NCBI RefSeq assembly: GCF_000373485.1
Contig: NZ_KB891585.1
Coordinates: 609,861-673,860, forward strand
DNA length: 64,000 bases
Reading direction: 5' to 3'
DNA from: Dasania marina DSM 21967
Lineage (GTDB): Bacteria > Pseudomonadota > Gammaproteobacteria > Pseudomonadales > Dasaniaceae
Below the pieces are notes generated by a model. It was not told the DNA's origin and searched no databases. It worked only from the letters and a program-made list of their open reading frames with translations. Positions within the stretch are counted from its first letter, which is position 1; every line of letters starts with the position of its first letter. The position numbers and the translations under genes were made by a program. Below are positions 1 through 64,000 of the stretch, in pieces.

Positions 1-152
1 ATGGGCCATAACTCATGAATCAAACATATTTTGATTAGTAAAATGACGCAAAACACCACACACAAGGATAAACCAACCCTTTTAGGGAGCTTTCACTCCA
101 CCTTACATCACGTTACGCTATTGTAAATAAAGGTTTGTATTGGAGTATATTT
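1..152. other. Intergenic leader upstream of the GNAT gene
   Basis: No gene is recognised in the first 150 bases. The stretch is A/T-rich and ends in the ribosome binding site GGAG (142-145) of the acetyltransferase that follows. The promoter of that gene should lie here, but I see no convincing -35/-10 pair. Confidence 0.5.
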
Positions 153-830
153 ATGGCTACAACCCATCAAGGATCAATAGGATCTATTTCCCCACAAAAC
201 AATAATGACAGCTCTGAACAAAGCGCTGAAGCTATTGCGGTTATCAACACCAAACCTGAAGACTTTGAGGCATTAATAGAGATGGTTTTTAATGCTTTTA
301 AAAATGACCCTTTTTTATCTTGGGCATTTACCAACCCCGCCTCTCGCAAACAGTTTTTATCATTATTTTTACAAGGCTCGCTGCGCTACCCATGGGTTTT
401 TCATACCGAAAATCATGAAGCGCTTGTTGCCTGGATACCACCTGGCGGCAGTGTGTTTACCCAACAACAAAAAGAGAACTTTTCTGACATGTTGCAACAA
501 CTATGTGGCGACAGAGCAGATGAAGTCGCCTCTGCTTTTGACCTGTTCGCAGAAATGCAGCCAAACCCGGCGCTTAATTATTATTATCTAGGCCTGCTGT
601 GCACAAACACCCATTACCGAGGTAAAGATATAGGCATAAATTTATTAAAAGAAAACTTAGCCAGAGTGGATGAGCTCGATATGCCAGCCTACTTAGAATC
701 AAGCAACATCGCTAATAACCCACGCTATGAAACGGCGGGATTTAAAAGCATTGGCTCTTTTCAAGCACCCAATAATGGACCTATCATCACTGGTATGTGG
801 CGGGATAAAAAAGCACAAAGGCCCGACTAA
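153..830 (+). CDS. GNAT-family N-acetyltransferase
   Basis: This 225-residue protein looks like a GNAT acetyltransferase, transferring an acetyl group from acetyl-CoA to an unknown amine. The acetyl-CoA loop is visible as HYRGKDIGINLL (about residues 156-167), followed by a typical C-terminal block (YLESSNIANNPRYETAGF) that often reads L-x-S-x-x-N-x-x-Y-x-x-x-GF in this family. I chose ATG 153 over an upstream in-frame TTG (135) because GGAG sits 7 bases before it. The first ~30 residues are Ser/Asn-rich and probably disordered. The gene is alone on the plus strand, convergent with lysS, so context gives no substrate. The fold is secure and the substrate is unknown. Confidence 0.75.
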   Translation: MATTHQGSIGSISPQNNNDSSEQSAEAIAVINTKPEDFEALIEMVFNAFKNDPFLSWAFTNPASRKQFLSLFLQGSLRYPWVFHTENHEALVAWIPPGGSVFTQQQKENFSDMLQQLCGDRADEVASAFDLFAEMQPNPALNYYYLGLLCTNTHYRGKDIGINLLKENLARVDELDMPAYLESSNIANNPRYETAGFKSIGSFQAPNNGPIITGMWRDKKAQRPD

Positions 831-932
831 TTCTATAAAACATAGTACTGGCGCGAAAATTACTGGATGCCATATGCCTAGTTATAGCTAACAGCTTTTT
901 CAACGCCATTTTGCAGGTAGTTAATAACAGCC

Positions 933-962
933 AAAAAAAATCCCCGCACTGGCGGGGATTTT
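933..962 (-). terminator. Rho-independent terminator of lysS
   Basis: A 9-bp stem (AATCCCCGC / GCGGGGATT, 939-947 with 952-960) is followed on the minus strand by a run of T. It lies just beyond the lysS stop codon. Confidence 0.85.
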
Positions 963-966
963 AAAG

Positions 967-2502
967 CTAGGCCTGTGCCCGCATATGCGGAAACAGTAAT
1001 ACATCTCGAATCGTCGGTGAGTCAGTAAACAACATCACCAAGCGATCTATACCTATGCCCTCACCCGCTGTTGGCGGTAAGCCGTATTCTAGCGCGGCTA
1101 TGTAGTCAGCATCGTAATGCATGGCTTCGTCGTCACCGGCGTCTTTTTCGGCAACCTGTGCTTGAAAGCGTTCGGCTTGGTCTTCAGCGTCATTAAGCTC
1201 TGAGAAGCCATTAGCAATTTCGCGGCCACCCACGAAAAACTCAAAGCGATCAGTCACAAAAGGGTTGTCGTTGTTACGACGCGCCAACGGTGATACTTCG
1301 GTGGGGTATTCAGTAATGAAGGTCGGTTGAATTAAGTGCTGCTCTACCACTTCATCAAATATTTCCATTTGTACTTTGCCTAAGCCGTATATGTCTTTCA
1401 GCTTAATACCTAAACCTTCGGCTACTTTACGGGCGCTTGCTAGGTCGGCAATATCTTCCGCTTTTATCTCTGGGCAGTATTGCAAAATAGAATCGAATAC
1501 CGAGATGCGCGCAAAGGGCTGAGCTAAATCATACTCTATGGTTTTCACCACTTCGCCTTCGGCATCGCGTACGGTATTCACTAAAGTGGTGGTGCCTAGT
1601 ACCGACTGCGCCATTTTACGCAACATATCTTCGGTGAGATTCATCAAGTCTTTGTAATCGGCATAGGCTTGGTAAAACTCTACCATGGTGAACTCGGGGT
1701 TGTGACGAGTCGATAAGCCTTCGTTGCGAAAGTTGCGGTTAATTTCGTATACCCGTTCAAAACCACCTACTACTAAACGCTTGAGGTAGAGCTCGGGCGC
1801 TACCCGCAGGTACATGTCCATATCTAGGGTATTGTGGTGGGTAATAAAAGGACGCGCCGTGGCACCACCAGGTATGGTGTGCATCATGGGGGTCTCTACC
1901 TCCATAAAGTTTTCAGCGTCAAAGTAGTTGCGCATAAAGCTAATCATTTTGGAGCGCGTTTTAAACACATCCCGCGACTCGGGGCTCATGATTAAATCCA
2001 CGTAGCGCTGGCGATAACGCATCTCTTGATCTTTTAGTCCGTGAAACTTATCAGGTAAGGGGCGCAGTGATTTGGTTAGCAACTCTACGCTTTCCATATA
2101 CACATACAAATCGCCTTTACCGGATTTATGCACCGGGCCGGTACAGCCTATAATATCGCCTATATCCCAGGTTTTAATTTCAGGCAGCTGCGCTTCGGGC
2201 AGTTGTTTTTTATCGACATAGGCTTGAATGCTGCCACTCATATCTTGCAGCACTAAAAACGGGCCACGCTTGGCCATAATGCGGCCAGCCACTGAAGCGC
2301 GTCGGTCTAGGTCTTCTAAGGACTCTTTTTCCTTGCTGCCTAATTCGTTTTGCAAATCTTGCGCATAATCAGCGCGACGAAAGGTATTGGGGAAAGCGTT
2401 ACGCTGCTCGCGTATATCGGCTAACTTAGCGCGACGCTCAGCAATCAGTTTGTTCTCTTCACCTTGCTGTTGGACGGCGTTATTTTCTGTTGGCTCTGAC
2501 AT
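967..2502 (-). CDS. lysS: Lysyl-tRNA synthetase, class II
   Basis: LysS charges tRNA-Lys with lysine in the cytoplasm using ATP. The 511-residue protein has the N-terminal OB-fold anticodon-binding domain (about residues 60-150), class II motif 2 ([15 protein letters not shown], about 265-280) and motif 3 ([13 protein letters not shown] near the C terminus). The length matches the E. coli enzyme. ATG 2502 is preceded by GAGG. It lies downstream of prfB on the same strand with a 117-base gap, the same order as the E. coli prfB-lysS operon. A strong terminator follows the stop. Confidence 0.97.
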
Positions 2503-2587
2503 ACGTTCCTCTATTGTTTCTATTAAGTGTGTGCTGCTATTCCCCGTACGGGGTCTTCAAAACTCTAAATATCTTTACTTCACTCTA

Positions 2588-2615
2588 GCGACTAGCGACT
2601 ATCAACTAGTGACTA
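2588..2615. repeat. Four tandem copies of a degenerate 7-mer
   Basis: The units GCGACTA, GCGACTA, TCAACTA and GTGACTA follow one another without gaps in the prfB-lysS spacer, ending next to a T run on the plus strand. Two copies are identical and the others differ by one or two bases. No function is evident. Confidence 0.6.
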
Positions 2616-2619
2616 TTTT

Positions 2620-3718
2620 TTAAACCCCCAACTTCAACGATGCCACGATAAACTGATCGAGGTCGCCATCTAACACTGCACCACAGTTGCTGCTTTGTAC
2701 GTTGGTGCGCAGGTCTTTGATCCGTTGGTCATCTAATACATAGGAGCGTATCTGGCTGCCCCAGCCTATATCTGATTTGCTGTCTTCCATGGCTTGTGCC
2801 GCTTCGTTACGCTTGGACATTTCCATTTCGTAAAGCTTGGCTTTTAACTGTTTCATGGCGTTATCGCGGTTTTGATGTTGCGAACGCTGATTTTGGCACT
2901 GCACCACTATGCCGCTGGGCTCGTGGGTAATGCGTATAGCCGAGTCCGTTTTGTTGACGTGCTGGCCACCGGCGCCACTGGCGCGGTAGGTGTCTACCCG
3001 CAAGTCAGAGGGATTGATTTCTATATCGATATTGTCGTCCACTTCCGGCGACACAAATACCGAGCAAAAGGAGGTATGGCGGCGGCTGCCGGAATCGAAA
3101 GGTGATTTGCGCACTAAGCGATGCACACCCGTTTCGGTGCGCAGCCAGCCATAAGCATACTCGCCAGTAAATTGTATGGTGGCGCTTTTGATGCCCGCCA
3201 CGTCACCGTCGGAGGCTTCTAACAGCTCAGCTTTAAAACCTTTGGCCTCGCCCCAGCGTAGGTACATGCGGCATACCATTTCGGCCCAATCCTGCGCCTC
3301 GGTGCCACCTGAGCCTGACTGTATCTCTAGGAAGGCATTATTAGGGTCCATTTCCCCTGAGAACATGCGGCGAAACTCCAGCTTTTCCAGCTGGGCCTGA
3401 AGCTCTGCTAGCTCGGCCTCTACTTCGCTAAGGGTCTCGACATCGTCTTCGGCGGCGGCCATATCCAACAGGTCGCTAATATCCGCCAAGCCGGTGGTCA
3501 TTGTGTCGATGGTGGCAACCACCGCCTCTAAGGATGAGCGCTCACGGCCTAACTCTTGCGCCCTATCGGGATTATCCCAGACAGTGGGTTCGCCCAGCTC
3601 TAGCTCAACTTCCGTGAGCTGCTCTTTCTTGGCATCATAGTCAAAGATACCCCCTAAGAACTTCCGTTCTAGCCGATAAGTCCTTGATATTTTGTTTAAT
3701 GGGGTTCACTTCTAACAT
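2620..3718 (-). CDS. prfB: Peptide chain release factor 2, with programmed +1 frameshift
   Basis: RF2 recognises UGA and UAA stops and triggers peptide release. The visible reading frame from 3522 is only the later part: the gene starts at ATG 3718 (protein begins MLEVNPIKQ), reaches an in-frame TGA as codon 26 (3643-3641), and continues in the +1 frame (DYDAKKEQ...). The slippery CTT TGA C is preceded by AGGGGG (3655-3650), an internal Shine-Dalgarno sequence, exactly as in E. coli autoregulation. The resulting protein is 365 residues, the E. coli length. The GGQ peptidyl-transferase motif (GAGGQHVNK) and the stop-codon reading tripeptide SPF (VRKSPFDSG) are both present. An annotation pipeline that ignores the frameshift would truncate the N terminus. 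Confidence 0.96.
3641..3655 (-). promoter_or_regulatory. RF2 programmed-frameshift signal
   Basis: Read on the minus strand this is AGGGGGTATCTTTGA, followed by C. It contains an internal Shine-Dalgarno sequence, the slippery CTT codon and the in-frame TGA. When RF2 is scarce, ribosomes pause at TGA and slip +1; when it is abundant, they terminate. This gives negative feedback on prfB. Confidence 0.95.
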
Positions 3719-3904
3719 GGGTTTTAATAGCCGTTACATATTGAGTAAGCTGCCTAGCGGTACAGCAGAGCAAGGTACACACTAAGCACCCCGAAAGCGC
3801 GGCATTTTAGCCTAACTAGCCGCATAGGTAAATCAACAGAACTTGCAGCTTAAGCCCTAAGCTTGCTATATAGTAATAACAACGGCCGACACCAAGAGGC
3901 AAAT

Positions 3905-4546
3905 GTGTTTTATATTATTGATCAAGGCCTGCGCATACAGACCCCCGTGGAAACACTAGCCAGGGACAAGACCGTGCAGGCCATAGAAAAGCCCGCAGCC
4001 ACCTCGGCCATTAGCAAAGAGCAAGAGGTGCCAATCCCCAAACAACCCCCCAAACAAAACCCGGCACAGCCTAATGCCGATAAGCTAGCCCACCACTATC
4101 AAGAAAACAAACAGGCTAGCCAGCAAAGGCGCCAACCCGCTGTTTTTGCCACTCAAATCATGACCCGCCCCGCTATTGCCATGAATGATCAAGAGAGTAT
4201 CTACAGCGCCAGCCTATTGCTAAAGCGCCAGCGTTTTCACCATCTACCCATTATCAATAAAAATGGCGAACTGATAGGCATAGTCACCGATAGGGATATG
4301 ATGCGCTTTAGCCTAGATAACAGCCTGGCAGATTTACGCAGTATTACCGTTAGCCGAATCATGAATAAAAAGGTCATTACCGCCGCCGAAGAAACCGAGA
4401 TACGCAGCATTGCTGATGTTATGTGCCGGCAAAATATCAGTGCTATGCCGATTACCGACCAGAACCGGCGATTAATAGGCATCGTCAGCAGCACAGACAT
4501 CTTGCGCACACTGGTGCATCAAGCACCGCTAGAGCTATGGGCTTAA
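3905..4546 (+). CDS. Tandem CBS-domain protein
   Basis: The 213-residue protein carries two CBS domains in its C-terminal two thirds: IMTRPAIAMNDQESIYSA...GIVTDRDMM and IMNKKVITAAEETEI...GIVSSTDILR. CBS pairs bind adenosine nucleotides and usually act as regulatory modules. The N-terminal ~75 residues are Pro/Gln/Lys-rich and look disordered. I prefer GTG 3905 (AAGAGG six bases upstream) over an upstream TTG at 3863, which has no ribosome binding site. It ends four bases before an FAD-dependent oxidoreductase on the same strand, so the two are probably co-transcribed and the CBS protein may sense energy status for it (inference). Confidence 0.8.
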   Translation: MFYIIDQGLRIQTPVETLARDKTVQAIEKPAATSAISKEQEVPIPKQPPKQNPAQPNADKLAHHYQENKQASQQRRQPAVFATQIMTRPAIAMNDQESIYSASLLLKRQRFHHLPIINKNGELIGIVTDRDMMRFSLDNSLADLRSITVSRIMNKKVITAAEETEIRSIADVMCRQNISAMPITDQNRRLIGIVSSTDILRTLVHQAPLELWA

Positions 4547-4550
4547 ACTT

Positions 4551-5684
4551 ATGAGCAAAGCCAAGATGCGTTTAGTACTGGTAGGTGCCGGCCACAGCCA
4601 CTTAATGGTGTTGCAGTATTTTAGCCAAAAGCCTATCGCCGGCTTACAGCTTACCGTAATCAGCCTCAGCAACTATATCCCCTACTCCGGTATGATACCC
4701 GGCTTAATCGCCGGCCATTACAGCTGGCAGCAATGCCATATTCACTTGGCTAATCTCTGCCACCGGGCCCAAGCCAAGTTAATCATTGGCGATATAGATT
4801 ATATCGATAGTGCCGAACACAGCGTGTCCGGGCCGGGCATACCGCCCATAGCTTATGACTGGCTATCGCTTAACACCGGCTCTAAAAATCAATTGGATAC
4901 GATCGCCGGTGCTAGCGACCAAGGCTTGGCCAGCAAACCTATAGAACAGTTCTTGCCCGCCTGGCAGCAAAAAATAACCGAGATCCAGCACTGCCGTAAT
5001 AGTTATAAAATTGCCGTAGTCGGCGGCGGCGCGGCCAGCGTGGAATTGCTACTGGCAATACAACAGCGCTTACAAACCCTGCCCAAACAGGTAACCGTAA
5101 GCCTGAGCTTAGTGACCGCCGCCAAAAACCCACTACCCCAATACAATCCGGCGAATAGCCAATTAATAAAAAAAGAATTACAGCGCCATACAATTAAACT
5201 GTATGTAAATAGCTGTGCCAGCAAAGCCCATCACCATGGCCTAGATTTAGCCGATGGCAGCAGCATAGCCGCTAATTGCGTTATTTGGGCTACCCAAGCA
5301 GGCGGACCGCTGTGGCTAAAAAACACCACAGTTAATTGCGACGAACAGGGGTTTGTGCATGTAAACCAATTTTTGCAAAGCAGCTCGCACCCCAATATTT
5401 TTGCCGCTGGCGACATGATACATTTTAGCGAGCAGGCTCTGCCTAAAAGTGGCGTCTATGCGGTGAGAGCCGGCCAGGCTTTGGCCAAAAACTTACACCG
5501 GGTGATACGCAACAAAGCCTTAACACCCTACCAGCCCCAGCGTTATTTTTTGAATATTCTATCGCTGGGTAATAAGCGGGCTTTAGCGCAGTGGGGAATT
5601 TTTTCTGCTGCCGGGAGCTGGGTATGGTATTGGAAAAGCTGGCTGGATCGCCGCTTCGTCAACAAGCTTAATAAAAAAGACTAA
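4551..5684 (+). CDS. FAD-dependent oxidoreductase of the SelD-associated, NDH-2-like family
   Basis: This 377-residue protein has the two-dinucleotide-binding-fold layout of pyridine nucleotide-disulfide oxidoreductases: an N-terminal FAD loop LVGAGHSHLMVLQ (about residues 9-21), a central NAD(P) loop VVGGGAASVELLL (about 156-168) and the C-terminal FAD motif IFAAGDM (about 283-289). The GAGHSH start and the NYIPYSGMIPG stretch are typical of the domain that in many bacteria is fused in front of selenide, water dikinase (SelD). Here it stands alone, and no selenium gene is in the window. No redox CxxC pair is visible next to the FAD loop, so it is not a classical disulfide reductase. The substrate is unknown; a quinone or a sulfur/selenium compound are guesses. 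Confidence 0.75.
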   Translation: MSKAKMRLVLVGAGHSHLMVLQYFSQKPIAGLQLTVISLSNYIPYSGMIPGLIAGHYSWQQCHIHLANLCHRAQAKLIIGDIDYIDSAEHSVSGPGIPPIAYDWLSLNTGSKNQLDTIAGASDQGLASKPIEQFLPAWQQKITEIQHCRNSYKIAVVGGGAASVELLLAIQQRLQTLPKQVTVSLSLVTAAKNPLPQYNPANSQLIKKELQRHTIKLYVNSCASKAHHHGLDLADGSSIAANCVIWATQAGGPLWLKNTTVNCDEQGFVHVNQFLQSSSHPNIFAAGDMIHFSEQALPKSGVYAVRAGQALAKNLHRVIRNKALTPYQPQRYFLNILSLGNKRALAQWGIFSAAGSWVWYWKSWLDRRFVNKLNKKD

Positions 5685-5702
5685 GCTAGGCTAAACGCTG
5701 CG

Positions 5703-5864
5703 CTATTTAGGGTAGGAGGCTAAAGAGCCTAAATTCTTTATCATCAGCTCTTGCAACCTACCACTTTGGTGCAAGCGCTCTATGCCTTCATTAAAGATTT
5801 GCAGTAACGCTTGGCCATTTTTAAACGAGTCAGTAACTTTATAATAGAAGCTTCTGCCAGATGT
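5703..5864 (-). pseudogene. C-terminal remnant of a family 3 solute-binding protein
   Basis: An open stretch of 54 codons, ending in TAG at 5703-5705, reads FYYKVTDSFKNGQALL...FNEGIERLHQSGRLQELM. This is the typical end of periplasmic amino-acid-binding proteins (SBP_bac_3). A stop codon sits immediately upstream in frame, there is no start codon, and the following gene's end abuts it. I read it as the tail of a gene whose rest has been deleted. A related intact protein is encoded at 61017-61826. Confidence 0.5.
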
Positions 5865-5868
5865 CTAA

Positions 5869-6093
5869 TTACAGCTCACCTTCAGCCTTAATAAAATCAT
5901 CTACCGCTAGCGACATTTTTGCCGCCTGCTTAATGGCCGCTTGCATATACGTGCCTTCCTGCCCCTCTTGCACGCTGCCATTACTGATATAAGCTGCGTA
6001 GATTCTAGAGGCTGCTGCCAATATGGCCGCCTCGGTGGAAACCAACTGCACGCTAACGCGCTTATCCTGCTCTTGACCTTCCAGCTCTAACAT
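5869..6093 (-). CDS. Small hypothetical protein, 74 aa
   Basis: I do not recognise this acidic, Ala-rich, largely helical protein (MLELEGQEQ...DDFIKAEGEL). There is no signal peptide or membrane segment. It lies downstream of tmcA on the same strand, separated by 35 bases that contain the 12-base perfect palindrome AACTAGCTAGTT (6114-6125). GGAG-like sequence (AAGGAGCAAT) precedes the ATG, and the reading frame shows no amber-rich drift, which argues for a real gene. The function is unknown. Confidence 0.55.
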   Translation of the reverse strand: MLELEGQEQDKRVSVQLVSTEAAILAAASRIYAAYISNGSVQEGQEGTYMQAAIKQAAKMSLAVDDFIKAEGEL

Positions 6094-6128
6094 TATTGCT
6101 CCTTAACGCTATTAACTAGCTAGTTTAT

Positions 6129-8363
6129 TTAATGCACCGAGGTGGGCCTTAAAAATATTTGCTGCCGGCTGAGTAACTTAACAACATCCCTAAGTGCTTG
6201 CACAAGTTCTTTTCTACCGGTAAAGCCTAATTGTTTTGCCACCCAGGGCGCTGGCCGATTTTGCAATAATACATACACCACTAAATCACGCTGCGCATCC
6301 GTCAACCACTGCCTAACTTCTAACTGCCCGGTAAAGCTACAAGCTAGTTTCCACAGCGGCACACTGCAAACTTCATACACCCTATAACCTTCGGCAAAGG
6401 CGGTGATGTCTAACCAGTCTTGATCATCCAATAGGATAAGGTCGGCCATCTCGCCACCAAACATTAAACCGGCTGCCAACTCCGGCTCTAAGCCCGCAAA
6501 CAAAGTGAGTAATTGATGAGGGAAATGCTCTAAAAAACGATAGCGTACTAAATCTATCACCAACTCCCCCGAGAGATTAAACGACTGCAGCACTATGGCC
6601 GAGTGCGTGCCACTACAGGCATCGCGCGACACGCCTAAACGCACTGGGGTAAAACCGGCACGCTGCCAAAAATGTAACACGTCGGCAGTCACCCCAAAAC
6701 TAGAACCCAAAATGTCTACATCGGATTTTTCGGCCTGTTCGCTAATCGCCGCTAGCATCGCTTGCCCGAAGCCTTGCTGTTGCAGCTCAGGCTGCACCGC
6801 AATGCGCATAATACGCTGGTAGCGCAGCTTAGGTGCCACCTCTACCCCGGAATGCGCCGCTAAGGTTTGTGGCAATAAATGGCCACGCAAACGACGTTCG
6901 CCCTTCCATACCGCCGTGGCTAACTCTCTACTAAAGTCGCCTTCGTCAGTAACCAAGGCGGTGGCCAACACCTGATCTTCATATAAAGCCACCCATACGC
7001 GAATATTGGGACCATCTAATAAATTGCGTAAATCTGCCGGCGTGGTTTGATAATGAGCCAGCACCAATAAGGAAAATATTTGCCTGAGTAAAGCTTCATT
7101 GTTCACTAAATCGCGGCGTTCGAGCTCAACAAATTTACAATCGCGGGGTTTTATTTTTTTCGCCAAGGACAGGCTGTAATCGGCGTTAAGTAATAGCGCT
7201 TCAAACAACCACTGCTCTACCGGGTCATTAGCCTGCCAGCGTATGGGCTGCTCCAGTGTCAGGCTTTTCCACTGTGGCGTTTGTTCATCTAATATTTGCT
7301 GAAAGCGTATGCCGAAGCCTCGCCCCGCGCCCTCGTAACCATGCACCGTGGAGGCAAACACCACGCGGCTATATTGCTGCAATAGCGTCGCTAAAATAGT
7401 GAGCGGTATGGCTGCGGCTTCATCCACCAATAACACATCAGCTTTAGGAGCCGGCCTGAGTAATTGATCGGGCGGCATAAAGATCAACTGCTGATTATCC
7501 AGACTTAAACGGCCTTTATCACTATGCGTGCCGCCCCCTAACAATTGTTTGGCATGTTCGAATACAGCCTGCACTGCCGCTAATGTTGGCGCGGTAATGA
7601 TAATTTTTTGCACACCGCTTTTCATTAGCTCTGCGGCCGCTATACCCAGTGCAGAACTCTTACCTCTGCCTCTATCGGAGGTAAGCACCAAGGGCCTGCG
7701 CCTGTGGCCTTTAACCACCTTAACAATAGCCGCCACTGCCGCGCGCTGATCAGCCGTACGGCAGTAATCGGCTTGCGTGGCACTGCTAATAGCAGGCGCG
7801 GCAATTGCTGTGGCGCCGGATTGGGCTAGTGATGTGGGTGTGGGTGTAGGTATCGTTAAGCCATTTTTTTCTGAACAAATCAGTGCGCTATCCAGCTGTT
7901 CGATAGTACTGGCAAAGCGGCGTATAAATAAATGTTCTAGCTGTTCCGGCTTATTGGGATGCACCAGTAAACGGTGATAATCGGGGTCTAAAAAATTATG
8001 CCAGTCGTCTAATTCTGGAGTGAGCATAATCAACAAGCCGCCGCCCACTATCGCACCGCCCAGCACACCGATAGCATCGGGGTCTAAACCGCTATAGGCA
8101 TCGTATACCAAACAGCTAATATCCGTGCCCAGCATTTGCTGTGACTTTTTACGGCTAAGGGTAGTGATAGTAGGATCTTCAGCCCCCAATAGTTCTTCAC
8201 TAATATGGTGCTGCTGTTCAAAAAACTGTGACAACATTAATTGCTGTAGCTGCTTGCGCCCCCAAGCTTGCTCGCCAGCAATAATAACTAAGCGGCGTTG
8301 TTGCGATTGTTGAGCATCGGCAAGCAATTGCTTAAAGGCTTTGTTTACTGCACTGACTGCCAC
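6129..8363 (-). CDS. tmcA: tRNA(Met) cytidine acetyltransferase
   Basis: TmcA makes N4-acetylcytidine at the wobble base of elongator tRNA-Met, using ATP and acetyl-CoA, and so protects AUG decoding. The 744-residue protein shows the family order: an N-terminal domain (about 1-180), an RNA-helicase-like ATPase with Walker A SDRGRGKSSALG and the DEAAAIPL box (about 230-320), a GNAT domain (VQPELQQQGFGQAMLAA, about 525-545) and a C-terminal tRNA-binding region. It is somewhat longer than E. coli TmcA. It starts 23 bases after the stop of the DHH phosphoesterase gene, suggesting co-transcription. Confidence 0.93.
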   Translation of the reverse strand: MAVSAVNKAFKQLLADAQQSQQRRLVIIAGEQAWGRKQLQQLMLSQFFEQQHHISEELLGAEDPTITTLSRKKSQQMLGTDISCLVYDAYSGLDPDAIGVLGGAIVGGGLLIMLTPELDDWHNFLDPDYHRLLVHPNKPEQLEHLFIRRFASTIEQLDSALICSEKNGLTIPTPTPTSLAQSGATAIAAPAISSATQADYCRTADQRAAVAAIVKVVKGHRRRPLVLTSDRGRGKSSALGIAAAELMKSGVQKIIITAPTLAAVQAVFEHAKQLLGGGTHSDKGRLSLDNQQLIFMPPDQLLRPAPKADVLLVDEAAAIPLTILATLLQQYSRVVFASTVHGYEGAGRGFGIRFQQILDEQTPQWKSLTLEQPIRWQANDPVEQWLFEALLLNADYSLSLAKKIKPRDCKFVELERRDLVNNEALLRQIFSLLVLAHYQTTPADLRNLLDGPNIRVWVALYEDQVLATALVTDEGDFSRELATAVWKGERRLRGHLLPQTLAAHSGVEVAPKLRYQRIMRIAVQPELQQQGFGQAMLAAISEQAEKSDVDILGSSFGVTADVLHFWQRAGFTPVRLGVSRDACSGTHSAIVLQSFNLSGELVIDLVRYRFLEHFPHQLLTLFAGLEPELAAGLMFGGEMADLILLDDQDWLDITAFAEGYRVYEVCSVPLWKLACSFTGQLEVRQWLTDAQRDLVVYVLLQNRPAPWVAKQLGFTGRKELVQALRDVVKLLSRQQIFLRPTSVH

Positions 8364-8386
8364 GGTGGTTCTCGCTCTGAAATAGC

Positions 8387-9349
8387 TTAGGCGCTATAAA
8401 ATTGGTTAAACTGCTCAATAAAATCAGGTAGTTGCGCAGCAGGTAATTCATTAATACCCGCTGCCGCTGCCCTACCACCACCACTAGTAAAGCGACGGCA
8501 AAGTTCATCGGCACCGGTTTTGTTATTTAATGGCGCTCTCACACTAACCAAATAATTGCCGTTAGGTTTTTCGGTAACCACGGCATGGCCGCGACTGGAA
8601 AATTGATTGGCCAGGTCATTGCCATAAACACCACTGACACGACGCGCCCAAGGCTCATCGGGGAAAACAAAAACCGCGACATTGTCGTTACTGAATTCGG
8701 GGGCTATATGGGTAGCTGAATACATATCTTCTTCATAGCCCTGCTCTAAATGCTGAAAGGTATCTTTAGCGTCTACCATAAACTCCAGCGGCGTTTTATA
8801 GGTAATCATAGAACGGTACAGCTGATCAGGCGCGAAGTGTAAGTCTTCAACGCTAGAGCCATAGCCGTTGTAGTTCATGTATATGCCCAAATTTTCTAAG
8901 CGCTCTAACTCATCGCCAGTTAAGCTCATGGTTTTAGCTAAGGCCTGCGCACTGTTTTTTAAATTATCGCCAAAGGCGCCTACTAAAGCCCACTGAGAAA
9001 ACTGGCCTTTTAAATGGCCATTAATTAATAGGCTGGTGCATACGTCAGCCGCTATGTTGATAATGGTTGTAAGATTGGGATGAACCGGGATCTCACCGGC
9101 ATGGTGGTGATCCACATAAAACACCGTCGCACCTGCCGCCAATGCAGCTTCTACACCCTGGCGGTTTTTATCAAAAGAGATGTCGAAAACATTGACCGTA
9201 TCGCCTGCTACGGCCTGCACTTTATCCAACAACTTTATATCGCGCTTAACCCCGGTAATTAATTGGCTATCGGCAGGTTGCGCATTGCGCAGTTGCAACA
9301 AGGCGCAGATACCATCGGCATCGCCATTAAAAACATCATAAATTGCCAC
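8387..9349 (-). CDS. DHH-family phosphoesterase
   Basis: A 320-residue protein with the metal-binding motifs of the DHH superfamily: FNGDADGICALL at the N terminus (D9-x-D11-G type), a second Asp in VFDISFDKN, and the signature DHHHAG (about residues 106-111). A C-terminal glycine-rich SGGGRAAAAGI block matches the DHHA1 substrate-binding segment. Relatives hydrolyse phosphodiester bonds in nanoRNA, pApA/cyclic dinucleotides or pyrophosphate. Which substrate applies here cannot be told from sequence. It is the first gene of a pair with tmcA. Confidence 0.8.
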   Translation of the reverse strand: MAIYDVFNGDADGICALLQLRNAQPADSQLITGVKRDIKLLDKVQAVAGDTVNVFDISFDKNRQGVEAALAAGATVFYVDHHHAGEIPVHPNLTTIINIAADVCTSLLINGHLKGQFSQWALVGAFGDNLKNSAQALAKTMSLTGDELERLENLGIYMNYNGYGSSVEDLHFAPDQLYRSMITYKTPLEFMVDAKDTFQHLEQGYEEDMYSATHIAPEFSNDNVAVFVFPDEPWARRVSGVYGNDLANQFSSRGHAVVTEKPNGNYLVSVRAPLNNKTGADELCRRFTSGGGRAAAAGINELPAAQLPDFIEQFNQFYSA

Positions 9350-9496
9350 AGACCACGTTCCTTTATGTAAAAACTCTATAGAGGGATAAACCCTTCATAT
9401 AAAAAGGCGCAGCTTAACACAAATAAGGGCTGCATAGAGGCTTTAGCTCAGGCATAAGCTAGAGGGTAGCTAGGCAGAAACGGGGATGACAGATGT

Positions 9497-9524
9497 AAAA
9501 AAACCGACCCAGCGGCCGGTTTAC
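9497..9524 (-). terminator. Probable terminator of the ComEA-like gene
   Basis: On the minus strand AAACCG...CGGTTT (9501-9506 with 9517-9522) is followed by a T run. The stem is short, but its position 30 bases after the stop codon fits. Confidence 0.55.
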
Positions 9525-9554
9525 TTACGAGCAAAGCTAATCGTAGATACCGCG

Positions 9555-9833
9555 TTAAAGCGTAATCCTATCGCGATTATCCTGTACTAACTTAACCCCT
9601 ATACCCTTAATTTCGGTAAGCTCTTCAGGGGATTTAAAGCTGCCATTTAGCTCTCTGTATTCAATAATAGCCTTGGCTTTATTGGCACCTACACCTTTTA
9701 AGCCCTTTGCCAATTGCGCAGCATCAGCGGTATTAATATTAACCTCAGTGATAGCGGCTGACTGATCGGCCCAGGCAACGCTGGTAGGTAGCAGTAACAA
9801 GGTACAGAGAATGGCGGTAATGAGTTGTTTCAT
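9555..9833 (-). CDS. ComEA-like helix-hairpin-helix protein, secreted
   Basis: This 92-residue protein has a clear signal peptide (MKQLITAILCTLLLLPTSVAWA) and then a tandem helix-hairpin-helix domain: VNINTADAAQLAKGLKGVG and a second hairpin with ELTEIKGIGVKLV. That is the DNA-binding part of ComEA, the periplasmic protein that ratchets incoming DNA during natural transformation. In gammaproteobacteria this short form is also common in species never shown to be competent. No other competence gene is in the window. Confidence 0.85.
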   Translation of the reverse strand: MKQLITAILCTLLLLPTSVAWADQSAAITEVNINTADAAQLAKGLKGVGANKAKAIIEYRELNGSFKSPEELTEIKGIGVKLVQDNRDRITL

Positions 9834-9985
9834 GAGTAAGTCCTTTTAGTTTTTCACGGTTATTATTGCTGTTAACAGCCGGTTAATAGACTCGTAAATC
9901 CTATTAACAAGCCATTAATGAAAAACTAATACAGCCTTACGCTTTAGGCAACTGCGCCACAGCTAGATTGGTAATATTTACGTTA

Positions 9986-10684
9986 TTAGTCGCTTAATTG
10001 CTGATTAATGGCCTGTAAAGCCGCTAAAGGATCGCTACTTTGGGTAATAGGTCTACCGATCACCAAGTAGTGGCTGCCCGCAACCATCGCCGCCTTAGGG
10101 GTGGCAATGCGGCGCTGATCGCCCTGTTCACTATCGACTGGGCGTATGCCGGGGGTCACTAATTGAAACTCTGCACCCAAGGCGTCACGCAACAGGCTGG
10201 ACTCTTGCGCCGAGCACACCACGCCATCTAGGCCCGATTGCTGGGTTAGCCTGGCCAAACGCTGCACCTGCTCGGCGGGCGTGCAGCTGATGCCCACCCC
10301 AGCCAAGTCGGCCTGCTCCATGCTGGTAAGCACGGTGACGGCAATTAAGGACGGGCGCTGCTGGTGATTGGCAATGGCCTCCCTGGCCGCTGCCATCATG
10401 CGCTGGCCACCGCTGGCATGCACATTCACCATCCATACCCCCATATCAGCGGCAGCTTTGACAGCGCCGGCTACGGTATTGGGGATGTCGTGAAATTTTA
10501 AATCGAGAAAAACCTCAAAGCCTTTGCTATGCAGCAGCGAGAGTACCGCCGGGCCGCAGTAGGTAAATAATTCCTTGCCCACTTTCAAGCGGCAATCGGC
10601 AGGGTTTAGTTGCTCAGCCAAGGCTTCAACCTGCTGTAGGTTATTGTAATCCAAGGCGACAATAACGGGGGATGTGGTAGTCAT
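9986..10684 (-). CDS. pyrF: Orotidine 5'-phosphate decarboxylase
   Basis: PyrF converts OMP to UMP, the last step of de novo pyrimidine synthesis. The 232-residue protein has the catalytic [11 protein letters not shown] motif (about residues 60-70, Asp-Lys-x-x-Asp) and the phosphate-binding end VIGRPITQS. The length is normal. It follows lapB with 44 bases between, the same lapA-lapB-pyrF order as in E. coli. Confidence 0.97.
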
Positions 10685-10728
10685 AATATCTCTATATGTC
10701 TTAATCTATTACTGATAAATGTAAACGC

Positions 10729-11928
10729 TTAATCGCCTTCGGCGCCGCGTATGGGGGCAACCTCACCCCACTGTTTGCAACTGGGGCACAACCAATGCAA
10801 TTTTTTGCCAGAAAAGCCGCAATGCTGGCAGCGGTAGTGCGGCTTGCTGGCCATTAGTTTATGTATTAATGCCTGTAAAATAACCAAGTTGTCACGGGCC
10901 GTGCCCTGACTATTGGCCACATGCAGGGCTACCAATTTATCTAAGCCGCGTAGCGAGGGCCGGCGCTTTAACTCGCCACCCATAAATTTAGCGGCGGCTT
11001 CATCGCCCTCTAAGCGCTGTATATCTTCAGCCAACGCCAGCACTACGCTAACTGAGGGGTATAAATCCAAACACATTTTAAGATAGCGCTGGAAAGATTG
11101 CGGGTCATTTAACTTTTCGCAGCACAATTTTAACAAGTTTATAGATTCAGAAACATAGCTTAAATTTTGATGGCGGATTTTATGCAGGCTTTTAACCGCG
11201 TTTTCGTAATGGCCGGTTTCATATTCGGCCCTGGCTAACAACAGCGAGGCACGCACGCAGTCTTTATCGTGCATCAGCGATTGTTTCAGATCTTTTCTGG
11301 CCGCGTGATAATCATGCTTATCTAGCGCTTGCTCAGCCAGCTCGCAATAATAATGCGACAAGGCCCGCACTATCATCGGGTCGCCAGCGGCGGCTTTTAA
11401 TAGCGTTTTTTTGGGCAGTAACTGCTGCGCCTTGACTACTGCTTGCCGCCACTCTTTTTCATCTTGCAAAATCTCTAGCAGTAACAGCGTGGCGGTTTTG
11501 TGTAATTCGGGGGCATCGACAATTAAATCTTCTAATAGTAGCTCGGCTCGGTCTAATAAACCTGCGCTGATGAAATCTTTTGCCAATTCTAGGTGAGCTT
11601 GGTGTAGCTGCTCGCGGGGTAACGTCGGCCGGGATAATAAGTTTTGGTGTATGCGTATAGCGCGCTCCACCTCGCCCTTACGGCGCATTAAATTACCTAC
11701 CGCTATATGGGTCTCTAAGGTTTCGCTGTTAACATCCAGTGCTTCGATAAAAGCATCCAGCGCGCCATCGGGTTGATCATTAAGTAGGTAATTAAGGCCT
11801 TTATAATATTGCTGCTGCAACGCCGTCTGCGCATGCTGCTGTGACATCACAGAGGATGAGCGCTGCCCCAGATACCAACCTATACCTATGGCAGTCACCA
11901 ATAATAACAACAGCCAGCTATCTACCAT
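10729..11928 (-). CDS. lapB: Lipopolysaccharide assembly protein B
   Basis: LapB (YciM) sits on the inner membrane and steers LpxC to FtsH for degradation, limiting LPS synthesis. The 399-residue protein has an N-terminal membrane helix (WLLLLLVTAIGIGWYLG), a long series of tetratricopeptide repeats and a C-terminal rubredoxin-like zinc knuckle with two CxxC pairs (CQHCGFSG...CPSCKQWG). Its start codon lies one base beyond the stop of lapA, so translation is likely coupled. Confidence 0.95.
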   Translation of the reverse strand: MVDSWLLLLLVTAIGIGWYLGQRSSSVMSQQHAQTALQQQYYKGLNYLLNDQPDGALDAFIEALDVNSETLETHIAVGNLMRRKGEVERAIRIHQNLLSRPTLPREQLHQAHLELAKDFISAGLLDRAELLLEDLIVDAPELHKTATLLLLEILQDEKEWRQAVVKAQQLLPKKTLLKAAAGDPMIVRALSHYYCELAEQALDKHDYHAARKDLKQSLMHDKDCVRASLLLARAEYETGHYENAVKSLHKIRHQNLSYVSESINLLKLCCEKLNDPQSFQRYLKMCLDLYPSVSVVLALAEDIQRLEGDEAAAKFMGGELKRRPSLRGLDKLVALHVANSQGTARDNLVILQALIHKLMASKPHYRCQHCGFSGKKLHWLCPSCKQWGEVAPIRGAEGD

Positions 11929-11929
11929 G

Positions 11930-12253
11930 TCATGCCTTAGCTGTTACAGCTTTGCCAGCGTTACCGGCACGCAGTTTTTCCAACTCTTTATTAGCCGCCT
12001 GCAGCTGACGATTTAAGGTATAACGTTCGCGTTTTACCCGCCACAAACTCAGCAGCCCTGCCAACAAACCAAACACGCCACCCAAGGCAAAAGCCAGTAA
12101 CATCCAAAGCGCTAACCATTGCGCATCCAGTTGCACAAATAACAGATCCAAAGGCACCGCTGTATCATTTTGTAGGGTAAACAACACCCCTACCGTAAAT
12201 ACCGCAATCAACACTACCAGTAATACTAGGCGCAGTAATAAGCGCACGGTCAC
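11930..12253 (-). CDS. lapA: Lipopolysaccharide assembly protein A
   Basis: LapA (YciS) is the small membrane partner of LapB. The 107-residue protein has two hydrophobic helices (about residues 4-24 and 45-68) separated by a short loop, then a basic coiled-coil tail (LWRVKRERYTLNRQLQAANKEL), the usual layout. GGAGG precedes the ATG (AAGGGAAGGAGGTGACC upstream). Confidence 0.92.
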   Translation of the reverse strand: MTVRLLLRLVLLVVLIAVFTVGVLFTLQNDTAVPLDLLFVQLDAQWLALWMLLAFALGGVFGLLAGLLSLWRVKRERYTLNRQLQAANKELEKLRAGNAGKAVTAKA

Positions 12254-12303
12254 CTCCTTCCCTTACAGATAATTAACAACATATCTAGCATAGCCTTTAT
12301 CCA

Positions 12304-12337
12304 CAAAAAAAGCGGCGTGACCAATGATCACGCCGCC
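12304..12337 (-). terminator. Rho-independent terminator downstream of ihfB
   Basis: A perfect 9-bp G/C-rich stem (GCGGCGTGA 12312-12320 with TCACGCCGC 12328-12336) is followed on the minus strand by seven T. It separates ihfB from lapA. Confidence 0.9.
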
Positions 12338-12429
12338 TGTATAGAGTACCGGTAAACCGGGCTAGCACGCAATAACAGAACCCAGTATCCGCTGACCTAT
12401 TTAGCCTATCTGGCTTTTTGTCAGCGGTT

Positions 12430-12726
12430 CTATCGGACTTTAAGCAAGCTTTCGTTTACCCGCTCGCGCATCTCCTTACCGGGTTTAAAATGGGGCACAT
12501 ATTTGCCCGCCAATTGTACCGTTTCACCAGTTTTAGGGTTACGGCCTAAGCGCGGCTCGCGATAGTGCAAAGAGAAGCTGCCGAAGCCGCGTATCTCTAT
12601 GCGCTCACCCATAGCTAATGTCTGTGACATTTGCTCAATAATAGTTTTAATAGCCAGCTCTACATCTTTAACCGACAACTGTTGTTGACGAGAAGCGATA
12701 CGCTCAATCAACTCCGACTTGGTCAT
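12430..12726 (-). CDS. ihfB: Integration host factor subunit beta
   Basis: IhfB pairs with IhfA and bends DNA sharply at specific sites, acting in replication, recombination and transcription. The 98-residue protein shows the HU/IHF fold with the signature [20 protein letters not shown] (residues 48-67), including the Pro at the tip of the DNA-intercalating arm. Its place downstream of rpsA is conserved in gammaproteobacteria; here a tandem terminator lies between the two, so it should have its own promoter in 12727-12960. Confidence 0.96.
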
Positions 12727-12961
12727 AATGGTTTCCTGTTATCTCTCTTATGCACTGCTTGCTAGGCACATCTTGCTAATGTCTGGCTATTCTCTAACTA
12801 CTGCCTAACCATCGTTTAACTATGGCCACTTTTAACCACTAGTTACTGTCAGCCTTAACATCAGCCCTAAGCATTTGTTTCTAAACAGATTTTAGATAAG
12901 TGAAGATTAGCACAGAAAAACCATAGTGCTAGCCCGTTTGTGCAATTTGCGGCCTAAATCA

Positions 12962-12996
12962 ACAAAAAAAGCCTTAAAAATCAAGTTTTAAGGCAA
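12962..12996 (-). terminator. Second of two tandem terminators between rpsA and ihfB
   Basis: The stem GCCTTAAAA (12971-12979) / TTTTAAGGC (12986-12994) is followed on the minus strand by seven T. It lies 40 bases beyond another terminator. Confidence 0.8.
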
Positions 12997-13034
12997 ATGT
13001 AGTGGATATTTAACCAGTCTTAGAACAGCAGGCA

Positions 13035-13073
13035 TAAAAAAAGCGCCTAGGTTTGGGCCTAGGCGCTTTTTAA
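13035..13073 (-). terminator. rpsA terminator (bidirectional shape)
   Basis: A long stem AAAAAGCGCCTAGG / CCTAGGCGCTTTTT surrounds a six-base loop, with T runs possible in both directions. It lies 23 bases after the rpsA stop. Confidence 0.9.
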
Positions 13074-13095
13074 TGGCTCTAAGAGCTATGCAAAA

Positions 13096-14769
13096 TTAGT
13101 CTTTTTGCATTTGCGCTTTGATCAAGTCACCAATAGTGGTCGGTGCAGTACTTGCCGCTGTAGTATCTTTGTGCGATTTAACAGCTTCTTTCTCGTCAGC
13201 AATGTCTTTCGCTTTGATAGACAACGTAATCGCGCGATTTTTGCGGTCAGCAGAAATGATCTTCACTTCAACTTCTTCGCCTTCTTTCAACGAGTTACGT
13301 GCATCTTCAACTTTTTCACGGCTGATTTCAGAGGCTTTTAAAGTACCTTCTATGCCTTCAGCAAGCGTAATCACTGCAGACTTAGCTTCTACTTCTTTAA
13401 CAATACCTTTGACGATGGCGCCTTTATCGTTCTCGGCCAAGTATTCAGAGAATGGATCATCCTCTAATTGCTTGATGCCTAAAGAGATACGCTCGCGTTC
13501 TGGATCGACAGAAAGGATAACAGTTTCAATTTCGTCACCTTTCTTGTACTTGCGTACCGCGTCTTCGCCAGTCTCATCCCAAGAGATGTCAGACAAGTGA
13601 ACTAGACCGTCGATAGCGCCGTCCAAGCCAATGAAGATACCGAAGTCAGTAATAGACTTGATAGCACCAGAGATTTTGTCGCCTTTGGTGAATTCACGAC
13701 CGAACACATCCCATGGGTTTTCTTGACACTGCTTGATACCCAAAGAGATACGACGACGTTCTTCGTCTATATCCAATACCATGACTTCAACTTCATCACC
13801 TAAGTTAACAACCTTAGACGGGTGAATGTTTTTGTTAGTCCAATCCATTTCTGAAACGTGAACCAAACCTTCAACACCCTCTTCGATTTCGGCGAAACAA
13901 CCGTAATCCGTTAAGTTAGTGATTTTAGCCTTAACTTTGGCACCCTCTGGGTAACGACCAGTAATCGCCAACCATGGATCTTCACCCAATTGCTTAAGAC
14001 CTAGAGATACGCGGTTACGCTCGCGATCAAACTTAAGGATTTTAACGTCGATTTCGTCACCAACGTTAACGATTTCACTTGGGTGCTTAATGCGCTTCCA
14101 AGCCATATCGGTAATGTGTAATAGGCCGTCAACACCACCTAAGTCTACGAAAGCACCGTAGTCAGTTAGGTTTTTAACGATACCTTTAACCGCTTGGCCT
14201 TCTTGTAAAGTAGCAAGCAATGCATCACGGTCAGCAGAGTTGGCTTCTTCAAGAACAGCGCGGCGAGAAACAACAACGTTGTTGCGCTTCTGGTCTAATT
14301 TAATTACGCGGAAATCTAATTCTTTACCTTCAAGGTGAGTAGTTTCGCGAACGGGGCGAACGTCAACCAATGAACCAGGTAAGAATGCACGGATAGAGTT
14401 AACGTCAACGGTGAAACCGCCTTTAACTTTACCGTTGATAACGCCTTTAACAACCTCTTCAGCAGTGAAAGCAGCTTCAAGTACTTTCCACGCTTCAGCG
14501 CGTTTGGCTTTTTCGCGAGACAGTTTAGTGGCACCAAAGCCATCTTCTACTGCTTCAAGAGCAACTTGAACTTCATCGCCTATTTCTAGAGATAGTTCAC
14601 CGCTCTCGCTTAGGAATTCACTACGGGGGATAACGCCTTCAGACTTTAAACCAGCGTGGACGGTAACCCAGTCGCTGTCGATGTCGATAACTACGCCGGT
14701 CACAATAGAACCAGGCTTCATGTTTAAAGTGATTAAACTTTCTTCAAATAACTCAGCAAAATTTTCCAT
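13096..14769 (-). CDS. rpsA: 30S ribosomal protein S1
   Basis: S1 binds mRNA leaders on the small ribosomal subunit and is needed to start translation of most messages. The 557-residue protein contains six S1 OB-fold repeats, the middle ones with typical segments ([22 protein letters not shown], split here only for description, and [23 protein letters not shown]). The length is the same as in E. coli. It is preceded by cmk with a 174-base leader, where its own promoter and the S1 autoregulatory leader should lie. Confidence 0.98.
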
Positions 14770-14943
14770 TAATAATACTCTTTACTTAGCAAACACAGTG
14801 ATTATCAGCCACTAGGGGCTTGAGTAATTTGCGTTCTCCATATGATCAGTACACATGGGCCATTTTAATAAAACCTACGTAGCGGCAATAACTGATATTG
14901 AGCCATGAACGTAGAGGTTAAAAATCTTTTGATACTCAGCCAC

Positions 14944-15633
14944 TTAAAGAGATTTATTAATCTCAATCATCACCTGATTGTAAACATCTTTAATACCCAT
15001 TACAGAGCTATCAATAACGACAGCATCAACTGCAGGCTTTAGCGGCGCGACTTCACGATTCATATCGCGATCGTCACGGGCGTGGATGTCTTCCAAAAGC
15101 GCGGCGAGAGTAACACTTTGGCCCGCTTCTTTCAACTGTTTATAGCGCCTACTGGCGCGCTCTTCGGCGCTGGCAGTGAGGTAAATTTTAGTGGGCGCAT
15201 GGGGGAACACCACCGTACCCATATCGCGGCCATCGGCCACCAAGCCCGGCGCTTTCGCAAAGCTCTGCTGCAAGGCTAATAAGGCATCGCGCACACCATT
15301 ATAAACCGCCACTTTTGAAGCCAGCGCACCGGTGGTTTCGGCACGCACCTGCCGGCTAATATCTTGGCCATCCAGCAATACCGCAGCGGGCTCACCCGGC
15401 GGGCCAGGCTTAAACTCTACATTTAAATGAGCCGCCAGTTGCGTCAGCGCCACCTCATCGTCAAAGCTCACGCCCTGCTGTTGCGCCGCTAAACCGACTA
15501 TGCGGTATAGCGCGCCACTATCTAATAAATGCCAACCCAGCTCTTTCGCCAACAACTGGCACAGGCTACCCTTGCCGGAGCCACTGGGGCCGTCGACGGT
15601 AACAATCTGCTTAAATTCACCTTGCTCTGCCAT
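14944..15633 (-). CDS. cmk: Cytidylate kinase
   Basis: Cmk phosphorylates CMP and dCMP with ATP. The P-loop VDGPSGSGKGSLC is at the N terminus, the NMP-binding region follows, and the DGRDMGTVVFP motif is near residue 130. I place the start at ATG 15633 (MAEQGEFKQ), not at an in-frame ATG 90 bases upstream inside aroA, because the P-loop then falls at the normal position and the gene begins four bases after the aroA stop. The 229-residue length is normal. Confidence 0.95.
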   Translation of the reverse strand: MAEQGEFKQIVTVDGPSGSGKGSLCQLLAKELGWHLLDSGALYRIVGLAAQQQGVSFDDEVALTQLAAHLNVEFKPGPPGEPAAVLLDGQDISRQVRAETTGALASKVAVYNGVRDALLALQQSFAKAPGLVADGRDMGTVVFPHAPTKIYLTASAEERASRRYKQLKEAGQSVTLAALLEDIHARDDRDMNREVAPLKPAVDAVVIDSSVMGIKDVYNQVMIEINKSL

Positions 15634-15637
15634 AGGG

Positions 15638-16957
15638 CTAATCAACCTGCTCAAGTTTAAAACCGGCCTTTTGCGCCAAGGCGACAAAATTAGGGAAGGA
15701 CGTGGCCACGTTATCGCAGCCATTAATGGTAATAGTCTCGCTAGCCCGCAAGGCCGCTACCGCAAAAGACATGGCAATACGGTGATCGTGATGGCTTTCT
15801 ATCTCGCCACCGCCAAACACCACCTCTTCAGCACCCCTGCCCTGTATCACTATGCCATCAGCCGTAGGCTGGGCATCAACACCTAAAATGTGCAGGCCGT
15901 CGGCCATAGCTTGAATGCGGTCACTCTCTTTAACCCGCAGCTCTTCGGCGCCGGTTAAAGTGGTAGTGCCCTGCGCGCAGGCGGCCGCCACAAACAATAC
16001 TGGGAATTCATCTATCGCCAGCGGTACTTGATCTGCTGGTATATCTATACCTATCAACTCAGATGAGCGCACCCGTATATCGGCCACGGGCTCGCCACCC
16101 ACTACTCGCTCATTAAATAGGGTGATATCAGCGCCCATTAAACGCAGTACATTAATGACGCCCTCGCGGGTGGGGTTAATGCCTACATGTTGCAACATAA
16201 TCACCGAGCCGGGAGTAATGCTGGCCGCCACCATAAAAAACGCCGCCGAAGAAATGTCGGCGGGGACATCGATAGCCATAGCTGTTAACTGGCCGCCGCC
16301 CTGCAGGCTGGCAGTCGCACCATCCACCGTTACCGGATAACCAAAACCATTGAGCATGCGCTCGGTGTGATCGCGGGTGGGGGCAGGCTCGGTGGTTGAG
16401 GTTTGCCCCTCAGCGTATAGCCCCGCTAATAACACACAGGATTTAACTTGGGCACTGGCCATGGGTAAATCATAGTGTATGGGCCGTAAGCTACCCTTAC
16501 CTTTAATCACCAAGGGCGGCCTACCGCCTTCCTGGGTTTCAACCTCTACCCCCATTAGCCGCAAAGGTGTGGCAACACGCTCCATGGGGCGCTTAGATAA
16601 AGATACATCACCAGTCATAGTCACAGTAAAGTTTTGGCCAGCCGCAATACCGGCCAACAAGCGCATAGAGGTACCCGAGTTGCCTACATACAAATCACCG
16701 GCTGGCGCGGTTAAGCCGTGCAAGCCCACGCCATGTATGGTGACCTTGCCCTCCACCGGGCCGTCAATTTGCACACCCATGGCGCGAAAGGCATTTAAGG
16801 TTGCCAGCGCATCATCGCCCTCCAAAAAGCCTGTCACCTCGGTGACGCCTTCGGCCAAAGAGCCCAACATAATAGAACGATGAGAGATGGATTTATCACC
16901 GGCTACACGAATGTCGCCAAACAGTTGCTGCCCACCGGGGCTGGCTATAAATTTCAC
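15638..16957 (-). CDS. aroA: 3-phosphoshikimate 1-carboxyvinyltransferase (EPSP synthase)
   Basis: AroA joins shikimate-3-phosphate and phosphoenolpyruvate in the chorismate pathway. The 439-residue protein has the N-terminal GDKSISHRSIM motif, NSGTSMRLLAG (about residues 93-103) and the late ESDRIQAMADG motif. The Pro/Thr arrangement resembles the class II form of pseudomonads rather than the E. coli form, an impression from the N-terminal motifs only. In pseudomonads this domain is fused to TyrA; here tyrA lies 5.8 kb upstream, beyond an insertion on the other strand. Confidence 0.96.
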   Translation of the reverse strand: MKFIASPGGQQLFGDIRVAGDKSISHRSIMLGSLAEGVTEVTGFLEGDDALATLNAFRAMGVQIDGPVEGKVTIHGVGLHGLTAPAGDLYVGNSGTSMRLLAGIAAGQNFTVTMTGDVSLSKRPMERVATPLRLMGVEVETQEGGRPPLVIKGKGSLRPIHYDLPMASAQVKSCVLLAGLYAEGQTSTTEPAPTRDHTERMLNGFGYPVTVDGATASLQGGGQLTAMAIDVPADISSAAFFMVAASITPGSVIMLQHVGINPTREGVINVLRLMGADITLFNERVVGGEPVADIRVRSSELIGIDIPADQVPLAIDEFPVLFVAAACAQGTTTLTGAEELRVKESDRIQAMADGLHILGVDAQPTADGIVIQGRGAEEVVFGGGEIESHHDHRIAMSFAVAALRASETITINGCDNVATSFPNFVALAQKAGFKLEQVD

Positions 16958-17351
16958 GGGCTGAGTTACCTTTTAGTAAGCGATGCTTTGTAGTAGTGAT
17001 CTCTTGCGCGGTTTAACGCAACATTTCACACGCTATTCATACAATAGTAGCTGCGACATTTGGCACAGCAGAGAATCAAGGCGCAAATTGTACTGAATTT
17101 GCTAGAGGAACGCACTCAGCAACTGTTAGGCAAATAGTGGCGCTCAATAATTGCACAATACAGCCCCGCAAATGCGCGCTTGATAATCAGCAGCAAAAAG
17201 CGATAATGCTCCCCCAGAAAAAACGCAGACATGTACAAAAAGCAACCAAGCGCAACACCCTCCCCGGTTGTTTGCCCGCTTCTTTTTGAATTAACTCAAC
17301 AACCCTCAACCCATTGGCTTACATTAGCTGGTACGGCAGTAATTCTGTTTT
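16958..17351. other. Divergent intergenic region between aroA and the motor operon
   Basis: This 394-base gap must hold the promoter of the plus-strand DUF3348-motor operon and a promoter for aroA-cmk, which has lost contact with tyrA. I see no clear consensus promoter pair, no tRNA and no open frame of note. A G/C-richer patch near 17250 (CCCTCCCCGG) has no obvious partner. Confidence 0.4.
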
Positions 17352-18125
17352 ATGACTAAACCCGCACTAAACGCTACCCGCAATGGTTCTAGGCTCAGCC
17401 ACCATTTAGCTGAGCTGGGCTTTAACAGCCAAGCCCCCAGCCATAAAAACTTTGCCGAACGCGTAGGCCAACTGATAGGCCTGCCCGGCTCCTTAGTCTT
17501 GTCAGCCCTGCCGCTTAAACCCGTCATTAATAGTAGCAACCCTAGCAGCGAGAAAGCACAGGCCATACAAGCAGATTTTTTGCAGCAGCATAACGAGCTG
17601 ATTCAATTTATAGGCAAGTGCTTCGATAACAGCGAAACCCGTAGACGCTTTCGTCTGCCCGAGGTTGATGCCGACAGTTTTCTCGATAGCAAAAGCACCC
17701 AGGTACTGTATCAGCGTTTTTATATCGCCATGCAAACAGAGCTGGCCAGTAAAGCCTACAGCTTACACAGCTTAGTAAGAGATGCAGCCACCGACTGCTC
17801 GCCCGCACTTAAACAACTTTGTACTTTAGACAAGGCCATGCAGGAAATCCTCAGCGGCCAATTACGCAAAGCCTATAGCCAAATACCAGCAGTCGTAGCT
17901 CAGCGCTACCAACACTGGCAGCAACAATTTTCAGCAGCTGATAGTAGCGAGCAACACGATGCAATTGCAGACGATGCCATATCAGCAGCTATAGAACAGT
18001 TTTGCCAAGAGTTACGGCAATTACTACTCACCGAATTAGATGCACGATTACAAACCACTTATGGCCTAATCGAAGCACTTAACCAACAGGTAACTCCAGC
18101 AACTACAGGTAACAACAAACCATGA
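17352..18125 (+). CDS. DUF3348-type protein, first gene of the motor operon
   Basis: The 257-residue protein has no signal peptide or membrane helix and looks cytoplasmic and mostly helical. I recognise it as the DUF3348 type from overall character (an N-terminal SRLSHHLAELG block, a central LVRDAA...C..L..LD segment, a helical C terminus) and from its partners, since DUF3348, DUF802, OmpA/MotB-like and DUF2894 proteins are encoded together in other proteobacteria. Its stop overlaps the start of the next gene (ATGA at 18122-18125), so translation is coupled. Its role is unknown; as first gene of the operon it may be a cytoplasmic partner of the motor tail (inference). Confidence 0.65.
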   Translation: MTKPALNATRNGSRLSHHLAELGFNSQAPSHKNFAERVGQLIGLPGSLVLSALPLKPVINSSNPSSEKAQAIQADFLQQHNELIQFIGKCFDNSETRRRFRLPEVDADSFLDSKSTQVLYQRFYIAMQTELASKAYSLHSLVRDAATDCSPALKQLCTLDKAMQEILSGQLRKAYSQIPAVVAQRYQHWQQQFSAADSSEQHDAIADDAISAAIEQFCQELRQLLLTELDARLQTTYGLIEALNQQVTPATTGNNKP

Positions 18126-20542
18126 CTAGAGTATTATTTTACAGCGCGTTGCTGCTGGGCGGCCTCGCCATTGTCTGGATGGGCGCCAGTTTTATAGGCA
18201 CAAATAGCTTAGCCTTAATCGTCACGCTGTTAATTGGCCTCGCCTATTTAATCGGTGCATTTGAACTGTTTCATTATAGAAAGCAAACCGCTAGCTTAAG
18301 CCATGCACTTAAACAAATTAACGGCGCGGTAGATAACCTAGACCTATGGTTAAGCCAATTACACCCCGCCTTAAAAAATGCCGTACGCGCTCGCATTAGC
18401 GGCGAAAGCGTAGGCTTACCTGCCCCTGTTGTTAGCCCGTATTTAATTGGCCTGTTAGTGATGCTGGGTTTATTGGGTACGTTTTTAGGTATGGTAGCCA
18501 CCTTACAAGGTGCAGTTAGCGCCCTAGAAGGCACTAGCGAACTACAAGCCATACGCGCTGGTTTAGCCGCGCCTATACAGGGCTTGGGTTTAGCCTTTGG
18601 TACGTCGGTAGCGGGTGTTGCCGCCTCGGCCATGCTGGGTTTAATGTCTACTTTAAGCCGCAGCGAAAGAATCCAAGCTACCGAAACTTTAGATAGTAAT
18701 ATCCATAACGAGCTGCGCGAATTCTCTTTAAACCACAGCAAGCAACAAACCTATAGCGCCCTACAACAACAAGCCGCTGCCCTGCCCGATGTCGCCGACA
18801 AGCTCAACACTCTGGCCGACAAACTCATCACCATGAGTGAAAAGATAGAGCAAAGTTTAACAGCACAGCAGCAGGCATTTCACAGCTCAGTTGCCGCCAA
18901 TTATTCTGAGCTTGCGCTTTCTATAGACAAATCGTTACAACAAACCTTGGCCGATAGCGGCAAGCTAGCAGGCGAAAACATCAAACCCATTATTGAAACT
19001 ATGATGGCAGAGATTAGCAGCAATACTAGCAACACCCATAAAACCCTAACCGACACAGTGCAAGAGCAGCTATCAACATTGCGCAGCGATTGGCAGCAGC
19101 AACAGCTAGCCCACGACGAAGCCAAACTAGCGCAATGGGCGCAAACCTTTGAACAGCTAAACCAAAAAACCCATCAACAATTTGATAACGCTGGCCAGCA
19201 ATTAGTCGCGCAACTGCAACAGGCCTCAGACGCACAGCAAACCTCGGTGCAAACCATTGTTAGCGAATTTTCACAAGCTACCGCTGGCTTAAATGAGCAA
19301 TGGCAACAAGCCAACCAACAAAGCCGCGAGCAGCAACAAGCTATTAGCGCCAGCCTTAGCAGTAGCAGCGAATCACTGACCACACAGCTAAGTGCCAGCA
19401 CAGAAAAATCGTTAAGTGCCATCAGCAAGCTGATCGCCAGCTCGGAAGAACTCGTTAAAACCCGAGCCGAGGCAGAGCAGCACTGGCTCAACCATTATGA
19501 GCAACGCGCCACACAACTTAATGAAAAGCTGGCTGAGCAATTAGGTAGCAACACTCAACAAAACATCACCGAAATCAGTAAGCTGCTAACCAGCACAGAA
19601 GAGCTAGTCAAAACCCGTACCGATGCGGAACAGCATTGGCTACAACATTACGAGCAGCGCGCCACGCAGCTTAATGAAAAACTGGCCGAGCAATTAGGCA
19701 GTAATACCGAAAAGAACATAGCAGAAATCAGCAAGCTATTAGCCAGCGCAGATCAGCTAATCCAATCCAGAACTGAGTCAGAACAAGCATGGCTAAATCA
19801 AAACGAGCAACGTGCTACACAGTTTAACGAAACCCTGCAAAGCACCCTAAACCAGCTGCGTGACGATGAACAACAACGCGGCCTAGCGGCCCTAGAGCGA
19901 TTGGGGCAGTTAGAAGGCAAACTCAGCGAGCACCTATGCGCCTTAGGCCAAGGTTTAGAAGCGCCTATGGCTCGCCTGATAGAAACCGCCTCAGAAACAC
20001 CCAAGGCTGCCGCGCAAGTGATAGAACAACTGCGCAACGAAATTTCTAAAAATCTGGTTAAAGATAACGCCCTATTAGAAGAACGCAGTGGCATTATGAC
20101 CGAGCTAGATAAACTTTCTGCCTCACTGGCACAAACCGCTACCGATCAGCGTCAGTCTATAGAAACGCTAATCACCGCCTCCGAGCAAATGCTAAGCAAG
20201 GCCAGCGAACAGTTTGGCGTAGAGGTAGAGCAACAAGTAGCGCAGCTAGCTGAAGTGAATACCGAATTCAGCGGCAACTCTATAGAAATGGCCAGCCTAG
20301 GCGAAGCCTTTACCCTAGCCGTGCAACATTTTGATGAGTCCAATAACAATCTCATCGCCAGCCTCAGCCGCATAGAAACCAGTTTGCAACAAAGCGGCGC
20401 ACGCAGCGATGAACAACTGGGCTATTACGTGGCGCAAGCCCGTGACTTAATAGACCACAGTATTGTTTCGCAAAAAGCCATGTTTGATGAACTGCGAGAA
20501 ATTAAAACGCAGCAAATTAGCCTCGCCCTAGAGGATACCTAA
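18122..20542 (+). CDS. MotA/TolQ/ExbB-fold motor protein with a long coiled-coil tail (DUF802-type, ZorA-like)
   Basis: The 806-residue protein has two N-terminal membrane helices (about 4-24 and 29-50), a short cytoplasmic segment, then two helices with the proton-channel signature of the MotA/TolQ/ExbB family: LGLLGTFLGMVATLQG (about 114-129) and GLGLAFGTSVAGVAASAMLG (about 154-173). From about residue 190 to the end it is predicted by eye to be one long Gln/Ser/Glu-rich coiled coil, including tandem 51-residue repeats from residue 434. This channel-plus-tail layout is that of ZorA in Zorya anti-phage systems and of DUF802 proteins. It overlaps both neighbours (ATGA and TAATG) and is followed by a MotB-like gene, so the two probably form an ion-driven rotary stator-type complex in the inner membrane. 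Function is inferred from architecture only. Confidence 0.75.
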   Translation: MTRVLFYSALLLGGLAIVWMGASFIGTNSLALIVTLLIGLAYLIGAFELFHYRKQTASLSHALKQINGAVDNLDLWLSQLHPALKNAVRARISGESVGLPAPVVSPYLIGLLVMLGLLGTFLGMVATLQGAVSALEGTSELQAIRAGLAAPIQGLGLAFGTSVAGVAASAMLGLMSTLSRSERIQATETLDSNIHNELREFSLNHSKQQTYSALQQQAAALPDVADKLNTLADKLITMSEKIEQSLTAQQQAFHSSVAANYSELALSIDKSLQQTLADSGKLAGENIKPIIETMMAEISSNTSNTHKTLTDTVQEQLSTLRSDWQQQQLAHDEAKLAQWAQTFEQLNQKTHQQFDNAGQQLVAQLQQASDAQQTSVQTIVSEFSQATAGLNEQWQQANQQSREQQQAISASLSSSSESLTTQLSASTEKSLSAISKLIASSEELVKTRAEAEQHWLNHYEQRATQLNEKLAEQLGSNTQQNITEISKLLTSTEELVKTRTDAEQHWLQHYEQRATQLNEKLAEQLGSNTEKNIAEISKLLASADQLIQSRTESEQAWLNQNEQRATQFNETLQSTLNQLRDDEQQRGLAALERLGQLEGKLSEHLCALGQGLEAPMARLIETASETPKAAAQVIEQLRNEISKNLVKDNALLEERSGIMTELDKLSASLAQTATDQRQSIETLITASEQMLSKASEQFGVEVEQQVAQLAEVNTEFSGNSIEMASLGEAFTLAVQHFDESNNNLIASLSRIETSLQQSGARSDEQLGYYVAQARDLIDHSIVSQKAMFDELREIKTQQISLALEDT
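19421..19879 (+). repeat. Three in-frame tandem repeats of 153 bp (51 residues) in the motor-protein tail
   Basis: Units begin at 19421, 19574 and 19727 and each encodes ISKL...EQ.W...EQRATQ.NE.L. Units 1 and 2 are identical at 42 of 51 residues; the third keeps the first two thirds of the pattern and then drifts. The spacing is exactly 153 bases, so a gain or loss of a unit would change tail length without a frameshift. Confidence 0.9.
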
Positions 20543-21180
20543 TGGCACAGCTTAACGATCAGGATTCACAATCACCACCGGTGTGGGCCATCTTTGGCGA
20601 CCTTATGTCCGGGTTGGTGGGCGTTTTTGTTTTGCTATTAATTTGGGTATTGGGCTTTCAATTAGAATTATCCAAAACCTTGGAAGAAGAAGTCGCCAAA
20701 CGACAAGCCTCCGAGCAACGACGCCTAGCCTTAGAAACCGCACTGGCCGACCCATTAGCCAGCGGCCGCGTAACCCTTAACAATGGCCGCATAGGCATTA
20801 GCGGCAGCGTATTGTTTTCACTCAACTCAGCAGAGCTACAAGCACAGGGGCGAGAGCTACTACACACCTTAGTTACGCCACTGCAGGTTTACCTCAGCGA
20901 GCGCAACGAAATACTAATGGTTAGCGGCTTCACCGATGACCTCCCCATACAGCAAGGTAACAATCGCTTTGATGACAACTGGGAACTGTCGGCACAACGC
21001 GCCCTCACCGTTACCCGCGCCCTAATAGAACAAGGCATGCCTGCCAACATGGTATTCGCCGCCGCCTTTGGTGCGCAGCAACCGGTAGCCAGTAATAGCG
21101 ACAAAGACGGCCGTTCCAAAAACCGCCGCGTAGAAATCGCGCCCGTGCCCAAAAACAGCGAACACGTAGCCGCACAATGA
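20542..21180 (+). CDS. MotB-like protein with OmpA peptidoglycan-binding domain (ZorB-like)
   Basis: The 212-residue protein starts with a short cytoplasmic end and one membrane helix, FGDLMSGLVGVFVLLLIWVLG (described from residue 18). It carries an Asp (D20) at the helix start in the DLMS context seen in MotB/ZorB proton carriers. A short linker leads to an OmpA_C-like domain (about 95-205) with SGFTDDLP, LSAQRALTV and NRRVEI, the residues that contact diaminopimelate in peptidoglycan. This is the expected anchor partner of the upstream channel protein, and the start codon overlaps its stop (TAATG). Confidence 0.8.
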   Translation: MAQLNDQDSQSPPVWAIFGDLMSGLVGVFVLLLIWVLGFQLELSKTLEEEVAKRQASEQRRLALETALADPLASGRVTLNNGRIGISGSVLFSLNSAELQAQGRELLHTLVTPLQVYLSERNEILMVSGFTDDLPIQQGNNRFDDNWELSAQRALTVTRALIEQGMPANMVFAAAFGAQQPVASNSDKDGRSKNRRVEIAPVPKNSEHVAAQ

Positions 21181-21839
21181 GCCTAAACGCCGACAGCAAA
21201 AACAATAGCGACTCAAACGCTAATGAAGAAAACTGCGACAGCTTGGCAGCGACTCTGCAAGAAGCACTGCAACAACTGCAAGAAGCCCAGCAACACCTAC
21301 ACTACCCCAGCCGTTTTTTTCACTTACAGGCACTGCTTAAACGCGCGCAACAAAGCCAGCCGCTATTAAGTCAGTTACTAACAAGTAAAGTGCAACAAGG
21401 ACTAGAAGATTACCAAACACTACTCGCCAATAAAAAAGCGCCCAGTGAAAGCAGCGAAAACCACTCAGCCGCCAGAACCGAGCTAGCGCAACTCAGCCAA
21501 TACTTAAACGGAAAAAACCTAAGCACCAGCACCGCCCTGCCCGCCAGCAGCTTTGACGGCATGCTACAACAGCAAGAACAAAAAGCATTACAATTCGGCT
21601 ATACCGAACAACCGCAACAAACCATAGTCGAGCAATACCGCGACGCCATCACCCAACTCAACACCGAAAAATTTATTAGTCAGGTAATTAACGAAGTGCC
21701 TAAAGATGCGGGGCCGCTTAATGCTCATAGGCTGGTAATTAAAACACTCACCGCTATGCAGACGATATCGCCGGATTATTTACGGCGCATGGTGAATCAA
21801 ATAGATACGATGTTTTATTTGAATGCGGGGGGAAAGTAG
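21177..21839 (+). CDS. DUF2894-type protein, last gene of the motor operon
   Basis: A 220-residue soluble protein: an acidic Asn/Ser-rich start, a helical Gln-rich middle, and a conserved-looking end GPLNAHRLVIKTL..M..ISPDYLRRMVNQIDTMFYL that I associate with DUF2894. No catalytic motif is visible. It overlaps the MotB-like gene by four bases (ATGA). No terminator is visible after it; the RAYT element begins only five bases beyond the stop. Confidence 0.65.
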   Translation: MSLNADSKNNSDSNANEENCDSLAATLQEALQQLQEAQQHLHYPSRFFHLQALLKRAQQSQPLLSQLLTSKVQQGLEDYQTLLANKKAPSESSENHSAARTELAQLSQYLNGKNLSTSTALPASSFDGMLQQQEQKALQFGYTEQPQQTIVEQYRDAITQLNTEKFISQVINEVPKDAGPLNAHRLVIKTLTAMQTISPDYLRRMVNQIDTMFYLNAGGK

Positions 21840-21843
21840 TAAA

Positions 21844-22643
21844 GTAGGGTCAGATAAGACTTTCTCCTATTTGCGGCCTCCCCATTCTTGCCGGCCGTAA
21901 CCTTCTTCCACATAAAGCTTCAATATCAGACTTGAATTTTTCATTTCCAAGTGCCAAGCCTTTGTTCAAAGCTTCTCGAATATCTACCATCAAGTTTTTA
22001 TCAACATGGTCTTTAAATAATTGTCGGTAGCGATTCTGCCTAGTTTCCACATCTTTCGCCAACTTTAAATATTCTTCATGCGGAGTATGTAATTTAATTG
22101 TTTTTCCTAGAGCATGAGATTGGTAACTGGACCACGTATATTCAGCCGGATCATCGACCATTAATGCCCTCACTGGATTCATCTCAATATAACGCTGACA
22201 CTGCAGTAGATAGGTTTCACTTTGAACCAAGCTGGATTTAAACCGCCCCTCCCACAATGTCCCAGTACGATCGTACTCACTATTAAAGTATCTTACATAA
22301 CGTCGCCCTAAAGCCTGCATCATTTTTGAGACAGCATTAGGCATAGTTGGCGTAACTAATAAATGCACGTGATTAGTCATAAATACCCAGGCATGTATCT
22401 GCGCACCAAATTCGGCAGCGTAATCGTCCAGCCAATTCGCATACAACGCTAAGTCCTGCTCTTGAGCAAAACAAAACTGTCGATTATTACCACGCTGAAT
22501 CACATGCTGAGGAATACCCAAAGGGCATATTCTAGGAAGTCTAGCCATGGTTGCATCCTTGTAACCAGTGTAATGTTGAATCTAACTATTCTAACGGTCG
22601 TTAAGCCTTAGGAAAAGACCAGATAAGTTTTATCTGACCCCAC
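21844..22643 (-). mobile_element. RAYT element with terminal inverted repeats
   Basis: A single transposase gene is bounded by a 19-base inverted repeat: GTAGGGTCAGATAAGACTT (21844-21862) and, on the other strand, GTGGGGTCAGATAAAACTT (22625-22643), identical at 17 of 19 positions. The right end also contains the small hairpin AGATAA-GTT-TTATCT (22621-22635). The transposase stop codon lies inside the left repeat. The layout fits REP-associated tyrosine transposases, which move or maintain short palindromes rather than behaving as classical insertion sequences. Confidence 0.75.
21850..22548 (-). CDS. REP-associated tyrosine transposase (Y1/IS200-like)
   Basis: The 232-residue protein begins MARLPRICPLGIPQHVIQRGNNRQ, the usual RAYT start, and contains the HUH motif as MTNHVHLLV (about 57-65), the RYVRYFNSEY segment carrying the nucleophilic Tyr, and GTLWEGRFKS. 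HUH enzymes nick single-stranded DNA through a phosphotyrosine bond. All key residues are present, so the gene appears intact. It is on the opposite strand to the motor operon and points toward its end. Confidence 0.88.
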   Translation of the reverse strand: MARLPRICPLGIPQHVIQRGNNRQFCFAQEQDLALYANWLDDYAAEFGAQIHAWVFMTNHVHLLVTPTMPNAVSKMMQALGRRYVRYFNSEYDRTGTLWEGRFKSSLVQSETYLLQCQRYIEMNPVRALMVDDPAEYTWSSYQSHALGKTIKLHTPHEEYLKLAKDVETRQNRYRQLFKDHVDKNLMVDIREALNKGLALGNEKFKSDIEALCGRRLRPARMGRPQIGESLI

Positions 22644-22788
22644 TAAACATTAGAGATATTTTATTTTTCATTCATAAAGTCCTTTTTAATCTACATTGAA
22701 ATAATCTTATTTTTCAGATAACAAGAAAATCAATAGAGAGATAATACTTAAATATTATGCAACATTTTTATCACAGGCTCACTAAGCC

Positions 22789-23691
22789 CTACTCGTCCGT
22801 AATCGTCCCCAACTGCTGCTTAGACAAAACATCCGAAAAATGATCCCGCGCTGCCTTGGCCCGGGTAAAGCACTCAGTAATAGATTCACTATCTGCAGTA
22901 GCTATAGCATCACGTAAGCTATTCAACTGCGCCGAAAACAAATCAATCATTTTAAGCAAGGCTTTGTCATTAGCCAAAGCTATGTCATGCCACATTTTGG
23001 GATCGCTAGACGCTATGCGGGTAAAATCCCTAAAGCCACCCGCGGCGAAGTTAAAGATATTTTGTTGTTCTTTTTGCCCTGCTAAAGCATCGACTAGGGC
23101 GTAGGCTAATACATGGGGTAAGTGGCTGGTGGCGGCCAACACTTCATCGTGCTCATCCACCGGCATAGTCACTACATCGGCACCGGTGACTTGCCACATG
23201 TCGGTAACGGTAGAGATAGCGGCTATGCTGGTTTCTTCGGAGGGGGTTAGGATAACGCGGTGGTTAATAAATAGTTTTTCGTTAACGGCTTCTACGCCGC
23301 TTTTTTCTGAGCCCGCTATAGGGTGGCCCAACACTAAGTTCGGCGGCACTTTGCCAAAAAATTCTTTAGCAGCAATTAATAAATTGCCTTTAACACTGGC
23401 CACATCGGTAATAATCGTGCTTTCTGGCACTAAGGTGGCCAGTTGCTGCAGCATGTCTACGGCAATTAAGGTGGGCGTTGCGATTACAACGATGTCGCTG
23501 CCAGCTACGGCTTTGGCTAAGTCTAGCTGGTAGCTATCGATTACGCCTAACTCTATGGCGCGCTGTAAGGTTTGTTCGTTGCGGCCCCAACCGACGATCT
23601 CATGGGCAAAACCTTTGGCACGCAGGGCTTTTGCCAAGGAGCCACCAATTAAACCTACCGCTAATACCGTTATACGATTGACGTTGGCCAT
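22789..23691 (-). CDS. tyrA: Prephenate/arogenate (cyclohexadienyl) dehydrogenase
   Basis: TyrA oxidatively decarboxylates prephenate (or arogenate) on the way to tyrosine. The 300-residue protein has an N-terminal NAD loop VGLIGGSLAKALR, the catalytic LGHPIAGSEKSGV block (His and Ser, about residues 113-125) and a helical dimerisation C terminus. It lacks a chorismate mutase domain and lacks the AroA domain to which pseudomonad TyrA is fused. It follows pheA by 25 bases; no hisC lies between them. Confidence 0.92.
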   Translation of the reverse strand: MANVNRITVLAVGLIGGSLAKALRAKGFAHEIVGWGRNEQTLQRAIELGVIDSYQLDLAKAVAGSDIVVIATPTLIAVDMLQQLATLVPESTIITDVASVKGNLLIAAKEFFGKVPPNLVLGHPIAGSEKSGVEAVNEKLFINHRVILTPSEETSIAAISTVTDMWQVTGADVVTMPVDEHDEVLAATSHLPHVLAYALVDALAGQKEQQNIFNFAAGGFRDFTRIASSDPKMWHDIALANDKALLKMIDLFSAQLNSLRDAIATADSESITECFTRAKAARDHFSDVLSKQQLGTITDE

Positions 23692-23716
23692 GGGCTAAAC
23701 CTTATTGCAAAAATAA

Positions 23717-24859
23717 TTACAGTACCGCGGCCGGGTATGAACCCAGCACTTTTAACATCACCGACTGCTCGATGAGGTTGTCCAGCACCGCTTTAACTTT
23801 TGGATCTTGCTGATGACCTTCAAACTCTACAAAGAATAAATAGGCCCAGTTTTGGGTGCGCGAGGGGCGTGTATCGATACGGGTTAAACTGATACCAGCC
23901 TCCTCGAAGGGGGTAAGCAAATGCAATAAAGCACCAGGCTTGTTATGGGCAGAGATAATCAGTGAGGTTTTGTCGTTACCACCAGCGGGTACATCTTCGC
24001 GGCCTATAATTAAAAAGCGCGTGGTGTTATTGGCTAGGTCTTCTATGCTGGAAGCCAGCTTCATTAAGCCGTATTTTTCGGCGGCGATATCACCAGCTAC
24101 GGCGGCAATAGTGGGGTCATCTTTGGCCATGCGCGCCGCTACAGCGTTGCTGCTAACGGGCAGGCGTTCTATGCCAGGCCAATTATTATCTAACCACTGC
24201 CGGCACTGCGCCAAAGCTTGGCGGTGGGCGCAGATGGTTTTAACGGTTTTAGCGGTAGCCGATTCATTCACCAATAAATGCAGCTGTATACGCAAGGCCA
24301 CTTCGCCACAAATTTTTAAAGGGGAATCAATAAAGTTGTCTAGGGTATGATTAACCATACCTTCGGTAGAGTTTTCTACCGGCACCACGCCATAGTTGCA
24401 CTGCCCCGATTCAACCTGGGCAAACACATTAGCAATTTCTGGCTGCGATACGGCAATCACGCCGTGGCCAAAATGTTTCATGGCCGCAGCTTGGGTAAAA
24501 GTACCCTCTGGCCCTAAGTACGCCACTTCCATGGGCTTTTCTAAGGCCAAACAGGCCGACATAATTTCGCGAAACAAATGCGCTACCGTTTTATCCGGTA
24601 GCGGCCCTTCATTTCTGTCCATGACTTTTTGTAACACCTGCGCTTCACGCTCAGGCCGATAAAACATGACCTTTGATAAATCAGCTTCGCCGGTTTCGGC
24701 TGTTAGCTCGGCGAGCTTAACTTCTGCTACTCGCTCGGCCAGCCTAGCACGGTGATTTAATAAGCCCTGGATTTTGCAATCCACTTGATCAATCGCTTTA
24801 CGCAATTGATCTAGGCTATGTAAACTGGCTATTTCATCTAGCTGATCTTTATCACTCAT
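23717..24859 (-). CDS. pheA: Bifunctional chorismate mutase/prephenate dehydratase
   Basis: PheA converts chorismate to prephenate and then phenylpyruvate for phenylalanine synthesis. Three parts are visible in 380 residues: an AroQ mutase helix domain (about 1-100), the dehydratase domain starting VAYLGPEGTFTQAA with NNTTRFLIIG near its end, and a C-terminal ACT domain (SLIISAHNKPGALLHLL) for feedback by phenylalanine. The usual ESRP of the ACT domain reads DTRP here. It starts 11 bases after serC, in the same operon. Confidence 0.96.
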   Translation of the reverse strand: MSDKDQLDEIASLHSLDQLRKAIDQVDCKIQGLLNHRARLAERVAEVKLAELTAETGEADLSKVMFYRPEREAQVLQKVMDRNEGPLPDKTVAHLFREIMSACLALEKPMEVAYLGPEGTFTQAAAMKHFGHGVIAVSQPEIANVFAQVESGQCNYGVVPVENSTEGMVNHTLDNFIDSPLKICGEVALRIQLHLLVNESATAKTVKTICAHRQALAQCRQWLDNNWPGIERLPVSSNAVAARMAKDDPTIAAVAGDIAAEKYGLMKLASSIEDLANNTTRFLIIGREDVPAGGNDKTSLIISAHNKPGALLHLLTPFEEAGISLTRIDTRPSRTQNWAYLFFVEFEGHQQDPKVKAVLDNLIEQSVMLKVLGSYPAAVL

Positions 24860-24870
24860 TTTTTATTGGT

Positions 24871-25950
24871 TTATCCGTTACGTTGAGCAAAGTCTTTCAT
24901 AAAGTTAATTAAGGTATCTACCGCCTCTTCAGGTACGGCGTTGTAGATGCTGGCACGCATGCCGCCTACGCTGCGGTGACCTTTAAGGTTTAGCAAACCA
25001 ATTTCATCGGCCTCAGCCAAGAAGGCTTTATCGAAATCGGCACTGGCTAAGGTAAAGGGTATGTTCATTGATGAACGGCTGCTAATTTCAACAGGGTTGG
25101 CGTAAAAGCCGCTATTATCGATATAACCGTACAGCTTTTCAGCTTTACGACGGTTTAATTGCTCCATAGCAGCCAAACCACCCTGCTCTTTTAACCAAGC
25201 AAACACTAAACCGGCCAAGTACAAGCTATAGGTTGGCGGAGTGTTATACATAGAGTCGTTATCGGCAGCGGTTTTATAGTCCAACATGGTTGGACAGTAA
25301 TTGCTGGCGTTACCCATTAAGTCTTTACGCACTATCACCATGGTTAAACCGGCAGGGCCGATATTTTTTTGTGCACCGGCGTAAATCACACCAAATTTAT
25401 TGACGTCTATAGGGCGCGATAAAATGGTTGAAGACATATCAGCCACTAGCGGCACATCTACCTTAGGCACGTCAAAAAACTCTACTCCACCTATGGTTTC
25501 ATTAGGGGTGTAGTGCAAATAAGCCGCATCTTTATTTAACTGCCATGAATCTAGCGCAGGGATAGTGGTGAAGTTGGTATCTTCTGAGCTGGCCACTACA
25601 TTAACATCGCAAAAACGCTGCGCTTCTTTAATGGCTTTTTTAGACCACTGGCCGGTATTGACATAGTCAGCACCGGTTTTGTCGCCTAATAAGTTTAACG
25701 GCACAGCCGAAAACTGGGTGCTGGCGCCGCCCTGTAAAAACAGCACGGCATAATCGTCAGAGATATTGAGCAGATCACGAAAATCTTGCTCGGCCTTATT
25801 GGCTATACCTACTAATTCAGAAGAACGGTGGCTCATTTCCATAATAGAAAGGCCAGCGCCCTGCCAATCGACTAACTCTTGCTGCGCCTGTAGTAAAACG
25901 GACTCAGGTAATGCCGCAGGGCCTGCACAAAAATTAAAACGTCGTGTCAT
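24871..25950 (-). CDS. serC: Phosphoserine aminotransferase
   Basis: SerC makes phosphoserine from phosphohydroxypyruvate and glutamate, and also acts in pyridoxal phosphate synthesis. The 359-residue protein starts RRFNFCAGPAALP, and the PLP lysine lies in GVIYAGAQKNIGPAGLT (about residue 195). The length is normal. It is followed closely by pheA and preceded by gyrA with a 49-base gap, the pseudomonad order. Confidence 0.97.
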   Translation of the reverse strand: MTRRFNFCAGPAALPESVLLQAQQELVDWQGAGLSIMEMSHRSSELVGIANKAEQDFRDLLNISDDYAVLFLQGGASTQFSAVPLNLLGDKTGADYVNTGQWSKKAIKEAQRFCDVNVVASSEDTNFTTIPALDSWQLNKDAAYLHYTPNETIGGVEFFDVPKVDVPLVADMSSTILSRPIDVNKFGVIYAGAQKNIGPAGLTMVIVRKDLMGNASNYCPTMLDYKTAADNDSMYNTPPTYSLYLAGLVFAWLKEQGGLAAMEQLNRRKAEKLYGYIDNSGFYANPVEISSRSSMNIPFTLASADFDKAFLAEADEIGLLNLKGHRSVGGMRASIYNAVPEEAVDTLINFMKDFAQRNG

Positions 25951-25999
25951 ATCAATTACTACCTATAAGATTAATAAACTTTTTAAGCGCGGGCTTGGC

Positions 26000-28642
26000 T
26001 TACTCTTCGCCAAGCTCGCTTGCATCTACGCTTTCGCCGTCCACATCACCTACCGCAGGCTCTGGGTTTATCGCGGGGGCAGGTTCGCCTTCTTCGATAA
26101 TTGCAATAATCTCGTCGGGCTCTTCTATGCGCTCTATACCCACCACATGCTCGCCTTCTTTCAGACGTATCACGCGTACACCTTGGGTATTACGGCCTAA
26201 GATGGATATCTCATCGGTGCGGGTACGAACCATAGTGCCCTGATCAGAAATCATCATTAATTCGTCGCCCTCAAATACCTGAACGGCTCCCACCATAGCG
26301 CCATTGCGCTCGCTGGTTTGCATAAAGATCATGCCTTTATTACCACGGCCTTTAGTGGCGTATTCAGTCACTTCGGTGCGCTTACCGTAGCCGTTTTCGC
26401 TAACGGATAAGATGCGGCCACCCTCTTTCGGCACGATTAAGGAAATCAGCCTTTGGCCTTCATCCATGCGTATGCCGCGCACACCTTTGGCGGTACGGCC
26501 CATGGCGCGGACATCGTTTTCATTAAAGCGTACCGCTTTACCGGCTGTACTAAACAACATGACATCGCAATCGCCATCGGTAATCGCTGTGCCTATTAAC
26601 ACATCACCTTCTTCTAATTCTAAGGCGCGTAAACCGACGCTACGCTGTCTGGCAAAATCAGTTAGCGAGGTTTTCTTAACCGTGCCAAAAGATGTAGCCA
26701 TAAAGATGTAATAGCCTTCGGTGTAATCACGTACCGGTAAGATAGAGGTAATTCGTTCACCCTCACCCAACGGCAGCAAGTTAACCATGGGCCTACCACG
26801 CGAGTTACGGCCCGCTAATGGAATTTGATACACTTTTAACCAGTACACTTTGCCGACGTTAGAGAAACATAAAATGGTATCGTGGGTGCTGGTCACCAAT
26901 AAGTGCTCAACAAAATCTTCGTCTTTCACTGCCGTTGCCGACTTACCCATGCCGCCACGGCGCTGGGCTTGGTAATCACTAAGCGACTGGGTTTTGGCAT
27001 AGCCACCGTGTGAAATAGTTACCACGCGATCTTCTTCGGCAATTAAATCTTCGGTGGTTAAATCACGTAGCGACTCAATAATTTCCGAGCGACGCTCATC
27101 GCCGTACTCAGCCAATATCGCCTCTAGCTCTTCACGTATCACTGCCATTAACACCAGCGTATCATCTAATATACCGATGTATTCGGCTATTTCGTCCAAC
27201 TTCTCTTGGTATTCTTTCAGAAGTTTTTCGTGCTCTAGGCCAGTCAGTTTTTGCAAACGCAAATCAAGAATGGCCTGTACCTGCGCCGGTGACAAACGGT
27301 ATTTACCATCGCGGAAACCAAAGTGCGCCGGCAAATCGTCAGGCCTACAAGCCTCTTCGCCAGCACGCTCTAACATTCCCAATACATCGCCTGGTTCCCA
27401 CACAGCTGCCGATAGCTTTTCTTTGGCTTCGGCTGTTGTATCAGAGGCTTTAATCATTGCGATTACGGGATCAATATTCGAGATAGCAACGGCCAAGCCT
27501 TCTAAAATATGGCCGCGCTCACGCGCCTTACGCAATAAATAAATGGTACGGCGCGTCACCACTTCACGGCGGTGACGAATAAAATGCTCTAATAATTCTT
27601 TCAGGTTTAACTGTTTGGGCTGGCCATCAACTAGCGCCACGATGTTAATACCAAACACGTTTTCTAGCTGGGTTTGTTGATAGAGATTGTTTAACACTAC
27701 CTCGCCGCTTTCGCCGCGTTTCATCTCTATCACTATGCGCATACCGTCTTTATCAGACTCATCACGCAGTTCAGCTATGCCTTCAATTTTCTTCTCTTTA
27801 ACCAGCTCGGCGATTTTTTCGATTAAACGCGCCTTGTTAACCTGGTAGGGAATTTCATGGACAATAATAATATCTTTATTGCGCTTATCATCATGTATCA
27901 CTTCGGCTCTGGCGCGTATATAAATACGGCCACGGCCGGTACGATACGCCTGCAGAATCCCGGCGCGGCCATTAATAATAGCGGCGGTTGGGAAATCGGG
28001 GCCGGGGATATATTCCATCAGCTCATCGATACTGAGGTGCTCGTTATCGACTAAGGCCAAACAAGCGGTAACCACTTCTTTTAAGTTGTGGGGAGGAATG
28101 TTGGTCGCCATACCCACAGCAATACCGGAGGAGCCATTAATTAATAAGTTAGGCACCTTAGTAGGCATTACCGCTGGCATCATTTCAGAGCCATCGTAGT
28201 TGGGTACCCAATCGACGGTTTCTTTTTCCAGATCAGCTAGTAACTCATGGGAGAGTTTGCGCATACGAATTTCGGTATAACGCATCGCCGCCGCAGAATC
28301 GCCATCCACGGAACCAAAGTTACCCTGGCCATCGACCAACATATACCGCAGCGAGAAAGGCTGTGCCATACGAACAATGGTGTCATAAACCGCCGAGTCG
28401 CCATGCGGATGATATTTACCAATAACATCACCCACCACACGGGCAGACTTCTTATAAGCTTTATTGTAATCGTTGTTAAGCTCGCTCATGGCGAATAGCA
28501 CACGGCGGTGAACAGGCTTTAAACCATCGCGCACATCGGGCAAGGCTCGCCCAACAATAACGCTCATCGCATAGTCTAAATAGGATTGTTTCAGCTCATC
28601 TTCGATGTTAACTGGCAGGATTTCGTTGTTTATATCACCCAT
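26000..28642 (-). CDS. gyrA: DNA gyrase subunit A
   Basis: GyrA carries the DNA-cleaving tyrosine of gyrase, which introduces negative supercoils. The 880-residue protein includes the active-site region ([11 protein letters not shown], Tyr about residue 123), the quinolone-resistance region [15 protein letters not shown] with the sensitive Ser and Asp in place, the beta-pinwheel GyrA box QRRGGMGK, and an acidic tail ([10 protein letters not shown]). The GyrA box and full pinwheel support gyrase rather than topoisomerase IV. Confidence 0.98.
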
Positions 28643-29017
28643 AAAACTCGGCGTTCCTTATTATAAATTGAACGACCACAGATTAACTGCAACCGCTGCT
28701 TTACCCACCCCTGATACACACCGGTATCAGGGCCGGTATAGACTAATCAATAAGTTAATCAATAGACCAATAAAATAGACAAACAAAAACAGGGCTAGGC
28801 CCCCTTACACAAAGGCGAAATCATACCATAAAACCCCAGTAAACCCACAGCTCTTAATCGCTTTTGTCTAAGCCCTAAACCGCTACCAGCATTAGAGTTT
28901 TAGCCCCAGCAGTACACCTTTAGCTTTAAATACCGTTATACTCGCGAGCATTCGTTTGCAGGGCGACCGGCCGCTGCAAAATCGCTCACTGGTAACCCAA
29001 CAGAAATCGCTTATTTA
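28643..29017. other. Divergent promoter region between gyrA and mtaD
   Basis: This 375-base gap holds the promoters of two divergent transcripts. A hairpin with an 8-bp stem, CCTGATAC / GTATCAGG (28710-28731), lies in the gyrA leader. TATACT at 28937-28942 is a good -10 candidate for mtaD, but no good -35 lies at the right distance. No open frame is visible. Confidence 0.45.
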
Positions 29018-30349
29018 ATGAACAGCAACAGCCCGCAAACCGTCGACAGCTTAATACACGCGGAGTGGATTATCCCCATACGCCCCGCCAACACCCAGCT
29101 AAAACATCACAGCATCGCAATAAAAGATGGCGTTATTGTCGACCTATTACCCACCAAACTAGCCAAGCAACAATATTGCAGCGCCAACACCCATGAGCTA
29201 GCACAACAACTACTCATGCCCGGCCTAGTGAACGCCCACGGCCACGCCGCCATGAGCCTGTTTCGCGGCATGGCCGACGATCAAGACTTGCACAACTGGC
29301 TACAAAACCACATCTGGCCTGCCGAAGCGCAATGGGTAGATGCTGAATTTGTTAAAGATGGCTCACTATTGGCCATAGCCGAAATGCTGCGCTCGGGCAC
29401 CACCTGCTACAGCGACATGTATTTCTTCCCCGATGCCGCCGCCGAAGCGGTGCAAGACAGCGGCATACGCGCCCAGTTTTGCTTTCCCGTATTGGACTTT
29501 GCCAGCACCTGGGGCAGCGATGCCGATGACTACATCAGTAAAGGCCTAGCTGCCCGCGAGAAATGGCAGCACCAGCCACTACTGAATTTCGCCTTTGGCC
29601 CCCACGCCCCCTATACCGTGAGCGACCAGCCTATGTCGCGCATAGCCGCCTTGGCAGCCGAGCTAGATATAGGCATACAAATACATTGCCACGAAACCCA
29701 GCAGGAAGTGACCGACGCCATCAACAAGGATGGCGAACGCCCGCTGGCTAGGCTTAACCGCCTAGGCCTGCTAGGCCCTAGCACCCAGCTGGTACACATG
29801 ACGGTTTTAAACGACGCCGACATAGAGTTAGTGCGCCTAAGCGGCGCCCACGTGGTGCACTGCCCCGCCTCCAACTTAAAGCTGGCCAGCGGCTTTTGCC
29901 CCACCCAGCAATTATTGGAACTAGATATTAATGTCGCCTTGGGCACTGATGGCGCCGCCAGTAATAACAACTTAGATTTGTTCAGCGAAATGCACATCGC
30001 CGCGTTATTAGCCAAAGCTACCAGCGGCAATGCTGCCGCACTGGGCGATTGGCAGGCACTGGAAATGGCCACCTTGGCTGGTGCCAAAGCACTGGGGCTA
30101 GACCATAAAATTGGCAGCTTAGAAATAGGTAAACAAGCCGACCTTATCGCCATAGACATGAGTAATATAGAGCAGCAGCCTATCTACCAACCCATCTCGC
30201 AGCTGGTTTACACCCATAGCGCCGGCAATGTTAAACACAGCTGGATAGCGGGCACCCAGGTATTGCATAATCGCCAGCCCACCCAGATAAACCTCACCCA
30301 ACTGGCACAAAAAGCCCAGCAGTGGCGTGATAAAATTCAACCCGCATAG
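29018..30349 (+). CDS. mtaD: 5-methylthioadenosine/S-adenosylhomocysteine deaminase (TRZ/ATZ-type amidohydrolase)
   Basis: The 443-residue protein belongs to the metal-dependent amidohydrolases. Visible are the H-x-H metal site in VNAHGHAAMSLFRGM (about residues 68-82), the later metal/catalytic His in IQIHCHET, His in TQLVHMT and VVHCPASNLKL, and the catalytic Asp in LGTDGAASNNNLD. This pattern and the place next to ubiG and mupP match the pseudomonad deaminase that acts on methylthioadenosine or S-adenosylhomocysteine. The exact purine substrate is inferred from family and order. Confidence 0.85.
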   Translation: MNSNSPQTVDSLIHAEWIIPIRPANTQLKHHSIAIKDGVIVDLLPTKLAKQQYCSANTHELAQQLLMPGLVNAHGHAAMSLFRGMADDQDLHNWLQNHIWPAEAQWVDAEFVKDGSLLAIAEMLRSGTTCYSDMYFFPDAAAEAVQDSGIRAQFCFPVLDFASTWGSDADDYISKGLAAREKWQHQPLLNFAFGPHAPYTVSDQPMSRIAALAAELDIGIQIHCHETQQEVTDAINKDGERPLARLNRLGLLGPSTQLVHMTVLNDADIELVRLSGAHVVHCPASNLKLASGFCPTQQLLELDINVALGTDGAASNNNLDLFSEMHIAALLAKATSGNAAALGDWQALEMATLAGAKALGLDHKIGSLEIGKQADLIAIDMSNIEQQPIYQPISQLVYTHSAGNVKHSWIAGTQVLHNRQPTQINLTQLAQKAQQWRDKIQPA

Positions 30350-30388
30350 CACTAAACTGCAGCGGCACAACGAATAAGAGAGCACAGC

Positions 30389-31096
30389 GTGAGCAACGTA
30401 GACCCACAGGAAATTGCCAAATTTGAAGCCTTAGCCAGCCGCTGGTGGGATAGAAACAGCGAGTTCAAGCCACTGCACGAAATCAACCCGCTGCGCGCCA
30501 ACTATATAGATGAGCGTTCACCGGTAGCCCAGCGCACCCTTATAGATGTCGGTTGCGGCGGCGGCATCTTAAGCGAAGCCATGGCCCAACGCGGCGCCAT
30601 AGTGACCGGCATCGATATGGGCGCAGCCCCGCTAGCGGTAGCCAAGCTGCACGCCTTAGAAAGCCAAGTGACTATTGACTACCAACAATGCACTGCCGAA
30701 GAAATGGCCGAACAACACCCCGCCAGCTTTGATGTCGTCACCTGCCTAGAAATGCTGGAGCACGTACCCGATCCCAGCTCGGTCATCAAAGCCTGCGCCC
30801 AACTATGCAAGCCCGGCGGCCATATCTATTTCTCTACTCTCAACCGCAACCCCAAGTCATATTTGTTTAGCATTATCGGTGCCGAGTATCTGCTTAAACT
30901 GCTACCTAAAGGCACTCACGATTACGCCAAATTTATTAAACCCTCAGAGCTGGCCAGCGCCATACGCGAGGCGGGTTTACACTTAGAGCATATGACAGGC
31001 ATGGTCTACAACCCCATCACTAAGCAGTATCGCTTAAAAGACGGCGACGTAGATGTTAACTACTTAGTACACACCCGCAAGCCCTTAGCAGAATGA
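30389..31096 (+). CDS. ubiG: Ubiquinone biosynthesis O-methyltransferase
   Basis: UbiG does both O-methylations of ubiquinone synthesis with S-adenosylmethionine. The 235-residue protein has the SAM loop [14 protein letters not shown] (about residues 52-65) and the family start [17 protein letters not shown]. It begins with GTG at 30389, preceded by GAGAG. Its stop overlaps the ATG of mupP (ATGA). Confidence 0.96.
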
Positions 31097-31770
31097 TACA
31101 ACTACAAGCCGTACTGTTTGACCTAGATGGCACCTTACTAGACACCGCCCCGGATTTTTTTGTGGTGGTTAATCAGCTGTGCCAGCGCCATGGCTGGCCG
31201 CAACAGGATTACGCCAGTGTGCGCAACACGGTATCCCACGGCTCGCGTGCGCTAATCACCTTGATCTCGGGGGTAGAGCCCGATGCACCGCATTTTGAAA
31301 GCCTACGCAACGAGCTGCTGGCGCTATACATAGATCATATCGCGGTAAAAACCACCTTCTTTGACGGCATGGAAAACGTACTCAACTGGCTGGAAAGCGA
31401 AAACATACATTGGGGTATAGTCACCAACAAACCCCGGTTATACACCGAGCTATTATTAGCCCAGCTGCAACTAGCGCAACGCTGCGGCACCGTGGTTTGC
31501 CCCGACGATGTTAGCGCCACCAAACCCGACCCCGAGCCCTTATTTTTAGCCTGCCAGCAACTCAATATAACCCCCGCCAGCAGCCTTTATGTGGGCGACC
31601 ACCGCCGCGACATAGAAGCAGGCCAGCGCGCAGGCATGCAAACCGTGGCCGCCAACTACGGCTATATAGACCACAGCGACCCTGCCCACAGCTGGGGTGC
31701 CAATTACTTAGTCGAACACGCCAGCGAACTGCTGCCACTGCTGCAAAACAAACAACTGTTCTCACTATAA
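31093..31770 (+). CDS. mupP: HAD phosphatase, probably MupP (N-acetylmuramic acid 6-phosphate phosphatase)
   Basis: The 225-residue protein has the HAD motifs [10 protein letters not shown] (motif I), VTNKP (motif II) and [11 protein letters not shown] (motif IV). It could be called phosphoglycolate phosphatase, but its position between ubiG and yciK is that of P. aeruginosa MupP, which works in cell-wall sugar recycling toward UDP-MurNAc. The assignment to MupP rests on gene order. It overlaps ubiG by four bases. Confidence 0.8.
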
Positions 31771-31795
31771 AACCGCCAGACTACAAGAGACCCTC

Positions 31796-32548
31796 ATGAA
31801 CACCGCCCAACACTACCAAGCCCCCGCACAACTACTTAAAGATCGCATAATCCTAGTCACCGGTGCTGGTGCCGGCATAGGCCGCAGCGCTGCCCTCAGT
31901 TTTGCCCACCACGGTGCCACGGTAATTTTATTAGGTAAAACCATCGCCAAGCTGGAGGCGGTATACGATGAGATAGAGCAAGCAGGCTACCCGCAGCCGG
32001 CGATTTATCCGCTGGACCTCAAAGGTGCAACTATGAGCGACTACCAAGACATGCACGATAGCCTAGCGCAAAACTTCGGCCGCTTAGATGGCCTACTGCA
32101 CAACGCTAGCGTATTAGGCGATCGCAAGCCCATAGCACAGAGCAATGTTGATATCTGGCAGGAGGTGATGCAGGTTAATGTCAACGCTGAGTTCATGCTT
32201 ACCAAAGCCCTGCTACCACTGCTAGAAGCCAGCGATAGCGCCTCGCTTATTTTCACCTCATCGGGTGTGGGGCAACAAGGCCGCGCCTATTGGGGTCCTT
32301 ATGCGGTATCGAAATTTGCCACCATGGGTTTGATGCAAGTGCTGGCCGACGAGCTGGCTAACACCAGTAATATCCGGGTAAACGCCATCAACCCCGGCGC
32401 CACCAACACCGATATGCGCCGCAGCGCCTACCCCGCCGAGCAGCCCACCAACAACCCCGAGCCCGAAGCCATTATGCCTAGCTACCTGTATTTAATGGGT
32501 GCCGACAGCGCCGAACTTAACGGCCAGATTATCAACGCCCAAGGTTAG
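31796..32548 (+). CDS. yciK: YciK-type short-chain dehydrogenase/reductase
   Basis: A 250-residue SDR with the cofactor loop GAGAGIGRSAA (about residues 24-34), the HNAS box (LLHNASVLG), and the catalytic Ser and Tyr-x-x-x-Lys (YWGPYAVSKFA). The family is widespread in gammaproteobacteria next to mupP; its natural substrate is not established. It starts 25 bases after mupP and is probably in the same operon. Confidence 0.88.
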   Translation: MNTAQHYQAPAQLLKDRIILVTGAGAGIGRSAALSFAHHGATVILLGKTIAKLEAVYDEIEQAGYPQPAIYPLDLKGATMSDYQDMHDSLAQNFGRLDGLLHNASVLGDRKPIAQSNVDIWQEVMQVNVNAEFMLTKALLPLLEASDSASLIFTSSGVGQQGRAYWGPYAVSKFATMGLMQVLADELANTSNIRVNAINPGATNTDMRRSAYPAEQPTNNPEPEAIMPSYLYLMGADSAELNGQIINAQG

Positions 32549-32894
32549 TCCTAAACAGCCCGGCAACATTGCCTAGCTGGGCCCCTTCCTATTTTCGGAC
32601 CTGACCCCTCACCTTGCCCGCCTCCTCGCATTGCCCTTAGCACTCAAACTCCCAGCCCTCAGCCCAGCGGCAAACTCTAGCGGCAGCAAATTGGCTAACG
32701 GCAGGGATGGCATTGCCGCATTGACCGCCAAAATACCGTCATCGCACTAAGCCCTCGCTCAACAACTCAAACAATTTCAATAAGTTACGATAATAGAGAG
32801 CAATTGGCATGGTTTTCGCTTATTCAACACAAAGCCTATAAAAGCGGAATGGAAGCGCTGCAGGCAGATGCAATGAATCAAAGGCGCTAACCCC
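32549..32894. other. Intergenic region before the diguanylate cyclase
   Basis: The 346 bases hold no convincing gene. Near 32610 there is GGACCTGACCCC, resembling the GGGGTCAG end sequence of the RAYT element at 21844, but with no matching partner nearby. The second half contains the A/T-rich stretch around 32780 where a promoter for the GGDEF gene is most likely. Confidence 0.4.
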
Positions 32895-33836
32895 ATGGCA
32901 AACACCCTACAACGCCAGCCTGGCAAACTCATAACAGAGAACTTTATCTTTGAGGGCGCTGTTGGCTCACTGCATGAGCCACAGCACCCCGGCCGCGACG
33001 TTTTGTCTAGCCAAGACCTGCAACTGCACATCAGCCAGTTACTACAAACCAGCCTAGAGCTGGAAAAAATACTGCACCTATTCCACAGCGAAGTGCAGCA
33101 ACACTTAGCCGTGGACAGCTTAGGTTATCGCAATGAGGACAGCTGTATCGTGTTAGATTACGGCAGCAGCCGCCAACACAGTTGCCATTACAGCCTGCAA
33201 ATTAATAGCAGCCGCCTAGGGGATTTAATCTTAACCCGCAGCAAACCATTCAATAGCCACGAACTCACCTTTATAGAAGCACTGATCAGCAGCCTAGTGT
33301 GCCCCATACGCAACGCCCTGCTCTATAAAGAAGCTGTCTCAGCAGCACTGAAAGATTCGCTAACCCAAATAGGCAATCGCGCCGCCTTAGAAACGGCACT
33401 GGAAAGAGAAGTAAGCTTAGCCAAAAGACACCAGCACCCTTTCTCACTATTAGTACTGGATATTGATTTCTTTAAACAGATTAATGATAAATACGGCCAC
33501 TCTGCTGGTGATGTAGTCATAGCAGGCCTAGCCCACACGCTTAGCGAGTGCTGCCGCGAAACAGACACTTGCTATCGTTATGGCGGCGAAGAATTTGTAT
33601 TACTGTTAAACCAAACCAACAGCCATGGTTGCCTGCAGATAGCCGAACGCATACGCAGCAGCGTTGCCGAAACTATTTTTGCGCATGAAGAGCTGACAAT
33701 GAAAGTCACCGTCAGCATAGGCGCGGCCACCCTACAAAGCCAAGACAAAACCTTCGAGCTATTCAATCGCGCCGACAAAGCAATGTATAAAGCCAAACAA
33801 CAAGGCCGTAATATCGTGGTATCCGTTGATAGTTAG
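32895..33836 (+). CDS. GGDEF diguanylate cyclase
   Basis: The 313-residue protein has an N-terminal GAF-like sensory region (about residues 45-145) and a C-terminal GGDEF domain with the active-site motif YGGEEFVLLL and an inhibitory RxxD site (RETD) five residues before it. Both are intact, so it should make cyclic di-GMP from two GTP and be feedback inhibited. There is no membrane segment. It lies where P. aeruginosa also has a diguanylate cyclase gene near yciK. Confidence 0.92.
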   Translation: MANTLQRQPGKLITENFIFEGAVGSLHEPQHPGRDVLSSQDLQLHISQLLQTSLELEKILHLFHSEVQQHLAVDSLGYRNEDSCIVLDYGSSRQHSCHYSLQINSSRLGDLILTRSKPFNSHELTFIEALISSLVCPIRNALLYKEAVSAALKDSLTQIGNRAALETALEREVSLAKRHQHPFSLLVLDIDFFKQINDKYGHSAGDVVIAGLAHTLSECCRETDTCYRYGGEEFVLLLNQTNSHGCLQIAERIRSSVAETIFAHEELTMKVTVSIGAATLQSQDKTFELFNRADKAMYKAKQQGRNIVVSVDS

Positions 33837-33862
33837 TAGGGTTAATCTTTAGCCCTACTAAC
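33832..33862. terminator. Inverted repeat at convergent gene ends
   Basis: A perfect 10-bp stem (GTTAGTAGGG 33832-33841 with CCCTACTAAC 33853-33862) overlaps the stop codon of the GGDEF gene and faces the end of pepN. There is no T run, so it may serve as a weak bidirectional terminator or mRNA-stabilising hairpin. Confidence 0.5.
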
Positions 33863-33922
33863 TCGTACAACTACATCTGCAACTACAACGAAACCATCAC
33901 AGCGCAAGCGGGCAACAGCAAC

Positions 33923-36574
33923 TTATGCCTGCAAGCTTTTCGATACCACTTCGTAGACATCTTTGGATAGTTTTTCCTCTCCCATAATGCGCTGCAAAGC
34001 GTCACGCATTAGCGCTGCACTGTCATTTTTATACTGTTTCCACTTAGTGAGCGGCCCCAATAAGCGCGCGGCAATTTGTGGATTTAAGGTATTGAGGATA
34101 ATGATTTGATCCGCCAAAAACTGGTAACCACTGCCATCCGTTTGATGGAAATTGACTGCGTTAGCGGTAAAGGCCCCTATCACTGAACGTACTTTATTGG
34201 GGTTTTTAATATCAAAGGCCTGGTGCGCCATTAAGGCCTGCACCCTATCCAGTGTACCTGCCAAGTAACAACCTGCTTGCACCGATAACCATTGGTTAAC
34301 CACCAAGGCCTCAGCCTGCCAGCGCTGGTAGAAATCGGCTAAAGCGTTTTGTTTTTGTTGTTCAAATGAGCTGTTCACCAAGGCGGCTAAAGCGGCCATG
34401 CTGTCTGTCATATTTTGTGCTTGCTGGTATTGTGTCAAACATAAATTTAACACCTGTTCATTTTCCAACAGCATTAAATAATGTAAGGCCGTATTTTTAA
34501 GACTACGCGCGGCAATTTGTTGCTCATCAGCTTGGTAAGCCACGGTTAGCACATTAGCGTTATAACTATCCCACAGTAGCTCTTGCAACTGCTCGGCAAT
34601 TTCAACTCTGGCAGTCATGCGGGCCACGTGTATAGCTTGCACGTCGGCCTTTTCCATAATGCTAGCCATATAAGCCTCAGAGGGCAGGCTTAACATTAGC
34701 GCCACCATCGATTTATCTAACGACTCATCAGTGAGCAAGTGCTCATAGGCGGTAATCAAGCGGTGGTCTAATTGCATATCTTCACCAGCCTGATGGGCGG
34801 CAATCATATCTTTTAGCGCTAACACCCCCAACTGCTGGCAGGCATCCCAGCGACAAAAACCATCGCTATCGTTGCTCACTAAAAACATTAACTCATCGCG
34901 GCTGTAGGCAAACTGCAGCTGCACCGGTGCGGAAAAACCACGCAGCAAACTAGGCACCGGTTGCTCGGGTATGTTTTCAAATACAAACTGTTGCTCAGCC
35001 TCGGTCACATCCAACACCAGCTCGGTGTTGTCAGCGGTATCGGGGTTAGGTGCAGCACCCTGTAACTGCAAACGCAAAGCGCCCGCTTCGCCCAGCAATG
35101 CCATGGCCAGCGGTATATGAACCGGTTGATTGTGTTGCTGCGCCGCTTTGTAATACTGTTTAACGGTTAAGGTGTAGCGGCTATGTTCTGCTGAATACTC
35201 GCCCGTAACATGTAACTGCGGCGTGCCCGCTTGCGAATACCAACACCTAAACTGACTTAAATCTTTGCCGCTGGCATCTTCCATGGCCTTAACAAAATCT
35301 TCACAGGTGACTGCTTGGCCATCGTGGCGATCAAAATATAAATCACTGCCTTTTCTAAACAGCGCATCACCCAATAGGTGAGCAATCATGCGGACAATTT
35401 CAGCGCCTTTTTCATACACGGTAACGGTATAAAAATTAGAAATTTCCATAAAAGATTCAGGGCGTATGGGATGCGCCATGGGGCCGCCATCTTCGGCAAA
35501 CTGTACGGTGCGTAAAAAATTAACATCCTCTACCCGCTTGACGGTGCGTGAACCCATCTCGGAGGAAAACTCGGCATCTCTATAAACAGTGAAGCCTTCT
35601 TTTAAACTCAGCTGAAACCAATCTCTACAGGTAACCCGGTTGCCGCTCCAATTGTGAAAATATTCGTGGGCGACTATCGCCTCTACCCGCTGAAAGGTGG
35701 CATCGGTAGTGGTTTCGGGTTTAGCTAACACACAGGAGGTATTAAAAATATTGAGGCTTTTGTTTTCCATGGCCCCCATATTAAAGTCATCTACCGCAAC
35801 GATATTGAAAATAGATAAATCGTATTCGCGACCAAAAGTTTCTTCGTCCCACAACATAGAGCGTTTTAACGACTGCATGGCGTGATCGCATTTATCCAGA
35901 TCTTTGGCTTCAACAAAAATGCGCAGCGTCACGTCTTTACCGCTACAGGTGGTGAAGCTATCTTCTATAAATGCTAAGTCACCAGCTACCAGCGCAAATA
36001 AATAGGCGGGTTTTTTAAAGGGATCTTCCCAGGTTACCCAATGGCTGCCATCGCTGTTTTCACCCGAGGCCACATTATTACCGTTAGATAACAACACCGG
36101 GTAGCTAGTTTTATCCGCCACTATGGTGGTGGTAAACAAGGACATGACATCAGGTCTGTCTAGGTAGTAAGTAATTTTGCGAAAACCTTCAGCCTCACAC
36201 TGGGTGCAATACATTTTGGATGAGCGGTACAGGCCTTCTAAAGAGGTATTCTGCTGTGGTTTGATTTCGGTAACACATTCCAACGTAAATTTATCGGGAA
36301 CGGTAAATAGCGTTAGCGTCTCTTCATCGACCTTATAAGCCTCTGGCGCTAACGCTAGCCCATCAACAGACACCGACTGCAAGCGCATATCCTGGCCGTG
36401 TAGCACTAAGCTAGCATCCTGCACAGTGGATTCGGCATTGCGGCGCATACTTAGCCGCGAGCGTACCGTAGTCTCCTCGGCAGCTAAAGTAAAATGCAAG
36501 TCACTGTGGTCAATTAAAAACTCGGGGACTTGATAATCTTTTAAAAAAATAGTTTTGGGTTGTGAATCACGCAT
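33923..36574 (-). CDS. pepN: Aminopeptidase N
   Basis: PepN is an M1 zinc aminopeptidase that trims peptides in the cytoplasm. The 883-residue protein has the exopeptidase motif GAMENKSLN, the zinc site HEYFHNW with a second Glu in LKEGFTVYRD, and the long helical C-terminal domain. I place the start at ATG 36574, seven bases after GGAG, rather than at an upstream GTG (36586). The length matches E. coli PepN (870). Confidence 0.97.
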   Translation of the reverse strand: MRDSQPKTIFLKDYQVPEFLIDHSDLHFTLAAEETTVRSRLSMRRNAESTVQDASLVLHGQDMRLQSVSVDGLALAPEAYKVDEETLTLFTVPDKFTLECVTEIKPQQNTSLEGLYRSSKMYCTQCEAEGFRKITYYLDRPDVMSLFTTTIVADKTSYPVLLSNGNNVASGENSDGSHWVTWEDPFKKPAYLFALVAGDLAFIEDSFTTCSGKDVTLRIFVEAKDLDKCDHAMQSLKRSMLWDEETFGREYDLSIFNIVAVDDFNMGAMENKSLNIFNTSCVLAKPETTTDATFQRVEAIVAHEYFHNWSGNRVTCRDWFQLSLKEGFTVYRDAEFSSEMGSRTVKRVEDVNFLRTVQFAEDGGPMAHPIRPESFMEISNFYTVTVYEKGAEIVRMIAHLLGDALFRKGSDLYFDRHDGQAVTCEDFVKAMEDASGKDLSQFRCWYSQAGTPQLHVTGEYSAEHSRYTLTVKQYYKAAQQHNQPVHIPLAMALLGEAGALRLQLQGAAPNPDTADNTELVLDVTEAEQQFVFENIPEQPVPSLLRGFSAPVQLQFAYSRDELMFLVSNDSDGFCRWDACQQLGVLALKDMIAAHQAGEDMQLDHRLITAYEHLLTDESLDKSMVALMLSLPSEAYMASIMEKADVQAIHVARMTARVEIAEQLQELLWDSYNANVLTVAYQADEQQIAARSLKNTALHYLMLLENEQVLNLCLTQYQQAQNMTDSMAALAALVNSSFEQQKQNALADFYQRWQAEALVVNQWLSVQAGCYLAGTLDRVQALMAHQAFDIKNPNKVRSVIGAFTANAVNFHQTDGSGYQFLADQIIILNTLNPQIAARLLGPLTKWKQYKNDSAALMRDALQRIMGEEKLSKDVYEVVSKSLQA

Positions 36575-36613
36575 ACTAGGCTCCACGATGTAAGCTAAGC
36601 TGGCCAGCTTAGC

Positions 36614-37459
36614 TTAAGCAAACAATTGAATTTGATAGGCAGTAAATTTTCGTATATTAATCACGCCGCTATCTAATATTAAATATTGGCCTTTAATACC
36701 TTGTAACACGCCCTCTACGGTAGCGGTTTTATCTAAATTCAAGGAAGTGATTTTTGTTGGGTAGGTTTGTACAGGGTAGTCTATGTCTACCAGCTCGGCA
36801 TCGCTAAGCATCTGTATCGCTTGCACCCCGTGTTGCTGTTGCAGTTCATTGATTTGCCCTTGGCATTCAGCAAAGAGCTGATCGCGCTTGGCGATTAAAT
36901 CTAGCGGCTCTACCTCGCCTTTGAGCATTTTGCGCCAATTGGTTTTATCAGCCACATGATCTTTAAACACCACCTCTACCAGCCCCGATTGCAGGCGATT
37001 AGACACTCTGAATATGGGTAAGGCCTGTATCGCACCTTGATCCATCCAGCGGGTGGGGATTTGATTGCCACGGGTAATGCCCACTTTCACGCCAGTAGAG
37101 TTGGCTAAGTACACATAGTGATCCTGCATACAATGGGCCTCACCCCACTCTGGCTCGCGACAGGTGCCGGCAAAGTAATGGCATTTTTCGGGGCTCATAA
37201 TGCAGGTGTCACATTGCGCTAGCTTTTTAAAACAGGGATAGCAAAAGCCTTGGCTAAAACTCTTATTAGATTTACGACCACAGTGCTGGCAAAAAATACC
37301 GCCCTCGTACTGTAGGCTGATGTGCTTACCCACCAGCGCATTCATGTCTATAGCGTGATCACCTATGGCTAGGGTATAGGCCACCATAGGTTGACCATCG
37401 ACTTGCTGTAATGAGGTTTGCATTTTGCGCAAAGCGCCCTCGGCTATGAGTTCTGGCAA
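36614..37459 (-). CDS. DUF2797 protein
   Basis: The 281-residue protein has a cysteine-rich N-terminal block with at least four CxxC-like pairs (CQHCGRKS, CYPCFKKL, CDTC, and C before HYFAGTC), likely a zinc-binding fold, then VYLANSTGVKVGITRG, which resembles the core of GIY-YIG-like nuclease folds. This is the DUF2797 family; its function is not known. The start is TTG 37459, preceded by GGAG at a normal distance. It follows DUF1315, separated by a minisatellite, and precedes pepN by 39 bases. Confidence 0.82.
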   Translation of the reverse strand: MPELIAEGALRKMQTSLQQVDGQPMVAYTLAIGDHAIDMNALVGKHISLQYEGGIFCQHCGRKSNKSFSQGFCYPCFKKLAQCDTCIMSPEKCHYFAGTCREPEWGEAHCMQDHYVYLANSTGVKVGITRGNQIPTRWMDQGAIQALPIFRVSNRLQSGLVEVVFKDHVADKTNWRKMLKGEVEPLDLIAKRDQLFAECQGQINELQQQHGVQAIQMLSDAELVDIDYPVQTYPTKITSLNLDKTATVEGVLQGIKGQYLILDSGVINIRKFTAYQIQLFA

Positions 37460-37531
37460 CCGACTTCTCCTGAGTGATGTTATTCGTTATTGATGACTAC
37501 GGACTTACTTCTACGGGCATACTGCTACAAG

Positions 37532-37606
37532 TTTACTGTCACTTACTTTGCTGCCACTTACTTCACTGCCATTTACTTTATTGCCACTTACTTTATTGCC
37601 ACTTAA
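37532..37606. repeat. Five tandem copies of a 15-bp unit
   Basis: The plus-strand consensus is TTTATTGCCACTTAC; units start at 37532, 37547, 37562, 37577 and 37592. Neighbouring copies differ by one to four bases. The last copy runs into the end of the DUF1315 gene and supplies its stop codon and final residues (LKWQ). Confidence 0.88.
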
Positions 37607-37874
37607 GAGGCTCAATGGCTAGCGGGTCGGGCTGGTCGTCACACTGCTCGCCCTCAGCTTTGCTGCCTCGGTCTATGTAACCTACGCGCTGCTCTGCGCT
37701 GACATGCTTTTGCTCATAGGCAATAACCGCCGCCATGCAGTGGGTTTTTTGCTCGGCACTGACAAGCTGGCCATCAGGCCATTTGCCTATTTCTATGGCA
37801 CGTTTAAAATTTTGATAAACATCGGGAGTGAGTTGGGCGACAAGCTCATCGTAGCCCATGGTTTGCTTCGTCAT
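37593..37874 (-). CDS. yeaC: DUF1315 (YeaC-like) protein
   Basis: A 93-residue protein with the family pattern YDELVAQLTPDVYQNFKRA, GKWPDG and ERVGYIDRGS-like ending (QRVGYIDRGSKAE). Its function is unknown; the family is usually encoded beside the rhomboid gene or near pepN in gammaproteobacteria, as here. I chose ATG 37874; an upstream in-frame GTG (37886) is possible. The 3' end lies inside a 15-bp minisatellite, so C-terminal length may vary between strains. Confidence 0.78.
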   Translation of the reverse strand: MTKQTMGYDELVAQLTPDVYQNFKRAIEIGKWPDGQLVSAEQKTHCMAAVIAYEQKHVSAEQRVGYIDRGSKAEGEQCDDQPDPLAIEPLKWQ

Positions 37875-37929
37875 TGGAATTACCACATTGCATCTATAAC
37901 AGCGCGGGATTATACCACCCTATCAGCGG

Positions 37930-38793
37930 CTATGGCTTGCTACTGTTACTGCGACGATCTATAAATGCCGCGGCACCTGCTATCAACAAGCCCATTAACA
38001 AGCCTCCCACATGGGCGGCATTGGCCACTTCGCCCAAGCCCAACAAACGAGTGAAGCCCATGAGGCATAGCACTAGCCATACCAACATAAAGACTACAAT
38101 GGCGTTGGGAATATGCATACTCTTGTGCGGCACTAGTACACTCCACAGCCAGCCGTAGCCTAGTAGGCCGTAAATCACCCCCGACATACCACCAAAAATA
38201 GCTGCCCCGGCAACCATGGCCTGCGCTAGGTTTGAGCCCAGCGCCACCAATAATATCAAGCCCAATAACTTGGTGCTGCCCTGTATATATTCAACCCTAC
38301 GCCCTAAATCCCACAGCCACAGCGTATTAAAAACCACGTGTAGCAGGGAAAAATGCAGAAAAATCGGGGTTAATACCCGCCATAACTCCTGCTTAGACAA
38401 GATCAGGTTGTAGCTTGCGCCTTCGCGGACCACAGTAAAAAAGGTTAACTCTGCCGCCAGCCCCAACTGCGCATCAAAGCGCACCAGTAAATAACCCAGC
38501 ACACTGAGCACAATAAAAATTAAGGTGACGGGTAAACGCAAAAAACAACGCCAGGGAGAAGGTGCAGGCTTGCTGCTGGAAAGCGGCTTTGACTCCGGCC
38601 ATTGCAACGGCCCCTCTTGCAGGGATTTATACGCTAGTGCCACCTGCTGGGCATCCTGTTCACTAGCCACTAGCAGAAGTTGCTTATCCTCTTGCACCAC
38701 GATGCGGTGCCGCAGTTTTTGCTGCCACAGCAGACGACTGAACTCAGCCAAGTCTTCACTGAGCTCCACCGCTATTACTACATACTCCGCCAT
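37930..38793 (-). CDS. Rhomboid-family intramembrane serine protease
   Basis: The 287-residue protein has a cytoplasmic N-terminal region (about 1-85) and six membrane helices. The catalytic Ser is in GGMSGVIYGLLG and the catalytic His in AAHVGGLLMG, so it should be active. It resembles GlpG in layout. ATG 38793 follows GGGAG; an in-frame TTG twelve bases upstream is less likely. It starts 24 bases after the nadK stop. Confidence 0.9.
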   Translation of the reverse strand: MAEYVVIAVELSEDLAEFSRLLWQQKLRHRIVVQEDKQLLLVASEQDAQQVALAYKSLQEGPLQWPESKPLSSSKPAPSPWRCFLRLPVTLIFIVLSVLGYLLVRFDAQLGLAAELTFFTVVREGASYNLILSKQELWRVLTPIFLHFSLLHVVFNTLWLWDLGRRVEYIQGSTKLLGLILLVALGSNLAQAMVAGAAIFGGMSGVIYGLLGYGWLWSVLVPHKSMHIPNAIVVFMLVWLVLCLMGFTRLLGLGEVANAAHVGGLLMGLLIAGAAAFIDRRSNSSKP

Positions 38794-38817
38794 AACAACT
38801 CCCAACCACCACTAAGG

Positions 38818-39696
38818 CTAATCGCCCAAGCGTGTACTCCAGCCTAATTTGCCCCGACAAGAAGCATAAAAGCTATGGCCCGGCGGATGAATAAGAATCA
38901 GCTTATGCGACTTTTTACGTATATGAACACAGTCGCCGGGGCTGGCGGTTATGGTCACTTGACCATCGCAGGTGACCGGCGGATGTATTTGATTGCTGCC
39001 ATGTATGGTGATTTTAATTTCACTATTGCCATCCACCACTATAGGGCGGCTGCTTAAGGTATGGGGGAACATAGGCACTATGCCTATAGCGTCTAAGCTG
39101 GGGTGCATGATAGGCCCGCCTCCAGACAGAGAATAGGCGGTGGATCCGGTAGGCGTGCAGACAATTAAGCCGTCTGAACGCTGGTTGTAAACAAAGTCAT
39201 TCTCTATAGCCAAGTCAAACTCTATCATCCGCGCCGAAGTGCCCGAGTTGACCACCACATCATTGAGCGCATCACCTTGGCCTATCACTTTACCGTTACG
39301 CATAACCACCACGTCCAGTAAAAAACGCTTTTCTACGCTGTAGTTGCCTTTTAGCACTTCAGTAACCGAGGCTTCGATTTCGTCAGGCTTAATATCAGTT
39401 AAAAAACCTAGGCGACCACGGTTTACACCCAACACCGGCACACCGTATTTGGCCAACATTCTGGCGGCACCGAGCAAACTGCCATCACCGCCCACCACAA
39501 TAATTAAATCGCAGCTCTCGCCCAACTCTTCATTACTGCTGATTTGTAAATTTTTATTGGGGAACAAGCCTGCGATTTGCCTAGAAAGTATCACGGTTAA
39601 CTGATTGGCTACTAAAAAATCAGTGAGCACCTTTAAAGACTCAGGTACACCTTCGCCATCCCTGCCGGTAATGCCTATATTTTGAAAATGATGCAT
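38818..39696 (-). CDS. nadK: NAD kinase
   Basis: NadK phosphorylates NAD to NADP. The 292-residue protein has the GGDGSLLGAAR motif (about residues 63-73), NRGRLGFLTD, and TGSTAYSLSGGGPI. ATG 39696 (MHHFQNIGI) gives the normal start; the longer frame upstream would add 24 residues that no family member has. A hairpin lies 30-60 bases upstream of the start. Confidence 0.96.
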   Translation of the reverse strand: MHHFQNIGITGRDGEGVPESLKVLTDFLVANQLTVILSRQIAGLFPNKNLQISSNEELGESCDLIIVVGGDGSLLGAARMLAKYGVPVLGVNRGRLGFLTDIKPDEIEASVTEVLKGNYSVEKRFLLDVVVMRNGKVIGQGDALNDVVVNSGTSARMIEFDLAIENDFVYNQRSDGLIVCTPTGSTAYSLSGGGPIMHPSLDAIGIVPMFPHTLSSRPIVVDGNSEIKITIHGSNQIHPPVTCDGQVTITASPGDCVHIRKKSHKLILIHPPGHSFYASCRGKLGWSTRLGD

Positions 39697-39724
39697 AACA
39701 CTGATAACGCCAATAAGATAATAG

Positions 39725-39755
39725 GCGGGCATTGTATAAAAACAATGCCCGTAGC
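39725..39755 (-). promoter_or_regulatory. Hairpin in the nadK leader
   Basis: CGGGCATTGT (39726-39735) pairs with ACAATGCCCG (39743-39752) around an A-rich loop. It is not followed by T on the minus strand, so it is not a standard terminator. It sits between the end of nothing upstream and the nadK start, and could be an operator or a leader structure. Confidence 0.4.
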
Positions 39756-39796
39756 ACCATCTTACCACTAGGGGGCACAGAATGTATTTTCACGCG

Positions 39797-40843
39797 CTAA
39801 CTAGCGGCGTGTTCGAAGCCGCCACTTAACGACAGTACCTCAATACCTTCATCCATTAAAAAATGTGCTGCCGCATCACTGCGCCTACCACTATTACAGT
39901 AGACAATATGCAATGTCTCTTTATCGAGCATACGGGACTTTAACTTGAGTATATTGAGCGGCATATTTAACGCACCTTCTATATGGCCGTTTTCGTATTC
40001 ATCCTGAGTACGCACATCCACCCATACCGCCTGCTCTTCTAACTTAGCCTGACTAAAACTGACTCGCTGCACCTGCGGCATTTTCAGCAAGATGTGAAAA
40101 TCTTTTTTATCTAGGCGCATCAGTACGCCATTGCTAGCCATAATAATGGAGGCATTTCTCACCGCATCATTGACCAGTGCATCCTCACCAAAGCACAGAC
40201 CCTCGCCTAACTCATTAACCTGTACCGGAGCTTGCCGACCATCGGCGGACTGTAGCACCTTAACCACACCCTCCTTAATAACGTAGCAACAATCACCCAC
40301 TTCACCTTGGCGTATCACCGTATCGCCTGCCGAAAAATAACAGGGCTCAAATTTGTTGAGGATTTGCCCGATGTTCATGGGCGGCACTTTATAAAATAAA
40401 TTGGATTTTAATAGTGTGGTCATCCACTGCGCGTCTTCATCTAAGCCGCGGTCAGAGGAGACGCTAAGGGTAATATAATGACAGGCTTGATCCCAGGCAA
40501 TCATGCCATCTAAGCGGTCGTTATTAAAACGTATCAGGTGGCAATCTTGCTCAGCCAGCACTGTTTCGCGGCGAGGCTGATAATGCAACAGCGGAAAACG
40601 GCACTCGGGCTCATCGGCAGCTAGGCTGCGCAGCTTTTCTTTGCCCGCCCAAATAGAAACCGAACCGCTTAATAAATACACATGGTTATTATCGTAATCA
40701 CCCTCGGCAAAAAGCGCCTGCCCTTTGCATATCACCTCTATAGAGCACTCACGCAACAGGGTATCTAGGTGATCCAGGGTTAAGGCATTAACCGGCACTA
40801 GGGTGTTTAGATGACGCTTATCAAAATGTTCAATATTGTTCAT
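39797..40843 (-). CDS. Cyclic-nucleotide-binding and rhodanese domain protein
   Basis: The 348-residue protein carries two cNMP-binding (CAP_ED-like) domains (about 20-135 and 145-260; the second with GDTVIRQGEVGDCCYVIKEG and FGEDALV) followed by a rhodanese domain (about 270-345) with the active-site loop YCNSGRRSDAA, including the Cys. A sulfurtransferase controlled by a second messenger would be one reading; the first cNMP domain lacks an obvious phosphate-binding Arg in the FGE motif position. No DNA-binding domain is present. It lies between an ACC-deaminase-like gene and nadK on the same strand. Confidence 0.82.
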   Translation of the reverse strand: MNNIEHFDKRHLNTLVPVNALTLDHLDTLLRECSIEVICKGQALFAEGDYDNNHVYLLSGSVSIWAGKEKLRSLAADEPECRFPLLHYQPRRETVLAEQDCHLIRFNNDRLDGMIAWDQACHYITLSVSSDRGLDEDAQWMTTLLKSNLFYKVPPMNIGQILNKFEPCYFSAGDTVIRQGEVGDCCYVIKEGVVKVLQSADGRQAPVQVNELGEGLCFGEDALVNDAVRNASIIMASNGVLMRLDKKDFHILLKMPQVQRVSFSQAKLEEQAVWVDVRTQDEYENGHIEGALNMPLNILKLKSRMLDKETLHIVYCNSGRRSDAAAHFLMDEGIEVLSLSGGFEHAAS

Positions 40844-40954
40844 AGCTTATTATTGTCTCTTTTATACGCTAGGGAGCGACTACTGCACACTCTTACAGCG
40901 TAGCAAACTGTGGCAAAGCTGCCTGTTAGAAGCTGCTCCTAGTAAGAAGGCCAC

Positions 40955-41872
40955 CTATAGGTATTTTTCCATTAGCGGCTGCATACCTCGCAAGCCCTGC
41001 ATACCACCCGTGTGTATAGCAACCATACGGCTGCCCGGGGCAATATCCCCTGAACGAATCATAGCATCCAAGGCAAAAAAAAGTTTGCCGCTATAGACCG
41101 GCTCCAGCGCCAGCGGAAAACCCTCAATAAACTGCGCCAAGGCACGATCACACTTGGCATAGCCGCCACAGTGATAATCGTGTAACAACTGCCACTGGCC
41201 ATGAGGCGTAGTGGCCGCTGCAGCTAGATGCGCCTGCACTTCCGCCTCTAAATAGCCCTCGCCCTTCAACACCGCCACCCCCAACACCTGCTTACTGGGC
41301 GGCAAACCTAACACCACACCGGCCAGTGTTGCGCCGGTGCCACAGGGCAGCATAACGGTATCGTAGCCGTCGCCTAAGCCCTGCTGTATATGTTCCGCTA
41401 TTTCGACACAGCCCTGTACCCCTAAGGCATTGCTGCCACCTTCGGGAATAATCCACGCATCGGGGTATTGCTGCCGTAAGCCCTGTAGATAATCCTCATC
41501 CACGCGACGCTTATAATCACTACGACTCACAAACTGTAACGCCATACCCCAAGTTTGCGCATCCGTTAAGGTAGGGTTATTGGCTGCACTCTCCTCACCA
41601 CGAACAACCCCCAGCGCCTCCATACCACACTCTTTGGCCGCATAGGCTAGGGCATGAATATGGTTAGAGTAGGCACCACCAAAACTCAGTACCCGGCTAT
41701 AACCCTGCGCCTGGGCATAGGCAAGATTATGCTTGAGCTTAAAATATTTATTCCCCGATAGCTGTGGGAAGAATTGATCTAGCCGCAATACCGATACCGC
41801 CACCTGGCTATCCTGCCAAGGCGGGTAAGCTATGGGTTCAACCGCCGCGTAGGCTTGCGCAGGACTTAACAT
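40955..41872 (-). CDS. 1-aminocyclopropane-1-carboxylate deaminase/D-cysteine desulfhydrase family protein
   Basis: A 305-residue PLP enzyme of the tryptophan synthase beta fold. The PLP lysine lies in LSGNKYFKLKHNL (about residues 38-50), followed by SFGGAYSNHIHALA and PEGGSNALGVQG, and a glycine loop (PCGTGATLAG). This group includes D-cysteine desulfhydrase and ACC deaminase; the motifs do not separate them, and D-cysteine desulfhydrase is the more common activity. It follows the coiled-coil gene by five bases. Confidence 0.85.
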   Translation of the reverse strand: MLSPAQAYAAVEPIAYPPWQDSQVAVSVLRLDQFFPQLSGNKYFKLKHNLAYAQAQGYSRVLSFGGAYSNHIHALAYAAKECGMEALGVVRGEESAANNPTLTDAQTWGMALQFVSRSDYKRRVDEDYLQGLRQQYPDAWIIPEGGSNALGVQGCVEIAEHIQQGLGDGYDTVMLPCGTGATLAGVVLGLPPSKQVLGVAVLKGEGYLEAEVQAHLAAAATTPHGQWQLLHDYHCGGYAKCDRALAQFIEGFPLALEPVYSGKLFFALDAMIRSGDIAPGSRMVAIHTGGMQGLRGMQPLMEKYL

Positions 41873-41877
41873 AAAAA

Positions 41878-43224
41878 CTAAGCCTGTTCTTTTTTGTCGG
41901 CATGCAAGGCAGCAAAGTCATGCTGCGAACAGCGGTCACTGTCATTGGGAATAAAATCTGCAGGGCGTTCAACTTTAGTAATGGGCTCACCGCACACCGA
42001 GTCATCCACCTTATGGCGACAAACCGGCAACTGATAATGGGCTAGCCACTGCTCGTATAAGGACTGATCCACCCCGTAGCGCTCCGCGACATAGCCGGAG
42101 GGGGATTCTAAGTAAGCAAATAAATCTAACTGCGGCACTGACAGGTGATCCAGCCCCGGCTGATAAGCCACAAAGGTAATACCTGCCTGCGCTAATCGGG
42201 ATAATAATTTATCGCCACCATCACTAAGCAGAGCCTGCCTTTCGGTGCGTAATTGGCTAATTTCCTCACGCAGGCTACCCAGCTGCTCTTCGCGATAAAA
42301 TAATTCCACTTCGCGCATTTCCAGCATTTCTTTGAGCTCGGCGGTAGCCGTGTCGACAGTGGCGCGCAACTCCTCGGCAAATTTTTGCTCCAGTGCTACC
42401 ACCTGCTGGGTCTCTATATTTTTGGCTGCCGTCACATTCTGCTGAAACTGTTCGCGCTCGTCATGCAGGTTCTGGGCTTGAGCTTCTAGGGTTTCTTTAT
42501 AACGGCGACTAACACTTTTTTCGTTTGCCAGCGCCTGTAAGGCCTCGCTATTTTTCAGCGTTAATGCCGCCGCCTCGGAACGGTAGTGTCTATGCAGCTT
42601 TTCTACATGCTCCCTAGCTTCAGACTTAAGCGTGGCTATACGCAGTTTTTGTTCGTCTAACAGAGTCGCTTGGCGCTGCTTAAAATCATCTTGTAACTGC
42701 TTACGCACAGCGTCATTGGCAGGCGCAGCTTGGCCGGCGGAGAACTGCTCGGATAAAACGGGGATGTTTTGCGGTGCCTGCACAACAGGCTCCGGCTCGA
42801 TTACGGTTAAACCCAAACGATTGCGCTTTAATAAGGCAGCAATTTTTTCAAAAGTAGTGGGCTTGCTATCAGTCACCGGGTCCCACAGCTCACGCTGATG
42901 CCAGGAAACCGCACACTGGCTGCGGCAGGAAAGCTTTATCGCGCCGGCACCTAAATCTGGCCCTCTGGCACCTTTATCGGCCAAATGCTGTAAAGGAATA
43001 TTCCAACTGTTATCGGCATTACCTTTGCTATCAAAGCCCAGCCTAAAAAAAACTGCTGCAGTGACATTCAGCTGGGTATCTATACGCAGGTATACCGCCG
43101 GCACTTGCTGGCCAGCAAACTCGGATATGCCCACCACCCTATCGAGTACCGCCTCAAACTCAGGATATAACATCTCCTTAGTCACATGATTATCTGCCAA
43201 GAAAATAATCGCTTCTGTAGTCAT
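41878..43224 (-). CDS. Coiled-coil protein of unknown function
   Basis: The 448-residue protein has an N-terminal globular region (about 1-130: AIIFLADNH..., with SCRSQCAVSWHQRELWDP), a linker, a charged coiled coil (about 175-320) and a C-terminal domain with a possible metal site (CRHKVDDSVCGEPI...CSQH). I place the start at ATG 43224 (MTTEAIIF) rather than 63 bases upstream. I do not recognise a family with a known function; relatives in pseudomonads are sometimes labelled chromosome partitioning proteins without support that I know of. It is the first gene of the run leading to pepN. Confidence 0.7.
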   Translation of the reverse strand: MTTEAIIFLADNHVTKEMLYPEFEAVLDRVVGISEFAGQQVPAVYLRIDTQLNVTAAVFFRLGFDSKGNADNSWNIPLQHLADKGARGPDLGAGAIKLSCRSQCAVSWHQRELWDPVTDSKPTTFEKIAALLKRNRLGLTVIEPEPVVQAPQNIPVLSEQFSAGQAAPANDAVRKQLQDDFKQRQATLLDEQKLRIATLKSEAREHVEKLHRHYRSEAAALTLKNSEALQALANEKSVSRRYKETLEAQAQNLHDEREQFQQNVTAAKNIETQQVVALEQKFAEELRATVDTATAELKEMLEMREVELFYREEQLGSLREEISQLRTERQALLSDGGDKLLSRLAQAGITFVAYQPGLDHLSVPQLDLFAYLESPSGYVAERYGVDQSLYEQWLAHYQLPVCRHKVDDSVCGEPITKVERPADFIPNDSDRCSQHDFAALHADKKEQA

Positions 43225-43443
43225 ACCCGCTCTCGCCCACTCATCCGTAATAGCAGTCTTATTATTAAGCAGCAATAATAACGGCATAACACGCCGCCCG
43301 ACCAGCCATTTCCGCCTAGTTTAATGCGCACAGCAGCATTTACTGTGACTTATTGAGCAGATTGCTAAATGAAGATGGCAGTAGCAAATCATTAGTAATA
43401 AAGATTCACCGCAAAAAAAGACTCTATAGACAAATGACAGACA

Positions 43444-43472
43444 TAAAAAAACCACCTCGTGGGTGGCTTTTT
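43444..43472 (-). terminator. Terminator downstream of the tRNA-Val at 43505
   Basis: CCACC / GGTGG within AAAAAACCACC...GGTGGCTTTTTT; the minus strand ends in seven T. The symmetric shape could also stop plus-strand transcripts. Confidence 0.75.
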
Positions 43473-43504
43473 TGCGACTTTCTTGGTTGCTACGCTATAG
43501 CGAA

Positions 43505-43580
43505 TGGTGGGTGATGACGGGATCGAACCGCCGACCCTCGCCTTGTAAGGGCGATGCTCTCCCAGCTGAGCTAATCACCC
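43505..43580 (-). tRNA. tRNA-Val (anticodon TAC)
   Basis: A complete 76-base cloverleaf including encoded CCA (43505-43507). The acceptor stem begins GGGTGAT, the anticodon loop is CTTACAA between TCGCC and GGCGA, and GGTTCGATCC is present in the T arm. It is identical to the copy at 43786-43861. Confidence 0.97.
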
Positions 43581-43648
43581 CGCTTCAAGCGTCTGTCGCA
43601 TACACCTAATAAAGGTAAACCCTTCATTTCGGTTACTTTTCCTAGACA

Positions 43649-43676
43649 TAAAAAAACCACCTCTCAGGTGGCTTTC
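43649..43676 (-). terminator. Terminator between tRNA-Asp and tRNA-Val
   Basis: CCACCT / AGGTGG with a two-base loop, followed on the minus strand by seven T. It lies after tRNA-Asp. Confidence 0.7.
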
Positions 43677-43687
43677 TTCTATTGCAT

Positions 43688-43764
43688 TGGCGGACCGGAC
43701 GGGACTCGAACCCGCGACCTCCGGCGTGACAGGCCGGCATTCTAACCAGCTGAACTACCGGTCC
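43688..43764 (-). tRNA. tRNA-Asp (anticodon GTC)
   Basis: A 77-base cloverleaf with encoded CCA (43688-43690) and discriminator G. The 5' end is GGACCGG, the anticodon loop is CTGTCAC, and GGTTCGAGTC marks the T arm. Confidence 0.97.
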
Positions 43765-43785
43765 TTGCAATACTTTACATTCGAA

Positions 43786-43861
43786 TGGTGGGTGATGACG
43801 GGATCGAACCGCCGACCCTCGCCTTGTAAGGGCGATGCTCTCCCAGCTGAGCTAATCACCC
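43786..43861 (-). tRNA. tRNA-Val (anticodon TAC), second copy
   Basis: Identical over 76 bases to the copy at 43505-43580, and the bases just after CCA (TTCG on the minus strand) are also shared. This is the promoter-proximal gene of the Val-Asp-Val cluster. Confidence 0.97.
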
Positions 43862-44080
43862 TCTGCTTCGAACGTGGGGCGCATTCTACAGTAAACACTT
43901 TGCTTGTCAAACGGGTATTAGGATTTTTTATATTTTTTCGTGAATTAAAGCTAATTGCTTGTTTTGCATACAAAAACTGATGGATAAAACGGCACATTGC
44001 ACGGCAATTAGCCAGCCAATAAGCTGCCCTACTGTATGGATTTTAAAATTCGATATACAGTCTCTTTCTAGGCCTTTATT

Positions 44081-44473
44081 ATGGCGCCGCATTCACACTT
44101 AGATAGTTTTATACCTATGGAAATCTACAAAGAATTTACTTTTGAAGCAGCTCACCTACTCCCTCATGTTGAAGTAGGCCACAAATGTGGGCGCTTGCAC
44201 GGCCACTCTTTTATCGTGCGTATATATGTGGAAGATGACATAAACCCACACACCGGCTGGGTGATGGACTTTTCTGAACTCAAACAACACTTCAAACCTT
44301 TGTATGAGCAATTGGACCACAACTACCTCAATGACATAGAAGGTTTAGAAAATCCCACCAGTGAAATACTGGCCCAGTGGATATGGCATAAGCTCAAGCC
44401 CACACTGCCCATTTTAAGCCAGGTATACATCAAAGAAACCTGCACCAGCGGTTGCATATACCGAGGCCAATAA
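44081..44473 (+). CDS. queD: 6-carboxy-5,6,7,8-tetrahydropterin synthase
   Basis: QueD makes 6-carboxytetrahydropterin from dihydroneopterin triphosphate in the queuosine/7-deazaguanine pathway. The 130-residue protein has the zinc histidines and catalytic Cys in CGRLHGHSF, the DHNYLND motif and the late ETCTSGC segment. The family usually starts close to an FKDFTFEAAH-like segment, so ATG 44117 (MEIYKEFTF) is an alternative start; ATG 44081 has slightly better upstream sequence. No other queuosine gene is here. Confidence 0.95.
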
Positions 44474-44645
44474 AGCCTCTGCGCAGCAATTAGCCGAAAA
44501 CAAGCCGGGAATTTTACTCACAAAGGAAAAGACGCCGCGCAGGCTGGGGATAAAAGCAGCCAAATAATAATGATGCGCTTTAACTAAAAGCACTAACTCA
44601 TTGATTAATATAGAAAAACATGTGAAAGAGCAAAAAAACAGCAAT

Positions 44646-44731
44646 GCTTAACATGCTAGGCCCTATAGGCCCGCCAGCATTAAGCAAACAAGTTGTGCAC
44701 AGTTTTATCCACAGATACTGTGGATAAAACT
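44646..44731. promoter_or_regulatory. Palindromic DnaA-box cluster
   Basis: Two perfect DnaA boxes, TTATCCACA (44705-44713) and its inverse TGTGGATAA (44719-44727), sit head to head inside a perfect 14-bp inverted repeat (44701-44714 with 44718-44731). A third, TTGTGCACA (44693-44701), has one mismatch to TTATNCACA. Just upstream is a bulged hairpin built on TGCTTAA...TTAAGCA (from 44646). No dnaA, rpmH, rnpA or mnmG is near, so this is not a standard oriC. Confidence 0.55.
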
Positions 44732-45275
44732 ACGGTAAATCAAAGCCCGCCGACAATAAAGTAACGTACTCCCCCATTTCCTCCATACGGTCATAGGGGC
44801 GACGCTTTAATATCTCCCACTCATTTTGCTCTTCGGGTGCTGCTAAATACACTGACATAACATGATGCTGGGTAATAATAATGCCGTGCGAGCCCGCACC
44901 TGGCGCATAATCTGCCGCCACTATCATGTCGAACTCGGGTAGGTTTTTACGATGTGCAACCTTGCGAAACTCCATGGAGCGGTTCTCAGAACGGCTGTTA
45001 TACACCCGCCCTAGCCTGTCGGCGAAACCCTCCAAGGTTAATTGTTCTAATATCGCCATTTGCCGGCCGGCCTTGGCATCACCGCTCTCGGCAACGAGCT
45101 CTTCAGCCTCCAAGCTAGCGCTTGCGTCACCTGCCTGTAAGCGGCCTAATAAACTATGTAGCTTTTTAACTTCAGCACTGTCGTGGGCAATGATTTTGCG
45201 ATAATCGAGCTGCCTAGTCACATTCAACAGAGCGGAAGCTTGTTCGATCAGGATGTCAAAAGGTGGTTTTTTCAT
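44730..45275 (-). CDS. Hypothetical protein, 181 aa
   Basis: I do not recognise this protein. The N-terminal half is helical and charged (ILIEQASALLNVTRQLDY...), the C-terminal half (FDMIVAADYAPGAGSHGIIITQHHVMSVYLAAPEEQNEW) looks like a compact alpha/beta domain with HGIIITQHH as its most distinctive segment. There is no signal peptide or membrane helix. Its stop codon lies inside the DnaA-box palindrome. Confidence 0.6.
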   Translation of the reverse strand: MKKPPFDILIEQASALLNVTRQLDYRKIIAHDSAEVKKLHSLLGRLQAGDASASLEAEELVAESGDAKAGRQMAILEQLTLEGFADRLGRVYNSRSENRSMEFRKVAHRKNLPEFDMIVAADYAPGAGSHGIIITQHHVMSVYLAAPEEQNEWEILKRRPYDRMEEMGEYVTLLSAGFDLP

Positions 45276-45419
45276 AGAAAGCAGGTCTTATTTTTATAAG
45301 TATAACGCTGTCGCGCATAGCCAAACTACGCTGTATTCTACGTCTTAGCCCCTCACAATGAAAGACTAGCCCTCTTGCAGCTACCGGTATTAAATCGCTA
45401 GATTATTTACTAATTACAC

Positions 45420-45425
45420 TATAAT
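45420..45425 (+). promoter_or_regulatory. Candidate -10 box of the porin gene
   Basis: A perfect TATAAT lies 140 bases before the porin start. The -35 position at 17-base spacing reads GCTAGA, a poor match, so an activator may be needed. This is the best sigma-70 candidate in the gap. Confidence 0.35.
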
Positions 45426-45564
45426 TCCAGCCACTGTCATATTCTTGCAACATTACAGTCACAAAATGCACAGCATTACAGAGCAAACGGTTTTTTATAA
45501 AAGCAGCCGCGCCCTGTTACTAGTGATCTATATTACAACGACAAAGATATATCTGGAGAGACGA

Positions 45565-46548
45565 ATGAAAATAAGCAACCTAGCTGTAACCATTGCCGCA
45601 TTAAGTGGCGTAGCCATTGCAAGCCCTGCATTAGCTGAAAACGATATGACAATATACGGTAAAGCCAACCTCAGCCTTAACCAAGTGGATTTGGAAACCG
45701 GCGATGAAGACCAATGGAATCTCACCAGCAATGCCTCACGCATAGGCATTAAAGGCAGTGTTGCAATCAATGACGACCTGAAAGCTATTTATAAAATGGA
45801 ATACGAAGTCGCCATTGATGATGGTGATGCTGATGGTGACGAATTCAAACAACGCAACATCTACGTAGGCTTACAAGGCTCTTGGGGTACTATCATTGGT
45901 GGTAAGCATGACACCCCAACTAAACTAATAGGCAAGCCGGTAGACCGCTTTAATGATTTACAACTAGGTGATATCAAAACTTTATTAGAAGGCGAAAACC
46001 GCGAGTCTAATATTGTAATTTACAGCTCACCTACATTCGCTGAAAACTTTACCGCTTCTGCGGCCTTTATTCCCGGCGAAGATTCTGATAACTCAGATAA
46101 TGAAACCAATGACGGTTTAGCCGATGCCACCTCTATTGCCTTAAGCTATAAAAGCGACTTGCTATACGCAGCTATCGCTAACGATAGCGAAGTCGATGGC
46201 TGGGACTTAACTCGCCTAGCGGCTGACTTTACCCTCAGCGACGTCGCTAAAGCTGGTATTATTTTTCAAGATGGTGAAGAGTCAGACGGCGATATTGAGC
46301 AAACAGGTTTTATCGTTAGTGGCGAATACGGCATTAAAAAAATCGTATTAAAAGCCCAATACGGCATGAGCACCTATGACTTTGGCAGCTTTGATACGGA
46401 CCTTACTCAAATCACCTTTGGTGCTGACTACAAGCTGAATAAGCAGGTTAAAGTGTATAGCTACTACTCAATGATAGAGACCGATGTAGAAACCGACACC
46501 ACTTATGACGACACGGTTTTATCGGCGGGTATAGAAGTTAAATTCTAG
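45565..46548 (+). CDS. Outer-membrane porin, Gram-negative porin family
   Basis: The 327-residue protein has a cleaved signal peptide (MKISNLAVTIAALSGVAIASPALA), then beta-strand-rich sequence starting MTIYGKANLSLNQV, with SRIGIKGS, YKMEYEV, RNIYVGLQGSWGTIIGGKHDTP and the terminal VLSAGIEVKF ending in Phe, as needed for assembly by BAM. ATG 45565 is preceded by GGAGAG; a longer upstream frame is not coding. It is acidic, with Asp-rich loops. Pore specificity is unknown. A terminator follows. Confidence 0.9.
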   Translation: MKISNLAVTIAALSGVAIASPALAENDMTIYGKANLSLNQVDLETGDEDQWNLTSNASRIGIKGSVAINDDLKAIYKMEYEVAIDDGDADGDEFKQRNIYVGLQGSWGTIIGGKHDTPTKLIGKPVDRFNDLQLGDIKTLLEGENRESNIVIYSSPTFAENFTASAAFIPGEDSDNSDNETNDGLADATSIALSYKSDLLYAAIANDSEVDGWDLTRLAADFTLSDVAKAGIIFQDGEESDGDIEQTGFIVSGEYGIKKIVLKAQYGMSTYDFGSFDTDLTQITFGADYKLNKQVKVYSYYSMIETDVETDTTYDDTVLSAGIEVKF

Positions 46549-46568
46549 ACCTATACCGCACGATGATA

Positions 46569-46593
46569 TAGGGGCGTTTATCGCCCCTTTTTT
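46569..46593 (+). terminator. Porin terminator
   Basis: GGGGCG (46571-46576) pairs with CGCCCC (46582-46587) and is followed by six T on the plus strand. Confidence 0.9.
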
Positions 46594-46622
46594 ATACCCT
46601 CACATTAACCATGGAGCCACCC

Positions 46623-46991
46623 ATGTTCATACGCATATTATTAATCAGTTTAATGGCCGCCACATCTACAGCGGTTTATGCTGAATTTGATGTTGATGAT
46701 GCCGACTCTTTAGACTTTTCTTCTTTTCACAGCAGTAAAAAAGTCGCCAAGCCGCCAGCGAAAAACAAGCCTAAAACAGCAGCCGCTATAGCATTACAGG
46801 CAGAGGGTTTGGTCGTATCCACGCACTACAATCCTGAACACAGCGAGCAAACACTGCATGCGATCGCAGCCCTACATAAGCAATTGGCGCAACGCTGCCC
46901 GCAGGGCTGGTTAAAAGAAAAAGAATGGAGTCAATATATAGCAGCCAGCGATTACCAACTGCACTATCAGTTTAGTTGCCTAACCAATTAA
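46623..46991 (+). CDS. Small secreted protein of unknown function
   Basis: The 122-residue protein has a signal peptide (MFIRILLISLMAATSTAVYA), an acidic then Lys/Pro-rich linker, and a C-terminal domain with two cysteines (CPQGW and a Cys three residues from the end) that could form a disulfide. I chose ATG 46623, preceded by GGAG, over ATG 46611. It lies just after the porin terminator, so it is probably transcribed separately. No family recognised. Confidence 0.6.
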   Translation: MFIRILLISLMAATSTAVYAEFDVDDADSLDFSSFHSSKKVAKPPAKNKPKTAAAIALQAEGLVVSTHYNPEHSEQTLHAIAALHKQLAQRCPQGWLKEKEWSQYIAASDYQLHYQFSCLTN

Positions 46992-46999
46992 GTGCGCGC

Positions 47000-47578
47000 T
47001 CAGGTTAACTCAGGACGTATGCCCTGATAACCGGCATAAAACACTTTGATAGCGGCCATGTCCTGCTCCACATCACCACTGGGGGTAAATAACTTACCCA
47101 GCCCCACCGTTTTATTGGCACCATCGACATAAGCCAACACTATAGGTACGCCAGCACCGTGGGCGATATGATAAAAACCGGTCTTCCATGTGGTTACCTT
47201 ACTACGGGTACCTTCGGGGGTCATAATGACAGCCAAATCATCATGCGCTTGGTAGTGCGCCACCATTTGCTCTACCGTATTACTGGCTAGTCTGCGGTTT
47301 ACCGCTATCCCGCCCAACCAACGCATAAAACCGGCAAAGGGCTTGGGGAACAAGGAGTCTTTGCCCATCCAGTGTAAATCTGCGCGCACCGAAAAAAGCA
47401 CTAGCAACATTAGGATAAAGTCCCAATTGCTAGTATGTGGCGCGGCCACTAACACAAATTTAGGTGTGGCCGGCAACTGCCCTGCTATGCGCCAACCTAT
47501 CAAGCGCAAGATCACTTTAGATAAAACAGTCAATACACTATTAAGTAGCGGCGTACTAAAGATGGTTGAGCGCTTCAT
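47000..47578 (-). CDS. PlsC-family acyltransferase
   Basis: The 192-residue protein has the acyltransferase motif H-x4-D as PHTSNWDFIL (about residues 47-56) and the substrate loop TPEGTRSKV, in the order seen in 1-acylglycerol-3-phosphate acyltransferase-like enzymes. It belongs to the short 'acyltransferase family' clade with HTSNWD, whose lipid substrate is not clear. Convergent with the secreted protein gene. Confidence 0.82.
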   Translation of the reverse strand: MKRSTIFSTPLLNSVLTVLSKVILRLIGWRIAGQLPATPKFVLVAAPHTSNWDFILMLLVLFSVRADLHWMGKDSLFPKPFAGFMRWLGGIAVNRRLASNTVEQMVAHYQAHDDLAVIMTPEGTRSKVTTWKTGFYHIAHGAGVPIVLAYVDGANKTVGLGKLFTPSGDVEQDMAAIKVFYAGYQGIRPELT

Positions 47579-47617
47579 TATGCAAACCTATTAATTAACG
47601 CCACAGCGCTTAGCCCA

Positions 47618-48175
47618 TTATGGCCACTGCTGCACGTAGTCTTCTAGCGCCAATACCGGCAGTGGCTTATAAGCCCTCGCTGGCGTGCCTATATACAAAA
47701 ACCCCACGATCACTTCGTCACTGGCCAGGCCTAGGTGACGCATCACGGTGCCATCAAAAGCATTATCACCGGTGCGCCAAACGCCACCGTAACCCATAGC
47801 CTGAGCCGCCAATAAAATACTGTGGGCAGCGCAGCCCGCCGATAATAACTGCTCAACAGCGGGTACTTTAGGGTCTTCAAGCTGCTTGGCCACTACCACC
47901 ACTAGCAAGGGGGCTCTAAATGGGCTAGTGCGGGCTTTATCTTGCTCGGCCTCGGTACTTGCAGGGTTGCGCTGCAGCAAAGCCTCAACAAAGACCTCTG
48001 CTAACTTACTGCGGGCCTCACCACTAATCGTCAAAAATCGCCAAGGCCGTAATCTGCCATGATCGGGCGCACGCACTGCTGCCTGAAACAGCGTATCTAA
48101 TTCTTCAGCGCTAGGGGCGGGCTCACAAACTCTAGGCGCCGAATTGCGCCCCAACAATAAATCTATCGCATTCAT
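47618..48175 (-). CDS. Nitroreductase family protein (YdjA-like)
   Basis: A 185-residue FMN-dependent oxidoreductase of the nitroreductase fold. It starts MNAIDLLLGRNSAPRV, then AAVRAPDHGRLRPWRF carries typical FMN contacts, and a Gly-rich AMGYGGVWRTG segment follows. Length and motifs match YdjA-type enzymes, whose natural substrate is unknown. I reject the 33-residue upstream extension to 48274 because family members begin at this point. Confidence 0.87.
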   Translation of the reverse strand: MNAIDLLLGRNSAPRVCEPAPSAEELDTLFQAAVRAPDHGRLRPWRFLTISGEARSKLAEVFVEALLQRNPASTEAEQDKARTSPFRAPLLVVVVAKQLEDPKVPAVEQLLSAGCAAHSILLAAQAMGYGGVWRTGDNAFDGTVMRHLGLASDEVIVGFLYIGTPARAYKPLPVLALEDYVQQWP

Positions 48176-48349
48176 AAAAAAATCTCTGTCAACATCTGGA
48201 CGCATAGTAGAGAGATGCTTGCTTTGTATCAAGTTACTCCACATAACTTTACACAAGAGTTTGGTACAAATCACAAATAGTCTCTATAATTCAGTCAGCG
48301 TAATTTTAGCTAGCTTAACAATAAAAATAGGGAGTAGCCTCGGGCGCAC

Positions 48350-49597
48350 GTGAAAAAAACCATCAGCAAACCTGGCCGTACGGTTAGTAGCAATGTTAAA
48401 CGCCCCATTCCTGTTGCCGGCTTAAAGATAGGCATGTACGTGGCTGAGCTGGACAGGCCCTGGTTGGAAACGCCTTTTTTATTACAGGGCTTTCGCATAG
48501 AGTCACTAGAAGATATCGATACACTGGCAGGCTATTGTGACTATGTGTATGTAGAAGAGCCTGAACAGCAGTGGCTAAAAGGCGAACAGCGCACCCTTTT
48601 AGAACAACCCACCGCCAGAAAAATTTACCCACAAAACGCCCTCAACAAGCAATCGTTTGCGGTTGCTGGTGCCACCCATAAAAACGCGAGACAACTGACG
48701 CGCTCCTTTATGGATGATGTACGCCTAGGCCGCGGCATTAATATTCAAGATGTCAAAACCACCGTATCTGAATGCGTAAAAAGCATTATGCACAATCCCG
48801 ATGCGTTACTGTGGATGGGCAAGATTCGCCAAAAAGATGAATATACCGCCGAGCACTCCTTAAATGTAGGCTTTTTAGCCATGACCTTTGGCAGACACTT
48901 AGGCGCCAGCGAAGAAGAGCTTAACGTCTTAGGCCTGTGCGGCATTCTTCACGACGTAGGCAAAATGAAAACGCCTTTAGAGGTCTTAAATAAAGAGGGC
49001 CGACTGACTGCGGAAGAATTTCAGATTATGAAAAGCCACCCAGTCGATGGCCGCGATATTTTATTGAATCATAAAGATGTGCATCACAGTGCTGTCGATG
49101 TTTGCTATAGCCACCATGAAGCCTTGGATGGCAGCGGCTACCCGCGCGGCTTACAATCCAGCAACATTTCTGAAATTACTCGTATAGTCACTATATGCGA
49201 TGTCTACGATGCCATTACCAGTGAGCGCGTGTATAAAACTGGCCAGTCCTCATTGGAAGCTTTAAAAGTACTGTATCAAAACCGTGAAACCAAATTTGAT
49301 AACCGCTTAGTCACCGAATTCATTGAGTGCATAGGCCTGTATCCACCAGGCAGTATCGTAGAGCTTAAAAATGGCGAAGTCGGTATAGTGATTAGCACCA
49401 ACTATCGCCATCGCCATCTACCCAAAGCATTGCTAGTGCGCGACAGTAATAAAATGCCCACCAAAGAAACCGTCGTTAATTTAGAGAAAAAAGCGGGTTC
49501 TGAAAATAATCTCTATGTTATTAATACGGTATTGGCCAACGGCTCGCACGGCATACGTATAGAAAAGTACATTAAACGAGGCTTAACCATAGAGTAG
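48350..49597 (+). CDS. HD-GYP cyclic di-GMP phosphodiesterase (DUF3391 + HD-GYP)
   Basis: The 415-residue protein has an N-terminal DUF3391 domain (VAGLKIGMYVAELDRPWLET, about residues 23-42) and an HD-GYP domain with HSLNVGFLAM, the metal dyad HDVGKMKTP and the HHEALDGSGYPRGL signature, so it should degrade cyclic di-GMP. There is no membrane segment. The start is GTG 48350. It is convergent with a PilZ gene nine bases away, so a cyclic di-GMP enzyme and receptor are neighbours. Confidence 0.92.
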   Translation: MKKTISKPGRTVSSNVKRPIPVAGLKIGMYVAELDRPWLETPFLLQGFRIESLEDIDTLAGYCDYVYVEEPEQQWLKGEQRTLLEQPTARKIYPQNALNKQSFAVAGATHKNARQLTRSFMDDVRLGRGINIQDVKTTVSECVKSIMHNPDALLWMGKIRQKDEYTAEHSLNVGFLAMTFGRHLGASEEELNVLGLCGILHDVGKMKTPLEVLNKEGRLTAEEFQIMKSHPVDGRDILLNHKDVHHSAVDVCYSHHEALDGSGYPRGLQSSNISEITRIVTICDVYDAITSERVYKTGQSSLEALKVLYQNRETKFDNRLVTEFIECIGLYPPGSIVELKNGEVGIVISTNYRHRHLPKALLVRDSNKMPTKETVVNLEKKAGSENNLYVINTVLANGSHGIRIEKYIKRGLTIE

Positions 49598-49606
49598 GCC
49601 TTAGCC

Positions 49607-50062
49607 TCAGTTTAGGCTTGGGTTTGAGCTTGGGCTTTCACCCAAAAAATCAGCAGCGTATTTTTGTATCCACTCCGCTGCGGCCTCATTACCATCCAGC
49701 AACCTACCCTCGCGTTCGTAAATCATATTTTTGTACACGTCTATTTGGCACACCTGCTGCACCATACGTGAGCGAAATGATTCCTGCTGATTCAAAAAAC
49801 ACACACCCACTTCGTAGCCACTACTTTGAGGCTTACACCACACCACCTTACCTAAACCGTGGTACTGCGGCGACACGGTGGTGATATCAACGCAAACCTG
49901 ACAACCTACAGCTAGGTAATGACCAATGTCACAGGCTATACCGCCCTGGCTGACATCGACCATTTCACCGCTAACACAGGCTGTCGTTGGCATACCGCTA
50001 ACGTCAAAGTCTACTGAGATTTGGATGGGTACATCTGCAGGGTGGCGCATATATTTACGCAT
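49607..50062 (-). CDS. PilZ-domain protein
   Basis: The 151-residue protein shows the cyclic di-GMP-binding pattern: MRKYMRHPADVPI (RxxxR at residues 2-6) and DVSQGGIACD (D/N-x-S-x-x-G, about residues 39-44). I place the start at ATG 50062 because GGAGG lies just before it; a longer frame would add a hydrophobic 20-residue stretch with no ribosome binding site. The C-terminal ~40 residues are not part of PilZ. Confidence 0.85.
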   Translation of the reverse strand: MRKYMRHPADVPIQISVDFDVSGMPTTACVSGEMVDVSQGGIACDIGHYLAVGCQVCVDITTVSPQYHGLGKVVWCKPQSSGYEVGVCFLNQQESFRSRMVQQVCQIDVYKNMIYEREGRLLDGNEAAAEWIQKYAADFLGESPSSNPSLN

Positions 50063-50131
50063 ACTACCTCCAACAGCTAATAACAGAAGGGCTGTTGCTA
50101 TAAGTGTAGTGCGCTTATCCATAGGGTAAAG

Positions 50132-50166
50132 AAAATGCCGCTAATAGCGAGGCTATGCGGCATTTT
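50132..50166 (-). terminator. Terminator of the fabY gene
   Basis: AAAATGCCGC (50132-50141) pairs with GCGGCATTTT (50157-50166), with a further ATAGC/GCTAT inside. The minus-strand tail is TTTTC, a short T tract. Confidence 0.7.
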
Positions 50167-50197
50167 GGCTGTTGACGATGCGGCTATCAGGCTGACC

Positions 50198-52060
50198 TTA
50201 GAGCATATCCTTATAAGGAGAATCTATATCCAAGTTTACCTGAGCACCAAAACCCGGCACGCCTATGCCGTGGCTATCCATGCTCAAGTCCTTACCACCT
50301 AATACATTGTTATCAAACTTATATATCAGCTCAGCGCCACCACTAGTAGCCAGCGCATCATAGGCCGCCGATTGTGCTTTAACCGCCTCGTTGCTGCTTA
50401 AATATTGTTGATAAATCTTATCACCGTATTTTTTAGCTAGCATTTTGTGGGCGATGTGCGGCGCCAATATCGGTGCGGAAGCATTGTTGCCACCAAAGCC
50501 TTTAGAGTTAAGCACCGCCACATCCATACCCTCAACGCCCACCTCTCGGTGCTGGGTACTAAACGCCAGGTTGCTACAGTGTACGTCCTCGGCAATAGTG
50601 TCGATGGTGTTAATACCGGGAATGATACCCTTATTCCACACGCCCAAGCTATTAACCAGCTGATCACCTGAAGACACACCTAAAGAGTGCCCTATATAGG
50701 ACTTAATCGCCGCGACTGGCCACTGGTTAATGCCAAATTGCTTGGCCACTTCATTCAAAATATGGGATTCAGTAACCCGGTTTTGCGGCGTGCTGCTGCC
50801 ATGGGCATGTATATACGAGCGCTGCTGTACCGCCTGCTCACCCAAGATAGCCTTGGCCACCGCCATAGACTTCGCCACCGTGAGATAATTGCCTACACCC
50901 GGCGATGAGATAGATTTTTTATAGCCATCGGCATTGATAAATACATCGGTGACTGCGCCATACACGGTAGCGCCCAACTCCATCGCCAAGGCATCATCAA
51001 ATAACACTACAAACTGGGCGGATTCGGCGATAGTAAAGCCGCAGTTATGGCCAAAGGGCCTGACTGCCCGGCGGTTATCGGGAGTATCGCTGCCATCCAG
51101 CGCCATCAGTTCAGCATCTGTGGCCAAGGCCCCCATAGCAGCATAACCCGCCACCACATCAGGGTTAATCGGTGCTTCGCTACCGCCTACTATCACCACT
51201 CGTGAGCGGCCCTCACGTATTTCATTCACGCCCTGACGCAGGTTATATAAAAAGCTGGCGCAAGCGCCTAGAGTGGCACCGGTAGTACCCGTACTCCCTA
51301 TCACATAGGCATTAATAAAATCGGCAGGCATTTCGGCAAAGCCCAAGGCACAGTTTTTAGAGGTGACGCGGCGGCCATCAAAACGTGAACCTATCATACC
51401 GCCAAGGCCATCTGCATCGGATTGCCCCATAGAGCTACCGGCAAACACACTAATTTGATCGGCAGCCACATGATCACGCACTAGATCCCAATCGATACCC
51501 AGATTACCCAAGGCATCAGAAGCACCAAATACTGTCATTTGCAGGCCGCGGGGGTGGCTGCGCGAAGGGTATAGCTTACCCGGTTCAAAACCACTGGGTA
51601 ACTGCCCCGCCGAGCTCACTGCCGTCGCTCTAGGGTCGGGCACTAACATTTCAGTGGCTTGGTGTATCTCTACCTTAACCGTAGCACCGGCTAAATCAGT
51701 CACGACCCAGCCTGCAGGCAGGGTATCGGGTAGGTTGCGTCTTTTAGTTTCAAACGTCAGTGGCGTTGCGGCATCAACATCCATAGCCATGCGCTTGTTA
51801 AACACTACCGCGTCGGGGTTAAACCAGGCATCTTCTATACGCCTAACTAAGCTATGATCCAGTATGTGCTGACGTTGAGCCTCACTTAGATCCTCACCTG
51901 ATGAGCTTATATTCATCAACGCAGCGAGGTTTTGGTAGGTATGCTGCGCCTCAGCTTGGGATAGGCTATCGATAATCATACGGCGATAACCATGATGGCC
52001 CGAGCTGCGCCCGGCAGAATTAACGCCACCAAAGCCCACAATAAGAGGAATGCTTGTCAT
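50198..52060 (-). CDS. fabY: Beta-ketoacyl-ACP synthase, FabY type
   Basis: The 620-residue condensing enzyme shows a catalytic Cys in TLGACASFLYN, His in YIHAHGSSTPQNR and a second His in YIGHSLGVSSG. Its length and N terminus (LIVGFGGVNSAGRSSGHHGYRR) match P. aeruginosa FabY, which starts fatty acid synthesis by joining acetyl-CoA and malonyl-ACP, rather than the ~410-residue FabB/FabF. I place the start at ATG 52060; an upstream extension of 29 residues is not typical. Initiation function is from the family, not visible in sequence. Confidence 0.85.
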   Translation of the reverse strand: MTSIPLIVGFGGVNSAGRSSGHHGYRRMIIDSLSQAEAQHTYQNLAALMNISSSGEDLSEAQRQHILDHSLVRRIEDAWFNPDAVVFNKRMAMDVDAATPLTFETKRRNLPDTLPAGWVVTDLAGATVKVEIHQATEMLVPDPRATAVSSAGQLPSGFEPGKLYPSRSHPRGLQMTVFGASDALGNLGIDWDLVRDHVAADQISVFAGSSMGQSDADGLGGMIGSRFDGRRVTSKNCALGFAEMPADFINAYVIGSTGTTGATLGACASFLYNLRQGVNEIREGRSRVVIVGGSEAPINPDVVAGYAAMGALATDAELMALDGSDTPDNRRAVRPFGHNCGFTIAESAQFVVLFDDALAMELGATVYGAVTDVFINADGYKKSISSPGVGNYLTVAKSMAVAKAILGEQAVQQRSYIHAHGSSTPQNRVTESHILNEVAKQFGINQWPVAAIKSYIGHSLGVSSGDQLVNSLGVWNKGIIPGINTIDTIAEDVHCSNLAFSTQHREVGVEGMDVAVLNSKGFGGNNASAPILAPHIAHKMLAKKYGDKIYQQYLSSNEAVKAQSAAYDALATSGGAELIYKFDNNVLGGKDLSMDSHGIGVPGFGAQVNLDIDSPYKDML

Positions 52061-52215
52061 AATACCTACGCCTAATTGTCCAAATATCGATAAATCACAG
52101 AAAACGTGACCAATCGTCATAATTAACGGCCATTGTAGACCCAGCACCGACTTTAAAACATAAGTAAAAAGACATAAAATAGTTCTTTTTTGCCAAATGT
52201 CATCGTGAGACCTGC

Positions 52216-53205
52216 ATGTACACCGTCAGCTTTATTGCTCTGCCCCAATGCCTAGCCTCTAGCATTAGCCTGCCTTTAGAAATGCTGCATGCTGCTGACC
52301 ACTTTCACCGTAGTCACAACCGCAGCCGCCAATCCCTGCAAATCAATATCGTCAGCACCGGAGCCGACAGCATAGCCACCGCAGGTGGCCTACAACTACT
52401 GGCCACCTGTAAGCTAAAAGATGTTAAGCACAGCGATTTAATTATTCTGCCCTCACTGTGGCGTAACCCTCTAAAAATTCTGCGTAAGCAGCCGCAACTG
52501 CTTAGCTGGCTGCAACAAATGGCAGCCCAGGATGCCACCATCTGCGCCGTGGGCACTAGCAGCTGCCTACTGGCTGAGGCCGGTCTGCTGGATGGCAAGC
52601 CCGCCACCACCCACTGGTACTTCTGCGAGCAGTTTCAACGGCAATACCCCAAGGTTGATTTAAAGCGGCGCTATTTAATCACCCAAGCTGACAACCTTTA
52701 TTGCGCGGGCAGTGTTAACTCGGTAGCGGATTTAATTGTGCATCTAATAGAGCGACACTTCGGCCCCGAGATTGCGCATTTAGTAGAAGGACAGTTTTCG
52801 CCGGAAATACGCCGATCCTTTTCCAGCCACGCCTATGATGAATACGCCAGTAACCTGCACCAGGACGAGCTCATTATTCAAGCGCAAGAGTGGCTGCAAC
52901 ATCACGCCTTAGAAGACATTAGCATTAGCGATCTCGCCGCCTCCCTAGGGCTGGGCATGCGCACGTTTAATCGCCGCTTTAAACAAGCAACTGCCGCCAC
53001 CGCTTCGGACTACCTGCAAAGCCTTAGAGTGAATACCGCCAAAGAGCTATTACGCACCAGCAATTTAAGTATTGCCGAAGTTGCCGAGCAATCGGGCTAT
53101 CACGATAGCAGCTACTTTTGCTCGCGCTTTAAAAAGCTCACGGGGCAAACGCCATTGGCCTATAGGAAAAGTGTTAGAGGTAAGCTGTTTAAAGTTAGCG
53201 TCTAA
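52216..53205 (+). CDS. GlxA-family AraC-type regulator
   Basis: The 329-residue protein has an N-terminal DJ-1/PfpI-like domain (about 1-190; VGTSSCLLAEAGLLDGKPATTHW) and a C-terminal AraC/XylS DNA-binding domain with two helix-turn-helix units (ISDLAASLGLGMRTFNRRFK and IAEVAEQSGYHDSSYFCSRF). Members often regulate amino acid, quaternary amine or arginine use. It is divergent from fabY and 97 bases before a solute-binding protein gene, so one of these may be a target (inference). Confidence 0.88.
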   Translation: MYTVSFIALPQCLASSISLPLEMLHAADHFHRSHNRSRQSLQINIVSTGADSIATAGGLQLLATCKLKDVKHSDLIILPSLWRNPLKILRKQPQLLSWLQQMAAQDATICAVGTSSCLLAEAGLLDGKPATTHWYFCEQFQRQYPKVDLKRRYLITQADNLYCAGSVNSVADLIVHLIERHFGPEIAHLVEGQFSPEIRRSFSSHAYDEYASNLHQDELIIQAQEWLQHHALEDISISDLAASLGLGMRTFNRRFKQATAATASDYLQSLRVNTAKELLRTSNLSIAEVAEQSGYHDSSYFCSRFKKLTGQTPLAYRKSVRGKLFKVSV

Positions 53206-53302
53206 ACTCCGTGCTTTATAAACTTCGTTTACTGACTATACTTAGCCAGCACTACAATGGTATTTGCCTATGCAAACAACTAATAAAAAAGCGGTCTTTT
53301 AA

Positions 53303-54277
53303 ATGACTAACGTTTTCTTGCTTCGCTGCTTGATGCTCTTACTCTTATCAACTGGGCCCACATTTTCCCAAGACACTACACCTGCCCCCTCAACTGACAT
53401 CAACATAGCCTTTGACTTATGGCCAGGGTACTACCCTCTGATAATTGCTGAGCAACAAGGCTACTTCAAAAAATATCAGCTCAATGTTAAATCCACTTAC
53501 TTTGACCGGGTCAGTAAGCTACAAACTCGCTTTGTCGACAAACAATTTGATGCGGTATGCATAGCACTGGGTGATATATTTTCTTTACTAGAACAATTAC
53601 CCAACGCTCGTATTATTTTAATTGCCGATTTATCCGCTGGCGGTGATGCCTTACTATCGCTGTCACCACTGCCAAAAAACCTTAACAACTTACGCATAGG
53701 CATTAACGTCAATGGTTTTGGTGAGCTGTTTATTACTGAGTTCCTTAAGGATTACGATCACAATATAGAAGATGTAACCCTAGTTAATATAGATGCATCG
53801 GAAACAACCCAGCTACTGCTAAGCCGGCAGGTAGATATAGTACATAGCTGGGAACCCTTTGTTACCGAGGCCATCAGCGCTGGCGCAAAAATCTTATACA
53901 CCAGCCGCCAGGCCCCCGGCTTATTACCTGACGTCGTGGCCTTTCACGGAGACTTTTTAGCGCTACATCCTCAGGCTGCCAAAAACTTTACTAAGGCTTG
54001 GTTTGAAGCTGTAGAGTGGTGGCTTAACAACCCTGCAGCCGGCAATAAGATTATTGAAAAAACGCTAACACTCAACAAACCTGTAGACTTAAAAGGCATC
54101 AAACTGATGTCTTATGAAGACAATCTAGATTCCTTTAACAATCCTCGTTCAGCCCGTTCACTAGACAGAGTATTAAACCGCTATATCGAGTTTTTTTCTC
54201 ATAAAAATATCATTAGCAAAGAATTGAACGCCACAGAAATCATTAACGCTAATTTCTTAAGCGCCCCCTCTAAGTAA
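53303..54277 (+). CDS. ABC-type substrate-binding protein, NMT1/SsuA-like
   Basis: The 324-residue protein has a signal peptide (about residues 1-22), then the family start IAFDLWPGYYPLIIAEQQGYF, and later WEPFVTEA and LPDVVAFHGDFL. The family binds pyrimidine precursors, sulfonates, taurine or nitrate for ABC uptake. No permease or ATPase gene is next to it, so it is an orphan receptor here and its ligand is unknown. Some relatives feed GGDEF/two-component sensors. Confidence 0.82.
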   Translation: MTNVFLLRCLMLLLLSTGPTFSQDTTPAPSTDINIAFDLWPGYYPLIIAEQQGYFKKYQLNVKSTYFDRVSKLQTRFVDKQFDAVCIALGDIFSLLEQLPNARIILIADLSAGGDALLSLSPLPKNLNNLRIGINVNGFGELFITEFLKDYDHNIEDVTLVNIDASETTQLLLSRQVDIVHSWEPFVTEAISAGAKILYTSRQAPGLLPDVVAFHGDFLALHPQAAKNFTKAWFEAVEWWLNNPAAGNKIIEKTLTLNKPVDLKGIKLMSYEDNLDSFNNPRSARSLDRVLNRYIEFFSHKNIISKELNATEIINANFLSAPSK

Positions 54278-54293
54278 ATAAAAAACCACCGAT

Positions 54294-54352
54294 AGGTCTC
54301 ACCCATAAAAAAGCCGCGCCATGATTACTCATGGCGCGGCAACGTGAGACCT
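54294..54352 (-). terminator. Terminator nested in a second inverted repeat
   Basis: A 12-bp stem (GCCGCGCCATGA 54313-54324 with TCATGGCGCGGC 54329-54340) followed by T on the minus strand terminates the truncated TonB receptor gene. It is enclosed in a further 9-base inverted repeat AGGTCTCAC (54294-54302) / GTGAGACCT (54344-54352). Confidence 0.85.
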
Positions 54353-54363
54353 AACACATCACA

Positions 54364-55530
54364 TTAAAATTTGTAGCTAGCCTCTACACCATAAAACCTA
54401 GGCATATTCGGCATACGGGCCACACCTGCCGCGCCATAAAAATCTTCAGTAGCTACCCGTTCGTCAGTGGCATTCTCAACAAACAGAGTTACACCATAGT
54501 TTTCTGTTTGTATGCCGGCACGAATATTCATAAAATCAGAGGTGTCTGAAGTAATAACATTATCCAATTCCCAAGCCAGCGGGCCTTTGCGAATTAAATC
54601 TACACGTACCACCGCGTCCATCATATCGCTTACAGCCGTAGTATATTCTACGCCAGCATTGATATTGTATTTATGTACGCCGGGAACTTTGTTACCGTCT
54701 ATATCACCGTAATCTTCCGTGGCGGTAAATTTATCAATTTTTGAATCCGCATAACCATAACCTAGGTTAAAGCGTAAACCCTCCATAGGCTGAATAACCG
54801 CTTCCAGCTCAACACCTTGTGAGGTGCTTTCGTCTATACCTAAGTTTTCCAAAGTGAAGGTATCTAAATTAAGTCGGGTAAACTGGGTGTTTTCTATGTC
54901 TATATGGAACACAGCACCACTTAAGGTCATTGCGCCGCCCCACAATACCGATTTAAAACCTAGCTCCACATTTTCTGATACTTCTTTATCGAAGGTTCTA
55001 ATAATAGTGGGATCGTATTCGTTAAAACCACCACTACGAAAACCTTTAGACGCGGAGAAATAGGTCATCATATCTTCGCTCCAGTTATAGGTAATCTGTA
55101 ACTTAGGCTGTGTTTCGCTAAAGGTTTCTGAGGCCTTAGATACGTCCTTTTGACGCTCATCAAAAGATTCACGCTTATCTTCGTCGTAACGTAAGGCGAA
55201 AGCGATAGATAACTCATCATTGACATCATAATCAGCCTGACCAAAGACCGCCCATGAATCACTGGTGTTTTCATCCACTACGGAGTAAGCGTATTCAGTA
55301 CCAAAGTCAGCATCAAAATCAAAAGCACTAACCGCCATATCATATTCAGCTCTAGGTATAGTAAAGCTGCTTCTGTCTCTTTCAACGGTGCCTACCCAAT
55401 CTGAAAACCAAGTAAACTCAGAGTTAATTTTACGGTGTTGGTAATACGCGCCCACCTGCCACTCTAGTACCTCACTATCACCGGTAATGCGGAATTCAGC
55501 GGAACAACCTAATAGCGCCGTCAGTAACAT
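54364..55530 (-). pseudogene. TonB-dependent receptor, C-terminal half only
   Basis: The 388-codon frame encodes beta-barrel sequence typical of TonB-dependent receptors: FGQADYDVNDELSIAFALRYDEDKR, SASKGFRSGGFNEY, LEAVIQP, and a terminal YGVEASYKF ending in Phe. A full receptor has about 700 residues; the signal peptide, TonB box and plug domain are missing and the barrel starts in its middle (AEFRITGDSE..., from about residue 11). Upstream of the ATG the frame has stops (TAG, TGA). The 5' half seems to have been deleted, so the protein is very unlikely to work. Confidence 0.8.
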
Positions 55531-55691
55531 TCACCACTATAAATCGACGCTATAGCGCCGCGGTGCATAAGCAACGATTATAGGGCGGTTTTTCAACGAA
55601 AGATTCGGTAACGCGCCAGCATTTCAACTACCTATTTCCCTTTTATTGCCTACCATTAACTAAGATTCCAACACTTAACACAGGTATACTC

Positions 55692-56879
55692 ATGACTACC
55701 GGCCTAACTTTTAGCAAATCAATACAACGCCTATCACAACGCAGCTCCAATGTATGGGATATACATGATAAAGCCTGTGCTCGATTAGATGCCGGCGAAG
55801 ACATACACCTGCTATCGGTGGGCGACCCAGATCTAGCCACTCTAGACAGCACCATTAATCACACCATAGAGAGCCTCAAAAAAGGCCGCACCCACTACTC
55901 ACCCGGTGCCGGTGAAGCCGAGCTGCTCAAGACCATAGCCGACATAGAGGCCCGTGCCTCACAAAAGCCCTGCAGCCCCGATGAGGTACTAATCTACCCC
56001 GGCGCTACCCATGCTATTTACTCGGTGATGGCCTGTTTATTAGACGATGGTGATGAGATAGTCGTACCCGAGCCTATGTACATAGGCTACCACGGTATTT
56101 TTGATGCCATAGGTGCGAAAGTGGTTAGCGTACCGCTAGAAGTACACGATAACTTCAACCTCGATGCCGACGCGGTAAAAGCTGCCATTAGCGACAACAC
56201 CAAAGTGCTGTTTTTAAACACCCCAGGTAACCCCGCAGGTAATATGATCGCCCCCGAAGTGCTGGCTGATTTAGCCCAGTACTGCCTAGAGCGTAATATC
56301 TGGCTGGTATGCGATGAAGTGTACTCCATGATTACCTACGATAAGCGCCACACCTCTATACGTCGCGCTGCCGCCTCGCTGGATAACATCATTGTTATTG
56401 ATGGCCTTTCCAAGTCCCATGCCATGACTGGCTGGCGCCTAGGCTGGAGTGTTGCCCCCGCCGCCGTCACCGAAAAGCTATTGCAATTTAGCTCATCGAT
56501 TGTTTTTGGTTGCTGCCAATTTATTCAAGACGCCGCCACCTTCGCGCTGAAAAACGACGAAGAGTATATGAACAGCATGCGCGAAGAATACAAAACCCGC
56601 CGCGACTACGCCTATAAGCGCTTAAAAACCATGCCCGGTCTTAAATGCCAAGCGCCACAGGGCGGTATGTTTTTAATGGTCGATATCACCGATATCGCCG
56701 CCGACGGTTTTGCCTTTGCCAGCGACCTGCTAGACAAGCAAGGGGTATCAGTGTTGCCCGGTGAAGGCTTTGGCCCGTCTACCAAAGGCTTTGTCAGAAT
56801 CTCGCTCACCCTAGGGATCGGTGAGCTGGAAAAAGCGCTGGATAAAGTGCAGCGATACACGCAATCGCTTAGTGCATAA
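55692..56879 (+). CDS. aruH: Arginine:pyruvate transaminase-like aminotransferase
   Basis: The 395-residue class I/II aminotransferase has LLSVGDPDLAT near the N terminus, NTPGNPAGNMI, and the PLP lysine in IDGLSKSHAMTGWRLGWSV (about residue 243). WDIHDKA and the SKSHAMTGWR/SVLPGEGFGPS segments match P. aeruginosa AruH, which moves the amino group of arginine to pyruvate to make 2-ketoarginine. An aruI-like gene is its convergent neighbour, which supports this. Other PLP transaminases of this type remain possible. Confidence 0.82.
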   Translation: MTTGLTFSKSIQRLSQRSSNVWDIHDKACARLDAGEDIHLLSVGDPDLATLDSTINHTIESLKKGRTHYSPGAGEAELLKTIADIEARASQKPCSPDEVLIYPGATHAIYSVMACLLDDGDEIVVPEPMYIGYHGIFDAIGAKVVSVPLEVHDNFNLDADAVKAAISDNTKVLFLNTPGNPAGNMIAPEVLADLAQYCLERNIWLVCDEVYSMITYDKRHTSIRRAAASLDNIIVIDGLSKSHAMTGWRLGWSVAPAAVTEKLLQFSSSIVFGCCQFIQDAATFALKNDEEYMNSMREEYKTRRDYAYKRLKTMPGLKCQAPQGGMFLMVDITDIAADGFAFASDLLDKQGVSVLPGEGFGPSTKGFVRISLTLGIGELEKALDKVQRYTQSLSA

Positions 56880-57250
56880 CACCCTAGCGGTCGAACATTT
56901 TTGACTGATCAGATATTTTTGTGCCCAGCAAGACCTTTTAATCTTGCTGAGCACAAAGAAATTAATCAGCCATCATTTGATGCGCTATAAAACTTTACGT
57001 TTGACCCGTCGGTCTCAACCCGCCCATGCAAATGAAAGTAACACGCCCAGCAAGGCGGAAAGGCAGAAGCCGCCATATTTAAAAAACAATTAAGAAAATT
57101 AAAACACCGAGTACCGGGTTAATCCCAGCGCGACCCAAATTAGCTGTGGAGCTATCCCTCCTAAGCCTTTTACCAAATACCCACTAAACGAATTGCTATG
57201 GCTAGTCGATAACGACTAGCCATTTAGTTTCAGGCTTTAATCCCAATAGC
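56880..57250. other. Convergent intergenic region between aruH and aruI with two hairpins
   Basis: The 371 bases contain two inverted repeats: a 16-bp stem with one mismatch, TTTGTGCCCAGCAAGA / TCTTGCTGAGCACAAA (about 56927-56957), and a perfect 11-bp stem ATGGCTAGTCG / CGACTAGCCAT (57198-57208 with 57213-57223). Both lie where terminators for the two converging genes are expected; neither has a clean T run. No gene is recognisable between them. Confidence 0.55.
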
Positions 57251-58852
57251 TCAGGCATAGCCATCGACAAACTGCGCCTGTGGCAATTCTATTAGCGTAG
57301 GTTTGTTACGCTGGTTGGCAGCCACTAGCTCTTCATGTAACTCGGCATGGCTATTAACTTGGCGAGTTTCACAACCAAAAGCCTTACCTATACCAATAAA
57401 GTCTGGGGTATAGATATTAACGCCTATTTGCTCAATATTGCCGTCTTCCATAAAGCGTTTTATTTCGCCGTAGCCGTTGTTATTCCAGATTAAAAAGATC
57501 ACCGGCACTTCGGCCTCTACCGCACTGGCTAATTCACCTATAGTAAACTGAGAAGCACCATCACCAATTAATGCCACTACCGGTAACTCAGGCTTAGCCA
57601 ACTTTGCGCCTATAGCTGCAGGTATGCCGTAACCTAAAGTGCCGAAGCCACTGGCTGAATGAAAGTAACGCCTAGCGTGTTCAGTTTCATAACTCACCCA
57701 AGCATAATACGTAGGCTGGGTAGAGTCGCCGGCTATCACCACCTCGGGTAAGGCATCGCGTACGGTGTCAAAAAAGGCTGCATACTGCTCGTTGCGCACG
57801 CTAAACACGGCTTCTTTTAACGCTGCCGCCCTAGCTACACCTGCCGCTTTATCGGCAGCTACCTCTAGCAATTGGCTATTGATGGCCTCTACCGCAAATT
57901 TGGCATCACTTAAAATTGCCACCTGGGCTTTAACATTGCGGGTTAATTGGCTGGCATCGATATCCACCCGTATTAAGGCGCCGCCTATGGTGATGTCACC
58001 CAAAAAGAAAAAGTCATAATCGGTTTCGCCAAACTCTGTGCCCACCGCCAATACCACATCGGCTTCGCTAAACTCTTTGCGTATGGCCTCCCAAGAGCCA
58101 GAGCCGCCCACCGCTAGCGGGTGGCTATAAGGCACTATGCCTTTGGCATTCACGGTATTCACCACTGGCGCACCTAATTTCTCTGCTAAGGCGATAATCT
58201 CTGGCCCGGCATTAGCCGCACCACCACCCAAGGCAATTAAGGGGCGCTGGGCTTTCGCTAATAACGCTACTGCGCGAGCAACCGAGCGTGGCGCAGGTGC
58301 AGGCGGCTCGGGTAAATCAAATAGGGTTTGATCAATATGATCGGCAGGCGAGGTGATGACATCAATGGGAATTTCTATGTGTACCGGGCCGGGGCGTTCG
58401 CTGTTAAACACGGTGAAAGCTCTGGCCAATACTTTCGGTAATTCATCGGCGCGCAATAAGGTGTGGCTAAATACCGAGACGCCGCTCATTACATTGCGTT
58501 GGTTGGGCATTTCATGCAAACGGCCCTCGCCCATACCTAGCTCATAGGTGCGGTTAACCGAGGAAATCACCAACATAGGTATAGAGTCGGCTAGCGCCTG
58601 GCCCATGGCAGTAGCTATATTAGTCATACCGGGACCGGTGATAATCAAACACACACCGGGCTTGCCGCTAACACGGGCATAACCGTCAGCCATAAAACCT
58701 GCACCCTGCTCGTGGCGCGGGGTGATGTGTTTAATATGGGTGTCGGGCAGGCCGCGGTATAACTCCACAGTATGCACACCGGGAATACCAAAGACGGTAT
58801 CCACACCGTAGTTTTCTAAAATTTTAACCAGTACTTCACCGCAGGTTGCCAT
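57251..58852 (-). CDS. aruI: 2-ketoarginine (5-guanidino-2-oxopentanoate) decarboxylase-like TPP enzyme
   Basis: The 533-residue thiamine pyrophosphate enzyme has the catalytic Glu region FGIPGVHTVELYRG and HEQGAGFMADGYARVSG, and the TPP motif GDGASQFTIGEL...NNNGYGE. The FGIPGVHTVELYRGL start and NRTYELGMGEGRLHE closely match P. aeruginosa AruI, which decarboxylates 2-ketoarginine to 4-guanidinobutyraldehyde. ATG 58852 follows GGAG; a longer frame (58879) is less likely. It runs convergent to aruH, not in one operon as in P. aeruginosa. Confidence 0.85.
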   Translation of the reverse strand: MATCGEVLVKILENYGVDTVFGIPGVHTVELYRGLPDTHIKHITPRHEQGAGFMADGYARVSGKPGVCLIITGPGMTNIATAMGQALADSIPMLVISSVNRTYELGMGEGRLHEMPNQRNVMSGVSVFSHTLLRADELPKVLARAFTVFNSERPGPVHIEIPIDVITSPADHIDQTLFDLPEPPAPAPRSVARAVALLAKAQRPLIALGGGAANAGPEIIALAEKLGAPVVNTVNAKGIVPYSHPLAVGGSGSWEAIRKEFSEADVVLAVGTEFGETDYDFFFLGDITIGGALIRVDIDASQLTRNVKAQVAILSDAKFAVEAINSQLLEVAADKAAGVARAAALKEAVFSVRNEQYAAFFDTVRDALPEVVIAGDSTQPTYYAWVSYETEHARRYFHSASGFGTLGYGIPAAIGAKLAKPELPVVALIGDGASQFTIGELASAVEAEVPVIFLIWNNNGYGEIKRFMEDGNIEQIGVNIYTPDFIGIGKAFGCETRQVNSHAELHEELVAANQRNKPTLIELPQAQFVDGYA

Positions 58853-59034
58853 AATTGTCTCCGCCACATAAACACACAATAAAACAGGATATACGCTATC
58901 AAAACACGCTGTTGTTACACATGTTGCTACACATTAGCCCCTGAGGGAGAAGTGTACAACGCCAGCCGCTTTTGATAACGCTTTGATAGTTTTAAAGTTT
59001 ACCGTTTTGTAGACAAATTATTCGCTGATTACAG

Positions 59035-59077
59035 CGGTTTTTATGGCATACAATGCATTCTTAGCGCATAAAAACCG
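59035..59077 (-). promoter_or_regulatory. Candidate operator: perfect 11-base inverted repeat
   Basis: CGGTTTTTATG (59035-59045) and CATAAAAACCG (59067-59077) are perfect inverses, 21 bases apart, with 32 bases between their starts, about three helical turns. It lies 183-225 bases upstream of aruI, in the only gap where its promoter could be, and just beyond the end of the decayed decarboxylase. Confidence 0.45.
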
Positions 59078-59096
59078 TGTTTTCAGTACTGCGGCT

Positions 59097-59910
59097 TTAT
59101 GACTGGCTAGTCTGCAACTGTTTAACAGCCGCTATATGGCCATCCCTAATTAACAACTTAGGCTTGGCTATAGCATTAAACTCTGATGCCATTACCGTGG
59201 TATACGCCCCCAGACAAGGCCCCACCACATCATCGACAGCCAGTTTAGGCAATATAACGTTTTCATAAATAACGTCCACGCTATCACAGGTAGGCCCCGC
59301 CAATACCGTATTGCACTGCGGCGCCGCATCGCCAAACACCTGTAGCGGATAGCGATTACCCGAATAAAACGCACCGCTAAACGAACCATAGACGCCGTCA
59401 TCCAAAAAATACCATTGCGCTTTTTCCGCAGCTGCCGCACCCATAATCGTCGCTACCGAATAAAAACACGGCGCCGATAAGCAGCGACCCGGCTCGGCAA
59501 TAACTCAACCTTATCCGCATAGGCGGCAAACTTATCCAGTTCCTCAACACAATCCACCACAAAGGTGTTGCAATCAAAGTCTAAGGCGCACGCATGTCGG
59601 CATCTTTTTTAAAGGGATGGGTATGGATCAATTGCTTGGGACGATGTTCTAGCTGCTGCAAAATATCAATTTCACCATTGGTTGCGATATCTATACCCGC
59701 CCCCTCTGCAATTAACACCTCTAAAAAAGCGGGCTCACACTGCGACTTCATCGCATAGTACAGCTCAACACTAGGCAGGGCCTCGCATAGCTCCCTATAA
59801 CGTGAACGCACCTTATCTCTATCTAAGAGTAATAGCGGCGAGCCATGCGCTTTAGTCATAGCCTGATAATACTCACCTAGCTGCGCGGGCAGAATCTCTA
59901 TAATCGACAC
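59097..59910 (-). pseudogene. Type III PLP-dependent ornithine/lysine decarboxylase, broken
   Basis: The N-terminal part (GTG 59910) has LDRDKVRSRY and YYAMKSQCEPAFLEVLIAEG, with the PLP lysine in AMKS. The C-terminal part (59097-59444 and just upstream) has EPGRCLSAPCF and GPTCDSVDVIYENVILP, including the catalytic Cys and Asp. Near 59590 a one-base deletion shifts the frame between DADMRA and LDFDCNT, and around 59490 about 130 residues of the barrel are missing between DKVELLP and EPGRC, again out of frame. The gene once encoded a basic amino acid or diaminopimelate decarboxylase and cannot now make an active enzyme. Confidence 0.85.
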
Positions 59911-60162
59911 GGGCTTATACTTTCAATAAAACGTAGTAAAAACAGCAAACAAAGACATTTTTGGCTTGCTAAAGTCATGCATATTCCTTTAACGTAAACC
60001 ACGATAAACGCCTAACACAGCGCTAATAATACGAGCCTTTAGCGCCACAAACTGTCGGCAATCACCGTGAAAACGTCGCCATTAGCCTGCGTTTTACTTT
60101 AACAAAAAAATGAAAACTAAAGTTAATAACTTAACATTGAAAATTGAAAATCGAGAGCGCTC

Positions 60163-60538
60163 GTGGATAAATTTGATCAACTTATTTGTTGTCGCCCTGC
60201 GCAAAGATACCAGGCAATCGGTATCAGATATTGCCGACAGCATTAGTCATTCCCGCTCGGCGGTATCAGAAAAAATAAAAAGGCTGAAACTAGCGGCGTT
60301 ATACGCGGCTATCAAGCCATACTGGGGAAGCTGCAGTGAGATTATCGATATCTTTAAACGCATACCCGAAGTGCAATCCTGCCACGGTATCTCAGGGGAT
60401 ATAGATTTATTGGTATATCTATGTGCCGAACCCATGGATAGCTTGCAGCACATTAGAGAGCACATCGCTAGCCAAGAAAGCATTGTCAAAGTCAAAACCC
60501 ATATAGTACTAAGCGAATGGGTTAACCACCTAGCCTAG
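60163..60538 (+). pseudogene. Lrp/AsnC-family regulator, frameshifted and shortened
   Basis: A helix-turn-helix start (LRKDTRQSVSDIADSI, SRSAVSEKIKRLK) and an effector domain (IPEVQSCHGISGDIDLLVYL, VKVKTHIVLSEW) mark an Lrp-type regulator. Two faults are visible. The expected start GTG 60163 reads VDKFDQLI and loses frame because of one extra T (near 60186), after which VVALRKD continues in the next frame; and about 20 residues are missing between the helix-turn-helix and LYAAIKPYWG. A longer frame from ATG 60110 reads through but gives an abnormal N terminus (NLTLKIENRERSW). It probably controlled the adjacent decarboxylase or aru genes. Confidence 0.65.
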
Positions 60539-61016
60539 CGGCTAGGCTTATCATTATGTGGTCATTATCCAGGCGACATGCGGGAACGGTGCGACCATCT
60601 TTTTTAAACACCATTAGCAATACGTTAATAAGCATCGCCGATAAAAAAGAATCACCGGCAGGGATAGTGGTAAGGCGTATTGCACCGTCACTTGATGCAA
60701 AGGCGACTAATATACCTAATAGCCAGGATGATATTGCCGGCCATGAGAGAGCGGGAACTGAGTCACAGTAATGCTGGTGATTATGTCGCTCTTTAGCCAC
60801 TAAAAAACGCATAATCTAGCCTATTAGCAACAAGCCTCACAGCCCGGATAATAATCTGATTATTAAAGCCAGCAAGGCTTTAGTGGTGTAATAACTGCTT
60901 TTTAGTGCCGCTAATTCTTGCTGCAGCAACTCTAGATCGAAATACTGCTCTATAATTAAACCGGGACCGTCACGTTTATACCCACAAAGCCAAACCAGTG
61001 GAGAGTAACTACCCTA
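60539..61016. other. Intergenic region with no gene I can support
   Basis: Two overlapping frames (60556-60771 plus, 60522-60812 minus) are open but resemble nothing that I recognise. A minus-strand open stretch without a start (60837-61013, 59 codons, reading ...GLIIEQYFDLELLQQELAAL...) has protein-like composition and may be a gene fragment. A weak hairpin AAAGCC/GGCTTT lies at 60865-60881. The promoter of the next gene should be near 60940, and its ribosome binding site GGAGAG is at 61000-61005. Confidence 0.4.
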
Positions 61017-61826
61017 ATGCCCTTGCATAGACTGCTAAAAGTATTACTGATAGGGCTATTACCCAGTATCAGCTATGCAGCACACAGTAACGGCGAAAAT
61101 CATCACCAAACCCTCTATGTTGTTGCTAAGGAGTGGCTAGGCTACACCGAAAAAAATGGCCATGGCTTATACTTCAATCTAATCAAACGTATTTACGAAA
61201 CCGAAGGTTATACGGTAAAAACCCAAATCATGCCTTTTAAGCGTGCCATCGGTTACATTAATTTAGCTAAGGCCGACATATTGTTAGCAGACGATGATTT
61301 GCAATATCTCGCCAAATTAAACACCTATCAAATAGAAAAAATCCTACAACCTTTATACCCGCTCAATAACGCACTAATAACCGCGGTCTACCCTAAAGCT
61401 ACAGGCCTTAACTGGCCAAGCATACGCAGCAATAGTAAGCTTGCACTGGCCTGGATCAACGGTTACGGGTACGGCCAAACACTAGCACTGCCCCACCAAA
61501 AGGTTTCTTTCCTCAATAGCACACAACAAGGCTTAAAATTATTACATTCCGGCAGAATAGACTGCCTTATTGATGACCTTACAGACTTAGAAATAAGTAC
61601 TAAACGCATGAATCTAAATATGGATGGCTATCGCTTTGATGTTATCAGCCACAGACATCTATACCCTATTTTTAGCAATACACCGCGCGGTATAAAACTC
61701 ATGCAAGTTTACGAAAAGACTATGGAAACCATGATAGAAAGTGGTGAAATTTTTGAACTCTACAAAACCTATAGGCTCAACTACCACAACATTTTAAGCA
61801 CTAGTTCTGCTGGCCATGAACATTAA
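61017..61826 (+). CDS. Family 3 periplasmic solute-binding protein
   Basis: The 269-residue protein has a signal peptide (about residues 1-21), then the SBP_bac_3 pattern LYVVAKEWLGYTEKNGHGLYFNLIKRI, ADILLADD and the late MQVYEKTMETMIESGEIFELY. It would bind a small ligand in the periplasm; no ABC permease gene is near, so it could be an orphan receptor. The C terminus resembles the remnant at 5703-5864 in family but not closely. Confidence 0.75.
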   Translation: MPLHRLLKVLLIGLLPSISYAAHSNGENHHQTLYVVAKEWLGYTEKNGHGLYFNLIKRIYETEGYTVKTQIMPFKRAIGYINLAKADILLADDDLQYLAKLNTYQIEKILQPLYPLNNALITAVYPKATGLNWPSIRSNSKLALAWINGYGYGQTLALPHQKVSFLNSTQQGLKLLHSGRIDCLIDDLTDLEISTKRMNLNMDGYRFDVISHRHLYPIFSNTPRGIKLMQVYEKTMETMIESGEIFELYKTYRLNYHNILSTSSAGHEH

Positions 61827-61952
61827 AGGTTAGAGATGCTATCTAAGCTGGTCCACGCCTAACAAAGCCTTATCGACTAAAATTAACTAAAAAACAGCTC
61901 AAAATAAGTAAAACAAAGCCACCACAGCTAATAGCCGCACAAAGTGACAGGC

Positions 61953-61987
61953 ATAAAAAAAACCCAACTTAAAAAAGCTGGGTTTTT
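61953..61987 (-). terminator. tRNA-Asn terminator
   Basis: AAACCCAACTT / AAGCTGGGTTT (one mismatch) with an A/T loop; the minus strand ends in eight T. It lies eight bases beyond the tRNA-Asn CCA end. Confidence 0.85.
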
Positions 61988-61992
61988 CTATT

Positions 61993-62067
61993 TGGCTCCG
62001 ACGGTTGGGATCGAACCAACGACCAATTGATTAACAGTCAACTGCTCTACCGCTGAGCTACGTCGGA
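61993..62067 (-). tRNA. tRNA-Asn (anticodon GTT)
   Basis: A 75-base cloverleaf with encoded CCA (61993-61995) and discriminator G. The acceptor stem is TCCGACG, the anticodon loop CTGTTAA, and the T arm has GGTTCGATCC. Confidence 0.97.
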
Positions 62068-62319
62068 ATAAACTGTGCCACCTTGATAACATTGATTAAC
62101 TCTGCAACAGAGTTAAGGGGCAAGCGACATCTCATGTCGTCAATGTGGCGCGAATATTAAAGCCCAACTCCGCAGTCGTCAACCTCTTTACCGAGAGTTT
62201 TTGGCTATTTCGCTAATAAAACGCATTTTCGTTTAATCATTAATCAAGTTTCAGGGTTTTACCTTTAGTATGCGGGCTAAGCTGGTGTAAAATCACGCAT
62301 TTATTCGCGGTAATTGTGT
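62068..62319. other. Divergent region between tRNA-Asn and uvrB
   Basis: Two short hairpins are present: AACTCTG/CAGAGTT (62098-62114) and CGACAT/ATGTCG (62125-62139). TAAAAT near 62289, with TTTAGT 18 bases upstream, is a plausible uvrB promoter. I see no LexA operator (CTG-N10-CAG). Confidence 0.4.
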
Positions 62320-64000
62320 ATGTCCAAAGCTTTTCAAGTAGTGTCTAAATACCAACCAGCGGGCGACCAACCCACCGCTATCAAAAGTTTGGTAAACGGC
62401 ATTAACGCGGGACTGCACAGCCAAACCCTACTGGGGGTAACCGGCTCGGGCAAAACATTCACCATTGCCAAAGTTATTGAACAAATACAGCGCCCCACCA
62501 TTATTATGGCCCCCAACAAAACCCTGGCGGCCCAGCTATATGGCGAGTTTAAGGAGTTTTTTCCCAATAATGCGGTGGAATACTTTGTTTCCTACTATGA
62601 CTACTATCAACCCGAGGCCTATGTCCCCTCCTCTGATACCTTTATAGATAAAGACTCCTCGATTAACGAGCATATAGAGCAAATGCGCTTATCGGCCACC
62701 AAGGCCCTGATTGAACGCAAAGATACGATAGTAGTATCCACCGTCTCGGCCATCTACGGCTTGGGCGACCCCGAGCAATACTTCAAGATGGTGATGCACC
62801 TAGACCGCGGCGACCAAATAGACCAACGCGCCGTGCTCAGGCGCCTAGCCGAGCTGCAATACACCCGCAACGATATAGACTTTACTCGCGGCACCTATCG
62901 AGTGAGGGGCGACGTGATAGACGTGTTCCCCGCCGATGAGGAGGCCCAAGCCGTGCGCCTAGACCTGTTTGACGATGAACTAGACAATATCTCCATTTTT
63001 GACCCGCTCACCGGCGAAGTTTTCCAAAAAGTCCCGCGCATCACGATTTACCCCAAAAGCCACTATGTGACCGAGCGCAGCACCCTGATCAACGCCTTGG
63101 ACGCCATAGAGCTAGAACTTAAAGAGCGGCTGCTACAACTACGCAACAATAACAAGTTAGTTGAGGCCCAGCGCTTAGAACAGCGCACCCGCTACGACTT
63201 GGAGATGATACGCGAGCTGGGCTACTGCAACGGCATAGAAAACTATTCCCGCTACCTCTCTGGCCGTAAATCCGGGGAAGCGCCCCCGACCCTGTTTGAC
63301 TACCTGCCCGATGACGCATTAGTCGTGGTGGACGAATCCCATGTTGGCGTGCCGCAACTAGGCGGCATGTACAAGGGCGACCGCTCGCGCAAGGAAACCC
63401 TAGTGGAATACGGCTTTAGGCTACCCTCGGCGCTGGACAACCGCCCCATGCGCTTTGACGAGTGGGAACGGAAAGTACCGCAGCTAGTCTTTGTCTCCGC
63501 CACACCCGGTAAATACGAAGCCGAACACGCCGACAATATCGCCGAGCAAGTCGTGAGGCCCACCGGCCTGCTAGACCCCGTTATAGAAGTACGCCCCGCC
63601 GGCACGCAGGTAGATGACGTATTGTCAGAGATACACAAGCGCGTAGCCGTGCAAGAACGGGTATTAATCACCACCCTCACCAAGCGTATGTCAGAGGACC
63701 TTACCGACTACCTCAGCGACCATGGTGTTAAAGTGCGCTACCTGCACTCCGATATAGACACCATCGAACGGGTAGAAATTATTCGCGACCTGCGCTTAGG
63801 TGTATTTGATGTACTGGTAGGTATCAACTTATTGCGCGAAGGCTTGGATATGCCGGAAGTGTCACTGGTGGCCATACTCGACGCCGACAAAGAAGGCTTC
63901 CTGCGCTCCGACCGCTCACTGATACAAACCATAGGCCGCGCCGCCCGTAACCTCAACGGCAGGGCCATACTCTACGGCGACAAAATCACCGGCTCCATGG
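62320..64000 (+). CDS. uvrB: UvrABC system protein B, 3' end outside the window
   Basis: UvrB is the helicase-like damage-recognition subunit of nucleotide excision repair. The first 560 codons are present: start [18 protein letters not shown], Walker [13 protein letters not shown] (about residues 39-50), the beta-hairpin region [14 protein letters not shown] that inserts at lesions, [16 protein letters not shown], and helicase motifs V/VI near the edge ([31 protein letters not shown]). ATG 62320 is the standard start. The missing part is the C-terminal ~110 residues, including the UVR domain. Confidence 0.98.

What the first reader, a model, noticed from the sequence alone, without database searches (positions are those of the whole stretch)
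17352..21839. Candidate undescribed ion-driven motor operon: DUF3348 + ZorA-like + ZorB-like + DUF2894
Seen: four genes overlap by four, one and four bases (ATGA, TAATG, ATGA), so they are made as a unit. The second has two MotA/TolQ/ExbB-type channel helices (LLGTFLGM..., AFGTSVAG...) and a ~600-residue coiled-coil tail. The third has a DLMS-type Asp in its only membrane helix and an OmpA domain. Known: this pair is the ZorA/ZorB architecture, where ions drive rotation of a tail inside the cell in Zorya anti-phage defence. The two outer genes (DUF3348, DUF2894) are not Zorya effectors (ZorC, ZorD, ZorE), and no nuclease or helicase is present. Inference: a motor of the same class with a different output, perhaps envelope maintenance, or defence with an unknown effector. 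I recall these DUFs being encoded together in other proteobacteria, but no function.
Basis: partly seen in the sequence, partly recalled or inferred. Interest (0 to 1): 0.88.

Follow-up and report, generated by a model that had tools for sequence, protein, structure and literature searches.

The report
A type III Zorya anti-phage motor
Four overlapping bacterial genes encode a membrane motor of the anti-virus system called Zorya type III, which was described in 2021 and shown once to block viruses; what its motor acts on inside the cell is still unknown, and in at least two bacterial genera it is present in nearly every species, which is unusual for such a system.

Summary
In detail: four co-directional genes (DUF3348, ZorA-like, ZorB-like, DUF2894) at 17352-21839 overlap by 4, 1 and 4 bases. 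'Undescribed' is wrong. All four hit PADLOC's Zorya type III models (ZorG3 3e-47, ZorA3 2e-221, ZorB3 1e-108, ZorF3 3e-38). That subtype was published in 2021 and one member protects E. coli from phage (PMC8565338). This copy is a lone insert between aroA and tyrA, not in a defence island.

Beyond the published text I could read: all 53 complete loci keep the order G-A-B-F, and no fifth gene recurs beside them. The ion-channel Asp of ZorB is invariant (57/57). The His that ZorB I and II need to bind peptidoglycan is Phe in 57/57. The ZorA tail varies greatly in length, yet its last ~20 conserved residues (RSDEQLAYYVAQAREVIDLS) exceed the channel in conservation and are absent from ZorA I/II. 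Neither small protein shows a nuclease fold. The system is rare across the class (7/274 genomes) but nearly fixed in two genera (20/20 and 87/91 species).

Best reading: an ion-driven phage-sensing motor whose tail tip works through ZorF/ZorG on an unidentified target. A new member of a known kind, with a real open question about its output.

The parts
17352..18125 (+). DUF3348 gene (ZorG3 in PADLOC-DB, called ZorF in the papers), 257 aa, predicted helical bundle
   Evidence: PF11828 1.7e-36; PADLOC ZorG3 3e-47; model pLDDT 88.5, pTM 0.84
18122..20542 (+). zorA3, 806 aa: four membrane segments and a long cytoplasmic tail
   Evidence: PADLOC ZorA3 2e-221; hydropathy; 8vvn_C best in PDB for the profile
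18443..18646 (+). ZorA channel helices (residues 108-175) with the Thr120 / Ser162 ring
   Evidence: Thr120 and Ser162 invariant in 55/55; aligned to GTF and TSV of ZorA I
19421..19832 (+). tandem repeat in the tail: 2.7 units of 153 bp (51 residues)
   Evidence: Tandem Repeats Finder; units shown; segment shared only with the same-genus copy in an 11-sequence alignment
20402..20461 (+). conserved tip of the ZorA tail (residues 761-780)
   Evidence: mean 94% for the commonest residue over 55 sequences against 86-87% for the channel helices; tip HMM does not find ZorA I/II
20542..21180 (+). zorB3, 212 aa: one membrane helix and an OmpA-type wall-binding domain
   Evidence: PADLOC ZorB3 1e-108; PF00691 1.3e-18
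20599..20601 (+). codon of ZorB Asp20, the ion-channel aspartate
   Evidence: Asp in 57/57
20929..20931 (+). codon of ZorB Phe130, at the place of the GHTD His of ZorB I and II
   Evidence: Phe in 57/57 type III; GHT in seven ZorB I/II-like proteins fetched
21177..21839 (+). DUF2894 gene (ZorF3 in PADLOC-DB, called ZorG in the papers), 220 aa
   Evidence: PF11445 3.2e-27; PADLOC ZorF3 3e-38; model pLDDT 80.4, pTM 0.45
16958..22788 (.). extra 5.8 kb between aroA and tyrA that holds the operon and a Y1/RAYT-like gene
   Evidence: the two genes are 44 to 263 bp apart in five other genomes of the family

Best explanation
The operon is a Zorya type III anti-phage system. ZorA and ZorB form an inner-membrane motor of the MotAB class. 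The OmpA domain of ZorB engages the cell wall when a phage perturbs the envelope. Ions then pass ZorB Asp20 against the ZorA Thr120/Ser162 ring and turn the ZorA tail inside the cell. The conserved tip of that tail is the output surface. It docks the two small helical proteins (DUF3348 and DUF2894), which carry the signal to a cellular or phage target. Shown here: membership, conserved channel residues, tip conservation, and no recognisable nuclease in the block or recurring beside it. Shown in the literature for another member: phage protection. Inferred from Zorya I/II: rotation, wall sensing and 5:2 assembly. Pure inference: tip docking of the small proteins and the nature of the target.
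For: All four proteins match type III models and a type III system protected E. coli from phage (PMC8565338). ZorB Asp20 57/57, ZorA Thr120 and Ser162 55/55. Profile matches to solved ZorA I and full-length ZorB I (8vvn). Order G-A-B-F in 53/53 complete loci, and DUF3348 and DUF2894 in the same 7 of 274 genomes, so the two small proteins belong to the machine. Tail tip more conserved than the channel while the tail length varies, as expected of a docking surface at the end of a spacer. dN/dS below 1 for all four genes. In Burkholderia cenocepacia the first one or two genes of Zorya III change in expression during infection (PMC12584637).
Against: No phage test of this copy. The GHTD His needed for wall binding in ZorB I and II is Phe here, so wall sensing may differ. 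No effector is identified. Near-fixation in two genera is unlike most defence systems. Tip docking of the small proteins has no direct support.
Confidence: 0.62

Rival explanations
1. Zorya type III in which the channel itself is the weapon: phage triggers ion leak through ZorAB and loss of the membrane potential, the two small proteins only gate it, and the tail is a sensor or brake.
For: No nuclease fold found in the two small proteins and no recurring fifth gene. The 2021 authors proposed that the two are regulators of ZorAB (PMC8565338).
Against: It would not by itself explain why the far tip of the tail is the most conserved segment. The tail is required for defence in types I and II (PMC11890865).
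Confidence: 0.2
2. A resident cell-envelope or chromosome-associated motor with a housekeeping role, for which phage protection on over-expression in E. coli is a side effect or a secondary use.
For: DUF3348 in 20/20 and 87/91 species of two genera; in the first genus the downstream flank is shared by all five species compared. No defence island around this copy. No relative in viral contigs and no full-length match in phages.
Against: Very patchy elsewhere: 7/274 genomes of the class, 6/11 in the own family, so most relatives live without it. In the second genus the flanks differ between species. Direct phage protection was measured for one member (PMC8565338).
Confidence: 0.15

Closest known systems
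Zorya type III (ZorA3, ZorB3, ZorF3, ZorG3; PADLOC, PMC8565338)
   Same: All four families, gene order and sequence models; this is a member.
   Different: Nothing essential; own features are a lone aroA-tyrA insertion and a 51-residue tandem repeat in the tail.
Zorya types I and II (ZorA/ZorB with ZorC-ZorD or ZorE; PMC11890865)
   Same: ZorA/ZorB motor core, channel Asp and Ser/Thr, OmpA-type wall-binding domain, long cytoplasmic tail.
   Different: No ZorC, ZorD or ZorE; a type III-specific tail tip; Phe for the GHTD His of ZorB.
Flagellar stators MotAB / PomAB
   Same: Four-helix plus one-helix channel architecture and an OmpA-type wall-binding domain.
   Different: Long cytoplasmic tail with a conserved tip in place of a flagellar rotor interface; two extra helical partners.

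Membership tests
Zorya type III | ZorA and ZorB genes flanked by a DUF3348 gene and a DUF2894 gene | tested here: met
   order kept in 53/53 complete loci
Zorya type III | matches to subtype-3 profile models rather than subtypes 1 and 2 | tested here: met
   ZorA3 735 bits against 43 for ZorA1; ZorB3 360 against 76 for ZorB1
Zorya type III | conserved ion-channel Asp in ZorB and Ser/Thr ring in ZorA | tested here: met
   Asp20 57/57; Thr120, Ser162 55/55
Zorya type III | protects against phage | not testable with these tools
   shown for another member in PMC8565338; not for this copy
Zorya type III | 5:2 ZorA:ZorB assembly | not tested
   known for types I and II (PMC11890865); no complex was modelled here
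Zorya type I | ZorC and ZorD genes beside ZorAB | tested here: not met
   the two partners are DUF3348 and DUF2894; PADLOC and Pfam scans of the block and ten neighbours show no ZorC or ZorD
Zorya type II | ZorE HNH nuclease beside ZorAB | tested here: not met
   no HNH or ZorE model hit in the block or the ten neighbours scanned
TolQR / ExbBD energisers | MotA_ExbB (PF01618) over its cut-off in the large subunit, and a small subunit without an OmpA domain | tested here: not met
   no PF01618 hit; partner has PF00691

The most novel reading that the evidence does not exclude
Type III is a motor without an enzyme effector of its own, fixed by selection in whole genera. Its conserved tail tip acts through the two small proteins on a host structure (chromosome, division apparatus or translation) rather than on phage DNA, so that defence is one output of a resident cellular machine.
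Probability: 0.2. Interest if true: 0.8.

Novelty: new member of a known kind. Interest (0 to 1): 0.42.

Why it matters
[quoted passage not shown] Type III is the test of that idea: no nuclease was found in the block, none recurs beside it, and the structure searches gave no nuclease fold for its two small proteins. The invariant tail tip points to one small surface that can be mutated and used as bait to find the output of the motor. The near-fixation in two genera raises the question whether some defence systems are permanent cell machinery there.

Tried and rejected
Undescribed motor: rejected by PADLOC models and PMC8565338. Energiser of TolQR/ExbBD type: no PF01618 hit and wrong partner. 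A fifth gene as hidden effector: clustering of 727 flank ORFs from about 55 loci gave only generic families at scattered places (the top one, LysR-like regulators by my reading, in 7 loci); ORF choice in GC-rich genomes is crude, so a weak association could be missed. Hidden enzyme fold in DUF3348 or DUF2894: Foldseek against PDB gave no match at E <= 0.001 for either. VIA-align gave helical arrangements only (best Z 10.3, rmsd 4.3 over 171 residues to a designed bundle for DUF3348; 7.4, rmsd 2.1 over 69 residues for DUF2894), within what helical proteins reach without relatedness; a family missing from those lists is not excluded. The DUF2894 model has low pTM (0.45). Recent transfer by composition: operon GC 49.2% against 49.2% and 47.9% in the flanks, so no sign. 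Mobile carriage: no relative in viral contigs, no match over 80% of ZorB in phages; among plasmids the matches at 60% identity or more that were listed lie on replicons of about 0.37-3.5 Mb. Promoter and terminator scans were no better than shuffles. Gene-order comparison of flanks from longest ORFs failed in GC-rich genomes and was replaced by tblastx of the flanks. The Nature paper on Zorya structure is not held, so it was not read.

Full report
WHAT IS THERE. Four genes on the + strand at 17352-21839 overlap by ATGA, TAATG and ATGA. They encode proteins of 257, 806, 212 and 220 aa. Pfam finds DUF3348, OmpA and DUF2894 in the first, third and fourth, and nothing significant in the second. 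PADLOC-DB assigns all four to Zorya type III with E-values of 3e-47, 2e-221, 1e-108 and 3e-38. The observation therefore stands, and the claim that the operon is undescribed does not: type III was named in 2021 from 6,401 instances, and the Stenotrophomonas nitritireducens copy lowered phage plating in E. coli (PMC8565338). The names of the two small proteins are swapped between the papers (DUF3348 = ZorF) and the PADLOC database (DUF3348 = ZorG). I follow the database and give the DUF names throughout.

ANATOMY. ZorA has four hydrophobic segments (residues about 4-22, 29-47, 108-126, 157-175) and then a tail of some 625 residues. ZorB has one membrane helix with Asp20 at its start. Against solved structures the best ZorA match is ZorA I of Shewanella (8vvn_C), and ZorB matches 8vvn_B from residue 8 to 200. 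The channel residues are invariant: ZorB Asp20 in 57/57, ZorA Thr120 and Ser162 in 55/55. Two differences from types I and II stand out. First, a His needed by ZorB I (H186) and ZorB II (H141) for peptidoglycan binding and defence (PMC11890865) appears to be Phe130 in 57/57 type III proteins, while the ZorB I/II-like proteins fetched here have the His in a GHT motif. That F130 is the equivalent position, and that H186 and H141 are the GHTD His, rests on the shared sequence context, not on a structure. Second, ZorA length runs from 581 to 1362 aa in 53 loci (some starts are over-extended by the ORF rule, so the upper end is approximate), yet residues 761-780, at the far end of the tail, are 94% conserved, above the channel helices at 86-87%. 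An HMM of the tip does not find ZorA I/II (E >= 0.02), whereas an HMM of the channel does (down to 3.5e-8). The window's own tail is lengthened by 2.7 tandem units of 51 residues, in a tail segment that only the same-genus copy shares among 11 aligned.

THE TWO SMALL PROTEINS. DUF3348 is predicted as a confident helical bundle (pLDDT 88.5, pTM 0.84) and DUF2894 as helices with uncertain packing (80.4, 0.45). Neither has a significant Foldseek match in the PDB; the second-look alignments show common helical arrangements only. No nuclease or helicase was recognised. DUF2894 proteins tend to have a positively charged C-terminus (median net charge +4 in the last 35 residues), which could bind nucleic acid or a membrane; this is weak. 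DUF2894 has the highest dN/dS in most pairs compared and ZorB the lowest in nearly all, with all values below 1; some gene starts in that comparison are uncertain.

GENOMIC SETTING. The ten neighbours scanned are housekeeping genes without a defence assignment; aroA, cmk, rpsA, tyrA, pheA and serC were recognised by me from their translations, not by a search. In five other genomes of the family aroA and tyrA are 44 to 263 bp apart; here 5,831 bp separate them, holding the operon and a Y1/RAYT-like transposase gene. The same-genus genome G001 shares the aroA side (about 390 bp between aroA and the DUF3348 gene in both) but has tyrA on another contig. The operon's GC equals that of its flanks, so the insertion is not recent by that measure.

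DISTRIBUTION. Order G-A-B-F holds in all 53 complete loci from diverse gamma- and betaproteobacteria. Most of these loci were found through ZorB, so the presence of the other three is informative. In 274 genomes spread over the class, the same seven carry DUF3348 and DUF2894; in the window's family 6 of 11 carry DUF3348. Against this patchiness, two genera of one other family carry DUF3348 in 20/20 and 87/91 species. The complete operon was verified in the five loci read from each. In the first genus the downstream flank is shared by all five species compared; in the second the flanks differ between species. Published work calls the Zorya distribution typical of anti-phage systems (PMC11890865); near-fixation at genus level is not typical in my judgement, though a useful defence system can be kept by strong selection.

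HOW IT MOST LIKELY WORKS. By homology with types I and II, ZorAB is an ion-driven motor that senses envelope damage and turns its tail in the cytoplasm (PMC11890865). [quoted passage not shown] For type III no such nuclease was found within the operon or recurring beside it. The most conserved patch outside the channel is the tail tip, so I propose that the tip is the output surface and that the two small helical proteins act there, either to carry the signal to a target or to gate the motor. The first part (motor, membership) is well supported; the second is inference.

LIMITS. No complex was modelled and no function was tested. The loci are phylogenetically related, so conservation counts are not independent. 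The genus-level census used DUF3348 as a proxy for the operon. The reading list is limited to open-licence papers, so published work on type III may exist that I did not see.

Noticed in passing
genera g272 (G333 and relatives) and g210 (G220 and relatives): DUF3348, the marker of type III, is present in 20/20 and 87/91 species of two genera although it is in only 7/274 genomes spread over the class.
   Followed up: partly
21850-22548 (-): A Y1/RAYT-like transposase gene (PF01797) ends 10 bp after the operon; it lies in none of the regions read around the same-genus copy and its GC3 (0.37) is lower than that of its neighbours.
   Followed up: partly
15638-16957 (-), against genomes G004-G010: The AroA of the other genus members G004-G010 is only about 33% identical to that of the window while TyrA is about 70%, at the same aroA-tyrA junction where both are on one contig: looks like replacement of aroA by a different class in place.
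   Followed up: no
PADLOC-DB models against PMC8565338 and PMC11890865: The names ZorF and ZorG are swapped between the database (ZorG = DUF3348) and the papers (ZorF = DUF3348).
   Followed up: no
control genome Corynebacterium glutamicum: The DUF2894 family rings over its cut-off in C. glutamicum, which has no DUF3348 match; either a chance match or a stray relative.
   Followed up: no
genome G311 (C1:419633-420679 and C2:165617-169768): One genome carries both a type II ZorA over the NF033915 cut-off and a type III operon.
   Followed up: no
genus g210, for example G529 and G574: Seven species match DUF3348 in two pieces (profile positions 4-189 and 211-245) within one open frame, as if a short stretch were missing or altered in that clade.
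   Followed up: no
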